Of a stretch of DNA of 64,000 nt, positions 1 to 64,000 are shown in pieces. The notes under the pieces were generated by a model, which saw only the letters and a program-made list of their open reading frames with translations, made no database searches and was not told where the DNA came from. A program made the position numbers and the translations under genes. Each line of letters opens with the position of its first letter. Within the stretch, counting starts at the first letter, position 1. Origin of the DNA: Siphonodentalium dalli (taxonomy: Eukaryota > Mollusca > Scaphopoda > Gadilida > Siphonodentaliidae); NCBI GenBank assembly GCA_032622095.1, contig CP136061.1, positions 117,934,754 through 117,998,753 on the forward strand, in the 5' to 3' direction.

Positions 1-2408
1 GGTGTAATAATTAATTTCGCGATGTACATAGCCATGTGGTACCCAATTACGATATATTTTGACAAATTTATGGACACTCGTTAATGGGTTGGTTCAATCA
101 TGCACATGCTCAAATAACACGCTCTTTAAAAAGAGCTTAAACTAACTTAAGGGAATGGCCGCAACTCGGAATTATAATTCACCCAAATTATTCTTGGAAT
201 AATTATATAATATCCACATCCCAACGATACAGTTGATTATATAATACGAATTTATTTTGTTATGGGCGACACACGTTCAATATGTATCCCTTTAAATTGT
301 CTTACACGCACCTGACGTGTTACGTCACGAGCGGATATACGTCACACCGGAGCTCGTGAATCATGACGTTTCTCATAACGTCTGCGCTTCATACTGGCAG
401 GAATTAGGCCCGGGTAGGCTGTGCATTTTAGGCTCCTTCGCGAATAGAGGATATGTGTTCTTAAATCATTCACATGTACTGACGAACGGGAAAACTACAT
501 GGAGGTTAATACATGTGTTTATTTTCTTATTACAGGTAAACTAATGTTAATGTATACTACGTTTTGTTTTTGATTGGGTTTTTACCGTACAAAACACGGT
601 TTTTACTTTTTGCAATTTTGTGGTTAGAGTACTTAGACCACCTATAAACTATCAACACAGTTTATAACTATATTATGTGTTCGGACAATAATACCGTCGC
701 GTTTTTACAGTGCACTGTTACAATCGCGCGTGATAACATACCTTTGACAGTTCATACTAGTTCGATATTGGAGGAATCAGCAGGCAATTTTCTGGCTTTC
801 AGCGTACAGGCCAAGGACTTGGTCTGTATAATATATACGGGAGAACTGGTCTGTCCATAAGGTCGTGCACTTAACTCCCGAAACCATATATGAAATAACA
901 GATTGCTTTATATCTGTTATAGACCAGAGGTGTACCTGATGAGCTGCTGTGGCCAAACATTTTTTTATAGGACCAACTTTCGGTACTAAAATATGATTTC
1001 GGAACGGACTTAGTAAACATTTTCCAAACAATTGATTCCTTCTGTGTTATCAAGCTAGTACGATAAGTCAAAAAATAAACACTAAAAAAATAAACACTCA
1101 AATACAGTAATATGACATGTTTACATAGTTCCACATGTCAACACCACTTTAGAAACAGGACCCGTTAACCAACAAACCATTTAACGTATGTATGTTGATT
1201 GTATACCTGTATGTGGGATGGCCCACGCTTTTGTCTGCTATCACGATAACAAATTGTAAGCATGGGAACTTTGAACACAATTCCAACCGATGTACCATAT
1301 ATATACATAACTGTTATATACTCTACATAAAGAGCGTTCACCATGTCATATGTATAGGTTTGTAATTTAATTACTTACTAACAACAGCCCTATATATCAA
1401 TTATCATGACAAGTGTAGGATGGACATGTTGTCGTGTGATGTGTGGATGCTTGATGCATGTTTGGCCTTTGAACTGGGCTGCTTTGTTGCATGAGGATTT
1501 GTTATCTATTATTTATTTTAATACGGAATTATGGTTGCCGATGATCAAACAACGGGACCTCCCTTGACCAAGTAAACGAAATAACCTGTCACGATAGTGT
1601 GTGGATAATTCGATAATTGAAAATTTTCAATGTTGGTATCTTTTAATAAGTATATAAATATTATGGTTTACATATGCATATACATGTTAAGCGCAATTAT
1701 TTTACAAAGACGGGGGCTCCGGACTGGGAAACTCGTGGTTAATAAATGTACAGTAACGACATGGAGACCTCACGGGTACTAAATTTACAGAAATGACCAG
1801 GGGGCCTCGCTTTTTTATTATTTCTTTTTCACATAACGTTGATCATACAATGATTAAATTAAATATTATTATGAAATATAAATCATAACACGAAATTTGT
1901 ATGTGTTCTCTGGGTTTTCTGCTATCTTTTATTTTCCTACTCTTTATGACTATATCAGAAACTGCCTATACAGCAGAGTGCTCTACCTATCATTAGCTTA
2001 TGTCAGCTTCCGGTGGGTAAGACATGGTACCTCTAATTGTGGACTCTTCTGCTATAGGGCATCCCCCCTCTACTCACATAATGTGGGTCACACAAAGTGA
2101 CAAAATCACAAAATGACCGAGGCGATCGCAAACGCGACCAGAAATGAGGAAAAAGGTAAATAAACTAAGATAATGATATATTACATAGTATTTTGGCATC
2201 TACGAGCATATGTTATACTATTTTTCAAACAAGCTGATAGCTCATTTTTGTCCAATCTCACAGTTTTCTCTAATATTTCTACCTAAGTTTTCAGTCGAAG
2301 GATTGTCCTAGATGTATTGACTTGTGTATTCCACGAACCTCCGACTGGAGACTTTGGTCAGAATGTTATAGAAAACTACTGAGTCTTTCATTTCATGATT
2401 TTCCCTGT
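1..2408. other. No recognisable gene or repeat
   Basis: AT-rich sequence with only short open frames (up to about 87 codons) on both strands. None carries a domain or motif I recognise, and the frames overlap one another as chance frames do. A short doubled AAATAAACACT motif lies near 1070-1100. I see nothing else. Confidence 0.6.
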
Positions 2409-2700
2409 CTTTTGTGAGCCGATATTGCAATAAACTTTGAATTAATTGCCCAGGTGAAATTCCATAATTGGAAGCGACTCAAAGCAAAATCGCTCATACA
2501 GTCACTTAAATCGTGCAATTTCCAGTTGGTACCCTCACCTACAGTGAAGTACATTATTAACGAACAGGTAATACCTAAGAAATATATTCCCCATGTTATT
2601 TTACGTCTTTGTAAGGTTCCCTGTCAAAACTTTAAAAAATTCTCAGGTTTTGTACTGGTAGAATATGATCTCTATATATACGGGCGTTAGCTATGGGGTA
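2409..2700 (+). repeat. Partial copy of the repeat family that flanks the 448-bp inverted arms
   Basis: The first part (about 2410-2510) resembles 4508-4632: both have a GAGCC-AATAT start, an ATTAATTGCCC block and a CAAAGCAAAATC block. The second part (about 2575-2700) resembles 9319-9455: both have AAGAAATATATTCCCC, then a GTCAAA-CTTTAAAAA block and a GGTTTTG-ACTGGT block. The two segments lie side by side here but are separated at the inverted-arm locus, so this copy may show the ancestral order. No protein is recognised in the 78-codon frame it contains. Confidence 0.6.
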
Positions 2701-2750
2701 GAGGTTCATGGCTTGATTTAGTGTTTATACCAGACAATGATGATGATATA

Positions 2751-2964
2751 CAGTAATGCCCTAAGTAGTCGACTCCTAAACCACAGTAGAATGATGGGTA
2801 ACTTTTCAGGATTTAGTCGGAAATATGGCTTGTTGCCATTCATCGGAAAGCTCTCGTGGAGAGCTTTCCGATGAATGGCAACAAGCCATATTTCCGACTA
2901 AATCCTGAAAAGTTACCCATAATTCTGCTGTGGTTTAGGAGTCGATTACTTAGGGCATTACTGT
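2751..2964. mobile_element. Palindromic MITE, CAGTAATG family, TA target site
   Basis: This is a near-perfect 214-bp palindrome: arms of about 105 bp fold around a short centre at AGCTCTCGTGGAGAGCT. The ends are CAGTAATGCCC and GGGCATTACTG, flanked by TA on both sides (2749-2750 and 2965-2966). CAGT ends with a TA duplication are typical of Tc1/mariner-derived MITEs. Two shorter relatives lie at 36250 and 36425. It is non-coding; any mobility would need a transposase in trans. The near-identity of the arms suggests recent activity or recent gene conversion. Confidence 0.85.
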
Positions 2965-2966
2965 AT

Positions 2967-4249
2967 ATATAGTATCGAAAACAGCCTTGGCGATTCCCTT
3001 CATGTGCAGGGAACGGTCACTATGGAACCGACATGCCCGTAAGCGAACATGACCGGTCTGTGATCGAATGTGAATCTGACACATGCTGTCTAATTAGTAC
3101 CCTATATTAATTATGGCTGGAGTGTTCGTGTCACATTGATCTATGCATCCGCTGCGTATTTGTGTAGCCGGCCACAAACAATGTAGAGTTACGACTGTGT
3201 TCTGTCATAAAGTAATGGGTGCCCACCTCGGGCAACTGTCGGACGCTAATCACCAGTCGCAGAGGCATCGCGCGGATATGAACGATATATGTCAAACAGT
3301 AAATTGGAACTCCACCGAGAGAATTCCCATTAAATGCCTATTGTTCTGTGACTGTATATATTATGTGAAACAGGAATTGTATTCAAACTTCCTGCTTGTT
3401 ATTTCACGAATAAGTCCACGTCGTGACTTGCCGTTTCCGATGGGATAATAATGGCTTTTTATGCCGCAATGTGCGACATTCATGTATAGGTGCCTGGCAT
3501 CAGTAGCGTATATAGTGCGACACGATCAAAGAACACTAAGCATCTTACACTGCAGAATGTAGTGAACTCAAATCAGATGTGTATACAACAATTGTATCTC
3601 TGATACCTCTAAATGTGGATACGATGTCGAAGATGACTTTCATTATTTCTTTGAGTGCCCCCTGTACATGTATGTAACCGAAAGATGCGAACTTTTCGAC
3701 AAGATTACAACCCACCAATTTATAATATTTAGCATTTACTCCTTGTTCACAGGGATATCGAATCGACGCAATGAAATTCTTTTCCATTTTGTTCATTCAT
3801 TCATTTCATCAACGAAACGATTTAATTAGCCCCCTCTGCAGAAGATGTTGGTGATCCTCCCGTGCGTTACAAATGTTGACTACCTCTGATGAAATTTTAA
3901 AAGCAGAATGATAGGACTGACAGCAACCACAAACACACCACATATCATCCTGTATATATGTTATGTTCGTCATCTACATTGTATTTGTTAAAACGTTAAT
4001 GGAAGAGGCTGGATATAAGTAGATCCCTCTTGTAATATTATATTACAATAAAAAAAAAAGTATGACACGGATTATGTGAGTTGGCTATTTCTGGCTCCCA
4101 AAATAGTCCAAGATGAAAATTGTGTGTGTGAGTATTCGACTTCAAGGCCATGCTTGACACAGGGAAGATTCATATTGCGGCTTTTAATTTTACAATAATA
4201 TTTGTTTCCGGCCAATTACCCATGACTTCATTTTCACACCACGGTATAG
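2967..4249. other. No recognisable gene
   Basis: Open frames of about 100 codons (plus strand near 3143-3448, minus strand near 3545-3796) show no motif and no splice context that I can support. A short A-run lies at 4050-4060. Confidence 0.5.
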
Positions 4250-4680
4250 GGATCTTTACCATGAGCGAATCGTTGCGCGCGGGGTAGATCATGCCACGAA
4301 TCTCTACTCTGGTTAACCCACGTAGATATCATATTCCAACAGTACAAAACCTGGACACTTTTAAATGTTCTGACCTTTCTGACAGGGAACTGTATAACAT
4401 TGAACAAACAAGGCAGAGAATATATTTCTTTGTTTATATTTGTTCCCCGATAATCTACCTCAAAGTATGGGGTTGTCCCAGCTCGAAATTGCATGTTTTT
4501 TAGTGAATATAGTGAGCCAATATCGTAAAAAACTAAACCAAATACCAACATTAATTGCCCCGGAGAAAGTCCACGATTGTAAGTGGCGCAAAGCAAAATT
4601 CCCCCACAAAGTCACTTAAATAATGTATTCTGTAGCTGTGTCGTTCGCCTAAGGATGAATAAACTATTAGGCAACATGTA

Positions 4681-5128
4681 CACAGTGGATCAACGGACAC
4701 GAACCAAAACCGGAAGTCGTAGATTTCGAGGTGGAGAAATATCTGTCGAAAAATATTTGTTGACATTTTTTGACGGTTTTTGGGGAAAATAAACGCTTGG
4801 ATACCATATCTGACCAACTGAAGGTGAGTGAATATTTCTTCGCTAATGTTCGGACACCGACGATCAATTTAAGTCAGTTGTCATTGTTCGATCGCGGAAA
4901 AAATGTCATTTAATCATCGCCGCGAGACGATTTCTTCCCCAGAATATCCCAGAAAATCATACTTTTCACATTCATCGCAGACAGCTGTCGCAACAACCTA
5001 TATACCGGTCGAAAGGCCTGTTTTCTCCCCACAAATGCATATTTTGAGTATTTTCACGGACTGTCTCAAAATTCCAAATTTCATCTTTTGATGCAGGTAC
5101 CCACCTCGAAAATACTGTCCGGTTAGTC
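4681..5128 (+). repeat. Left arm of a 448-bp inverted repeat pair
   Basis: The sequence from CACAGTGGATCAACGG to CCGGTTAGTCC is repeated as reverse complement at 8858-9305 with only scattered substitutions. The spacer between the arms is about 3.7 kb. Outside the arm, 4250-4380 is also an inverted match to 9370-9460, but the two outer flanks are not collinear because about 250 bp here have no partner on the right. Short frames on both strands (for example a 62-codon frame at 4903-5091) are mirrored in the other arm and are probably not protein. The arms could be the long terminal repeats of a large foldback or DNA transposon, or an inverted duplication. Confidence 0.85.
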
Positions 5129-5367
5129 CTGTACACACCGGAATTTAGTTGCAATCCACCAGACCCGGCGGACAGTTTTTGTTGTTCAATCAAGAGTCGA
5201 AATGGATTAGTTGGTTGGCTGCCTTTCGTTAACAGTGGCATGTTTTTGGGCAACTGCTTTTCTGTTGCAACTATAGTATACTGATCAAGTTTGGTTACCG
5301 AGTACAGTTTGCAATTTGTTCTCATATATTCGTTCAGATCGTGTAAGGTCATTAACCAAAGAATCAT
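4972..5367 (-). other. 131-codon open frame running from the left inverted arm into the spacer
   Basis: This is the longest minus-strand frame in the region. Its last 52 or so codons lie in the inverted arm and reappear with a few substitutions in a plus-strand frame at 8784-9014. Both contain the string SKDEIWNFETVRENTQN and both end in CCDSCLR. The first 80 codons lie only in the spacer. I do not recognise a family. Conservation between the arms may reflect arm homogenisation rather than protein selection, so it is listed as an open frame, not as a gene. Confidence 0.25.
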
Positions 5368-6365
5368 TTATGGAAATATTGTTAGAACAAGAATATTACA
5401 ATGCCCTCCATGACCGAGGCCGTAGCATCAGGATTGTTTTGATGGCGTGAGGTGTAGATGTATTTTCCAATAGTTTGATATTTCAGCCAGTATATAGCGT
5501 GAAATTTGATACTTAAAAAACAATTAAAATTCGATTAATTTCAGAACAAAAAACAAATCGGGACCCATGGCTGTTCTTTTTCATTATGGCCACTTTCGGG
5601 ACCCACCACCCGAGTTTTGATTACGATTGTATAAAGTTTTAACTACATTTTTCGGGTATATACACCCCTTTATTTTTATGTTTTAAACTACAGGCACCCA
5701 CCCATATTTCGGAGAATTTTCGCTAATATTACATATTATAGCATAGCCATCAAATATGCAGATGTTTATTTCCATTTCTATGAGAGGTCAAATTCACATT
5801 TCATAATTAATTGCAGTTAAGCAATAGCACTTAAGCATAATTATTTGCGATTAAGCGCAATTCATGGTTATACTGTATGTAACTATGTACCCTGGTGAAT
5901 AAATAGGTGTATCTATTCTATAACTAAACCTGAACTCATATTGACATATCACCTCCTTGTTTTCATTGCTTTGGATAGTTGGGATTTTGAACTAGCCTAA
6001 ATTCTTTATCAAAATGAGTGACTCGCGACAGTATTACCTTCTGTTTTAGTCGAGTCGAGGAACCAACCCATCAAAGCTCAAGTGTTGATCAGATATCGAT
6101 TATTGAAGTTTGTTATTTCAATTGATTGCTGCCCACTGAGAAACACGCCGTGAAAAGGGTGGTTTCGGTCAAAATTGCGGACGAAGATGGATAACTCTAA
6201 AACAAGTGGTAATACGGTAAAATTTCGTGATACTTTAGTAATTAAACGGCCATATTTTGTTGAACAAAATGTTTATAAATCACACGTTTTGGGGAAATTT
6301 GATACCATGGTACAGTGGTCAGCATTATTTTTTGCGGTTAATCGATTCTGATAACTAAAGCTTAT

Positions 6366-6500
6366 TTCAGGGGGGGGGTTGGAAAAAAACTGCAGACACA
6401 GGGTGGAAAAAAACTGTTTTCTTCGGTTTGGGTACCCCCCCCCCAAACAGCAAAATCTGCAGTTTTTTTCCACTGACCATTTGCCCCCCCCCCCCCCCCA
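6366..6500. repeat. Homopolymer-rich inverted segment
   Basis: G-tract (6371-6379), C-tracts (about 6436-6444 and 6484-6499) and two facing GTGGAAAAAAACTG / CAGTTTTTTTCCAC blocks form an imperfect inverted repeat. A second C-tract of about 20 bases lies at 7128-7148. No coding is inferred. Frames across the tracts give proline- or glycine-rich artefacts. Confidence 0.6.
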
Positions 6501-6725
6501 GAAAAATCAAATCTACCCCAGCCGGACAACAACTCGGTTTGACCGGAAACCGAAAAAAACACCGGAGCATACAATTCACGAGAAGGTGCTTGGTAACTTA
6601 GTTTAGATTATTATGACTAAAATGGTCATTGTCTACCAGTAGAACGCAGATTTGTACCTCGTGATGTCATGACATGTACAAACATGTATATTGGTGATCG
6701 CAACGCTTTGTATGCACTTTAAAAA

Positions 6726-7055
6726 ATGACAACTAGTCATTACCTCGACTTTGAAAAAGATGCAAATGAGATGAGTGAGATACCAGCATATAACTGTTTT
6801 CTGATACCATCGGAGGAGAAATTGTTTAATACATGGGATAGTTCTGCAGTAAAGATTTGCCAGATAAGCGATCGCAGGGTAGAATTCTGCATTCGACTGG
6901 TAGACACTGACATAGTCGGCATTATTAAGAGGGTTAATGGGGTCAATATCACATGTAAAGCAAGACAGTGGTTATCCAAAATTGTTTTAGGTGGATTGTA
7001 CTACTCATGTATATATGATTTGGATATTAATGTTAATCCATATTCTATAAAATGA
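6726..7055 (+). other. Open frame of 109 codons, unrecognised
   Basis: The frame begins with ATG (MTTSHYLDFEKDANEM) and ends PYSIK. It lies inside the TIR element and has a less biased amino-acid composition than most chance frames here. I see no signal peptide, membrane segment or catalytic motif, and I do not recognise a family. It could be a remnant of element-encoded protein or chance. Confidence 0.2.
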
Positions 7056-7542
7056 AAGAAAATTTTAAAGTTGTTAGTCTGAAAATACATATTTGGAAAA
7101 AAATTACATGCAAATTTTTCCGACAACCCCCCCCCCCCCCCCCCCCCCTCTAAATGAATAAGGAAAAAATTTACTCGTAAATTTTTTACGCCTATATAAT
7201 GTACAACCCCCCTCACCCCCCGGTACGTTGTGTCCCGCAGTTTTTTTCAGGTTCCCTGCTTATTTTGAAGAAATATTGTTGTTGTATCTTTATAATATGG
7301 GTCTTTCTGATCGGATTGAGGACCTTTAGTTTAAATTAGCCAAATACTGATACACCCGGTCATGCTAATAGTTAGGTTTTATGGGTAGTTACACTTACTA
7401 TCAAGCAACTCATAGCGCTTAATCGCAATTAATTGCACTTAAGCGCAATTCATTTCAATTATATGTGTGCTTCAGCGCGATATGTGGTATATGCGCTTAA
7501 GCGCAATTCATTATTAAATGTGAATTTGACCTCCCATACAGT

Positions 7543-8857
7543 TAATTTTTTGTCTATATATATGAACGAGTATGGTCTGTCTGCATGTCTTCTGTCCGCT
7601 TAAATTTGAATATATACGCGACCATTTGCGTTAAAAACTTTCCCAACCAAATTATCCAGTGTGTGAATCAATGTGGAAACAATTAATTATGGCGCGATTT
7701 GAATACAACAGGACAAAAATCACGTGCCTATATATTTACAAAAGTAACTTGCATCTGGTTCCACATTCAGTTGTACGCTATAGATTGGAATTTTACCCGT
7801 ATATACATGTAGGAAACACAACACTTCTACATTAATGGACAGCCAAGGTGGGATTAAGAATACAACAACTCGAAAGAACACTGGAGTTTTCCAGATGATG
7901 TTTCTATTCTCTATATCAACCGAGAGTACCAATATTTCGTATAGTATTGTATAGTATAGTATTGTATAGTATTTTATTATAAATAATTTTTATATTTTTG
8001 ATTTTCAATAATTTTATTTTCAAACATTCATTCGGGTGTTGTAAAATCCCATCGTCGATTGCCTCAGCGAATCCGCAAGCCTTTGCCTCACAGTGGTTTC
8101 ATATATGAAGGCAGGCATGCGATCCTCTCGTCAATAGCACCTGGAATTATAAAATAATATCGCTTAGTGGACTTGAACTTAAGCTAATATTAGTAACAGA
8201 TATAGCTGTACACCCCTCCGACTGTATGTTTTAGTCCCCTCCTCAAGTCGAAAAATGTCATATAACTCCACACAAAAAGGTCTGACATATTTCATAATCA
8301 TATATGTTCGCATGTTCCCATGGTACTAAATATATATATGCCAAGCCAAAAAAAAACAAATGACCGCAAAACTTAGGAATAAAAACTCGGAAAATTGCAT
8401 CCACGAAAGGACGAACAAGCCGCTTCCTGTATAACCCCACAAGTTGTGGGCCACAACTCGTTGCGAGTGTATATCAAATATAAAGGGTAAAAATCTTTCT
8501 GAAAAAAGTTGGATGTAAATCATTTTGTTTATTTCGGCCTTCCGAGAGTGATGACAAGTCAGAGTTAACAATATGACATACATCAAAAGTTATATGTTTA
8601 CCAAACATGTACTTCGTAGTTGGATTTCAGTTACAGTTCAGTTATATATATAAGTCACCGCCTGGATGTTATGTTGTACCAGGAGACATATCCAACAATA
8701 TGAACACCCAGAACCATTGTGGCCACGCAAAAGTCAAATGAAACGCCCATCATCTGCGGAAAAATTGCTTTTTCGACCAGAAATTGAAGATGGCAGACCT
8801 CAGCAAAATCACGACTAAGCGGACAGATTTTTTACAACTAATGATTAAATTTTTCGG
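7543..8857. other. No recognisable gene; short TAGTATTG repeat
   Basis: This is the remainder of the spacer between the 448-bp arms. A short imperfect tandem of TAGTATTGTA units lies at 7938-7975. No transposase-like frame is seen. Confidence 0.5.
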
Positions 8858-9305
8858 GACTAACCGGACAGTATTTTCGAGGTGGTTACCTACATCAAAA
8901 GATGAAATTTGGAATTTTGAGACAGTCCGTGAAAATACTCAAAATATGTATTTGTGGGGGGAAAACAGGCCTTTCGATCGGTATATAGGTTGTTGCGACA
9001 GCTGTCTGAGATGAATGTGAAAAGTATGATTTTCTGGGATATTCTGGGGAAGAAATCGTCTCGCGGCGATGATTAAATGACATTTTTTCCGCGATCGAAC
9101 AATGACAACTGACTTAAATTGATCGTCGGTGTCCGAACATTAGCGAAGAAATATTCACTCACCTTCAGTTGGTCAGATATGGTATCCAAGCGTTTATTTT
9201 CCCAAAAAACCGTCAAAAAATGTCAACAAATATTTGTCGACAGATATTTCTCCACCTCGAAATCTACGACTTCCGGTTTTGGTTCGTGTCCGTTGATCCA
9301 CTGTG
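8858..9305 (-). repeat. Right arm of the 448-bp inverted repeat pair
   Basis: Reverse complement of 4681-5128. Beyond it, 9319-9460 continues as a segment shared with 2575-2700 (direct) and 4290-4380 (inverted). Confidence 0.85.
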
Positions 9306-9460
9306 ATGTATTAGCCAAGAAATATATTCCCCGCGTTATTTTTCCGACTTCATATGGTTCCCGGTCAAACTTTAAAAACACATCCCAGGTTTTGAACTGG
9401 TGTAATATGATATATACAGGGGTTAGCCAGAGTAGAGATTCATGGCATGATCTAGCAAAT

Positions 9461-11275
9461 GGGCAGCTGTTAGCATCGACTCCCAAACCGACGTTATGCC
9501 ACACACAGAATTATCCCAAGACATGACGATATGTGAAGAATTGAGATATGAAATTCACTCATAACGTTTATAGATGCGCCCCACATTGTGTCTCCTGACA
9601 TTATTTTCAAAGCGTTGTAAAATTTTCTATCCTCTTGCTTTCACAAGTGTCTCTTTGGAAACTCTTGGTAGAAACCATGGCATTGTCAATTGATACACAA
9701 GTTTAGCACAGATGTTGTTATTTTCTTATTATAAATATGTGTCATAGAACATTCTTGGCACAATCCATTTGAAAAATATTTTCAGTATATCATTGTCATC
9801 GGAAATGACTCAATTGATTGGAACTAAGGTATTTGTCCGGTATTATGTAACGAGCATAAATATAATTTGACTGACTAAAAATTCACGTTGTTAGAAACAA
9901 TTTGAGCCTCTACGCAGACCATATGCAGTCACCATTGCCAACAAGGATAATTCATCAGTAACCGCCTAGTCGTTACCACATAAACCATGGGGTTGCTGGG
10001 TTTTCAAGAATAATTCAAATCGATCATTTTGAATCGATGTTCCAAACCTGTGCAGCAATCTAGACAGAGAAAAACACCCAATAATGTTTTATTGAATGTG
10101 TTGCGGGTGGCGCAAGAATATAGTCCAATGAGCTCGAGTTAAATAGTCCGCAACAATTTGTGTTCTTTGTTTATTCCATACCCATGTGTCGGATTAAGTT
10201 CAATCTTTAAATACGGCCTCCATTCATACTCTAACTACCATAATTAATCCTGATGAATACCCGGTAATGATCGTGGCATCACCACGGAAGCGGAACGTTG
10301 ACGTAATGTACACCAAACACGAAATAGCTTGTATTCAACGTGTATAGAATACAAAATATGTATTCAATGCTGTGCTACACTTGAATATCTGTTCCTCACA
10401 CAAAGGGTGTTGACTAATAGTGAAATAATCTCCACAATGACTACCATGTATATACCGTGGATAAGTTAAAAACCGTTGGTGCTTCTGTTGTAGGATGCTT
10501 GATGTCGATGGATTGACAAGAACGGCCATCGTCGGGTGTGCTTTCCTTCTTACCAACAACGCAATCAAATACCGGGCGTAGACATGGGACATACGGGACT
10601 GCAGAATAGAACAAAGATAATACAAGGCTACAGTTATCTACGAGGACAATTGCAATCAGCTGCGACCAGAAACTATTGTAGTGCATTTATTAATGTTTCA
10701 TCTGGACTACCGATAATGGGCAACACTAATCTTTAACTTAAGAACCAGTTACAATACATGCATATTTCTTCTTCAAACTTAAAGGTACCCTGTACGAGCT
10801 GAAACCATAAAACCACCATCTGTACTTTTTCTATACCAGAAATTATTTATATCTGATCCAGACATGAGCCCATTAACATGAGGTTTTGACCAGATATCGA
10901 CTTTCATCATAGGAAGTGTTAATACATTTTGATCTTGTTGTCATCCAAAAATCCAAATTGTTGTTGTTTCTGACAACAGTGCCCATGCCCCCCCCCCAAA
11001 GCAGTACATATTAAAGAGCATTCTCAATTAAAATCGTTGGTCCTCATTTTCAACGTAAAAGTTACTGGTGGAAGCTTTTGTGGATTTCCGCAATGTTTGG
11101 GAATGATGAATCCATGTATTATTATTATTTTTTTTAATCTTGTCCGGTAAGATGAAAGTTACCATTTGAACGTTTGACTAATTTGTTGTCAAATTGGACC
11201 GTGGACCTTTAAAAGTTGTCACATTGTGTGATCAAAACATGTGAACAATATATCGCATCCCCACAGTGTATAATC
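9461..11275. other. No recognisable gene
   Basis: Overlapping frames on both strands at 10335-10736 are mutual shadows with no recognisable motif. A C-run lies at 10987-10995. Nothing else is supported. Confidence 0.5.
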
Positions 11276-11279
11276 ATTT

Positions 11280-11718
11280 GTGACCCGCCATATCAAATCC
11301 AGTCGGAAGTCGGGATTTTTTTACCCTGTGCCAATGCATTCTCTTATATATACGAGTCGACCATAGGTCGCCTCGCATATATAAGAGAATGCATTGGCCT
11401 AACAATTTTTTATCATTTTTTTTTTAATAAATGCTTCTGACAATTTTTAGGACATAAAATACAAAACATCCATTACACATAATAGAAGCATATAGAAGAG
11501 TGTCGTCTGCTCATGTTTGTCTGGGGCTCTGCATGGGTGAAATTATAAAATTGTTAAAGAATACAAGAAAAAATTATTAAAATTGTAAAAAATTGTTAGG
11601 CCAATGCATTCTCTTATATATGCGAGGCGACCTATGGTCGACTCGCGTATATAAGAGAATGCATTGGCACAGGGTAAAAAAATCCCGACTTACGACTGGA
11701 TTTGATATGGCGGGTCAC
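11280..11718. mobile_element. Foldback element with one hairpin in each arm
   Basis: The ends GTGACCCGCCATATCAAATC and its reverse complement bound a 439-bp element with arms of about 120 bp, flanked by ATTT on each side (11276-11279 and 11719-11722), a plausible 4-bp duplication. Each arm contains its own hairpin of about 67 bp (11331-11398 and 11601-11667), built from CCAATGCATTCTCTTATATA facing its complement around a GTCGACC-type loop. The whole can therefore fold as one long stem or as two separate hairpins. The central 200 bp is AT-rich and non-coding. Confidence 0.85.
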
Positions 11719-11720
11719 AT

Positions 11721-11977
11721 TTAAAAGGTGTATGTACACTAAATCCGGCCATCTATAGGACCATCAACTTTTATACCAAACATATTATATATGCAACAAA
11801 TGAATTCATTTGAGCCACGGGTGAGTGCAAAATATACTCATGCGCTCTATGAACGATGCAAACACCATGGTAATTATAACGAAATTGATTCATGACTCCA
11901 GTTATACGGTAAAGTCTAAGTATAAAAGGAGATATGGTCCCATAAATGGCCTGATTTAGTATATAGTACCCCTTTAA
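11721..11977. mobile_element. TTAA-site MITE, GTACACTAAATCC family (copy 1)
   Basis: TTAA at 11721-11724 and 11974-11977 bounds ends reading AGGTGTATGTACACTAAATC and GATTTAGTATATAGTACCCCT. Relatives lie at 47896-48243 (complete) and about 31143-31356 (one half). TTAA duplication is the hallmark of piggyBac-type insertion. The interior carries a GGTAATTATAACGAA block, part of the palindromic centre seen in full in the 47.9-kb copy. It is non-coding. Confidence 0.8.
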
Positions 11978-14380
11978 TGTATCACGCAGACCCGTTTTCC
12001 TCTAAACCCTCGGATTAACCAAGTACCGCTAAAATTACAATTATATCATATAAAAAAATATTACAAGATTTGTTATAAAAGGTACACAATCCGATTCGAT
12101 GGTCCCCGTATCATCAAATCTCAGCAAGAATATAGTTATGGGCCTGTGAATTTTATAATTAGTTGGCCGTTCACATCTTAGAACACTACATCGACGATTT
12201 GCTTGAAAAACAAATTAGTTTGTCGTAATTGCCATTTATTACATTCCTATATGTGTGATATATCTTGATTTCTCGAGTCATTATAAACGATAATTTCACT
12301 AGTGAATTATCTCACTTTAACTAGCGCGTTATGTATTCATCCGCGCTATCGAAATTTATGCGCCATGACTATAGTGGCGGTATTTTTTCTGATTTTTGCA
12401 TGTTAAATTAGACGTTTATAGTGGAATATAATAAATAGAATAATCAATTGATTGAACTGAATGTTGACGTGAAATAATTAATTCGAGGTAGGGACTATTT
12501 TGTAAAACTCGATCGCATAGCGTTCTCGTGTTTGTACAACGTAACTGCCTCTCGTGAATTATTTCATGTCACTAGTTCAATCAAGTGGTTGCTCTCTATT
12601 CAATCTATACGGACTCTTCAATAGGAACTACAGAAACAGCACTTGATATATACACGTATCAGTATTTCTTGTCATTAATTGAGACCTCCGACTTCGACGT
12701 GCGGTCCAAAGCTCTAGTTACATTTCATTTGGTTACTCGGATCACTCCCGCACAACTTCATGTTAGTGCGCATACAGTCAAACTGTTCATGGAATGAACC
12801 ATATCACCACGCGACATTGCGGGTTCATCTTCTCCTCTTTCTCGACTAATACCATCTGCAATTATAAATGACGTCATCGTTGATCACAACAGCCAAACGT
12901 TTACATTAAATCTCCGCAAGTGAACTTCAAAGTTGTAGTCAATAGTCAGTTGCTTCTGCGTTGTGCATGCGCTCCCAAATCGCACCGTGCTTCGTTCGAC
13001 ATTTATTCATACATAGGAAATGCTGTTCGATGGAAACTGACGTTGCTAACGTTAAAGTTGGTTCCCGGCCAACCGAAACAAGCGTTTCAGAAAAAAAACC
13101 CGCTCAATTTCAATTACACTTACTTTGACAACGTTTGATATTCAAATAATCTATTACTAAAGGTAGCACATTATTTAAATACTCTCTATCCGATTAAATG
13201 GCATACATATGCTGTTTGTTCGCTTTCTATATCCATATTTGTGGAGGTATGTGGATTTAATGACTGCTATATAGCTGTGGTTTATGATAGATATTCCCCT
13301 AGCTGTCGGATAGTCGGCTAAATAAATACTTCGGCTGCGACTCCGTGATTATTTTTCCGAACACTCGACAGTGATGGGAATATAATATACGGAGCCCATT
13401 AATGTCACGTTTTGGTGAGCAGTGTCGATTTTCAGAGGGGCAGTTTTGCTGTTTATACAAGTACTTTGAATTTTCGTCATGATAAAGCGTGTTTATTGTT
13501 TCATGGCCATTAATGGTGAATAAAAAGATCGTTCCTGAAATATGTCTTGATGCTTATTCTCATTTTTCTATACTGGCCGGTCTTGTGTATTATTCGTGAT
13601 ACCTGTAGGTTATGAATTGGCGATGATTACAATTAAGACCAAGAAGCACATTTTGCTTAAAAATCCTGATATTGCAATATGTATTTTCTCAAAATATGTC
13701 CGGATAAGAGTTTGTGATATTTAGTACCTGCATATGTTGTGAATGTGACATGCAATTTAAGAATCACTAATATGTAGGAAATTATAAGAACACTTTAGAT
13801 ACATAATATTTAAACATAACTTAAAAATCACTGTTTTAGTTATCAAGAACTTCTGTGAATGTATTGTTCCCCACACCGACTACAGTATGATATATCATAC
13901 CTGTATGGAGATCATGATGAGAGGGAACTTAATGTTTCTTGACTTAAGGAAATTTATAAATGTTTTTATTTGAAAATAATTTTCTGTATCTGAGAATGTT
14001 CTTGGCATGCTTGTTTTATAAATGAAATATTGGGCTGAGATGAGTAGGTAACGTGTCCATAAACAAAGCCCAGCTCAAAGATCCACGGTCAGATTTGAAA
14101 CCAAATCAGTCAGAATTTCCTGAGCCAATTTTCCGCTTACCAGTCAACAGAAAATCAATAGTCACTCAAGCATCGCGAAAAATACAACATCATTCATGAA
14201 TATTAATCACTTGGGCATCGCGAAAGTACAACATCATTCATAAATAATTTGTCCAAAAATTAGCCCAAAAAGCTGAAATTATTATCTACCGCTATTTTGG
14301 CGACAGAACCGTGGACGCTCTTTATAAGAGAAAATCGTAGGAATTTTTGCTAACCTAAATTTTTTTTTTAAACTTACTCT
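11978..14380. other. No recognisable gene; small direct repeats
   Basis: GATTCGATGGTCCCCGTATC (from about 12093) recurs at about 45182 as an isolated shared block. A 33-bp direct repeat around GCATCGCGAAA-TACAACATC lies at 14171-14250. Frames at 12585-12797 and 12920-13138 show no motif. Confidence 0.5.
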
Positions 14381-14426
14381 TTTGAAAGTCGATATCCGGT
14401 CAACAATACCTCTTATTAATGCTGAA

Positions 14427-14975
14427 TTTGTCACTCTCACCAAACTGTGTACCTTTATCACAATTCTCCCCAACATGTGTACCTTTGTCACAATTCTCCC
14501 CAACCCGTGTACCTTTATCACAATTCTCCCCAACCTGCGTACCTTTATCACAATTCCCCCCAACCTGCGTAACTTTACCGCAATGCTCCCCAACCTGTGT
14601 ACCGTTATCACAATTCTCCCAAACATGTGTACCTTTATCCAATTCTCCCCAACCTGCGTAACTTTACCGCAATTCTCCCCAACATATGTACCTTTATCAC
14701 AATTCTCCCCAACCTGCGCACATTTATCACAATTCTCCCCAACCTGCGTAACTTTACCGCAATTCTCCCCAACCTGTATACCGTTATCACAATACTCCCC
14801 AACCTGTGTACCTTTATCACAATTCCCCCCGACATGCGTACCTTTATCACAATTCTCCCCAACCATGAGTAACTTTATCACAATTCTCCCCAACCTGTGT
14901 AACTTTATCACAATTCTCCCCAACCTGTGTAACTTTATCACAATTCTCCCCAACCTGTGTAACTTTATCACAGTG
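14427..14975. repeat. 30-bp minisatellite, about 18 units
   Basis: The unit CACAATTCTCCCCAACCTGT plus GTACCTTTAT recurs every 30 bp, with one 29-bp and one 31-bp unit. Unit variants differ mainly at TGTGTACC / TGCGTAAC. Because the period is a multiple of three, long frames stay open on both strands (221 codons plus, 246 minus). These are by-products of the periodicity, not genes. The array is flanked by a diverged duplication: GTCGATATCCGGTCAACAAT at 14388 resembles GACATCTGGCCAACAATCCC at about 15148, each followed by CTCTTATTAATG. Confidence 0.9.
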
Positions 14976-15135
14976 TCGGGAACTAACCTGGGTATCGTAA
15001 AACAAAAAACCGGTGATACCAATTCAGCATTATTAATGGGCCCATGAGCATGGTCTAATTATTTTATGTTATATAAAACGTGAACATGTTGGGTTTGTGA
15101 TGCCAATTTCGATAGGGCATATTTAACTCTCCCCC

Positions 15136-15200
15136 TTTTGAAATTCGACATCTGGCCAACAATCCCTCTTATTAATGGCTCGTGGTGTGATCTAATTATG
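15136..15200 (+). repeat. Diverged duplicate of the minisatellite's left flank
   Basis: The CTTTTGAAATTCGACATCTG segment and the following CTCTTATTAATGGCTCGTGG mirror 14380-14420. A third related piece (ATTAATGGGCCCATGAGCAT) lies at about 15031, just after the array. The minisatellite therefore sits inside a larger duplicated unit. Confidence 0.6.
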
Positions 15201-15864
15201 TTCTGATATAGAAAACGTACAAATGGTAGTTTTATGGTGTAAATTTGACATGCCATCTTCAACCATTTCTATACTGCAGCATCATTGGTGAGCATTTATC
15301 GCGTTCCTTTTGCACTTATATTTATTTACCTGTCGTCTGCTTTTACCACCTTAACATCCCTGCAAACAAACCAATAATAAATCATTCTGATGTTCACGTT
15401 TCACGTTTTAAGCTTCCATGCATATGTACTGTGACCACCCACACAGCGCTTTATATCCCGATTATTACGCCCTCTAGGGTGTATACTGCTAGGCTGATCT
15501 GGCGATGTCATAGGAGCTAAGATTGTGGTAACTTTTATTAACAACGTACTCGCTATATTGCGTACCGGTTTGACTTTTTTTCAGGATGTATCTTCGCGAA
15601 TGTCTCATTGTTGCAATGTGAAACTTTTGCGTTAATTGCTTTCGATATTTAGGTGAGTACAATGGTGGGCCACTTTTGAAGATTTTATTGCGGAAACACA
15701 ATGCATAATATAACATTGCTGAAGTATGTCTGAGTTGGAATGTAGACTAATGGTCGTATTGCGAAGTATCGGGGTGTATTTAATCCGATTAGTAGATTTT
15801 TTGTCCGCATTTAGAAGCTTTCTGGTGTGGTGAATGAGAAACATTGTGATAAGCCGTAGTCATT
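15201..15864. other. No recognisable gene
   Basis: Overlapping short frames on both strands without motif. Nothing further is supported. Confidence 0.5.
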
Positions 15865-15865
15865 G

Positions 15866-16400
15866 TAATAATTTGAAGGATTAGTTATTTAAACGGAATT
15901 CTGAGGTAGTGCATTCATGAAACGAGTATATACACAGAACGACACGGTGTATACATTGGTTTATCGATACGGCACGAGTGCTGTCACGGAAGGATAGAAC
16001 GAGAGGCGCTTGCGCCTCGAGTTATATTCTTCCGCGACAACACGAGTACCGTATCGACAAACCCATTTACACATCTTCTCGTTCTGTGTTTATTACACGC
16101 GTGGCGTCCTAGAATCTGTGCATTAAAAGTACAGGCTTAGAAGGTTTATTTAGGCACATAGAGGGCGTATTTTGTCATGTGTGATGATGCTTTTTATTTT
16201 ATAGTTCCGATTTCATGGTTGAGGCGAACGTCATTTTACGTCAACGAGATGCGTATGGAAAGTACGTTCCATACGTATTTGTAAATATTGAACAGCAATA
16301 ACACTGTACTTCTGGGAACAAGCGTGTAATAAATGTTATATATGCCTAATAATATGATTTTGAGGGCGTTAGCATTTTTTACTATGGTTTTCTTGTTACT
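15866..16400. repeat. Composite repeat with foldback core (GGGCGTTACCATTT family)
   Basis: The left part, ATAATTTGAAGGATTAGTTA then ACGGAATTCTGAGGTAGT, is shared with 37436-37470 and with 56070-56090. The right part, GATTTTGAGGGCGTTAGCAT then CTATGGTTTTCTTGT, is shared with 26785-26840 (inverted), 38345-38395 and 56148-56192. At 56.07-56.19 kb the two parts are only about 60 bp apart. Here they are separated by a foldback hairpin (15932-16089), so the hairpin is probably an insertion or an optional core. Confidence 0.6.
15932..16089. repeat. Foldback hairpin
   Basis: Arms begin ACACAGAAC and end GTTCTGTGT and pair through GTATCGATA-type blocks around a GAGAGGCGCTTGCGCCTCGA centre. The arms are imperfect, with small loops. 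The preceding ATGAAACGAGT is shared with the foldback at 26880. Confidence 0.75.
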
Positions 16401-16645
16401 TTCTTTTTTTCAATGGAGAGTGATGAATTGCATTAGGACGAAATATATGTGATGCTAGAGCGTGACGCTGAGAATCTAATACATGAAATACACGCACAGG
16501 CTTTTGAAAAGTCTGAAATAACTTGCCAACATCACATCGATTTACTGCCGTTTTCAATATTCGCATACAAGTCAGATAAACGCTCTTTATTTCTACCATA
16601 TCGAGAATATATTAACAATGAACGCTCTTTAAATGTGTTAAAATA
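16401..16645 (-). repeat. AAAGAGCGTT-family interspersed repeat
   Basis: Read on the minus strand, this copy contains AAAGAGCGTT, then GATATGGTAGAAATAAAGAG and CGTTTATC. The same paired AAAGAGCGTT blocks about 40 bp apart occur at 46200-46260, 48735-48790 and 57530-57570, with a looser relative at 33045-33425. It may be a SINE or a small non-autonomous element. I see no RNA polymerase III A/B boxes I would defend. Confidence 0.5.
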
Positions 16646-16693
16646 AATATTGTTTCCACGTATTTATAAGACGCGGAAACAGATTATTTGAAA

Positions 16694-16750
16694 GACATTT
16701 GTTTTACAGCTATAGATACCTTTCTAGTTTTACAGCTATAGATACCTTTC
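16694..16750 (+). repeat. 26-bp direct duplication bordering a transposon
   Basis: TTTTACAGCTATAGATACCT-TTCTA occurs twice in tandem immediately left of the TIR transposon that begins at 16753. Confidence 0.85.
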
Positions 16751-17741
16751 TACGGTGGCTGGTTTAGGACATGGGAATTTGTGGCCACGAAATAACTAAT
16801 TCGTGGCCACGAAATAACTGTTTTATCCCCATTCAGTCAGATACATTTCATATAACGGCTTATATAGTATCTGGTAGGCTATATCGAATAGACGATTACT
16901 TGTCATACACAAGAACCCGTTTCCGACACTCAGTTCAAGGGAACATTAAATGGGCCTAAAATATTACTCGACCATTTGACCAATTCAGGTCAAACAAAGG
17001 GTGTTGTAGGGTAAACAAAATCAGTCAAGGGGCAAATGAATGGAATGGGTGCCCTGTTTGAACCCCTCTGGACGGCGGTCATTTTGGATCGGGATGAGGT
17101 GAAAGTGGTGAATAGTTAGATTGACTTGGGGGCCATACAACACCCTTTCTTTGGTCTAAATTGGTCGGGGGGGGGAATGGCATGGGTACCCTATTTGAAC
17201 CGCTCCGTACGGCGGCTAGGTGACGAGAACGAGGCAGCGAGGGACAAACGTAAACAAACAGATCGGTGATATATTTTTCATTAAAAGTTACTTTCTGGCG
17301 ATCCAATTGGAATATTAAACTCTGGAGAACTTTAATTTGTTCTGTGTTATGCAGCGATACTTTGTGATATTATGGACACTACGATGAAAGCCTGTTCTTG
17401 AGGTTTGAACATAATAGAAAAGACCAAGAAGATTCAAGACAGGGCGTAAGGGCGACCTCCGGGTGAGCTCACGCCGTCCTCGTGCCGCCCTTCGGGCGGG
17501 CACGCAAATCCTGTTCCTGCTGCTGAACATAATACTTTTCGTAATTTCTCAGCCATTGTTAACTGTTTATCGTACGCCTGTCCACACTGCTTGACAGTGT
17601 TGGTTGATTGCCTATTGTGTGTGTTTATTATCCACTCACGAATAACCGTTTGCTGAATAAACTGAGGGTCTGGAAGGTGAATCATGGTCCACGATACTCG
17701 TTACACGCCGATTATATTGAGGGTACGCAGGGTGACTCCAA

Positions 17742-18754
17742 ATGGATGCAACATCTGATTTACTGAAGCAGTCCAGAGACGTCTTGGCGGATTCGAGCTC
17801 GACTACTGCCACACAGATCGGGAATGGACTAAGTGCAGATGCCAGTGTATTCCACCAGGGACGCTGCAACCAGAATTGGGAACCCAGGTCGGCAATGATT
17901 CAGTCGTCGCCGTTCCACACCAAACACTACTCACTATGACGTCGGTTCTTCAGGGTTTGGAGAGAAGACTAACTGCTATCGAAACCAGTGTATCTCGTCT
18001 TGATGGTATCGATGCATCTATGTCGTCCATGTTGGTCAAATGAACGCTCTCTCTCAAGAAGCGATGCGATGCGATTGAGTCTTCGATTTCGGTAGTGCAT
18101 AAATCAACTCGCGAAGCTAAAGATGAACTAGATGATGTGTCGGTGAAGGTTACTGCGCCCTGTGCTGCTTACCGTGAACTCGAGGAGAGCAATAACACCC
18201 TCCATGAGACCGTGACTGATTTAAAATGTCGTTCAATGAAGAATAACTTGCTCTTCCACGGACTTGCTGAGATTGAGAATGAGAACACAGAGGCGTTGCT
18301 AAAGGAATTCATCGAAACAGAGCTAGGCATCACTGAAAACATCCAGCTTGGAAATGTACATCGCATTGGCCGAAAGCGACGAGGTAGGCACAGGTCGATT
18401 GTGGCAAGATTCATTTTCTGGAAAGACCGGAGAGATGTGTATAGTGCTGCCGGACAGAAGCTTTCGAAAACTCCCTTCTCGGCCAGCCAGCAATTCACAG
18501 ACGAAGTTAGGAACGAGAGGAAAAATCTAATTCCCAAGATGATAGAGGCCAGGAACGATGGACATACAGTGAAGCTTATTAACGATAAACTGTTCATCGA
18601 CGACAAGATGTATAACTCTACATTTAAAGAGAAGTCTAGGCTGGATTTTTTCATCCATAGGTACCAATATGACACGAGAGATGGCGAGGTGTGTACACCA
18701 GTACCCCCACCCGGCGATAGAAAGAGACAACGTCGAAATTCAACGCCACAATAG
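17742..18754 (+). pseudogene. LINE ORF1, RNA-binding protein (broken)
   Basis: ORF1 proteins of this kind bind element RNA and form trimers through an N-terminal coiled coil. The clearest part is 18095-18754 (219 codons). There an RRM-like start CRSMKNNLLFHGL (residues 45-57 of that segment) is followed by NVHRIGRKRRGRHRSIVARF and a basic C-terminus (DRKRQRRNSTPQ). Upstream in the same frame, from ATG 17936, a heptad-like stretch (LQGLERRLTAIETSVSRLD) looks like the coiled coil. An in-frame TGA at 18041 interrupts it. A separate frame at 17742-17939 overlaps the 17936 ATG and may be the original N-terminus shifted by one frame. The stop of ORF1 lies 57 bp before the ORF2 ATG. Role assigned by pattern; high confidence that it is LINE ORF1, lower on clade. 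Confidence 0.75.
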
Positions 18755-18811
18755 GACACATCAGGAGAACGAGATAAGAGGAGGAAAAATTACATTCATA
18801 AATATGACTCA

Positions 18812-20374
18812 TTGAAAATTTTGACACTAAACGTGTGTGGTTTGAAAAGACACTTAAAATGCCCCGAGTTTGTAGAATTTTGTAATGAATTTTACATTTT
18901 ATGTTTTTCGGAATCCAAAACCGACGACTGTGATGAACTGATTCTCGAGGGTTTCAAATTTACCGCAAAAAATCGCCAAAAGTTTTCATTTCGAAAATCT
19001 GGGGGGATTGTCATCGCATATCGTAAGGAACTCGAAAACTACATTAGTCCCATTGCGTCCGATTGTAAGTGTATACATTGGGTCAAAGTCTCGAAAATCA
19101 TTACCAAGTCGAATGGGGATATGATGATAGGGGCTGTATACATTCCACCTGAAAGATCCAAATTTGCTAATAAAGAATTTTTCAATAAAATTGAATGCGA
19201 ATATCTCAGCAAAGCATTAGATTGTGAAAAGGTGATAATTACTGGAGATTTCAATGCCCGCACTGCAGAACTGAGTGACTACGATGAGTTTTATACCGAC
19301 AGAGATAATTTAGATACATGTAGTGATAATATAGTGATACAGAAAGATATATCTAGACTAACCGTATTTGGTTTCTCGCTGAAACGGAAAAACAGTGATA
19401 AAACGGTTAATAGCCACGGCATGTTACTCATAGACATGTGTCGGAGATCTGATCTATTCATTGTAAATGGCAGGTTCGGTGGGGATGCGAAAATCGGTAA
19501 ACTCACATGTAAAAACTCATCAGTAGTTGATTATGTAATTTGTAACACCGACTGTCTGTGTTCGTTCAAAACGTTTGTAGTAAGCGAGTTTAGTTCATTA
19601 CGGTCAGACGCACACTGTGCATTAACATTTACATTGACATCGAAGCGAAAACCCCAAAAATATAATGTAGATAATAGAGATTCAGGAACACCGAAACCCG
19701 CAAGATGGGAACATTCGCTTTGTAAGGAATACATCGGACATATAAATGATGCTAACATTGATTTAGCGATTCAAATGTTTGATGAAAGCATACAATCCGA
19801 AAATCCTCCGAAAGAAAACGTGAATAACTTGACGGACAAAGTTGTAGAAATTTTAGTTGGTTCAGCCCTAAACACTTTCGGTAGGCGAAATAAGTATTCC
19901 AAGAAAACCGATGATAAACCATACACAAAAACCGACAAACCCTGGCTAACCCCCGAATGCAACAGTATGCGGAAAAATTACAAGAAAAATCTAAGAATCT
20001 ACCTTAATGGCCGCAGTGACAGTAACAGAACAGAACTCCGCCAGAGCGAGAAAGAATATAAAAAGTGCCTGAATAATTCAATTAAAATATACGAAAATGA
20101 AATGCAGATTAAGATGGAACATCTCTATAAACACGACCCGAAAGCTTTTTGGAAATCAGTAAAGGGGCGCGACACTGCGCGAGATATTGGCGTGAATATT
20201 GATGAGTTCAGTAGACATTTTAAGCAGCTAAATACACCACACGATCCCAATGATCCAGATATATCATTCGACCATGATAATGGGTACCGACCGATACTCC
20301 CACGGCTACAATCTCGGACAGATCGGATTTACTTAACACACCCATTACTGAGGGTGAAATCGCCACTTGTATAA
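18812..20374 (+). CDS. LINE ORF2, apurinic endonuclease (APE) half
   Basis: This 520-codon frame begins MKILTLNVCGL. The APE-like endonuclease nicks target DNA to prime reverse transcription. Catalytic landmarks are all visible: N7 in LNVCG, E34 in FSESK, GDFNAR at 145-150, VVDY with D240, and SDAH at 265-268. After the endonuclease comes a linker with KPWLTPECNSMRKNYKK and a DPKAFWKSVKG motif, typical of the region before the RT. Reading continues into the RT only after a frame change around 20290-20325; the last 20 or so codons to the stop at 20374 are out of register. No catalytic residue is lost, so the endonuclease half looks intact. Confidence 0.9.
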   Translation: MKILTLNVCGLKRHLKCPEFVEFCNEFYILCFSESKTDDCDELILEGFKFTAKNRQKFSFRKSGGIVIAYRKELENYISPIASDCKCIHWVKVSKIITKSNGDMMIGAVYIPPERSKFANKEFFNKIECEYLSKALDCEKVIITGDFNARTAELSDYDEFYTDRDNLDTCSDNIVIQKDISRLTVFGFSLKRKNSDKTVNSHGMLLIDMCRRSDLFIVNGRFGGDAKIGKLTCKNSSVVDYVICNTDCLCSFKTFVVSEFSSLRSDAHCALTFTLTSKRKPQKYNVDNRDSGTPKPARWEHSLCKEYIGHINDANIDLAIQMFDESIQSENPPKENVNNLTDKVVEILVGSALNTFGRRNKYSKKTDDKPYTKTDKPWLTPECNSMRKNYKKNLRIYLNGRSDSNRTELRQSEKEYKKCLNNSIKIYENEMQIKMEHLYKHDPKAFWKSVKGRDTARDIGVNIDEFSRHFKQLNTPHDPNDPDISFDHDNGYRPILPRLQSRTDRIYLTHPLLRVKSPLV

Positions 20375-22302
20375 GCCATTTAAAGTCAGACAAAGCATCA
20401 TCCGATGACGGAATCCGCAACGAATACATAAAAGCTTCAGCGGGAAAACTCATGCCGTTACTGATAAAACTCTTTAACTACGTGCTCGATATAGGGTGTA
20501 TTCCGGATTCATGGCTTGTGGGTTCTATTATCCCAATATATAAAAAGAAAGGAAGCAAGCAGGAACCAGGCAATTATAGGGGTATAACATTATATAATTA
20601 CTGAGTTGTTTGGGGAAACTATTTACGTCAATTTTGAATACGAGACTCACACAATGTTCTCATACGTTCAATGTAATTCACGAAAATCAGTCAGGATTTC
20701 GAAAAAAGCACTCGACCATTGACAACATTTTTATCATTAATTCTTTACTTGAAATTGCTAGATATAAGAAAAAGAAGATGTTCTGTGCATTCATAGATTT
20801 CGAGAAAGCTTTTGATAGAGTTTGGAGAGAAGGTATGTGGTATAAACTCAGATTAAACCAAATCACTGGTAAAATATATCGCGTAATTGTGAATATGTAT
20901 GACAATTTTAAGTCGAAAGTATTAGCAAATGGCCAAGAGTCAGAGCCGTTCCCTTCTGCAGTTGGTTTAAAACAGGGTGATAATGTCTCCCCTTTTCTTT
21001 TTTCCTTGTACATAAATGACCTGAGCGATTTTGTGGCCAGTGCAGACGTGGAGGGAATGGGAACAGTTTCTAATGAAATGGAGAGAATACTAGACTGTTA
21101 TCTGAAATTGTGTGTCCTTTTTTACGCTGACGATACCGTTTTATTCGCCGAATCAAAAAAAGATCTGCAGTACCAGTTGAACTGTTTCGAAGACTACTGC
21201 CATATATGGAAACTAAAGGTTAACATTCCGAAAACCAAGGTAGTTTACTTCTCACGGGGGCGACAACCCAAACATCTTGGCTTTTCATTCAATAATATTA
21301 ATCTAGAAGTGTCTAGCTCATTCAACTATTTAGGTATACCTCTTTCCAGAAATGGGTCATTTACAGAAGCTAAACGCGCTGCAGTTAGAAAAGCTACTCA
21401 TTCAATGTATGAAGTCTTCAGAATCGGACGTGTACACAAACTATCGATCAATGCGCATTTGCGATTATTTGACACTATGGTTTTACCCATTCTTATTTAT
21501 GGTTCAGAAATATGGGGAGTGGGAGACAACTCCATCATAGAAAGGATGCATTTGAAATTTTGTAAAATGTTGCTACACTTGAGATCCACCACTCCCAGTT
21601 TCATGGTATACGGTGAACTGGGACGATACTCCCTCGATGTCACCATTAAGGTGAGGATAATTAGCTATTGGATCAAGCTTTTGAACGGATCAGTTAATTC
21701 TCTCGCCCAAAAACTATATCAAACTGCCCTCATGATATCCGAAACTGATGGATTTTACACACCTTGGCTGAGAAAAGTGAAGAGTATTTTAAATGATTGT
21801 GGGTTATCATATATGTGGATCGGACAGAATCCCGCCATAGATTTAAATATAACCATATCGCTGGTGAAACAGAAACTGACAATATATTCAACAATGGCAT
21901 GAATCGTGTAAACGCTCCAGTCGAGGAGAAATATACAGGATATTAAAACCGGAATTTGGTCAGGAATATTACATCTCCGAGTTTCGTGATGACATAAAAT
22001 TTACCCTAGCTCGATTCAGAACAAGCAACCACTCATTACCAATAGAAAAGGGTAGGTGGCATAGTACACCCCGTGATGATCGAATATGTACACTATGTAA
22101 CAACGGCCAAATCGGTGACGAAATTCACTATATGTTTTACTGTCAATCATTATCAACAGAGCGAAAAATGCTGTTGCACAAGTCATATTGGAATTACCCA
22201 AGTCCAATGAAACTAAGAATCTTGTTCTCCACGAGAAAACCATCGATAGCTAGGAGACTCTGTAAATTTGTCAAGATTATGGAGGGTCGACTAGTTACTT
22301 GA
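20326..22302 (+). pseudogene. LINE ORF2, reverse transcriptase half and zinc knuckle (frameshifted)
   Basis: The RT starts in the frame giving ITEGEIATCISHLKSDKASS, then IPIYKKKGSKQEPGNYRGIT, and hits a stop near 20602. A second frame, open 20610-21902, carries FIDFEKAFDRVW (residues 61-72), GLKQGDNVSPFLFSLYIND (119-137) and the catalytic FYADD (171-175). A further shift near 21890 moves to the frame ending at 22302, which holds the C-terminal CCHC knuckle (CTLCNNGQIGDEIHYMFYC). There are thus three frame changes across ORF2, counting the one before the RT, and no loss of catalytic motifs. The enzyme copies element RNA at the nicked target; this copy is very likely dead because of the shifts. 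Confidence 0.9.
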
Positions 22303-22557
22303 TGATGTCAGGAAGAGGCCGCATACTATGCCTCCCCACGGCTGTGCCTTGGGTTGGTATGGTGTGGGGGTCCTCGTTGGTCTTATCCAGTGACTGGTTT
22401 ACCCTGCCCCTGATATATTACAGCCAGAACAATATATTTGTATTGAATTGATATATTCCTTATTCGACCAACACTGCCTCTGATATTATGTATACATATG
22501 TAAACATGTTTTCTTTCAACCATTGATGTATGGTATAAGAAATAAATAAATCTATCT
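22303..22557 (+). other. LINE 3' untranslated region and tail
   Basis: Non-coding 3' end of the 17.2-kb LINE. It contains AATAAATAAA close to the end and finishes in an ATCTATCTATT repeat-like tail directly at the junction with host-element sequence. Confidence 0.75.
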
Positions 22558-23418
22558 ATTATGAATCTGAGTGGGGTGAAATGTGTGAATATCTAGACTG
22601 GCTGGCGGCCACACTACAACACCCTTTGTTTGACCTAAATTGGTCAAAGGGACGAGAAATGGCATGGGTGCCCAATTTGAACCCATCTGGACGGCGGCCA
22701 TTTTGGATCGATGTGGGATGAAATATACCCATTTTTAATACACATGGACATGGCGACAATATGTCTGGTAGTTTCACCCGCTTGTTCATTGCTGCATCAG
22801 CTAGCAATATCATGCACATGCAGTGACATGGCAATATGTGGGTGTCCCATTACACTCCCGCCGACACATACGGTAGGCCTAGTCCCACTCAAACGTTTGT
22901 CAAACTATCTTGGGAACTCAACTCCTGACACTTTACAGCTGTTCGGAATAGGGAGGGGCGAGTCGCCACGAAACGCTATAGTTATGTCACCATGTATCTG
23001 ACAAACGTTTGTCATTGATATACACGGAGTGTCCATAGTGAGCGATACAATCATATAACCAACAATATCATGTTACATGTACTTGGCATAATCAAAGATA
23101 TCTCTAAGAAACGTAGTCCTAATGGCCCAGACAAAGGTGCCATTTTTGATATATTAAGTGTTTATATATGCAAATAAATCATATTTATCTGCGTCCATTA
23201 CACCAATGCCATTGTCGGCCATATTCGGCACACAAATACTATTTCGTGGCCACGAAAACACTAATTCGTGGCCACGAAATAGTATTTGTGTGCCGAATGT
23301 TATTTGTGTGCCGAATTAGTTATTTCGTGGCCACGAATTAGTTATTTCGTGGCCACGAATTAGTATTTCGTGGTCACGAAATAAAAAAAAATGCCCATGT
23401 TCTAAACCAGCCACCGTA

Positions 23419-24278
23419 CCTGTCTGCAAGTCACTATATTACTAACTCTGGTCTTAGTCATAGTGACAAAAATGACACGAAGAAAAACTCTATTTACAAC
23501 ACTTCCTTAAATCATGTTTAATATTCATTTCTTAAATGTTAATTATCCATTGCATCGCAATTAGTTTAGTTATATAACTGAAAGAAAATGATGAGATGAG
23601 ATAATGGAATATGAGAACTTCACATCTCCCCACACCAAATGATATATTATTGTGATAAAAGGTTTTACTTGCATAGTTACACAGACATCTCTGAAATGAA
23701 CCCACTGAGGACATTTACCACAAACTACTGTTATCCTGTCAAAAAAAAAAAAAAATAACCTTCCTGCAACTTGTTTTTTTACCACTCCCCACCCCTGCCT
23801 ACGGGGTGTAATTTACCAAACAAGATGGATCGTCTCTTCAAGCTGAAATGACACAAATATCGACAGTTAAAGGGAAACTCCTTTTCTGGTTCTCCTGTTC
23901 CAACACATTTCGCTTTGTGATGCTTAATTGTGTTTTACATATCAAATTAATATAATTCAGTAGTAATCATTCTATATATCTTTCTTTACACCATCATGTT
24001 ATCCAATACGCCTGTACGAGTTTGGTGACAATAATTACTATGCCATAGCTAGCCATGTTGCCCGCTGAGTTTCTGCACAATAAGTCGACTGGACCAATTA
24101 ACACATTGCGTGTCACCAAGGTTGATCACTACTCATTAAGTTTTGCTATGATATATACAGTATAATTGCACGATCGATCGTCCAGGATTGTGTTTTATTC
24201 ACTCAGATATCATGCATAGTATGTTTTATTGATATGATCTCAATACATGTTTATCTACTTATATTAATTTTATGCGTA
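23419..24278. other. No recognisable gene
   Basis: An A-run lies at 23738-23752. Short minus-strand frames at 23532-23785 run across low-complexity sequence and are not supported as genes. Confidence 0.5.
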
Positions 24279-24282
24279 TTAA

Positions 24283-25219
24283 GGACTTTGCTAACCCAAT
24301 TTCCCCCAACTTTGATGGAATCCAAAATAAAGGTTTATGTTCACTTTTATTAGTAATCACAGTAACCAAACCCATTGATGCAACATTTTAAGAATATAAT
24401 TCATGGTCGATTATGTTAGAAATTCAAAATGTGAAATTTATAGAAGTTTTTAAAATCAATTTTTTCAAACCAAAATTCAACAAACACAATGTCCATATCT
24501 AAGAAAAAGATATGGGTATGTGTACTGAACACTGTGAAGAATGATGAACAATAAAGATATACTCACATTTCTTCAGTGTTATTCAGATTTTTGGCTTGGA
24601 AGCAGTTGTTTACAAGTGGTAGATTTCATTGCTCAGTAAAGCTATTTGGGAACTGGATTTGATGGGTCAAGTTAATGTTCACTCAAGCCAGCTGGGATTA
24701 TGATCAGCAGGTGCTGACCCATACGAATATGATATCCTGATTGGTGACCTAGTTTCTGGGATATGGGGTACCCCCAGGTTAAGGATCACAGAGCTGTTTT
24801 GTCAAGAGATTCACAACGCCCACTGTCCACAGATATAAACACTTAACTGTCACCTCACAACAAGCGATGTCAGGTAAGTTACTCAATCATTTGTAAACAA
24901 TTGGTTCTTAGTAATTTATCAAAGAACGCTTGATAAATATGAATATTATTTTATTGTTCATCATTCTTCACAGTGTTCAGTACAGATTGCCATATTTTTC
25001 TTAGATATGGACTTTGTGTTTGTTGAATGTGGGTTCGAAAAAATCGATTTAAAAAACCTTTATAAATTTCACATTTAGTATTTCTAACAGATTCCACCAT
25101 GAATTATACTCTGAAAATTTGCATAAATGAGTTTGGTTACTGTGATTACTAATAAAAGTGAACATAAACCCTTTATTTTGACTCCATCAAATGTGGGGAA
25201 AATTGGGTTAGCAAAGTCC
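24283..25219. mobile_element. TTAA-flanked element with about 280-bp inverted arms
   Basis: TTAA at 24279-24282 and 25220-25223 bounds GGACTTTGCTAACCCAATTT and its complement. The arms (24283-24560 and about 24945-25219) are roughly 85 to 90 percent identical by eye. They contain a TGTTCAC-TTTATTAGTAATCAC block and an ACACTGTGAAGAATGATGAA block near the inner ends. The spacer of about 390 bp (24561-24944) is non-coding. TTAA target duplication points to piggyBac-type insertion. It differs from the GTACACTAAATCC family. Confidence 0.85.
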
Positions 25220-25223
25220 TTAA

Positions 25224-26780
25224 GACAGTTCCCCAATTGCGTTTTTTTGTATTTTGCGACGTTTGCGTGTTGAGTAAAGATCAACAGCGACAAGATATTC
25301 ATGTATATACATGCTTGAGAGTTCGACCGCGACGTTGGTAAGCTTGGTATACTCATTGTGCGAATATGCAGTGGGCGACATGGCTTGTTATTGCATTGTA
25401 ATTATGACGACCAATTGTCTCAAAACTCCACCATAATAAATTGTCACACCTACTATGCCATCACTACGTTGGTACGTGTGCCCGCAGCCAATATCAGTGT
25501 GTCACTGGCAACACACAGTCGGATCCTTTGTGTCGAAAAAAATGTTCGCGCAATTTCGGAATGTTAAAAGCGATCTGAGAACGGCTTCTTCACCATCTAT
25601 TTTCAGATTCTAATTGTTTCGATGTTGTCATTTTAGTGGAAACAGGATTTTGCGAAGCTCCCAAGTGTGTCCGTCTATATTGTTTTTGTCGACCTGGTGT
25701 TAATAATACATGCGGTCGCACTAACGGTTAGCTGCGCTCTGTAAAAAAAAGAATAAGAAATGAAAAACTTTTTTAGATCATTTTCACCATCATTCTCACC
25801 ATTTTGACAGAAATTCAACGTTCTTTTTATTAAGAGTTTACTTGACTCTCACAATTGCAATTATATTTTAAATATTAATTATTATTAATACAACTAAATT
25901 AATATGGCAGTGACGTCTATGGGGTTGGCGATGCATGTTTACTCAGGGTGATCTCATGCACAGCCGACATTAATTTGAGCGAGAATCCAATCACATGTGT
26001 ATACTATTTTGTTAAAAGTTAGGCGTATATATCTTTAATTTTTCTGGCGAATGTTACTCCTTCAGCTGTACTAAGCGGAAATCCGACTTTACTTGTTAAC
26101 CGCAGCTATACATGAAGCGTAAACATTACTTGTTGCTGAAATTGAGATGGTGAAAGTCGGTATTCAGTCGCCGTACTTAACCTCGCCACTGGCATGACTC
26201 GATGGACGTATACGATAGACAATTAAGTATCGATAAATGTTAAAAAATGACCGTCTTTGCGTATTTACATCTAATAATGGTATGTTATACGGATCTGGTG
26301 CCTTAACAGCTTCAATTTGCTCTACCAGCATCAAACACACATGTAATCACACCATCATGATACACCACATCATAACCAATTAGATGGACCACTTGACCAG
26401 TGGAGTTCAGGTATATATGGAGAATGAAGTAGCTGGAAACGTACAATGTTACAATTTACAGATGTGTTTGATCTCGCCAGCTGTACATAGCTTCTGGAGG
26501 TGACAGACATATAATAATGATGGCGCCGCCATTCTGACGTTTCCTGATAACAATAATTGGAGATACCCCAGGGGAGGAGAATATTATGAACGTTAGCACA
26601 TTTCCGGGAATGCACATCGGCCAATACAACAACACAGTTATAGAGCTGATCCCGGGGGTGCTCTTTATCCACCAAAGAAAAACTCTATATCATGAAACAC
26701 GAACTTTCAACGTCATAGTGTGATGACTACCGATGTACAATTCCACACGGACGGTATCCTAAACGACACGCATATAATTA
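25224..26780. other. No recognisable gene
   Basis: Short frames only (for example minus 26370-26675, 101 codons, without motif). Nothing else is supported. Confidence 0.5.
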
Positions 26781-26784
26781 CAAG

Positions 26785-26840
26785 AAAACCATAGTCAGAA
26801 ATGGTAACGCCCTCAAGATCATATTATTATATGATCATAT
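26785..26840 (-). repeat. GGGCGTTACCATTT-family segment (inverted copy)
   Basis: Read on the minus strand it gives ATATGATCTTGAGGGCGTTA then CCATTTCTGACTATGG-TTTTCTTGT, matching 16345-16395, 38345-38395 and 56148-56192. Confidence 0.75.
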
Positions 26841-26863
26841 TATATATATATATATATATATAC
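26841..26863. repeat. (TA)n microsatellite
   Basis: Alternating TA/AT tract between the GGGCGTTACC repeat and the following foldback. Confidence 0.9.
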
Positions 26864-26879
26864 ACAGGATATGAAATGA

Positions 26880-26999
26880 GTGTTTCTCTCATATGATATT
26901 TATGAAACGAGTCTAAGAATTTTCAGTTTTTTCGAGCCTCCGGCGAGAGAAAACTGAAAATTCGTGACGAGTTTCATACATAGCATATGAGAGAAACAC
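26880..26999. repeat. Foldback hairpin
   Basis: Arms start GTGTTTCTCTCATATGATAT and end ATATGAGAGAAACAC. The inner ends TTTTCAGTTTT / AAAACTGAAAA close around a GAGCCTCCGGCGAGAG centre. It is non-coding. Confidence 0.85.
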
Positions 27000-27084
27000 G
27001 AATTACATATTCTATTTATCATATGACACCTATAAATTGAGTATGATGTCCAAAACGCACACACAAAGGCGATCACAACAAAAT

Positions 27085-27123
27085 CCCTAAATAGTCCGAA
27101 CGAAGTCGAGTACATCAGCTAGT
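27085..27123 (+). repeat. Helitron-like 3' terminus
   Basis: A short hairpin around GTCCGAACGAAGTCGAG is followed within 10 bp by CATCAGCTAGT. A hairpin shortly before a CTAG end is the usual Helitron 3' architecture. A second, similar terminus lies at 27590-27622. No 5' end or Rep/helicase coding is seen. Confidence 0.4.
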
Positions 27124-27622
27124 TTAATATATATTTTGGACATTTGTCTGTCTGTTTGTCTGTTAGCTATGGCCGGGAAAACTGCCGGACAGATTTGACG
27201 AAATTTGATACCTAGGGGAAATTATTTCCAGGGAGTATTTTGGACGGGTGAAATCTTGATCCCGACCTGACTTTGACATTCAAAAAGATCAATTCAAGGT
27301 CAAATCTGGTAAAACGGAAGTATTTCAACGAAATTTAATACCTACTGTTACTTTTGTCCCAGGAGTGTTTCGGGTGGGTCAAATCATGACCTTGACCTGA
27401 TCTTGACATTCAAAATTGTCAATTCAAGGTCAAATCGGGTAAAGCCGGGCAGATTTCGACGGGCACTTTTGTCGTGACTTTTGTCCGGGGAGTGTTTTGG
27501 ACGGGTCAAATCATGACCCGACATGACGTTCACCTTTAAAATGGTCAATTCAAGGTTAAATCGCGCAATTCTCCGAAAATCAGAGCGGAACATCCCGGAC
27601 GAAGTCGGGTCCACCAGCTACT
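27124..27622 (+). mobile_element. Possible non-autonomous Helitron with internal tandem repeat
   Basis: The segment opens with GTCTGTCTGTTTGTCTGT and closes with a CCCGGACGAAGTCGGG hairpin and CACCAGCTA. Between them lie about three degenerate units of roughly 110-130 bp built on GTCAATTCAAGGTCAAATC, GGGAGTGTTTTGGACGGGTC and CATGACC blocks. Coding is absent. The Helitron assignment rests only on the end structure and the repeated terminus at 27085-27123. Confidence 0.4.
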
Positions 27623-27789
27623 ATTATATATTTCTAGATTTAGTTACAAACTAAATACCTGTATATTGTACAAAGAAATGTTTGACAAATATATCTGTAT
27701 CAATATTACCATACGGGTCATTAAAATAGATACGACGAAACAAATGTTGAAGGGTGCATGTATCAGGTAAATTTTTATATTTCAAATGA

Positions 27790-29155
27790 TGACAGGAATG
27801 CGGAAAGTTGAAGTACCTACGTAATACTGGCTATCCGAATGAAGAGATATACATGTATATAAAAACCAAAATAGAAGATGACTGCTGGCGACAATGTTTT
27901 CCAAAAAAATTCAAAGCATTCGATAGCTCCCATCTAGTTGTCAGCCCGAAGATCAATATGAAGTTTGGTGACTATCAGATTAGGGATATGTCTGTACAGT
28001 TGCTAAACAATTCAGCCATGCAAAAGAGGATCAAACAGTAAGATACCAAATTGCTGCCTGTGGTAATGTTTTTTAACATAATTCGGGAAAATTAGATTAC
28101 TCTCACCCTGGTTATCCAGATGATCATTGTGGAATCTGGCGACGATCGGACAAGGGGTGTCGTCTGTAGGATCAACCAAATTATTTAGCCATAAAAATAG
28201 TAAAATTCAAGATCACCGCTGGCAGTGATGTCTTCACAAGGACAGTTTGAGAACAAAATATGGCTCAAATCTAGCGGTGACCCAAAATATCCACATGAGA
28301 AAAAGTTCTCCAATAAAAGCTGGCTGCAGGGTGCGCCAATTGATTCAAATTCGAAATTTAGCAGGGTGTACTGCTTGTGGCCATGTTTTCCCTGCAAATT
28401 TGATAGACTGATGGACAAAACCACTGAATCCGTTGAATCAATATACATGTATACATGGATTAATTTATATGCATTGTTATACACAGTACTGGTATATAAA
28501 GGTACTGAAAATAACAATATTACTAGTATACACAAAATAAACCATATGTCATGGCTATGGGTTCTAATATCTGAATATGACAGCTGAGAACTTGGTGTGA
28601 ATTGAAGAGTGGTGGTGTCTCAAGTATATCTAACTCTCCACGTTAGAAACATGCCATTAAATGTCATAAGTATAATCTAGCTTGAGGACAGAAGTTATCC
28701 ATAAAACCCCCCTTAATTCAACCAGGTCCTCGCGCGATGTATGGTCGATCACATGATGATCTAGGGGGGATTAGAATTGTTGTATAAAAACAGCACTGCA
28801 TGTAAATATAAAATAAAATAGTGCTACATCTTATTACATATTATTGCCATATATAATCAGTGACTATACAGACAGTCTGACAAAATAAAGTTTCAGTGAC
28901 ACTCTATCCGAAGAGGGTAATAATTCCATCTGTTACAGTCAATGGAGCAATTATGGATCTGGAAAGGTGAAATTTCTAAGTAATACTAGATATCGACATG
29001 ACGCGATAACATATAACGTAAATGCAATATGGCCGCTGGCGACAATTTTTCCCTATAAAATTAAACAAATATTTGATAGCTCTCATCTGATAGATCAATA
29101 TCAAGATACATATGAAGTTTGGTGATGATCGGATGAGTGAAGTGGATTGTGCTAA
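27790..29155 (+). repeat. Degenerate repeat family, three units
   Basis: 27800-27990, 28090-28260 and 28960-29150 share recurring blocks: GTACCTACGTAATACTGG / TTTCTAAGTAATACTAG, GCTGGCGACAAT, GATAGCTCCCATCT / GATAGCTCTCATCT and TATGAAGTTTGGTGA. The frame at 27808-28041 (77 codons) and the overlapping 120-codon frames at 28185-28587 lie within these units; I do not consider them genes. The repeats may be interspersed element remnants. Confidence 0.5.
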
Positions 29156-29179
29156 ACGGTTTAGTAATGCTTAAAAAGA

Positions 29180-29467
29180 TTCTTACCTTAATATTTTTAT
29201 GTTCACTTTATAAACTTCACTGAGTCATCTTTGTCATGTATTGAGTTTGATATCTTTTGTTAACAGTTTATAAATCATGTATGTCTCATGTTGTTATTTT
29301 AATTTATGTGTTTATTATCATTAAATAAAGTTGCATTCCTTAAACAGATTCTTACCTCAATGTTTTTATGTTCACTTTATAAACTCCACTGAGTCATCTT
29401 TGTCATGTATTGAATTTGATATCTTTTGTTAACAGTTTATAAATTATGTATGTCTCGTGTTCGTTAT
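29180..29467 (+). repeat. Tandem duplication, period about 170 bp
   Basis: The block TTCTTACC-TTTTTATGTTCACTTTATAAAC through TATGTATGTCTC occurs at 29180-29297 and again at 29349-29467 with few differences. An ATTAAATAAAG motif ends the first unit, so this could be a duplicated 3' end of an old transcript or element. Confidence 0.8.
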
Positions 29468-29479
29468 TATATTATATAC

Positions 29480-30440
29480 ACTTTATAGTGTGTTTCAGCT
29501 GGTTTCAGAACGAAAAAAAAGAAGGAATAAAATCAACAAATTTCTAAATTTAAAAACAATTCAAACGTTGTTGTATTCCATGTCCCAGCCCGGACATATA
29601 CACCAAAAGTTCAATAATATTCATTGAGAAACAACGGACCAAACGCCATATAGCACCCCGTATACATCTTTTATTCCGAGCTGGCCTTTTATTCCTAGTT
29701 GGCACACGTCGATTGGGGCGAGTTAGCCCTGGGACGAGTACGCCGATTCCGACACCTTCTCTATTTGCAGCAGGTATACATTCACGCTGATTTACGCGTA
29801 ATTTAATTTACAATGTTCCCCAATTGGTATCGTAAATAGAGCGACCTTATTTGACAGAGAATGCCTCTGTTGTTGATTATCAAGTTGCTATACATTAAAA
29901 ATGACAAATTCACATGCTCGTTCAAGCGCAGTAGTCTATTTTCCCCATGTTAAAGGACATCCACAAATACTAAATAACGCTAACCTACTGCGAATGTTTG
30001 ACAAGACAACTGTTAACATATTTGGGCTGAATTCATCTGACGCGGTATTATTCCTCAAAATAAACAACAAAACCATCGTTACTTGGAAATGTAGTTTGGG
30101 CTAACATTTACATAAATCCTCCACATCATTTATCCCGACACACACGTCAGATGAAAAACAGCCATGAAGTAAACGGCCAAATTGGCCGAAATGATGGAGG
30201 GGGTGATAACAGCTGATGTGAGAATCACATATGAAATATTTCAAGGGGATTCATTGTCCCCTATGTTATTCTGTTATATGAATAACTGAATGCGAAAAAC
30301 ACAATAGTTCTTATAAATACTGTTGATTTACCAGTTTTAACAGTTAGTTTCGGTATTATCGGCTGGAAACTATCAGAATTGAGCAATTTGGACAGGACAT
30401 AACGAACATGATTAGCACGCAATGGAATGCACAACAACAA
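29480..30440. other. No recognisable gene
   Basis: The 67-codon frame at 29901-30104 has no motif. Nothing else is supported. Confidence 0.5.
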
Positions 30441-30449
30441 GGCTGACGT

Positions 30450-30560
30450 ACACTCTTAGAAAATACTGTCGGTTTGACGGTGTCGAACCGTCGTAATACG
30501 ACGGTCCCATACCGTTTCATCAGTTGTACGGTGAATCACCGTTGTTTTATGCGCCCGTAA
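30450..30560. repeat. CCGT/ACGG-rich inverted motifs
   Basis: A cluster of ACGG and CCGT blocks (GACGGTGTCGAACCGTCG, ACGGTGAATCACCGT) forms short hairpins right after ACACTCTTAGAAAATACTGT. It may be one end of a small TIR element; the other end was not found. Confidence 0.4.
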
Positions 30561-30799
30561 AATGGTCTGTTATAATTGTGCGTGATTCCAAGTTCATGTC
30601 GTCAAAGTTCAATAGTATATTTATCGGCGACCACATTATATACGGCAATCATGACTCCTTACAGTATGACTGAATCTGACTCTGCTGATATTTAATATGT
30701 ATTATTAATTGTTTGTATTCAAAACAATGATCCGGTATCATCATTCTGTGCATTGCGGGTCCGTCTTATCTTGCGTCCGTGATTACGTTATTCTCAAAC

Positions 30800-30935
30800 A
30801 AATTCTGATAACTCTGAGGTTTGATTGGTGGGTTCATCGACTCGAAGAATCAATATTGTTTACACCCGAAGCTAAAGAAATAGTAATTTAGGAGAGTTAC
30901 TTCGGATTATGTATCTTTAAATATCGCATCAAAAA
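30800..30935 (+). repeat. Interspersed repeat shared with 45495-45640
   Basis: Shared blocks are TGATAACTCTGAG / TAATAACTCTGAG, then GGTGGG, TCGACTC, AATTTAGGAG and TTCGGATTATGTATCTTTAA, in the same order and spacing at both places. It is non-coding. Confidence 0.6.
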
Positions 30936-31142
30936 CCTGTGTCTGCTTATTGATGGTGCAGTGCCAAGTGATTATAACATCCGACTGAAAGAAACAGAAA
31001 AAAAAAATCGTAAATACATGTACATAAATCTCCAAATAGAGGTCAGTGGGATTGAAAATATCCATAATCCCTACAAGTATTATTGCTGCTACTGGAGAAA
31101 TGAGTACAAGCATGAATACATTCATTGATCAAATACCAGCAC
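30936..31142. other. Nothing recognised
   Basis: AT-rich sequence between two repeats; the minus-strand 72-codon frame has no motif. Confidence 0.4.
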
Positions 31143-31356
31143 CAACCAATAAACATGGTAATTATAATGAATTTATGACTCTAGTCATAAACTCATGTTC
31201 ATTATAATTACTATGTTGTTTGCATCGTTCATATAACACATGAGTGTATTTGGCACTAATCCATGGCTCAAATTCATTCATTTGTTGCATATATTCTGTT
31301 GACAATAAAAGGAGATTGTCACATAAATGATCGGATTAGTGTACAGCACCCCCTTG
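31143..31356. mobile_element. TTAA-family MITE, right half only (copy 2)
   Basis: This copy has the palindromic centre (GGTAATTATAATGAA ... TTCATTATAATTACTATG), then CTCAAATTCATTCATTTGTT and GGATTAGTGTACAG, all matching 48040-48243. The left half and its TTAA are missing, and the right border reads TTGA instead of TTAA, so the copy is old and truncated. Confidence 0.75.
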
Positions 31357-32740
31357 AGAATTGCGACGAGGCCTTGACCATTTGTTCCACTCTCAAACAC
31401 ATCGCAGGTCTTCGTCGCTGCAAATTCAAAAGACGTATTGCCACTGAGCGGCAATCATAGTGTATGTACTGTTCAAATCATTGGGAGATATTTCATTTGT
31501 CAGAAATAGGTGAAATGTCTCTGAATCAAAAAAATTCTAATTGGATTGAACTTGAGGTTAATCCTTACGAAATTCACAAAACAAGTGTCTTTGAGAAACT
31601 TCACTTTTCTGGAATAATGTGCAATAGTCCAGGAGATATTGGCCGACCCTGGCACTCACAGGACTCAACTTCGCTACCTTGGAGTTGGTGAATATTCCTC
31701 AACTCAAGTATAAGAGGAATCCTAGTGGGGGTATTTCCCCACATATATATATATATATGTATGGGTGGAGTTATAATAACAACAACACCCACTGTATTGA
31801 AACAGACATTACGTTATTAGCGTCCAAAATTAGTGGGGTGACGTTGGGACCATGTGGAGAGCAATAACCAATATGTTTATAACTGACAACATATAGATAA
31901 ATTAAACCGTTCTGAGAAAGTTCAGTTGCAGTTGTTGTTAGCGCTATTAGCTGTATAGTGTGCCCCTACGAACCGAGCGGATGTCTTTGTTACCGATATC
32001 GAGGCTGCCTTTTAGCCTAATATATTTACAGTTGAAGTCTGTAATATGTAGGTGGAACAGGTTGTCTTTAGGAATAATATGTATGTACATGTAGATATAG
32101 TCTATACATTATATAGCTCGATAAACACGACAGTGCTGTGACTTTGGAAAGTTTTTTTCGGAATAAAAAGCCTATATATTGATATTACCAATATCTTTTC
32201 TAAATTACGTGCACATTATTTGGGGGTTAAATTACAAGGGACGTGCCTAGTGGGTCTCCGTGGGGGCATACATAGTTCCAACTACACCTCATTGAATCAG
32301 GACAAAACAATCCGGAAAATTCAATGTTGCACCCCCTTAATATTTTAAGATGGTACCTATATAGTTTTCAAGCTTTTGGAAATTTACAACCTGCCACCCA
32401 TATGGTTTGTAAATTTGCAATTTATGGCTATGTAAGTCCAAACAATTTGACCAAATTAGGAACATATACGATATTTGGTTTAATCAGAACAAATGCAAGT
32501 TATTTTGCATCTGACATTTCCAACTCTTAATGTGTCAGGTGTCACCTGGAACTTCCCAATGACTATAACATAATTTGAGTTTACGTACCCCTGACGCACG
32601 TCCCTGATGGGCCCTTTCCGTTTAGTTTGAGACAGGTGTGCTACCAGCCGCTTTGTCGGCAACTTGTAGAGGCTGCAAGAGTAATTAAACAATTAGTAAA
32701 TTCACATTTTGTTCACATGAGTGGTGTCAATTTATTTCAG
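31357..32740. other. Mostly unassigned; weak cysteine-containing frame at its start
   Basis: Directly after the MITE, 31357-31460 reads NCDEALTICSTLKHIAGLRR in one frame before a stop. This could be an exon piece or chance. A TATATATATATA tract lies at 31744-31757. Nothing else is recognised. Confidence 0.35.
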
Positions 32741-32873
32741 GCTTCTTCAATTCTCGTGCCTGTTCGGAAAACGCAAAATACACATGCAGACACGGACTCG
32801 AAGGAATTGCCGAAGAAATCACCAGTGGGAACATTCGCTTTCTAGATGAAAAACAAGTTGATGGGCTTTGCAA
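32741..32873 (+). other. Candidate internal exon, unknown gene
   Basis: A pyrimidine-rich acceptor (TTTATTTCAG, ending at 32740) precedes 133 bp open in one frame, reading FFNSRACSENAKYTCRHGLE then EITSGNIRFLDEKQVDGLCK. It is followed at once by a consensus donor, GTAAGT (32874). The intron/exon signals, phase and soluble, cysteine-bearing composition look like a real exon. I do not recognise the family. Neighbouring exons were not found within the window, so it could be an isolated exon of a large gene, a relic or chance. Confidence 0.4.
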
Positions 32874-33044
32874 GTAAGTTCCATTAATTTATCGAGTTCG
32901 TGATCCATATGATTTGACACTAAAATCGTCCATATTATCTAAAGTTTCGCCATCACGTGAGTAAAATTTGGGATTAATTAAAATCAACATCCTTCGAAAC
33001 ATACAGCTATCATGAAGACCCCACAAAGCATCCAAAAATAATAT

Positions 33045-33425
33045 GATAAGAATAATCGTGCAGCCACATGGTGATTTGCGCTCCAAAATACACCTTAATT
33101 AATAATATTCGCTTTTGATATGTCCCAGAAAGACGCATTGAAGTCATACTTAAAATAAAACTTTCAATACGATGTTTGGGTCCCCCCCCCCCAAAAAAAA
33201 TTAATGATATCGTAGAACAAAAGAGCGTTTGTTTAACTTACGTGCGAAGAATGAAAACACCTGGAAAATGGCTGTGACCATGGAAAGTATTTTTCAGCGT
33301 ATATGAAACCAATAAATCAATACATCGTGTATTTGTCAACCTATATTATACCTCCTTGGAGATTACGTAGACAAAATTTGGAAGCTCCAATAATTAAGCC
33401 ATGTCCGTTTAACGCTCTTTCAGAT
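33045..33425 (+). repeat. Diverged copy of the 435-bp unit seen at 45.95-46.58 kb
   Basis: Shared landmarks in order: TTGCGCTCCAAAATACA, AATATTCGCTTTTGA, CAGAAAGACGCATTGAA, ACGATGTTTGGGTCCC, AAAAGAGCGTTT, CTGGAAAATG and TACCTCCTTGGAGATTACG-like text. A C-tract (33183-33190) replaces part of the GTCCCAAA repeat. Confidence 0.7.
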
Positions 33426-34009
33426 TAACCCTTTGCTACCTGTAATCCTCATGCATAAAATTATACATAGTAGTTTGTCACTCTTATCACTCCCAGGTGA
33501 CCAACATATGTCGACAGATACACGACATACTGCTGTACAGACTATATATAAGTGCTATTAAATGAATTACCATTGGATTTGATTATCTATGTTCAACTTA
33601 CGCGCATAAGTTATATAAACGTTCTTTATAGTTACAATATCAGGAATGACTGACAGACACAGAAAGCTCTTTGGTGTTCCAAACCAAATAAAACAGGGGA
33701 CCTTGGCAGTTTAAGAATGTCTTGCATGTACCTAATAATATCATGTTTTGCCCCAACATTATTAATTGTAGCAAGGCAATGCACATACTAACGTCATAGC
33801 AAATGAGCAAGACACTTGGTCAGGGGGTGGCCAATGATGGTTTTGATTACATCCTTAGCCATATTTGATAAGGATTACTGGGTGAATTAAAAATGATAAT
33901 GTCACACCAGTGAATTACGTTTCCGATGAGCGCACGCGATCAGCTGACCAGGGACTGTTTATGTATATATAGATTTCTGGAATGAATAATAGTAGAATTA
34001 CCAATACCA
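33426..34009. other. No recognisable gene
   Basis: Nothing supported in this stretch. Confidence 0.5.
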
Positions 34010-34126
34010 GGTCCAAGAATCTACGTCACTAATATAATCTCTAAACCGCCGCTTCAGACGATCGGATCAGGAACCTACGTCACTAATGTAATCTCTATAC
34101 CGCCGCTTCAGACGATCGGATAGCTG
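34010..34126 (+). repeat. 57-bp direct duplication
   Basis: CTACGTCACTAAT-TAATCTCT and CCGCCGCTTCAGACGATCGG occur twice in tandem. Confidence 0.85.
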
Positions 34127-34259
34127 CTATCTGGAACTCATGCAGTGGATGGGTTAGGTATAGGAGTTATAATTACGCCACCTGTGGTGTTTCTAGCTTC
34201 TGTGAGTTTGATATTGTGTGGTGTACAGGGCGAATGGTATTCTTGGAGATTTTGTGTAC

Positions 34260-34705
34260 CTTACTCAATCGTACCGATAGAATCACGTAGATGCCGAAAT
34301 TGTAACGTTAACGCCACCGGTGTATAATATGTTTATGAAAATATGATAAATCGTATCGATAGAGTCAGGACAGGCTGAAATTGTAAACTTAAAGTCACCG
34401 GTGTAATAATATGTTGTTGAAAATATAAATAATTTGATAGACTGAAAATAATATATAACCCATTGGGAGCCCCTGATGTATTCTTGTTTGTACCTTACGC
34501 AATCGTACCGATAGAATCACGTAGATGCTTAAATTGTAAAGTTAACGCCACCGGTGTATAATACGTTTTTGAAAATGTGTTAAATCGTATCGATAGAGTC
34601 AGGACAGGCTGAAATTGTAAACTTAAAGTCACTTGTTGTTGAAAATATAAATAATCTGATAGACTGAAAATAATGTGTAACCTATTGAGAACCCCTGGTT
34701 TAGTG
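34260..34705 (+). repeat. About 234-bp tandem duplication
   Basis: Two units (34260-34493 and 34494-34705) share CAATCGTACCGATAGAATCA, TTAACGCCACCGGTGTATAA, TCGATAGAGTCAGGACAGGC and GAAAATAAT-TGTAACC. Within each unit the CGTACCGATAGAATCA / CGTATCGATAGAGTCA halves are themselves related. The frames at 34495-34713 and 34145-34327 are not supported as genes. Confidence 0.85.
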
Positions 34706-35229
34706 AAGTGCATTGTGGGAAGTTTAATTGTGATTCTCCTACATCTTTATTTTCTGGAATTATCACCAAGATTTCTCCACTCTATTCTGTTAAAATGTAC
34801 CCTGATCGGTCATATTCTTTTGATAATTCTATCTAAATACATCTTAGCTACTATTCGGATCTGCTGTCCCGGTCGAAGAAGGTTTAGTTTGACCAAAACG
34901 GCTATTGACAAAAGTTTGTTTACAAAAATTGAGCATACTCAATGACCCGTAGGCCGTACACGCTGTAAATTTGTTATCGAAAACAAATTCAATTTCTTCC
35001 ATCTAAAACATAATTACGCGCTGAACTCTGTCATTTTAAGAATATAGTAGTATTATACACATACACACCAAGTTTCAGCTCAAAATTTTGAAAAATGACA
35101 GTTTTATAGACATAAATCGATTTTAATGGCAAATTGTTTAATGTTATTGTTAAACTTAAATTTTATCATCGAAAAAAAAAAATCATTTCTTCGATCTAGG
35201 AAATAATTACGTGCTGTACCCTGTCACAT
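34706..35229. other. No recognisable gene
   Basis: A 90-codon hydrophobic frame (34673-34945) shows no family motif. Nothing else is seen. Confidence 0.4.
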
Positions 35230-36080
35230 TTGACCGGTTCTACCTGATAATTGTGTGACAGTACAGTCGCGTTACTTTATACGTCAACATTGGTCATTAT
35301 CACTCGACAAATTTATTTTGGTCTATCGTATCAACCCCTATTTCCCCCGCGTAGCCTGACTAAGTGTCTTTATCGCTCCACTAATTTGTATCATTTCATC
35401 GGTATGAATTCCATATCCAATTATCCACATATAACCAACCCAACCTCTAATCCCGGTCCAATTTATTTATTTCTTTCATCGGTATATATAGTCATGTTAC
35501 GTAATATTTTATCTCGTGATACTTGTACTTATATGTCTATGGTATTACTATAGTATGCCGTATATGTATATCAATTGCTATTCCTTTCTATATAATCCTG
35601 GTGCCAACTATAGTGATAATTTCAGACCCCCCCCCCCCCAATTTTATATAATTGCTGCTTTAGTACAGTCGATCACGATGCATTACATGGCAACATCGAT
35701 CCACTAATTTATGTCAGTTCATCAACTTCATCGGTACAAACCCCTTTTTTCTCCGAGTCCATATAACCAACCCAACATCTTTAAATATAGAACTCCATAA
35801 ATGACTATTCTGGCACTATATAGAGATGACTAAGATTCTGACACCCCCCTATTTTATAGCCTTGTTGCAACAGTAGAGTTGATATGCATAATATGTCAAC
35901 ATTGGTCGTTATTGCTCTACAAATTTATATCGGTTCAACCCTTAGTTCCCTGTATCGCCCACCCCTCCCTCAATTTATTTTGTTCATTTGTATTATAGTC
36001 TCGTCACATACACATTTTATCTTTTGTAACTTTTGCTTCAACGCGTCGAGATCCGCTGCAGACAATACAAAACTGACAAC
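35230..36080 (+). repeat. Three degenerate units around GTCAACATTGGTC
   Basis: Starts near 35262, 35660 and 35872 share AGTACAGTCG / AGTAGAGTTG, GTCAACATTGGTCATTAT-like, ACAAATTTAT-TCGGT and CAACCC blocks, with C-rich tails (35625-35639; 35845; 35958). Spacing is uneven (about 400 and 210 bp). Non-coding. Confidence 0.5.
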
Positions 36081-36249
36081 ATTTTGAAATGTAAGCAGGC
36101 TTCAAACTCATCTTATCCAAGAAAAACTCTGGTTACATAAAAAATTTGTGTATAAGGTGTACGCGCATTTGTTGCGTTAAAAACCAAAGGTCTCAAGTCA
36201 AGGTCCAAATCCCCAACACACTGATGTGAGGTTTAACTCCATCTACATA

Positions 36250-36378
36250 CAGTAATGTCCAAAGTAATTCATCACTTAACCACAGCAAAATTGTGTGTAT
36301 TTTTTCATGATTCTAAATCCTGAAAAATTACCCATAATTATGCTGTGGTTAAGTGGTCAATTACTTTGGGCATTACTG
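36250..36378. mobile_element. CAGTAATG-family palindromic MITE (copy 2)
   Basis: 129-bp palindrome with CAGTAATGTCCAAAGTAATT and its complement at the ends, TA on each side, and a centre around TTTCATGATTCTAAATCCTGAAAA. Shorter relative of 2751-2964. Confidence 0.85.
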
Positions 36379-36424
36379 TAACCAATATAAGGATTTGAGG
36401 TTTAATGATAACTCAATCATCATA

Positions 36425-36553
36425 CAGTAATGTCCAAAGTAATTGACCACTTGACCACAGCAAAATTATTGGTAAATTTTCAGGATTTTAAATCCTGAAA
36501 AATTACCAATAATTCTGATGTGGTTAAGTGGTCAATTACTTTGGGTATTATTG
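36425..36553. mobile_element. CAGTAATG-family palindromic MITE (copy 3)
   Basis: 129-bp palindrome with TA flanks, closely similar to copy 2. The centre is TTTCAGGATTTTAAATCCTGAAAA and the right end has drifted to TATTATTG. Confidence 0.85.
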
Positions 36554-36617
36554 TAACCAATACAAGGATGTGAGGTTTAATGAGAACTCCATCCATATAA
36601 CTAATAATTATGTGTGA

Positions 36618-36947
36618 AAATTAAAACAAAATAAATTCCATGATGGCGTCCAATATGGACTGCCTAATTCTGCTCCAAAAGATGTATATTCAATATATGG
36701 ATGTTTATTGGGGGAAACCGATTATTTCAATGATATTTTCATTAACTGGAATCAAAACCCGACTTACGGGAGCGTGCGACTGTATCTTAAGCATATATGC
36801 CTATTTAATGAGCCAACAATTGGAATCCCAACAGAGAAGATTGGCGTGGGTCCCTTGCGCGATCTGTCCATCGAAAACTATTTAGACATCTCAAGACACG
36901 TAAGACCCAATAAGTTAATATACAGAATAGATACATCTATTGCCTGA
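36618..36947 (+). other. Open frame of about 109 codons, possible coding relic
   Basis: The frame has no early ATG. It reads FHDGVQYGLPNSAPKDVYSI, then LLGETDYFNDIFINWNQNPT, and ends NKLIYRIDTSIA. The composition is balanced and globular, and conspicuously less chance-like than its neighbours. No family is recognised, and no splice acceptor is evident upstream. It could be a terminal exon, a processed fragment or part of a transposon protein. Confidence 0.3.
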
Positions 36948-36964
36948 GTGACTAATATTTATAT

Positions 36965-37205
36965 TTGTTACAATGAGGTCAAATAGTTGCGAAGCCAGCA
37001 CCACAATTCTTTCCCTCCATAGTAAATCTTAAAACAACTTCTAAAGAATTAATAATTCACCTTATATTTGGTATGAAGCGTCCTTGGTTAACTGGAGTTC
37101 AGATTTGTTAACATCACGTCACCAAGGTAATTACTTGCGAAGCCACAGCCACAACTATTTCCCTCCATAGTAATTCTCAAAACAACTTCTTAAGAACAAT
37201 TGACC
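36965..37205 (+). repeat. Diverged direct duplication, period about 153 bp
   Basis: TTGCGAAGCCA-GCCACAA, TTTCCCTCCATAGTAA and AAAACAACTTCT blocks occur at 36985-37045 and again at 37134-37195. Confidence 0.75.
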
Positions 37206-37941
37206 AGGTCAGTCGCGCAATTATTGGAAGAGCCACGGTCAATCATTTTTTTTAAACCAAATGTTACATTTAAATTATTGCTTTATTTAACCAAAACAAA
37301 AATGAGAAAATTAACTTTTACTACTTGCTAAATTTTATCTTTTAATTATTTCATTTAAATTTTAGTATTTACAGTATACTATGTCCAAGTCTTTATAATC
37401 TGTTGAGTGACCCCACAGTCGTTTACTTTGTTAATAATAATTTGAAGGATTACTTGTTTAAACGCAATTGTTATCAAAATATTTTATGTATTTTTTATAA
37501 TTTCTATTTATATGTAATACCCAGTCTGAGTAAACTCATACTTAAATATTCATTACAACATTGAATATAAGGTCTGACGGATAACATCGCTATCTCATTT
37601 CCAAGTCCTCGGGATTCCGTAATCTGATTGATTGCGTAAATTATTTTCCTTCCAATGAAACCGTATGGGTTAATAAACAAGTGTTAGTGGGCGGAGACTC
37701 CCATAATGTCACCTCTAAATATAGTAACAGAGCGGAATTTCTCCGATCGAAAGCGATGCTTGCAAATACAACAGAGACAACAATGGCTTCGAAATTATAT
37801 ATTCGGATTAATTTGAAGGATGTGCTAGACCTGATAGATAGGCCTGCGCATGGTACCAACTTGGCCTCCAATAAATATAAATAGAACTCACTCATGTCCG
37901 TGTATTTGATTTACTTTCATGATTGTACCATGGTTTGCAAA
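37206..37941. other. No recognisable gene
   Basis: A fragment ATAATTTGAAGGATTACTTG (about 37436) matches the repeat at 15866. The complementary frames at 37641-37895 are shadows of one another without motif. Confidence 0.45.
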
Positions 37942-38135
37942 TCAAATTATTTGTCGTAAAAAAGTCATCGGAAAGTTAACACCGAGGAAATGACTTAATT
38001 TTATGCTTTTAAATAGTTCTAAAGCATCATTTTTGATGACGACCTTATTTTTTGCTCTCGGATGCAGCTTTCCGGTTGATGCAGCGAGTTCATCTCCCGA
38101 AAAAGAATTGTCGCACACACGACAAATATTATCTG
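37942..38135 (-). other. Candidate minus-strand exon with a CxxC zinc-like start
   Basis: On the minus strand an acceptor-like CTTACAG precedes a frame reading ADNICRVCDNSFSGDELAAS, later KNDALELFKSIKLSHFLGVN, then a stop after about 65 codons. A CRVC start followed by a basic and then helical stretch resembles the first half of invertebrate zinc-binding modules that begin C-x2-C. The second metal-binding pair is not present before the stop, so this is at best a partial exon. The overlapping plus-strand frame (38003-38341) is probably its shadow. Confidence 0.3.
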
Positions 38136-38344
38136 CTGTAAGTTTATGTCGCGACACAGGCCATTGCTATTGCGAAGCACAACAAATAACACGTGGGGAC
38201 ACCTGTCAATCATCGATGTATTTTTTTAAATCCGTGACGTCATTTTGGGGAAGCTCTTCGCTGAATAGAAATGGTTTTGGCCACATAAGCTCCAGACTCT
38301 ATATTTCAAATATAGAGTCGACGTTCACCCAGACTGTGTAATAC

Positions 38345-38395
38345 CATAATCTTGGTGGCGTTACCATTTCTGACTATGGTTTTCTTGTCAGTTAT
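38345..38395 (+). repeat. GGGCGTTACCATTT-family segment
   Basis: CATAATCTTGGTGGCGTTAC then CATTTCTGACTATGGTTTTC matches three other places in the window. Confidence 0.75.
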
Positions 38396-38439
38396 TGTGC
38401 TCACGAGTGAAATGAATTATGCACGTGTAGCGATCGCGT

Positions 38440-38560
38440 GGTGTAAATATATAGAAGGTCGATGACTTCTCTGCACGAGAGGTCTAGATCTCGGTTAGTG
38501 TTTGGATGGGTGACCGGCTTGTGATTTCCGATGCTGCCAACTTTCGGTGCGATTCCCGCG
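38440..38560 (+). repeat. 5S rRNA-like segment (possible 5S-derived SINE head)
   Basis: GATCTCGGTTAGTGTTTGGA then TGGGTGACCG resembles the 5S rRNA internal control region (GGTTAGTAC-TTGGATGGGAGACCG) with about three changes over 25 bases. TTCCGATGCTG follows where 5S has ACCGGGTGCTG. The 5' half is not convincingly 5S-like. 5S-derived SINEs (SINE3 type) keep exactly this promoter part, so a SINE head or a 5S pseudogene is likely; an active 5S gene is not. Confidence 0.5.
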
Positions 38561-38599
38561 CTTACACACATCTCGTACATTGTTTACCCGAGGTCACCC

Positions 38600-38760
38600 A
38601 ACATCGGATTAACTCGGCGGCCAGCAATGTTTGGCACCAACTCGAGCGATGTAAACAGGTCGGTAAATGAATGGGTCAGGTTGGTAAGTTCATAACAACC
38701 TGACCCGCCTATGTGCAAACCTGTTTACTAAATCGATCGAATTCAGGCCAAACATTGATG
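38600..38760. repeat. Imperfect inverted motifs around CCTGACCC/GGGTCAGG
   Basis: GTAAACAGGTCGGT and AATGGGTCAGGTTG face CAACCTGACCCGCC and AACCTGTTTAC. GGCCAGCAATGTTTGGC and GGCCAAACATTGATGGCC lie outside them. Together they form a loose foldback of about 150 bp. Confidence 0.5.
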
Positions 38761-39716
38761 GCCGTAGAGTATTTTCTATCTGTTTACTGTTGTTTTTCCA
38801 ATTTAAATTTTAGACGAGTAGTTGCTCTATTCCGAATGATTAATTTGGCTGGGGTTTTGTGTGTATGTGTGTACAAAATGTATGTCTAGACCAGACTCGT
38901 TAACATCCATACCCATGCATCCAGAGTATTCACTTGGAAACACTGATTAGCTTTGATGAGTAGCCACTAGATTCCCATTTTCCGGTAAATTATATAACAG
39001 TTTCAGTATAGAAACATTCAAAAAAAACAAAAACATTTCCCCTCTGTTTGCTGCTATTTTTCCCATTTGATTATAAGACGAGTAGCTGCTGTACTCTGAA
39101 TTATTCATTTGACTGGAGTTTTGTCTGTGTGCGAGTACAAAAACGTAAGCCTAGACCTGGCATATTAGCATCCATACACATGAATCCAGAGTATTCATTT
39201 GATGAGTAGTCACTAGATTACCATTTTCCGGGAAATTATACAGAGTTTCAGTATAGAAACAGTCACATAAGAAACCAGAGTTTGTTTTCTGTTTGCTGCT
39301 GTTTTTCCAATTTAACTCTTAGACGAGTAGTTGCCTTATTCTGAATGATTAATTTGACTGATGTTTGTCTGTCTGCGTGTACAGGGAAGTATGCCTAGAC
39401 ATGGCACGCTAACATCCAAACACTTGAATCCAGATTATTCGCTATGATAACACTAATTATATTTGGACGAATAGTCACTAGATTCCCATTTCCAGGAATT
39501 TATACAGTAGTTTATAGTAACATTCACACACAAGAAACCAGAGTAATTTTTCTCTGCTTGCTGCTGTTTTCTCATTTAATTTTTAGATGAGTATTGATCT
39601 TTTTTCCTCTAATGATTTATTTGGCTGGAGGTTTGTCTGTTTGCGTGTACATAGCTGTATGCCTGTTGTGGCACGTTAACATCCATACACATGAATCAAT
39701 AGTATGATAATATAAC

Positions 39717-39892
39717 AATAACATGATTTTTTAGGGCGTTATGGTTTATTAACGGCCCGGCTGGAATGATTAACAGACCAAGGGCCTATTAGCGGCCCGA
39801 GACGAAGTCGAGGGACGCTAATAGGCCCGAGGGCTGTTAATCATTCCAGAGGGCCTTTAATAAACCAAAATGCCCGATGGAATCATGTTATT
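39717..39892. mobile_element. Palindromic element with GC-rich core
   Basis: AATAACATGATTTTTTAGGG and CATCGGGC-type ends pair across the element. Inner blocks GCTAATAGGCCC and CTGTTAATCATTCCAG pair around GACGAAGTC (39801-39809). It interrupts the 250-bp monomer array. GACGAAGTCG also occurs in the Helitron-like ends near 27.1 and 27.6 kb. Confidence 0.8.
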
Positions 39893-40089
39893 ACTATTAT
39901 TACCACAGTTTTGGACATTTGACCCATTTGAGGATTCAGTAGAATAATGAAGTAGATTAAGAGAAATATTTTCAAGAACATTTAAATTTGATATCATTTG
40001 ACTTGTCAGCTGACACAGAGTCTCGAAAATAGGACAGGGAAAAAACCAGCATTGAAGACGAGTAACAAACAATGAGAGGTTGACAGCGA

Positions 40090-40345
40090 AAATTATTAAT
40101 GCATACTTATCATAAAACCACTATAGTGTCGGGAAAATCGGATACATCTTCCCATTATTTTCTTGAAATAAACACGCCAGATCGGAAGTTGAAGGGACGT
40201 AACTCGCGCGATAATAAACGAGATCTAGTTTCCGGGCCGCGGGCCGATAATGAACTAGGCTTCTCATTATCGGCCCGCGGCCCGCTGTTTTGGTAACAAT
40301 ACGCTATTTGAAACGCCCCGAAAAACATTATCAATGGCATAGAGA
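40090..40345. repeat. Second inserted segment with a 20-bp GC-rich hairpin
   Basis: GGGCCGCGGGCCGATAATGA (40234-40253) pairs with TCATTATCGGCCCGCGGCCC (40264-40283) over a 10-base loop, a strong hairpin in AT-rich surroundings. The outer ends have an ACCACTATAGTG / CACTTTATAGGG-like relation and a GGGCGTT block on the minus strand (about 40344). It lies between the fourth and fifth monomers. Confidence 0.6.
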
Positions 40346-41330
40346 ACGCCCTATAAAGTGGTAGTAATACTGATTATGATTTGAAGAGTAGTCACTATAC
40401 TCCCATTGTCCGTGAAATAATGCAGCAGTTCTTGTATAGAAACATTCACATATAAGAGACCAGAGTAATTTTCCTCTGTTTTGCTGCTGTTTTTCTCATT
40501 TAATTTTAGACGAGTAGTTGCTTTTTTCATGCTGAATGATTCATTTGATGGGAGGCGTGTCTGTTTGCGTGTACACAAATGTATGCCTAGACCTGGCACG
40601 CTAACATCCATACATATAAATCTGGAGTATTCACCACGATAAAACCAATTATACTTGGACGAGTAGTTACTAGATTCCAATTTCCCGGGAAATTATACAT
40701 CATATTCAGTATAGTTGCTCTGTTCCGAATGTTATTAAGGCTTTCCGATGGCTATATACTTGTTGAAGACTAGTTACTCGGTCCCCAGTAATTCATATAT
40801 TAGATACTCACACAATACCTTGTATATACAAGTAGGTTTGGTAAGGATCAATCCATGCACATAACATATGACCTTATTTTTCTGTTTGCTGATTCTGCCC
40901 CTGTAATGTTGTCTTATGACTAACCCTTATCTGTTGATGAGCATTTGCACGATTCTGAGAGATCATTTGTGTGAATTAGCAGATCCTGAAGTGCCCTATA
41001 GACTTTGCTGTTGGGTCTGTCGGATGGGCGTACATACATGTACTTGCGAATCGATGGTTATGTTTCTTGTATAATGGAGTACTAATTAAAGAGTAGGCAC
41101 ATGACACCAGATACACAATTAAGTGTAGTAGAAGAGTAATATACTGATTCCCCGCAATTCAAGCATTGAACACTTTTATAGCAGGCTCTAGTATGGAAGC
41201 ACCCATAAACATGAACCCAGAGTATTTTCCCCTGGCTGACGTTTTGGTCTTTTCTATTTGTTGTTTTTGTTTTTGTTTGTTTGTTTGTTATATTTTTGTT
41301 TGTTTGTTTTGTTCTTTCTCACGATTTAAT

Positions 41331-42674
41331 GCTATAATAACTCAATAATTATTTACCAGTTGATGTGTCAAGAGTAGTTATCTGATTCCCAGTATTTGAT
41401 TTATCAGCAATTTTTAAACGATGTTTTGGTATATTAACGTAACTAGAATATTGTCCCTGTTCACTACTCATTTTCGCTCACTTCACGATTTAGTGCTGTC
41501 ATAACTTACTAATTATTTATGAGTATTTGTTTGAAGAGTAGTTACCCGACTCCCAACTTAATTTATATAGAAATGCTATACGCCTAATCGGTATGATAAC
41601 GTTCTCATGACCCCTGTTTGCTATCTTTTTCTCTCACATTGCGAGTTAATTCTTAGATCGATATTTCAGTAATTATTGACGAGTAGTTGCCCGAAGAGTA
41701 ATTACTTAATTTCATGTACTTAATTTATCGGGAAATTTTAAGGGCAACAAATACTGACTACTCGTTGCTCATTATATAAAACTATTCAGGATTCATACTT
41801 GACATTGTTGTGGTGATTTTGAACTTTTACTGAATTTATCCCTTATCAGTCCAGCTCGCGACTCATGCGCAGTTGATAAGTTTATATTTCATATATTATA
41901 GTGAGCTGGAAGGTTTGTAATTATGTACATTTGTAGCTACTGGTACTGCACCTTTAACGGCAGTGATTGAGTTTGCCAGTTTAAATATAAAACTTTTAAT
42001 TTAAATCTTCATCTACTCTTGATGAGAGTCATTGTAATAATTAATGAGAGAGTCATTGTAATTGTTAATGACACATTCAATTTTACAAGATTTGTAAGAC
42101 ACGTTTTCCAATCATGGCTTTCGTATTTAATTTGCAGTCTATAACTGTACATACATAACAGTGATATTAATATACACGGCCCATTCAAGAAAACATGTTC
42201 ATACCCAATTGGCTCAGTGAGACACATTACATTATATGTGACTAAACGTTCTTCGTATATACCCAAGAACTTTTAAGAAATTTTCATTTCGTGTCAACTG
42301 GTGTTTACGTATTGACATAACACGACCCACTATACATATGAGATGGTTTCCATCATGCGCACTTGCATGTTTGTGTGTATACATTTTTGTTATTACATCA
42401 CACACGATTGTTTGCACTTGCACATTGCTGTTCCACTGGCTGAAAGGACTCCCTGCCACAAAAGTAGTCTCCATATGACTGCTCTCATAAAACAAGCTTT
42501 TCCTAACTATCTCACATCATGGGCATAGTTATAGATCAATTTAGAGGAGTCATATGTTTGTTTAATATTGTTGCGCTCCAGAGGTCTAAGAAAAGATATT
42601 ACTCAAAGAATAAGGGTATCAGTATTTATATAAACATTCAGTTTATCCTATTACTTTCACTGTTAGTCCTGTTA
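41331..42674 (+). repeat. Left arm of a 1.3-kb inverted duplication
   Basis: From GCTATAATAACTCAAT to CACTGTTAGTCCTGTTAG this is matched as reverse complement by 52316-53614, with moderate divergence and small indels. It covers the last monomers of the array, unassigned sequence and the first 50 or so codons of the CR1-like LINE frame. A short duplicated AGAGTCATTGTAAT-TTAATGA block lies at 42027-42072. Confidence 0.85.
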
Positions 42675-44608
42675 GATGGCGACGTTCACCCAAATCATGG
42701 GGTTGCGCAAATCATGGGGTTGCGCAACGTCCTGGCTGTATGTCCGTCTACTATATAACAGTAGGACCATTAGGAATAAACTTTCCTCTATATCTGATAT
42801 CAATTGTCAATATGAGATAATTTGCTTCACTGAAACTCATCTCAGTGTCGACTTCCATCATCAAAAATGTTAATTAATAGAGTCATTCTGTTCATCGATC
42901 AGGAAAGACAGGAATGAGCGAGGAGGTGGGATACGCGGTATGTTTCTCCAAACGTATCATACCTTCGGCGATCCGAATTAGAGAGCGAAGATTCTATATG
43001 GGTTAGAAAGTTTGTCTCTAACAAGACTCGCTATGTTATTGGAGTGTCATATCGGTCAGACGATTTTGCGGCGGCTAATTTTGGGCAACAACTTACTAAT
43101 TCTATCACTCGATGTGACAACACACGTTGTACTTGTAGGAGATTTCAACTCTGATCTTCTAAACCCCAACTCAACCCTCAAAGGTATATTATTTCACACT
43201 TTAACATGAGAAATCTTATCTCTAGTCCTACCTACAATCACCACAGACGTTGCTTGACCCTGTTATTGTCAGTGATACCGTCGTTTCGTACGACGCGGAT
43301 ATTGTTGATTTGGCTGTCTCTGACCACTATGGGGTCTATGCTATTCTGTCTTTCGATTTCGTTGTGGACCATTTTATCGTGACATAAGGAAATACGACTC
43401 AGCTGACTTTTCGAAAGCACGTGCTCAAATTTTAAATATAAATTAGGTAGATAAGTTACGACCACTAGATTTAGATAATACAGTATCAGTGTTTACTAAT
43501 ACTTACATGCAAATTAGGAATGATAACATTCCGAAACGTAAAGTATTAATTCGCCCGAATGATAAGCCATGGTTCACGTCCGAATTAAGATGCGAGATGC
43601 TGCGCAGAGTTCGATATAGAAAAGTATTCATTAAATCGAAACGATTATCGGACTCTGAAAAATTCAAACGAACTCGAAATAAAGTAAATAGTATGATAAA
43701 GTATGCTAAGAAGTCATATGAAAATAATTTACAAGAACATATAGAAAACTCCTGCTCGCCTAAATATTTTTGGAACTTGACGAAAAGCCTGATAGGTAAA
43801 AACAAAACGACAGCGATTCCCCCGCTGTATACCGCAGATGTGTCAGACGGCACCACAAATCGCCAGGTAGCAACAGATGATATAGTAACAGCTAACTTGT
43901 AAAATTATGCTTTCATATGGAATGGACAAATCAACGAACAAAATAAAAACGTACCGATATTAGTACCGAAATGCTCGAAGCTGTTAAACACGATTAAATT
44001 CCAACGTGAAGATATACTACTCGAAATTTGCTCCTTAAACATAAATAAAGCACACGGACACGATATAATTAGCCAGAGAATGTTAAAAGAAACTGCGCGT
44101 GAAATAACTTCGCTATTGTTGATAATATTTAATAAATCGATCGCGACTTGTCGTTTCCTAGCTCATGGAAACTTGCCAACGTAGTTCCAATGTTCAAGAA
44201 GGGTGACCCAGCGGACACGAATAATTACAGACCAATATCTCTTCTATGCTGCCTCGGAAAAATATTTGAAAAACTAATATTGAAAAACCTATTGAGTCAT
44301 TTTAAAGAAAACGAACTAATATACTCATATCAATCTGGCTTTTTACCTTCGCGTTGTACTACATTTCAACTAGTTGAACTCTATCATTCTTGGCACAGAG
44401 GTCTTTTGGCGAAGTTAAAATCTTATGGAGGTGTGGGCGAATGTCTGACCTGCATGGTTATCTGATTATATAAGCAATCGCAGACGTGTCCTCGTGGGAA
44501 CCACCTTTTCCGAAAACAAGCTTATTCATGCCCCCATGGATATATTATGGGACCTTCCTATTCCTTGTATACATCAATGATTTGGCAGATAACCTATACT
44601 CTATGTAT
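42519..44608 (+). pseudogene. CR1-like LINE ORF2: 2A-like leader, endonuclease and RT (decayed)
   Basis: The first frame (42519-42758) has a hydrophobic stretch (QFILLLSLLVLL) followed by GDVHPNHG (codons 54-61), a degenerate form of the GD-NPGP 2A-like motif known at this place in CR1-group LINEs. A shifted frame gives SRTIRNKLSSISDI then EIICFTETHLS (endonuclease start). VVLVGDFNSDLL follows at about 43125-43160. 43489-43902 encodes the linker (RPNDKPWFTSELR ... SPKYFWNLTKSLIGKNKTT). The RT begins with KAHGHDIISQRMLK, then WKLANVVPMFKKGDPADTNN and YRPISLLCCLGKIFEKLI (44148-44465). Motif A is lost: text jumps from TFQLVELYHSW to GLLAKLKSYG. A remnant FLVYINDLADNLYS ends at 44608, where unrelated repeat sequence begins; the catalytic YADD region and 3' end are missing. 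Clade by pattern only. Confidence 0.85.
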
Positions 44609-44683
44609 TTCTTCGATGTCGGATAGTTGCCTAGCAACCACTGCTAAGGAATTACTTGTCGCATCTACACATCTGAACATGAT

Positions 44684-44718
<35 letters not shown>

Positions 44719-44760
44719 CCTTTGCACAATTGTTACACCAAACGCCTGGACTAATGTGTG
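44606..44760 (+). repeat. Repeat that truncates the LINE, shared with 54755-54925
   Basis: TTTCTTCGATGTCGGATAGT, TGCCTAGCAACCACTGCTAA and a CACAATTGTTACACCAAACG block recur in order at 54755-54925. A (TA)n tract of about 30 bp (44686-44714) expands this copy. Confidence 0.75.
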
Positions 44761-44901
44761 GTCTTTTTGTTTTTGCCTTTCAGACACCCGAAGCCATGGT
44801 GTATGTTTTCGGCTATACAATCTTAAGGGTGGTGATGTTCCGATATATCCCCCCCCAATTACTACTTATGGATGAGTCAAATATGGACCTATGTGAATGT
44901 T

Positions 44902-44940
44902 TAGGTACAATATGAATCTATCTTCACGAGGATATGATGA
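44902..44940 (+). repeat. Short shared block (see 49101-49140)
   Basis: TAGGTACAATATGAATCTAT then CTTCACGAGGATATGATG resembles TAGGTCCAATATGAACCTAT then TTGCACGAGGATATGTTG at 49.1 kb. Confidence 0.6.
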
Positions 44941-45212
44941 TTCAAGAATATATATATTTTAATATATTTTAATAATGTCTGTGCTGGTGTTTGCAAAACG
45001 ACAAGAACAGCTATCTTGACTATAGTCGGTGTGCAACAACCACAATCTTCACAACGACATTATTGAATATGTATTGCAGTATATATATATTATACACATG
45101 CTGGCTTTATTCTGATTTATTCAGATCAGCCGCAAGAGAACTTGAGAAAAATAACGTTACTTTTCTTAAAAGTACACAAACCGATTCGATGGTCCCCGTA
45201 TCATCATATTCC

Positions 45213-45213
<1 letters not shown>

Positions 45214-45270
<57 letters not shown>
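45214..45270 (+). repeat. (CAA)n microsatellite
   Basis: About 19 CAA units. The frame of 105 codons spanning it (44991-45308) is mostly poly-asparagine and not a gene. Confidence 0.95.
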
Positions 45271-45494
45271 TTTCATCGAAAGACGCTACAGTTATCAGAA
45301 TAGATTAATTGCCAACAAAATAAAGCTAACAACTGTCAACTATAGTATAAAAGTTCCCAAAACGTGTTATATATCAACATTTTGTTCAACACAATTTGAT
45401 ATACATCGAGAGTTTTATTATGTCGGTCGGCTCGTCGAATATTTTCTAGGCTGCTAAATATTCAAGGTGGTGAAAAATAACAGAAATAAAAATC

Positions 45495-45640
45495 GATATC
45501 TAATAACTCTGAGCTCTGATGGGTGGGATCCTCGACTCCAATCAAATATATTTTAACCCACAAAGCAGGCCAAAGCCAAAGCAATAGGAATTTAGGAGCG
45601 TCAATTCGGATTATATATCTTTAACAGCGCCAATCATCAA
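45495..45640 (+). repeat. Interspersed repeat shared with 30800-30935
   Basis: Same ordered blocks as the earlier copy (TAATAACTCTGAG, GGGTGGGATC, AATTTAGGAGCG, TTCGGATTATATATCTTTAA). Confidence 0.6.
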
Positions 45641-45947
45641 ATTAGCAGGAACACATAACATAACCATGCTGTCGAACTTTCATGTTAAGGAAAATCAATT
45701 TTTATCCGCCCGGATAATAACCGTGCAGGACTGCCGCGATTCCCATCGGAACAGCTATTGGAACAGTTCCGTTACAGATGTTCTACATTTGATTCAATTG
45801 CAACACTTCTGGTCGATCACCTTGTATTTTTACAACTCCCTGTATGCCTGCTTCAGAAGATTCTCCTCCCAAGATCACTGTAAGTTAAAGAAAACAGAAC
45901 AGTTTGCTTCGTAATTTGAGGACGCACTTCCAATTCCCACTATAACT

Positions 45948-46584
45948 CCGTTAAATGTCCCTATAAAAAGAACATTCTCACTTAAATCCACCTGGCAGTT
46001 TGCGCTCCAAAATACAGTTCATAATATTTGCTTTTGAATTGTTCCCGGTATCGAAATAGGTCAAAAAATAAATACTTGAACTACTAGCCTTATATGTCAC
46101 AGAAAGACGCATTGAACTTATCAAAATAAAACTTAGAACACGATGTTTGGGTCCCAAATTGGGTCCCAAACAAAATACAGCCACGTGCACGGCATGGATC
46201 AAAAGGAGCGTTCTGTGTTAGTCTATTCCTGATATGGTAGAAGTAAAGAGCGTTTATTTCACTTCTGCGTAAACAGCTCGAAAATGCATGTGACTCTGGA
46301 GTCTGGACAGTATATTCAGAGCATGTATGAAGCCGGTATATCAATATTTCGTGTATTTGTAAACCTATATGATACCCCACTCCGTTAAATGTCCCTATAC
46401 AAAGCACATTCTCACTTAAATCCACCTGGCAGTTTGCGCTCCAAAATACAGTTAATAATATTTGCTTTTGAATTGTTCCCGGTATCGAAATAGGTCAAAA
46501 AATAAATACTTGAACTACTAGCCTTATATGTCACAGAAAGACGCATTGAACTTATCAAAATAAAACTTCGAACACGATGTTTGG
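45948..46584 (+). repeat. 435-bp tandem units; the second is split by the CTAATTAG element
   Basis: Unit 1 is 45948-46384. Unit 2 starts at 46385 and, after the 2.1-kb insertion, continues at 48677-48915. Landmarks are CTCCGTTAAATGTCCCTATA, GCGCTCCAAAATACAGTT, CAGAAAGACGCATTGAACTT, GATGTTTGGGTCCCAAA, AAAGAGCGTT, GATATGGT-GAAATAAAGAGC and GGAGTCTGGACAGTAT. Units are about 95 percent identical over the first 200 bp. A diverged third relative lies at 33045-33425. Confidence 0.88.
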
Positions 46585-46635
46585 TATGGAAGCGTATTGG
46601 TGCCACATAAAAATAAAAATTTGGGCCCCAGTATG

Positions 46636-46925
46636 TCCTAATTAGGAGATCGTAAGTCCTAATTAGGAGATAGTAACTCCTAATTAGGAGATAGCTATGT
46701 CCTAATTAGGAGATAGTAAGTCCTAATTAGGAGATAGTAACTCCTAATTAGGATATAGTAAGTCCTAATTAGGAGATAGTAAGTCCTAATTAGGACTTAG
46801 TATCTCCTAATTAGGAGTTACTATCTCCTAATTAGGAGATAGTATCTCCTAATTAGGAGATATTATCTCCTAATTAGGACTTAGTATCTCCTAATTAGGA
46901 GATATTATCTCCTAATTAGGAGATA
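46636..46925. repeat. Left CTAATTAG array, 14 units of 21 bp
   Basis: Each unit has a perfect TCCTAATTAGGA palindrome spaced by a 9-base linker (GATAGTAAG, CTTAGTATC and variants). The linker reads one way in the first half and mostly the other way in the second half, so the array as a whole is close to palindromic. CTAATTAG contains the TAATTA core bound by many homeodomain proteins. Confidence 0.93.
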
Positions 46926-47895
46926 ACACACATATAAAGAACTCAACATGTTCGTGGTCAGATTCATCTCCGGATCACTCGGCTAACGGTCGCATCGCTC
47001 CGTTCGTTATCATGCATGCCTTTCGCCCTTGTTTTCAAAATTAAAGGCTTAAAATGAGGGGTTAGGGAAAGGACCTATGGGCCTTTTCAAGAATCCCGGA
47101 GTTAGCCACCCCATACCCCAATCCGCCGCTGTCATTTTATTATATATATATGACAAAGTTATGTTACAGGGCCAGATGTGTGTATCATATAGTTAATCCA
47201 CGACGTAGAGATATGTATATACCAGTGACTATCCAGAGATAATTTTATGTCACCTGTTTATATGCCAAAATAATTTCATTTCATTTTCAGTTTACGCTTA
47301 ACAGTACGTAGAGATATTTGCAATTTCCGTGTAAATTAGACAAACATTGGACGATGTATTTATAACTCAGCCCCAAATTGAAGTAGAGTTGCAATGATTC
47401 ATCCATTGCAAACGAATGAATACAATAATTATGTGAGTGGGTCTAAATGACCGCGAACCGTTTATTGGGAATTTGGGATTGGGGCCCGGGAGGATTTGGA
47501 AGGGCAGTATGCCCCCCCCCCCCCCCCACGACCCACTTAGGAATGATGTTGGGTGTTATTAATGGTGATATAACAATGAAAAATGATGGGAAAATGATCT
47601 AAACTTTTTTTACTTCTTCTTTTTCGCTTTTCCCCCTAATTCTGTATACTGTTTCTGTGTTTCACTTGTTCTTTTTCTTCTTCCCTCGAGTGGTATTGAT
47701 GCCCCCTGAGGGTGGTTTCCTGTTGACCCTACCAGAGGTATATCATACCCTATCAGGCCACTGTTGATACTGGTGTGACCTGTTACTGCAAAACCACTTC
47801 AAGTCAGCCTGCATTTGTACGTATGGTCATGATTGGTCCATGGACACAATGCACCGACTGGAAAGAGTTCACCTCGTGCGAGACATGGCTGGGGA

Positions 47896-48243
47896 TTAAA
47901 GGGTACTGTACACTAAATCCAGCTATTTATGAGACCATCTCCTTTTATACTCAACATAATATATTTGATTGAATGAATTTGAGCCATGGATTAGCGCAAA
48001 GTACACTCGTGTGTTCTACGAATGATGCAAACAACATGGTAATTATAATGGAAATTAATAAACGGCTGGAGTCATAAATAAATTTTCATTATAATTACCA
48101 TGTTATTTTATTCGTTCATAGAGCACACGAGTGTATTTTGCACTAATACATGTCTCAAATTCATTCATTTGTTGCATAAACTCTGTTGAGTATAAACGGA
48201 GATGGTCACACAAATTGTCGGATTTAGTGTACAGTCCCCTTTA
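47896..48243. mobile_element. TTAA-site MITE, complete palindromic copy (copy 3)
   Basis: TTAA + AGGGTACTGTACACTAAAT ... ATTTAGTGTACAGTCCCCT + TTAA. The arms pair through GAATGAATTTGAGCC, ACACTCGTGTG and GGTAATTATAATG blocks almost to the centre. It is nested inside the CTAATTAG element, so it inserted after that element or was carried by it. Confidence 0.88.
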
Positions 48244-48381
48244 AGCTATCCATGTCCAGCCAAGCCCGACAGAAAAATCAACCGTCACTCAAAGAGGGCA
48301 CGTCCTTTCTCTGGGCGGCGACTCTGAGCGATGGATGGGAATGAAAATGACCGCTAACTGGTGTTGAGTTCTTTTACTAAG

Positions 48382-48627
48382 TCCTAATTAGGAGATACTA
48401 AGTCCTAATTAGGAGATACTAAGTCCTAATTAGGAGATAAATATCTCCTAATTAGGAGATAATAAGTCCTAATTAGGAGATACTATCTCCTAATTAGGAG
48501 ATACTAAGTCCTAATTAGGAGATACTAAGTCCTAATTAGGAGATACTATCTCCTAATTAGGACTTACTATCTCCTAATTAGGACTTACTATCTCCTAATT
48601 AGGACTTACTATCTCCTAATTAGGACA
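48382..48627. repeat. Right CTAATTAG array, 12 units of 21 bp
   Basis: Inverted counterpart of the left array. The last units use the CTTACTATC linker and end in GGACATACTGGGACCC, the complement of the left array's start. Confidence 0.93.
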
Positions 48628-48676
48628 TACTGGGACCCAAATTTTTATTTTTATGTGGCACTAATACGCTTCCATA

Positions 48677-48915
48677 GTTTGGGTCCCAAACTGGGTCCCA
48701 AATAAAATACAGCCATTTGCACGGCATGAAACAAAAAAGAGCGTTCTGTGTTGGTTTATTCCTGATATGGTTGAAATAAAGAGCGTTTATTGCAAACAGC
48801 TCGAAAAAAAAGAGCTGGAAAATGTATGTGACTCTGGAGTCTGGACAGTATTTTCAGAGCATGTATGGAGCCGGTATATCAATATTTTGTGCATTTGTAA
48901 ACCATATCTGATACC
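48677..48915 (+). repeat. Remainder of tandem unit 2
   Basis: GTTTGGGTCCCAAACTGGGT onward continues unit 2 after the insertion and matches 46141-46384. Confidence 0.85.
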
Positions 48916-49100
48916 TCCTTTCAGAATTTGGAAGCTCGATGTGAGCCATGTCCGCTTAAACTTACATGGCTCATTCGAACCCAAAATATAGTCGTCTGTC
49001 TGTCCTGCTTCTTCTACCGGACTGCTGGTCCGATTTCAACCGGGTGCCATCGTGGTACCTTGGCGGAATTTACAACGGTGTTTTTTTTAGTTTTTTTTTA
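48916..49100. other. Nothing recognised
   Basis: Unassigned sequence with a T-run at 49081-49099. Confidence 0.4.
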
Positions 49101-49240
49101 GGTCCAATATGAACCTATTTGCACGAGGATATGTTGCTGCACCAGATGTACACTCTTTATGTGTGTTTTTTCACTGTGGCCCGCGCCATCCAACGGAATA
49201 ACAGGTATAAGTCCACAATGGGCTTATTCCAGAATCAATA
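49101..49240 (+). repeat. Shared block plus half of the GGGCTTATT MITE
   Basis: 49101-49140 matches 44902-44940. 49160-49235 (TTCACTGTGGCCCGCGCCAT ... ATAAGTCCACAATGGGCTTA) matches the right half of the MITE at 63557-63705. Confidence 0.6.
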
Positions 49241-49904
49241 TTTCAGAAGTCCAATAAAGGCTTCACAAGGGCGCCTGTTTCGACTAATATCTAATATAAA
49301 TGAGTATGATCAGTCCAGATTAGAGTTTAATATATACACGGGAACCGGGAACCGGTAACGTTCCCGGGAAATGTATGCACAAGTTGTACAACACGGGTTA
49401 TGCGCAATTTGGCTAGTTTGGGTGACATGGATTGTAATAATGATAATTTAGATTGACTAAAGGGTATACCAAATTGTTATATTTGACCTCCTTGTGCCAC
49501 ATTATGGTATACAACGTAACACAACAAAAGTTGGAAAACATGAAAACCATTCCGACTTCCCGAACTTCAAACGAAATGTCAAAATGTTGCCGACGTTGCG
49601 AACTTCTTGTGGCATCTCTTAACTGTGTACGTTAACTTAAGAGATTACAAAAGACACAGTCCATGCATGTATAGCTCCGTGAAGTGTTTGTGTTAATTTG
49701 TAATACTGTTTAGTTTCCTGATTTTATATTTTATTGGGAGTCGGACGTAATCTTGAAAATTAAATTCGGAGCAACACCAAGTCACTCAGTGACTTGTCAG
49801 TCTAGAAGCCATTGTACTATACATTAGGCCTATGTTACGTAACTTGCGTTATATCGGAAGCTCGAAATGTACATGCATACTATATATACTAACTGGACCC
49901 TATA

Positions 49905-50105
49905 CTTACATTCACACCAAACCAAGCCCTCCACGACGCAGCAGACATACCTACGATGAAACAACGACTAACCGAGCTCAGAAACCAGACCCTCGCCAGA
50001 ATAGACAACAGCCCACTCATGCAAGAACTCCATCTGCGAAACCAGCTGCTCTCCACCAAAAAGACCAAGTCCATCCTAGAAATCGACAACACCGACAGAC
50101 CCATC
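49905..50105 (+). pseudogene. C-terminal fragment of a Jockey-like LINE reverse transcriptase
   Basis: One frame reads ALHDAADIPTMKQRLTELRN then QTLARIDNSPLMQELHLRNQ and stops after DNTDRPI. The same signature (ALH-ADIP, RL--L, TL-RI, LLHEL) stands at the C-terminus of the minus-strand LINE at 56196-56300, so the two belong to one family. The longer overlapping frame (49832-50401) is proline/threonine-rich by composition and is probably not the coding one. What follows (50106-50400) is CCA-rich 3' sequence. The catalytic RT is absent. Confidence 0.65.
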
Positions 50106-50401
50106 TAGATCCCATACAACCGTCAACCAAGCCAACCAACAGCCAAATCACCAGCCAGCCAATAACCTCACCAGCCAACGCCAACATAGCCCCAACCACT
50201 CCAGCACTTCGCCAGCCACATAACCAACCAATCATCCAAGACGCATCAGCCTTAAAGCCAGCCAACCAACAGCCACACCAACCCGACATCCAGCCTAAAC
50301 CAAAGCCTCTCATCCCAACAGCCTCGACTCCTCCACCACGCGTCCACCGCTTTGCCTCCAAATACAACAGCCTCAACAATCGATTTTCATCGAAGAATTA
50401 A

Positions 50402-50940
50402 AGAAAGGGTGAAGGGAACTGCACAATGCGTTCCGACCATCCTACCCGGCCTGCGGCCGGAAACTACACAACAACTTACATTCACAAGACTCACAACTTG
50501 CACGAAACGGTTTGCTCTCGCGGAAATTAGAATGCGACATCAGCAGAAACTGCACGTGCAGCACAGTCTATTATCAGCATACACCGCCCATTCAAACAAC
50601 TGCGAGGGAGTACCACATGCCAAGTCCGTGCATTTGTCACTAAGAATAGCCTGAGTCGCGATTGATCATATGAAATACCTTGTAAAAGTCTCATCCCACA
50701 AACGTGCATGCCACTACTTCGTGACTCGTGGGCTCGTGTCGTGATGTCATGGCTGCGTGGGTCACGAGACCAAACCTTAAGTCCTTATAACCTTTAGACG
50801 ATAGCGTGGTCAATTCTAATCACACTTTATGTAGATTTTGCAGATATATAACATATATATTGTACTGTGTGCCGTTGTGGACAAATTAAATGAAATTATG
50901 TGCCGTTGGTGTTCACTGACGTATGATATACCAAGTGTTA
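50402..50940. other. No recognisable gene
   Basis: Unassigned; short frames on both strands without motif. Confidence 0.5.
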
Positions 50941-51002
50941 ACAATGCACCCCGTTCCCGGTTCCTACAAATAATATTTCCGGGAAACGGGAATGATTATG
51001 TA

Positions 51003-52265
51003 CGATGGCTGGTTTAGGTCATGGGAATTTTTGTTTTTATTCGTGGCCACGAAATACTAATTCGTGGCCACGAAATAACAAATTCGTGGCCACGAAATAA
51101 CTATTTTGAAATAACTATTTTATCCCCATTCAGTCAGATACACTTCATATAACGGCTTATATTATCTGGTAGGCTATGTCGAATAGACGGTTACTTGTCA
51201 TACACAAGAACCCGTTTCCGACACACAGTCCAAGGGAACATTAAATGGGCCTAAAATATTACTCGACCATTTGACCGATTTAGGTCAAACAAAGGGTGTT
51301 GTAGGGTAAACGAAATCGGTCAAGGGGCAAATAAATGGAATGGGTGCCCTGTTTGAACCCCATCTGGACGGCGGTCATTTTGGATCGGAATGAGGTGAAA
51401 GCGGTGAATAGTCAGATTGACTTGGGGGGTCATACAACACCCTTTCTTTGATCTAAATTGGTCGAGGGGGCGAGAAATGACACGCGTACCCTATTTGAAC
51501 CGCTCCGTACGGCGGCCATTATGAATCTGGGTGGGGTGAAATGTGTGAATATCTAGACTAGCTGGCGGGCCACTCTACAACACCCTTTGTTTGACTTAAA
51601 TTGGTCAAAGGGACGAGAAATGGCATGGGTGCCCTATTTGAACCCATCTGGACGGCGGCCATTTTGGATCGATGTGGGATGAAATATACCCATCTTTAAT
51701 ACACATGGACATGGCGACAATATGTCTGGTAGTTTCACCCCCTTGTTCATTGCTGCATCAGCTAGCAATATCATGCACATGCAGTGGACATGGCAATATG
51801 TGGGTGTCCCATTCCACTCCCACCGACACACACGGAAGGCCTAGTCCCACTCAAACGTTTGTCAAACTATCGTGGGAACTCAACTCCTGACACTTTACAG
51901 CTGTTCGGAATAGGGAGGGGCGAGTCGCCACGAAACGATATAGTTATGTCACCATGTATCTGACAAACGTTTGTAATTTATATACACGGAGTGTCCATAG
52001 TGAGCGATACAATCATATAACCAACAATAGCCTGTTACATGTACTTGGCATAATCAAAGATATCTCGAAGAAATGTAGTCCTAATGGCCCAGACAAAGGT
52101 GCTATTTTTTATATAAATGTTTATATATGCAAATAAATCATATCTATCTGCGTCCGTTACACCAATGTTATTTCGTGGCCACGAATTAGTTATTTCGTGG
52201 CCACGAATTAGTATTTCGTGTTTACGAAATAAAAAAACAATTCCCAGGTCCCAAACCAGCCACCG
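51003..52265. mobile_element. TIR transposon with TTCGTGGCCACGAA palindromes (copy 2, uninterrupted)
   Basis: Ends CGATGGCTGGTTTAGGTCAT and complement, with TA on each side (51001-51002, 52266-52267). It has three TTCGTGGCCACGAA palindromes on the left, two perfect and one decayed on the right, and the same three internal tandem units as copy 1. It is 1,263 bp and non-coding. It preserves the sequence GGCGGCCATTATGAATCTGG (51511-51530) that the LINE interrupts in copy 1. Confidence 0.9.
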
Positions 52266-52315
52266 TAAGTATGGGACCCGAGAACCGAGAAATACCCGTT
52301 CCCGGGATTAAACTC

Positions 52316-53614
52316 TACAGCTAACAGGACTAACAGTGAAAGTAATAGGATAAACTGAATGTTTATAGAAATACTGATACCCTTATTCTTTGAGTACTAT
52401 CTTTTCTTAGACCTCGGGAGCGCAACAATATTAAACAAACATATGACTCCTCTAAATTGATCTAAAACTATGCCCATGGTGGGAGATAGTCAGGAAAAGC
52501 TTGTTTTATGGGGGCAGTCATATGGAGAATACTTATGTAGTCCTTTCAGCCAGTGGAACTGTAATGTGCGAGTGCAAACAATTGTGTGTGATGTAATAAC
52601 AAAAATGTATATACACATACAGTGTAAGTGCGCATGATGGAAACCATTTCAAATGGTATAGTGGGCCGTGTTACGTTGGTACGCAAACACCATTTGACTT
52701 GCAATGAAATTTTTGTTCAAAGTTTTTGGGTACAAAGATTGTTTAGTCACATATAATGTAATGTATCTTACTGAGCCAATTGGGTATGAACAGGTTTTCT
52801 TGAATAGGCTGTGTATATTAATATCACTGTTCTGTATGTAATGGTATATACTGCAAGTTAAATACACAAGCAATGATTCGAAAACGTGTCTTACAAATCT
52901 TGTCAAATTTGAATGTATCGTTTATAATTACAGTGCCTCTCATAAAGTGTTGATGAAGATTTAAGTTAAACGTTTTTTATTTTAACTAATCACTGCGGTT
53001 AAATGTGCAGTACCAGTAAATATAAATGTACATAATTACAAACCTTCCAGCTCACTATAATATATGAAATATAAATTTATCAACTGCGCATGAGTCACGA
53101 GCTGGACTGAGTATTAAGAGTTAAATTCAGTAAAATAGTTTCATAGAATGATCAACGAGTAGTCAGTATTTGTAATAATTTGTTGCGCTTAAAAGTTCCC
53201 GATAAATTAAGTACATGAAATTAAGTAACTACTCCAGGCAACTACTCTTCAATAATTGCTGAAATATCGATCTTAGCATTAACTCGCAATGTGAGAGTAA
53301 TTGGTAGCAAACAGGGGTCATATTCTAGATTTAAGTATGCGAACGTTATCATACCGAACACGCATATAGAATTTATATATAAATTAAGTTGGGAATCGGG
53401 TAACTACTCTTCAAACAAATAATCATCAATACTTACTAAGTTGTGACAGCACTAAATCGTGAAGTGAGTGAAAATGAGTAGTAAACAGGCACAATATTCT
53501 AGATACGTTATTATACCAAAACATCGTTTAAAAATTCTCCATAACTTAAATACTGGGAATAAGATAACTACTCTTAAAACACCAACTGGTAAATATTCAT
53601 TGAGTTATTATAGC
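52316..53614 (-). repeat. Right arm of the 1.3-kb inverted duplication (LINE start and monomers)
   Basis: Reverse complement of 41331-42674. On the minus strand it carries the last monomers of the 250-bp array, then the LINE's leader up to the hydrophobic stretch. It stops a few bases before the 2A-like motif, where the GTTCCC-rich element ends. Confidence 0.85.
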
Positions 53615-53639
53615 ATATGTATTAAGTAAGAACACAACA

Positions 53640-54205
53640 AAATAGATCCATGCACAGCATATGTGTGTGGGTCCATGCTCTGACTAATGAGGCCTGTTGT
53701 GTAGCTTATATTTAGGGACCTGAGCCCATGTCCTACCTATAGGTACCTGTATCCAATACATACATACTTATAGTCAACTGGGTTTTAGCACTACGTAAAC
53801 GTGCCTGTGTCGTTGGTGTAGATATATCACTTATAAGGGGATGGGTCAATTTCCTACATATAGACACCGGTTCATGCCTGGATAAATGTATGGCATACCT
53901 ATATCAGCCTGGGTCCATTGTCTACATGTATGGGCAAATGCCCCTGGTCAACATACAGTGCCATGTGTGCATGGACTATTTTTCAAGGCCTCCATCCATA
54001 ACCTTCATATATATGACATTGGTCAAATAGCTGTATAGGTGAGTGAATCACATAACTGTTCCATGTTTTCATACCATATATATGTTCCTGAATCCATGGT
54101 GTGCTAATGTATTATACATGGTCTACCTATGGACACTTGGGTATTTGCACCATGTAACAGTATCATGGCCCCATGACCACGGGTCCTATGACTACGCATA
54201 GTTGC
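53640..54205 (+). repeat. Degenerate GGTCCATG/CCTATAGGTAC-type tandem sequence
   Basis: Short motifs (TGGGTCCATG, CCTACCTATAGG, TACATGTATGGGC) recur at irregular intervals of about 60-80 bp, leading into the exact 63-bp duplication that follows. It is probably an old minisatellite. Confidence 0.4.
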
Positions 54206-54207
54206 CT

Positions 54208-54336
54208 GGGTCCTTACCTAACCATTGTGGGCTATAGGTCAACGGTTAAAATTTTGGGGGCTGGCCCCACGTGGGTCCTTACCTAACCATTGTGGGTTAT
54301 AGGTCAACGGATAAAATTTTGGGGGCTGGCCCCATG
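54208..54336 (+). repeat. About 63-bp direct duplication
   Basis: GGGTCCTTACCTAACCATTG, TATAGGTCAACGG and AAAATTTTGGGGGCTGGCCC occur twice in tandem with two or three differences. Confidence 0.9.
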
Positions 54337-54475
54337 TTCTTCATATATATATATAATAGAGTGGGTCCGTGACTAAAACATCTATCTCTGTGGGTCAATG
54401 GCTTATATAACTATTGTGGTCATGCCTCTTATTAAATATAAGCAACAACATTTCAACTCTCACGTTGAATTCCCG

Positions 54476-54757
54476 TAATATCCACACTAACAATAACTAT
54501 TATTTTTGTTTTCACCATAAAAATGCTACTTGGTGTAGTTTAGTTTGTTAAAACTACCATAACATCAGTCATATGTGCATTTTTATTTAGATTGCGGGTG
54601 TGTCCATAGCAACCGTCACCCACCATTTAAGTTTGAAAAATGGTAATTTGTCATTCAGGTCAACACTAACAACAACTTATAATTATTTTCTCCATAAAAA
54701 TACTACACGGCGTAGTTTAGTTTGTTAAAACTCACATAGTATCAGTCATAAGTGCAT
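54476..54757 (+). repeat. About 180-bp duplication
   Basis: CACTAACAA, CCATAAAAATGCTAC / CCATAAAAATACTAC, GTAGTTTAGTTTGTTAAAAC and ATCAGTCATA-GTGCATTT occur at 54491-54583 and again at 54662-54757. Confidence 0.8.
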
Positions 54758-54925
54758 TTCTTCGATGTCGGGTAGTTGCCTAGCAACCGTTGCTAAGTAA
54801 GGACCTGCCGCGAATGTCGCCACATACGAATATGAGCAGTAGCGTATAAGGAACATGTGTGCCAAGTTTCATGCTTTTGTCACCTTTTTCACAATTGTGG
54901 TGTTTTGCTACACCAAGCGCTTGGA
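54755..54925 (+). repeat. Second copy of the TTGCCTAGCAACC repeat
   Basis: Matches 44606-44760 without the (TA)n expansion. It includes CACAATTGTGGTGTTTTGCT-ACACCAAGCGC. Confidence 0.75.
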
Positions 54926-55990
54926 CTAGCAGAAGAGCAAAATGTCATATTTACAAGTATTGACCAATTACCATAGCCATAGATGCGAACACCGCATAAT
55001 ATAGTGAAGGAGTGACATATGTAAAGTTTTAAAAACAAGTTGCTCGCGTCTATGTTTTGCGAAGCCCGCGAAATCAAACATCGATTACGACAGTTTGTCA
55101 GAAAAATTCGCAATTTTTTGGGGTCATTATGTTATTTCATAACCATATCTGCGAAATGCATTCGAAGTCTCCATTTAAATTGGTATCTCTGGTTCGAGAA
55201 TTGGGTATTGAACAATATTGAGTGCCTTTTGTATATGTTTCTGCTGAAAAATTGTTACAGCATCCAATTATTTCCATGATTGTGAAAAATAAAAAAGTTT
55301 TTTTTTTTTATATTGAAATAAGGTGTAACTCAGAAAGCTCAACTCGGATTTTAGGGGACTTTTCGTGACGCGTCCGCGATGTTATGGCCTAAATAATATA
55401 AACAAATCAGCTTCCCCCGATTTATTTCCTTACTTTTCCCGTTTCACGTCTAATGTGCCTGGACTATGCAGGATGTAATTACTCAACAGCTTATACTACG
55501 GGTATGACAAACGTTTCCTACTCCGTCTGGGGACCTTCAACTTCACCCCCAGGATATGTCAAAGCCTGTCTTGGGTGTTACCCCGCTAACCTATATTTTA
55601 GTGTTTGTATTAGTACTGATGTGTTTTGATAATAGTAATAATATCATCGTCGTTTCCATGAAGGTTTGCTGCGCTCGCAGCTAGTGTTTAGTGAGGATGG
55701 TCTTCCTAATTACGCGCGTCGCGTGTATGCTAATGTAGATATTCTTGTTTCGGCTGGGCCAATGGGGGTTATATTTATAGAACTCGGAATTTTTTGGGAG
55801 GTTAAAAGTCGAACTGCGAACCGGGTGCCGAGTCCGGTAAAAGGTGTAATTGGGAATTTCAATTTCATTTATTGTCAATAATGTTCATTTTTGGTTTGTG
55901 ATAAGCTATGCCAATTACAAATAAAAGAAATGAAAAAGATAATTTGTAAGTCTTATGTTTCAACTTTTATTGACATTTTTCGTTCTGCAG
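54926..55990. other. No recognisable gene
   Basis: A T-run lies at 55298-55309. Complementary frames at 55666-55881 are shadows of each other. Nothing else is supported. Confidence 0.5.
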
Positions 55991-56069
55991 CCCACTGGGG
56001 GTTGTGGTCGGAGACGACCGAGTCGGCCGCCGGTTCGTTAATTAGGTGCTGGTTGTTATTGTTATTTTA

Positions 56070-56192
56070 ACGGAATTCTGAGTTGGTCATTCGCGAAACC
56101 AATATATTTTATATTCTATCATTACAATTATGGGTATATAATATATGATCTTGAGCGCGTTACCATTTCTGGTTTTCTTGTACTAAGTTCAT
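56070..56192 (+). repeat. Compact copy of the GGGCGTTACCATTT composite repeat
   Basis: AACGGAATTCTGAGTTGGTC, then ATATGATCTTGAGCGCGTTA and CCATTTCTGGTTTTCTTGT. This is the 15.87-16.40 kb composite without its foldback. It directly abuts the 3' end of the minus-strand LINE. Confidence 0.65.
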
Positions 56193-57850
56193 GCAGGAGG
56201 CTCGTACCACAGATTCTAGTAAGTGTTTCTTCAGCTAGATATTTTAGCCTATCTATTATGAAGGGAATGTCTGCAGTCAGGTGGAGTGCCGTTATGGGGG
56301 TGCGTATCGACTGTTGTAGTGCATTTCTGATGACATTTCTGTGCGACTTGTAATTTATTTAACATGGTTTATTTGCATGATGCTGTGATAATTGCCCCAT
56401 ATTCCATGACTGGTCTGATAAATTGTTTGTATACTTTGATAAGAGTGGATGGGTTGACCCCCACCCCGTGTACAGGTGTCCAGTTAATATGGCGGTTCTT
56501 TTTCTTCCTTTGGTGGAGATATTGGTTACCTGCATTTTAAGGCGTGATTCTAGAGTGAATACAAGAAGTGTGGCTTCGTTCGATTGTATGATGGGTGTGT
56601 CAAAGAGAGTTTAGGTTTTGAGTAATTACGTTTGTTACCAAAAACGATTAATTGCGTTTTCTGTGGGTTTAGTTTGATTCTCCATTTTGGGCACCATTTT
56701 TATAATAAATGAAGATGGTTTTGGAGTCTTTGTTCTAGATATTTTACGGCTTTCCCAGATGTCCACAGCCCAAGATCATCAGCAAATTGAGACACTTGGA
56801 CACTTGATGTAGGATCAATAGGTATGTCATTAACGTATATTAAAATAGCAGAGGACTGAGTATTGATCCTTGAGGGGTCCCAGCTTTTAAAGGAACACTT
56901 TCTTATATTTCGTCTTTGATTTTGACTTTTATGGTTCTATGTGTGAGAAATGATGATATAAGTCTTACCATTGGGGGGAGGACTGTTGTCATTCATGATT
57001 TATACCCAAGGCCATTGCACCACACTGAATCGAACGCTTTTTCTACATCTAGGAAATGTTCCCCGGTGTCCCATTCCCTGTTCATTGCCGTTTTATTTAT
57101 CTTCAGTGAGTCTATAAACATGTTCAATACCCTCTTTGCCCTCTCGGTAAGCCCTTTGGAATTGATTGAAAAAGTTAGTACACTCGAGATGGGTTTTGAT
57201 TCTGCTGCTGATTACCCATTCGAAACGTTTCCCAGTGCATTGCAACAAACTTATTGGTCTATAAATTGTGGGTATTTTGTGATCTTTCCAGGTTTAAAGG
57301 TACAGTTGGCATTGGCGGTGGGTATCCTGTGAAAATATTTCCACCCGTCAAAAACCGCCACAAACAGAAAGAACATCAAAATGTAGACAGACTTTGTCCG
57401 TATATAAATAAGAAATATCGCATAAAAAGTATGTTATTCTCATATGTTTAACCATTGTTATGTAAACAAAAGCATAAAAAGTTACTTTTCTGGTGTTTGT
57501 TTATATTATGATGGTAAACATAAAGAGCGTTCTTTGTTGGTGAATTCCTGATATGGAACTAATAAAGAGCGTTTATGCCATTTGTGTGTGATTAGCCAGT
57601 AGCATTGTGCTGTCCTCTGTAACCCAGTCAGGCTCTTGCTTGGGTAACATATAGTAGGTAATTATGATAACATATTGTTTACGCGATGGTCATGGTATAT
57701 ATGAACGAAACTGTATGCGTTCTAATGTTTTTCTGTTTACGGTGTTTGGAACATATATGAATATTTTCGACAATTAAGGCCTCACGTGCCTTTAAGTATC
57801 ATCGTTCCTATGGCGTTTTTCCATATTTTGGAGTCCAGCCTCAAACATTT
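56193..57850 (-). pseudogene. Jockey-like LINE RT, C-terminal two thirds (decayed)
   Basis: Read on the minus strand from 57850: KIWKNAIGTMILKGT (start of the fingers, about 57800), then after a repeat insertion EHVYRLTEDK (about 57130), FLDVEKAFDSVWCNGL (about 57012-57058, motif A), FLTHRTIKVKIKDEI then FLKAGTPQGSILSPLLF (about 56845-56940, motif B), VSQFADDLGLWTSGK (56755-56800, catalytic), KWRIKLNPQKTQLIVFGN, and the C-terminal ALHLTADIPFIIDRLKYLAE then TLTRICGTSLLHEL (56196-56300). Several frameshifts and stops break it. The N-terminal part lies at 61985-63560, on the far side of a 4.2-kb insertion. FLDVEKAFDSVW and the ALH-ADIP tail are typical of Jockey-group LINEs. Confidence 0.85.
57280..57740. 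repeat. Insertion in the RT, with an AAAGAGCGTT-family repeat
   Basis: The distance between the KIWKNAIGTMILK and FLDVEKAFD parts is about 700 bp where roughly 300 bp is expected. The excess includes AAAGAGCGTTCTTTGTTGGT, TTCCTGATATGGAACTAATA and AAGAGCGTTTATG (57523-57575), a copy of the AAAGAGCGTT family. Confidence 0.6.
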
Positions 57851-58257
57851 ACGGTCAGATGCTCATAGCCCGTTTATATATAACCATGGATATATGCGAG
57901 AAATACACAATGAAAACACACTCCACAGTTTGAATCGATAAGGGTCAATCCACACCGGGCGCGAGCGCGCGTTTTTACGGCCGTTTTCTGTCGTCCGTAG
58001 CGGTTCAAAGCGCGCGATTTTTATATTCACACCGAAAGCGACTGGATCGCTTCGATGGTTTGGGTAGATAATCGTTTGAGTGCATCAATTACAGGCAGTT
58101 CACAAATACTGTGTATATGTATATGGACATTTTAATCAGAATTTGCTAAACATAATTATGTCAAGTGGAATGGTGCACGGGCTTCCTAAATTATCATAGC
58201 AATTGCGTTTAATTGAATTAATTCTATAATTCCGGTTTGTGAGTTTTGTTATCGAGC

Positions 58258-58274
58258 GGGGGGGGGGGGGGGGT
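58258..58274. repeat. Poly-G tract
   Basis: About 17 G in a row within element A. A similar tract of about 17 G lies at 60542-60558. Confidence 0.95.
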
Positions 58275-58790
58275 TGTGCGCGATGTGACTTTACAAGCTT
58301 GGAATGGATTGGGACCAAAAATTAACCAGACGATCCTGTTATTACGTCGAGCTCTTGTCAGGTATTTTATAGTCCCACCACCACCTTTGTGCATGTGTCG
58401 CTTTCAAATAGAAGGAATTTCGCACGTAAAATATCCTATTTGACATCGACCTAATTATCCCGCTGGTTTGCGACAAAGCGAAAAATCGACGAAGCATAAA
58501 ATCACTGCTTTGATCGCGTCGTGGTCAGCGATTCTGTCGCTTGCAGTGTGAATATAAAAATCGCGCGCTTTGAACTGCTAAAGGTTGTTCCACACCGGAC
58601 GCGAGCGAGCGATTATAACGCCCGTTTTCTAACGTCCGTAGCAGTTCAAAGCGCGCGAATTTTATGTCCACACCGCAAGCGACTGAAACGCTTCGTCGCG
58701 AGCGATAGTCAGGTTATTATTCTGTGTATACGCTAAGTTCAGGGGAGTCAGGTTGCTGCATGGGGGATATCCCCACCCCACACACTTATG

Positions 58791-59569
58791 ACTAATGTGT
58801 AGGGTTTCTACAAACAACGTGTAGCCCTGCTACACAACCATTATTCATTTTTTATATTAAACATATTTTACACAATAAATGGGTCAATGTATACACATGT
58901 ATACACACTGGTGTCCATAAAATCAACACCTATGCCTTACACATGTTGTGTAAATTCTTGCACATATATATCGTAGACAAGAATGTAAAGTTCAGTATTC
59001 CGAACTGTGGGTATATAGTATTCATGGCAAATGGAGATTTATATGTTAAAACTTTCATGGCGTACAATGGTACGTAATATTTTGCTCTGTCATGTGTGAG
59101 TTTTCGTTTGAAATGAACAAACCATGGTCGTGACGTGGTTGCACGTGATTAGTATTAACGTATTACAACAATCATATAAACAAGAGTAAGAGCAGTATTC
59201 TTCATGAAAGTTTTAACAAATATATCCTCATATATCATTAATACAATACTCACAAGTCGGAATTCTGAACTTACATTCCTTGTCTACAATTTGTTTATTC
59301 TCGGCACTCAAAATTACATGGGTATTGAGACAGTAGTAAATTGTATTCCAAAACATATACTCAAACAATATCGTCGTCATGTAGCAGACTATGAAACTGA
59401 AGGCACGCAATGCGCACGATCTACATCCTTACACAAGTGTGTGTAATGAAATGTACACATTATGTGTAGAACGGCACTTGGTCAATGGATTTGTATGTAA
59501 AACTACACATTGCTATGTGTATTAACCTGGTTTACACATTTGATGTGTAATCGTTTCTACACATTAGTT
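58791..59569. mobile_element. Element C with TGTGTA/TACACA subterminal motifs
   Basis: ACTAATGTGTAGGGTTTCTA at the left faces TCGTTTCTACACATTAGT at the right. The ends are crowded with TGTGTA and TACACA motifs (for example GTGTAGCCCTGCTACAC, TTTACACATTTGATGTGTAA). About 0.78 kb and non-coding; the 80-codon frame at 59204-59446 is unrecognised. It lies wholly inside element B. Target duplication uncertain. Confidence 0.65.
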
Positions 59570-59837
59570 ATAATAGTGCTCCCACCCGGTAATACGCGAT
59601 TATTATTAGTTGATGAATGCATTGTCTGATGTTTACCACAACGTCTTTTGGAATGAACTAGCCTCGTTATATTCTTTATCATTTCCCCTGATTATACCAA
59701 AATATAATTCACCAGCCAATGGAGCAGATTATACGGTCCATGATGTTAGTTCTTTACAAGTAATAAACTGAATATAGTAATCTAAGGTGGAATTTCAGTC
59801 ACGAAAAATAACAAAAATAAATGGTTTAATTATTTGG

Positions 59838-59945
59838 TCATACAGACACATATGGCATACAGACACACATGGCATACATGCATACATACAGTCATACAGA
59901 CACACACAGTCATACAGACACACATGTGCCATACAGACACACGTT
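59838..59945 (+). repeat. CATACAGACACA short tandem repeat
   Basis: About eight degenerate units of 8-16 bp (CATACAGACACACATGG, CATACAGTCATACAGACACA). Confidence 0.9.
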
Positions 59946-60303
59946 GTACTTCGATTATTAACCTCTCGCTAAAGTCCTCCATTATCGCGGCGACAAATCA
60001 GTGTGCCGTCATCAAATAGAAAAATAACGGTCGTATAAACACCTATTTGAGAGCCGTCCAATTATCTCGCTGGTTTGCAACAAAGCGACAATTCGACGAA
60101 GCATAACATCACTGCTATAATCGCCTCGTGGTCAGCGAGTCGGTCGCTTGCGGTGTGAACATAAAAATCGCGCGCTTTGAACTGCTACGGACGTTAGAAA
60201 ACGGCCGTTATAATCGCTCTCTCGCGCCCGGTGTGGAACAACTTTTAGGACGATATAAAACGGCCGTTATAATCGCGCGCTCGCGTCCGGTGTGGATTGA
60301 CCT

Positions 60304-62024
60304 TAAGCCTTGCCCTGTGTATTTGATGTTGCGTTTTTGACAATCGGTCTTCCGTATCATTTCTACAACACAATTATATCGTCTTACTTGCAGCACGACC
60401 TTACCGTGTGATCGCAACTGAAGCGTTTTCATTCAGAGTATGGTCAATATAGTGTCACAGGTGCAGTGTATTCTGGAATAGAAAACAAATAGGCATATGC
60501 TGGGATATTTGGCACCCGGGACTTGGCTAGAGGATTTTCGTTGGGGGGGGGGGGGGGGAGGGGGAGGGGTCTTCACCTTGGAATTTCCAACTGCACCAAC
60601 CCCATTGAACCACACTAAACTCTAAACTCACAAGTTTGAGTAATTCAATTTGCACCCCCCTCAAGTTTGAGTAATTCAATTTGCACCCCCCCCCCCTTGG
60701 GGCATTGATTTTTCCCAAATATTCCCTCACAGACAACTAAGACAACTATATGGTAGCCTATTCTAAATGGACAAGTAGTATTGTGGCCAGTAGCCACGCA
60801 GGGGGTAGAAAGGATGGTTCGGCCCAGTATGAGATTACAAAATCCTAACATCTAGTGGTACAACGCCAGACAAATTTATACCCCAATTTATTTTTTCTTA
60901 AATTAATTAGCAAGTAATTACTGGCAAGGACACAAGACACACGAGTCGGACGATGGTTCTTCCCGACGTGAGAACATTTTGAAATTTGAATATGAACATT
61001 TGACAATCTTAGCATCTAGACTGGTCTGAAACTTTCCAATTCTGGAAAATTTTCAAACTGACACTCACCCTAAGGTTTGAAAATTTCCAACTGATGACCA
61101 TTTCACTTCAGAATTTTGCAAATGAAAGGGAAATATGCAGATGTTGGTCTAAAAACTACAAATTCGTCACTAAGAAATTGTTGGAAAATCAAACTACGAG
61201 AACAATTTCAACCTAATTTTGGTGTGAATTTTCCAACTAATGTTGCATTAGGTTTGACTACAGTTTGGGGGTAAGACCCCTGCATAACCACCCATGTTGG
61301 CACGTCCCTACTTGGCACCCCATGCTAAGGGCGCGGTCTTGCATTCCCTGAAGACGAGAAATCATCGTTGGGTGGAGTCAGGGGCTACACCCCACCCCTG
61401 TCGAGGGGGGGGATATCCACCCCGTCGGTGAGATCTGCAATGGCTAACCCGGTAGCTAAAGCCCGGTCCCCCTCTCGGGGAATCGTATAGGCCCTGCGTC
61501 TGGGAATATCCTGGCGCCACCCCTGTTTGAAACCATATAGATATTTTAATGGAGAAGACCCCATACGGAGCAGAAATCGGGGGGAAATGAGCTCTCATAA
61601 CCACAAAACTACACTAAAGACATCACCATAAACCCAAATTGGATGCAGTCGCATATACTATATATGTGGTATCGTTCTGTTGGCCTTTCTATATCATATA
61701 AATACTTTTTCTAAAAACCCTTAAACCAACTCGACGTGCGATTTCACTGCGCTCCTGTTGCGCAAATTCTAGAATAAAAAGTGCATCTATTTCAGACAAT
61801 ATGACCAGACAAGACATAGAAACCGCTAATCTCATTACCAATCTAACAACACCAGTCGAACATGATTACCCTTCAAAACAATAACACCGAGCATCAAGTT
61901 ACGGCCAACCACAGGTACACACACACTGGATAAATACACGGTCAAAAGAACGGCGATTTCTTTGTACGCTTATGTCTGGCTTAACCCATGGTTATATATA
62001 AACGGGCTACGAGCATCTGACCGT
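60304..62024. other. Remaining interior of the 4.17-kb element; no gene seen
   Basis: The G-rich tract at 60542-60570 and the C-tracts at 60655 and 60686-60695 produce artefactual glycine/proline frames. Short blocks such as GAAAATTTTCAAACTGA / GGTTTGAAAATTTCCAACTG near 61050-61090 form a weak inverted pair. Confidence 0.45.
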
Positions 62025-63560
62025 TTGTATACAGGTTAGTTAGGCTGTTAAATAGAATGCCAGGGACTTGCCTAAGTATTCCGTATGTGATTTCGTCATC
62101 ATATGGGGCTTTGTTAGGCTTGTCTCTTTTAAGAGTTTGTCTCACCTCCTGGTGTGGGATGTCGGCTACCAGGGGATCTTTGGTTCCTCCACCTCTTCCA
62201 GCAGTGGTGAGAAGATTCGATGTTATCATCGATGAAGTCATTGAATTTGTGTTTGAAACCCCTATTGAATATATCCCCTTCATGTGTTTTGTGGATCTCC
62301 CGGAGGCTTTCGGCGAACATTTGGGCTTTTTCTGCATTATTTTCTAACCCCCCCCCCATTTTTTTGTCTTGAATCCGTATTGAAATTTCCGTTGCCGATT
62401 TGCCTTGGCCAGTAAGGGTTTTAAAAGTTTGCCACTTTTTAAAATCATTTCTCTGTCATTTATGCTTGTGGTGATTTTTTCCCAGGATTTGGCTTTTTAT
62501 TTTTTTATTATTGTTTTACTTGTTATATATTGTTTTATATTCTGTATATATTGTCTGAGTTTGTAGCCGATAGCCTCCTTGTTTTCCGTTTTAACCTAAT
62601 TAGTTCGAGAGTTTGCTAGAGACACTCCATGTATGGGGTTTGACCTCAGTTTTGGGGTAAGCTTTGTCGAGTGCGTTCGTTAGGCACTGACATATTTAAC
62701 GCCAGAGATTCTTGTTCTTTTTGTCTGGTAAGAGGGAAATTTGAGGGTTTTGTTTTACAATCTCTCTTTGAAAAAAATCCAGTCTGCTTTGCCAAGGTTT
62801 CTGCATAGAATTGATTTAATTTTCTTAGGTTGTAGTTTTGCGATAGTTGTTTCGAGCTGGAGGTGATCGCTTCCATCATCGGTGCCTACTTTGGCTTCTA
62901 TTCTGAGTTTGGCAGTGGTCTGCGTAGCGAACGCGTGATCGAGGATGTCACAGATGCCAGTCCTTGCGAACTGATGTGTTGGTTCTCCTGTATCATTTAA
63001 GTGAATCAGTTCTAATTCTTCTTTAATATGCAAAAAGGACATCGCCAAATTTGTTTGTTTTCCTGCATTGGAAGAATTGATGTTTGATATTGAAGTCGCC
63101 AATGAAAATGCAGCATTTGTTTCGAGATTTGAATAGCTTTAGGGTGTCTATGTTGGGCGGAGAATTATTACTACCTGGAGGGTACAGTACAGAGATAATA
63201 TGGTTGTTTTTATATTACTGATACCATGTCGATGGCCAAACTTCGTCGTCTGTTATTGTGTCAATAGCTATTACTCCGTCTTGCGTGCCGATGGTATTAC
63301 AAGTTGGTATTTATACCGTGGCGGACTAGGATAGCCACCCGCCCCCAATGGTCGTACGATTGAATCCGGAGTTTTTACTTTTACTTTATCTCCTAATTTG
63401 GTTTCATTTATGGTTATGGCGTCTGGTTTAAAATTTTTAATGTATTATATTAATTCTTGTTTGTGGCCTCGCAGGCCGTTGTTTTTAATGTGAATTATTT
63501 TGAATCCTTCTATTGATGCTCTGTATGGACATAAAATGCGGTTTTGAATACAGTCCATGC
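61985..63560 (-). pseudogene. Jockey-like LINE: endonuclease and RT N-terminus (decayed)
   Basis: On the minus strand from about 63560: SIEGFKIIHIKNNGLRGHKQ, then NFKPDAITINETKLGDKVKV (endonuclease start with catalytic N and E), ISVLYPPGSNN, CIFIGDFNIKHQ (about 63080-63120), HLNDTGEPTHQFARTGICDI then LDHAFA and GSDHLQLETTI (62850-63010, the endonuclease end with SDH). After a decayed linker come AEKAQMFAESL (about 62320), RDKPNKAPYDDEITYGILRQ then VPGILFNSLTNLYT (62033-62120), where the 4.17-kb element interrupts. The continuation lies at 56193-57850. Several shifts and stops are present; an in-frame TAA follows RGHKQELI. Confidence 0.85.
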
Positions 63561-63705
63561 GAAATAAGCCCATATTGGCATTATTTAATCTACATTTTTT
63601 TCATCAACAGGACTTACCAGATTCACGCTCTTTGTAATGTGATTTCACTGCGGCCCGCGCCTTACATCTGACTAACATAAGTCCAATATGGGCTTATTTC
63701 AGAGT
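63557..63705. mobile_element. 149-bp GGGCTTATT MITE between opposing LINE fragments
   Basis: GAAATAAGCCCATATTGG (63560) faces CCAATATGGGCTTATTTC (63688). The core includes CACTGCGGCCCGCGCC. One half recurs at 49160-49235. It separates a minus-strand Jockey-like fragment from a plus-strand one. Confidence 0.65.
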
Positions 63706-63886
63706 CATTCAGTTTGGTAACACGGACTCCGATATCATTTACCACTACCGATATCCCGACAAAAATTCTAAGACTCATTATCCTCATTTCTGATGCAAAG
63801 ACCAAGAAGATAGAGTAGGCGAGGAAATCTCAGATAGTGTATACCTCAAGGCAGGTACGCCCCAGGGATCTGTACTCAGTCCGCTA
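63706..63886 (+). pseudogene. Short Jockey-like RT fragment (plus strand)
   Basis: Overlapping frames give HSVW-HGLRYHL (end of motif A, 63705-63740), IPTKILRLI-like text (about 63750-63775), then VGEEISDSVYLKAGTPQGSV and LSPLL (63815-63886, motif B). The order and spacing match the RT of the minus-strand LINE at 56.8-57.0 kb. Only about 60 codons survive, and homology stops abruptly at CTACTAAAG. Single-base shifts are needed to link the parts. Confidence 0.65.
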
Positions 63887-64000
63887 CTAAAGAAGAAATA
63901 AGATTATGGCCTTTAAGAAGCATCTGCCAGTGTATTCTCTTTTTTCTATACAAGTCTCCCATAGGGAGCAGCGCATATAATATATTGCACTGGCTTACAA
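63887..64000. other. Nothing recognised
   Basis: Unassigned sequence to the window end. Confidence 0.4.

Follow-up and report, generated by a model that had tools for sequence, protein, structure and literature searches.

Background

The IS3EU families of DNA transposons described by Kojima create 6-bp target site duplications (TSDs) and have terminal inverted repeats (TIRs) longer than 30 bp with the ends TAYGG..CCRTA (PMC12730594; also PMC10045372). The elements described here share these ends, the duplication, the TIR length and an IS3/IS481-related DDE transposase. They differ in having palindromic subterminal arrays, a TA-N16-TA frame and copies of about 40 kb, none of which appears in the available portions of the two descriptions (PMC12730594, PMC10045372). 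No description of palindromic arrays in IS3EU was found in the open-licence literature searched, judged mostly by titles and abstracts.

In CACTA transposons (En/Spm, Tgmt*), the subterminal repeats are element-specific, have diverged between families, are bound by TNPA and are needed for movement, according to the available portion of PMC2613891. Repeated element-specific sites inside both ends that differ between families also occur in the elements reported here. The Tgmt* elements, however, have 13-bp CACTA ends, a 3-bp TSD and direct or inverted motifs that form stem-loops (PMC2613891, same portion), whereas the IS3EU-type sites are regularly spaced palindromes, the first dyad of which mostly lies at a fixed distance from the end. 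TNPA on the CACTA subterminal repeats may be regarded as the closest working parallel, although the window element is not a CACTA transposon.

Plasmid iterons are series of sites spaced by about two helical turns, with a proposed role in copy-number titration. They belong to bacterial replication origins and are usually direct repeats rather than palindromes. The arrays described here resemble them in the two-turn spacing and differ in the form of the unit and in the replication role.

DNA transposons of 40 kb or more are known from the Teratorn elements (41-182 kb), which unlike those described here are piggyBac-related and carry herpesvirus genes (PMC6431247). The available text of that review of giant transposons names IS3EU 0 times.

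Here we describe an IS3EU element from the scaphopod Siphonodentalium dalli together with its relatives in the same genome. New are the tandem arrays upstream of the transposase loci, the palindromes of which are lineage-specific.

Structure of the window element

The window is the whole stretch of 64,000 nucleotides that was analysed (contig CP136061.1, positions 117,934,754 to 117,998,753). It contains a defective TIR transposon of 2,092 bp (46585-48676), the inverted ends of which agree at 67 of 70 terminal positions. The features of the element and its surroundings are as follows.

45945-46376, no strand: empty site, the uninterrupted tandem neighbour, with a single GTTTGG at 46145-46150
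46579-46584, no strand: left TSD GTTTGG
46585-46635, + strand: left TIR, beginning TATGGAAGCGTATTGGTGCCACATAAAAATAAAAATTTGGG; the first palindrome begins at nucleotide 52 of the element
46636-46921, no strand: left array of 14 perfect TCCTAATTAGGA sites, period 21
47326-47406, - strand: remains of a decayed transposase N-terminus, in which 27 residues show 52% identity to residues 4-30 of the L009 frame (E 6e-4)
47896-48244, no strand: internal inverted repeat of about 350 bp, matching its own reverse complement at about 80%
48382-48625, no strand: right array of 12 perfect TCCTAATTAGGA sites, period 21
48626-48676, - strand: right TIR
48677-48682, no strand: right TSD GTTTGG

In the adjacent tandem unit, 45945-46150 matches the left flank up to and including GTTTGG (98%), and 46145-46376 matches the right flank starting with GTTTGG (87%). 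The two matches have exactly those six bases in common, which bears out an earlier sequence-only reading that had taken GTTTGG as a 6-bp duplication and the tandem neighbour as its proof. The interval given there, 46579-48682, marks the right place, and because it begins and ends with a copy of GTTTGG it comprises the element proper and both duplications. The two terminal palindrome arrays of the TIR element were correctly recognised, and all 26 units are indeed perfect TCCTAATTAGGA palindromes. The proposed unit of 21 bp holds for the 14 and 12 units, except that each array contains a single 22-bp step.

The window copy is 1.5% off the family majority, yet 312 of 312 core bases are intact (probability by chance about 0.01). 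CTAATTAG was seen at two further window positions, 3090 and 62596. The window also contains an 18-copy tandem repeat with a 30-bp unit (14435-14972), which has no relation to the palindromes.

Classification and coding capacity

The superfamily had been thought impossible to tell from the ends. This view is not sustained, as TAYGG..CCRTA ends with a 6-bp TSD are the published description of IS3EU in the portions available. The window element has TATGG..CCATA, the TSD GTTTGG and TIRs that match at 67 of 70 positions, and the other lineages begin with TACGG or TATGG. An IS3/IS481-type DDE transposase is encoded by relatives, and the window copy holds only a fragment. CACTA ends and a 3-bp duplication are absent from the window element. 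It is a DNA transposon of the IS3EU kind, non-autonomous and internally deleted.

The larger, transposase-bearing copy that the sequence-only reading had proposed to look for exists at locus L009. Its end equals the left end of the window element over the first 37 bases and is followed by 74 perfect palindromes, the longest array seen, and then by an open frame matching Pfam rva_4 (E 1.3e-29). Another frame, exon-like, has a weak rva_4 match below cut-off (E 0.023). This copy spans positions 81 to about 10750 of the locus, where a second element starts at 10752, and it has no duplication and no recognisable right end of its own.

All five of the relatives' proteins compared match rva_4, and all five match IS3/IS481 models below curated cut-offs (best E 2.1e-8). 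D130, D189 and E229 are invariant across the five sequences and are probably the catalytic residues. The rva_4 domain is probably the IS3EU transposase domain. Judging from the ends, the duplication and the IS3/IS481 similarity, the enzyme is most plausibly an IS3EU transposase. The alignment of the five retrieved 57 pattern matches from viral contigs in a search for relatives in other species, none of which was confirmed, and a PDB search with it gave none at E 0.01. Helix-turn-helix Pfam hits in L040 and L044 are weak and below cut-off, and L009 and L038 have none.

The N-terminal fragment of the window element is also found in 16 other loci of its family (17 including the window), with 43-52% identity and E from 3e-5 to 7e-4. 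By eye, the broken gene L065 is closer to the window fragment (FSLGLSYKCIVQCLSNLSG against FNLGLSYKYIVQCLSNLHG). The fragment and L065 together indicate that the window element arose by internal deletion, and that the gene of its own lineage was found only as a fossil. No array was found beside the fossil gene (L065, L088 and L089), save a lone CTAATTAG in L089.

Copies in the genome

The search covered one genome, 2.23 Gb in nine contigs. Palindrome pairs exactly 21 bp apart occur 2,230 times, and the reversed-pattern control gave 0. Whether the arrays occur independently of the ends, as in a simple satellite, was judged on the first of these pairs, about 50 in number, which form seven clusters. 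Each of the seven lies within 3 kb of a transposon end, and six within 0.5 kb; among the pairs listed this end is the exact 25-mer in six clusters and a 25-mer with a single mismatch in L003. Genome-wide, the 25-base end TATGGAAGCGTATTRGTGCCACMTA is found without mismatch 214 times (103 forward, 111 reverse; control 0). The expectation of further copies with the same ends and arrays is thus confirmed.

The predicted constancy of the duplication was also found. It is a perfect 6 bp in 35 of the 50 TIR pairs examined, which cover four end types. The 50 comprise 36 pairs measured whole, seven seen by their ends, five without duplication and, described below, the window's two elements of a second family; two alternative pairings, inside L004 and L010, are left out of the count. 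Twenty-nine of the 36 whole pairs have perfect duplications, and the other seven match at 5, 5, 4, 2, 1, 1 and 0 of 6 positions. Six of the seven pairs seen by their ends are perfect, and L077/L078 has a 7-bp direct repeat instead. Duplications of 5 of 6 bases occur in four pairs (L004, L036 and both second-family window elements), and no duplication was found at L001, L002, L009/L010, L011/L012 and L013/L014.

Several of these candidates were considered and rejected. L001 and L002 were candidate autonomous copies and have neither a transposase match nor a duplication. The long pair L009/L010 lacks a duplication and has a second element inside, and the long pairs L011/L012 and L013/L014 likewise lack duplications, with window-element matches arranged as if several elements were present.

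Both halves bear sites in 28 of the 29 whole copies with perfect duplications; the left half of L072, the exception, has no site. The shortest perfectly duplicated copies, of 282, 298 and 347 bp, have little in them besides their ends and sites. In 23 of the 29 window-type elements measured whole, the first site starts at nucleotide 52, and in the others at 41 (L017, L034), 49 (L018, L031), 62 (L029) or 83 (L023). The number of sites ranges from 4 to 41 in elements measured whole.

Arrays upstream of transposase genes

The genome contains at least 126 rva_4 matches (150 of 241 candidates scored). The upstream side was read at 29 transposase loci, namely L009 and sets of eight and twenty. A tandem array lies upstream at 24 of the 29, with units mostly of 19-23 bp and extremes of 15 bp (L050) and 39 bp (L058); L042 has 3 copies only. 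L065 has no upstream array. Short repeats were not counted as arrays, these being a 5-copy repeat of 12 bp at L060 and repeats of 2 to 4 copies at L046, L047 and L048. Since the catalytic part alone was matched at L046, L047, L048 and L062, the gene start there may be elsewhere. In the four lineages measured, 84-99 bp separate the last upstream site from the gene start, the position of which was taken from the sequence.

The unit is palindromic at 16 of the 29 loci. The 11 gene-linked palindromes differ by lineage.

L009: TCCTAATTAGGA
L063/L064: CAGCTAATTAGCTG
L038/L039: GGCGTTTAAACGCC
L057: TTGCGTTTAAACGCAA
L040/L041: CCTGATATATCAGG
L044/L045/L055: TCGTGGCCACGA
L058: TTCGTGCGCACGAA
L052: CAAGTTAGCTAACTTG
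L053: TCGAGATCTCGA
L059: CTTGCTGCAGCAAG
L051: TCTCCCAGGGAGA

The palindrome length was compared with 5,000 shuffles of each unit for 17 consensus units, a set that left out L058. It was matched in at most 96 shuffles for 11 of the 17 (uncorrected counts), the least striking being L051 (96) and L053 (84). The units of L043, L049, L050, L056, L061 and L062 are not significantly palindromic against their shuffles. In the sister lineage L063/L064, with an N-terminus 57-60% identical, CTAATTAG is kept and the outer bases have changed on both arms. That related transposons of this genome carry different palindromes in the same layout beside the transposase gene points to an address label peculiar to each element and read by its own enzyme.

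Shared frame, distance to the end and constraint

A frame noticed post hoc, TA-N16-TA, with TA at -10/-9 and +9/+10 from the dyad, is present in 8 of 12 palindromes and in 75-100% of their units (L057 is based on 4 units and L059 on 6). L044 (TA at 11), L052 (TA at 12), L058 and L061 do not fit it.

Five lineages (L038, L040, L044, L053 and L059) have the dyad nearest the terminus at 46-47 nucleotides, and so do the CCTA subtype and, at their left ends, L073/L074. In the window, L009 and L063 lineages this dyad lies at 56-57, about one helical turn further in. Exceptions are found at 45 (right ends of L073/L074), 55 (one end of L070), 54 (L057), 51 (L058), 79 (L052), 60 (right end of L017), 80 (the second element in L010), 135 and 58 (L071), and 298 and 44 (L072).

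In 13 window-type copies, 413 of 430 slots have a perfect core (0.960); at the internal divergence of these copies, 1.07% per base, 0.879 would be expected. This excess is overstated to some degree, because the units of an array depend on one another and only slots lying between perfect sites entered the count, and it gives modest support for constraint.

Second window family, reassortment and giant copies

Two further IS3EU-like elements in the window belong to a second family.

16751-23418: TACGGTGGCTGGTTTAG ends and TTCGTGGCCACGAA-type sites near both ends, flanked by CCTTTC/CCTGTC (5 of 6)
51001-52267: another element of this family, flanked by ATTATG/AGTATG (5 of 6)

The TTCGTGGCCACGAA units of this family are 22 bp long, and its exact 25-base end occurs 204 + 222 times in the genome (control 0). 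The first dyads of the two elements lie 34, 45, 46 and 67 nucleotides from the end.

Palindrome and TIR reassort. The palindrome TCGTGGCCACGA of L044/L045/L055 is combined with either of two apparently unrelated TIRs, TATGGAGCCCC.. and TACGGTGGCTGG.., an observation that also concerns window element 16751-23418. Conversely, the TIR type TACGGTGGCTG occurs with two palindromes, of which L053 carries TCGAGATCTCGA.

Two giant copies with transposase were found in the GGCGTTTAAACGCC lineage. One, of 40,876 bp, lies at C8:155464449-155505324 with GTATCA on either side, and the other, of 39,494 bp, at C7:164195858-164235351 with AAAGGG on either side (about 26 of its 39.5 kb were read). Both have sites at either end and perfect 6-bp duplications of different targets. 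A 2,001-bp internal piece, which by eye sits in a stretch resembling a gypsy-type retroelement, is 99.65% identical between them, and the longest matches between the ends compared are 97-98.5%. Near-identity of internal piece and ends at differently targeted giants makes it appear that the 40-kb unit moved whole. Nested insertions and tandem repeats seem to have swollen it to this size. With the two giants, the IS3EU type gains copies of about 40 kb whose duplications are intact.

What reads the arrays

The best joint explanation, which we consider likely, is that the window element is a deleted IS3EU transposon and that its palindromes are operator-like sites for the N-terminus of its own family's transposase, bound as a dimer. 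The sequence-only reading had suggested iteron-like arrays to which a transposase could bind, and we judge this suggestion right, with binding predicted from sequence. The N-terminal, helix-turn-helix-like part of the transposase would bind the palindromes, and sites set in rows with a spacing of about two helical turns may load the enzyme at both ends and aid their pairing. With a row some 84-99 bp ahead of its start, the gene would regulate itself, and non-autonomous copies could serve as decoys. Each lineage would alter its half-site together with the reading head and so escape cross-mobilisation.

More tentatively, and with slightly more doubt than belief on our part, the system may be a modular address. 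A dimer would sit on a 20-bp TA-N-(7 bp)-(7 bp)-N-TA site in helical register with the cleaved end, the outer TA being fixed and the inner half-site rewritten in each lineage. The lineages would be mutually blind because of that rewriting, address and end could be swapped, and passengers of up to 40 kb could be carried.

An element-encoded protein other than the transposase is an unlikely reader of the sites. Such a division of labour has a precedent in CACTA elements, where TNPA, which is distinct from the transposase, reads the subterminal sites (PMC2613891, available portion), and it would suit the weak or absent helix-turn-helix matches of the transposases. Against it, no second gene was recognised by eye beside an array, in most gene-bearing copies over at most about 8 kb and in the C7 giant over about 26 of 39.5 kb.

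We find it improbable, too, that the arrays are functionless minisatellites grown by recombination inside TIR elements. Growth of this kind would fit the wide range in site number (4-41, and 74 in L009) and the non-palindromic arrays of similar period in some relatives. It would not lead one to expect arrays at the equivalent place in many diverged lineages, units of which 11 of 17 are palindromic to a degree reached in at most 96 of 5,000 shuffles, a mostly fixed first dyad and sites in both halves of 28 of 29 copies.

The proposal that the arrays are host transcription-factor sites, exploited for expression or delivered to host genes, is very unlikely to be correct. It had been put forward for homeodomain proteins, which recognise TAATTA. 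All units of the window, L009 and L063/L064 arrays contain this motif, the array lies just upstream of the gene in gene-bearing copies, and some spacers contain TAATTA as well (16 of 53 neighbouring pairs in L038/L039, 6 of 15 in L053). Spacer TAATTA is absent from the other families counted, however, and arrays lie at both ends, even at the gene-distal end of the giants. Related lineages with CCTGATATATCAGG, TCGTGGCCACGA, CTTGCTGCAGCAAG and others lack the motif, while palindromy, spacing and position are retained. Delivery of homeodomain sites is not a general explanation, since only two of 12 palindromes have TAATTA, and it leaves the lineage-specific sequences and the distance to the end unexplained.

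Loopless palindromes of 12-14 bp extrude poorly. That the palindromes act as DNA structure (a cruciform or hairpin) in transposition or replication, with no sequence-specific protein needed, is equally hard to credit; symmetry does outlast sequence change across lineages and there are snap-back inverted duplications among the copies (L006, L023), but structure alone accounts neither for the outer TA pairs nor for the distance to the end or the constancy of the core within lineages. The host flanks of L006 (201-420) and L023 (65-686) are inverted repeats of each other, with first exact runs of 28 and 14 bases, and these two loci are either snap-back inverted duplications or assembly fold-backs.

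Implications for coevolution of site and reader

About eleven transposase lineages in one genome form a natural series, each adjoining its own many-times-written putative binding site. For CACTA elements, the rate at which subterminal repeats coevolve with the exons that recognise them had been raised as a question (PMC2613891, available portion), and such a series makes that question directly testable. The lineages offer candidate orthogonal pairs of site and reader, and hint at how related transposons could diversify without mobilising each other's copies.

In a Mantel test of N-terminal against half-site identity, on the 11 of 14 aligned lineages with an assigned dyad, the correlation was not significant (r 0.175, reached by 2,905 of 20,000 permutations). 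The pairs with the closest N-termini (63% and 56%) have 0.62 and 0.75 of the inner half-site in common. The fraction is 0.12 for L064/L061 (N-termini 51% identical), zero for L040/L052 (45%) and 0.75 for L038/L057 (39%).

Frames resembling the N-terminus also occur by themselves. At C7:17693075-17706318 there are five in tandem, of 229 amino acids and about 3 kb apart, the first of which is covered by L061. About 40 loci like these match the N-terminal part of the transposase only.
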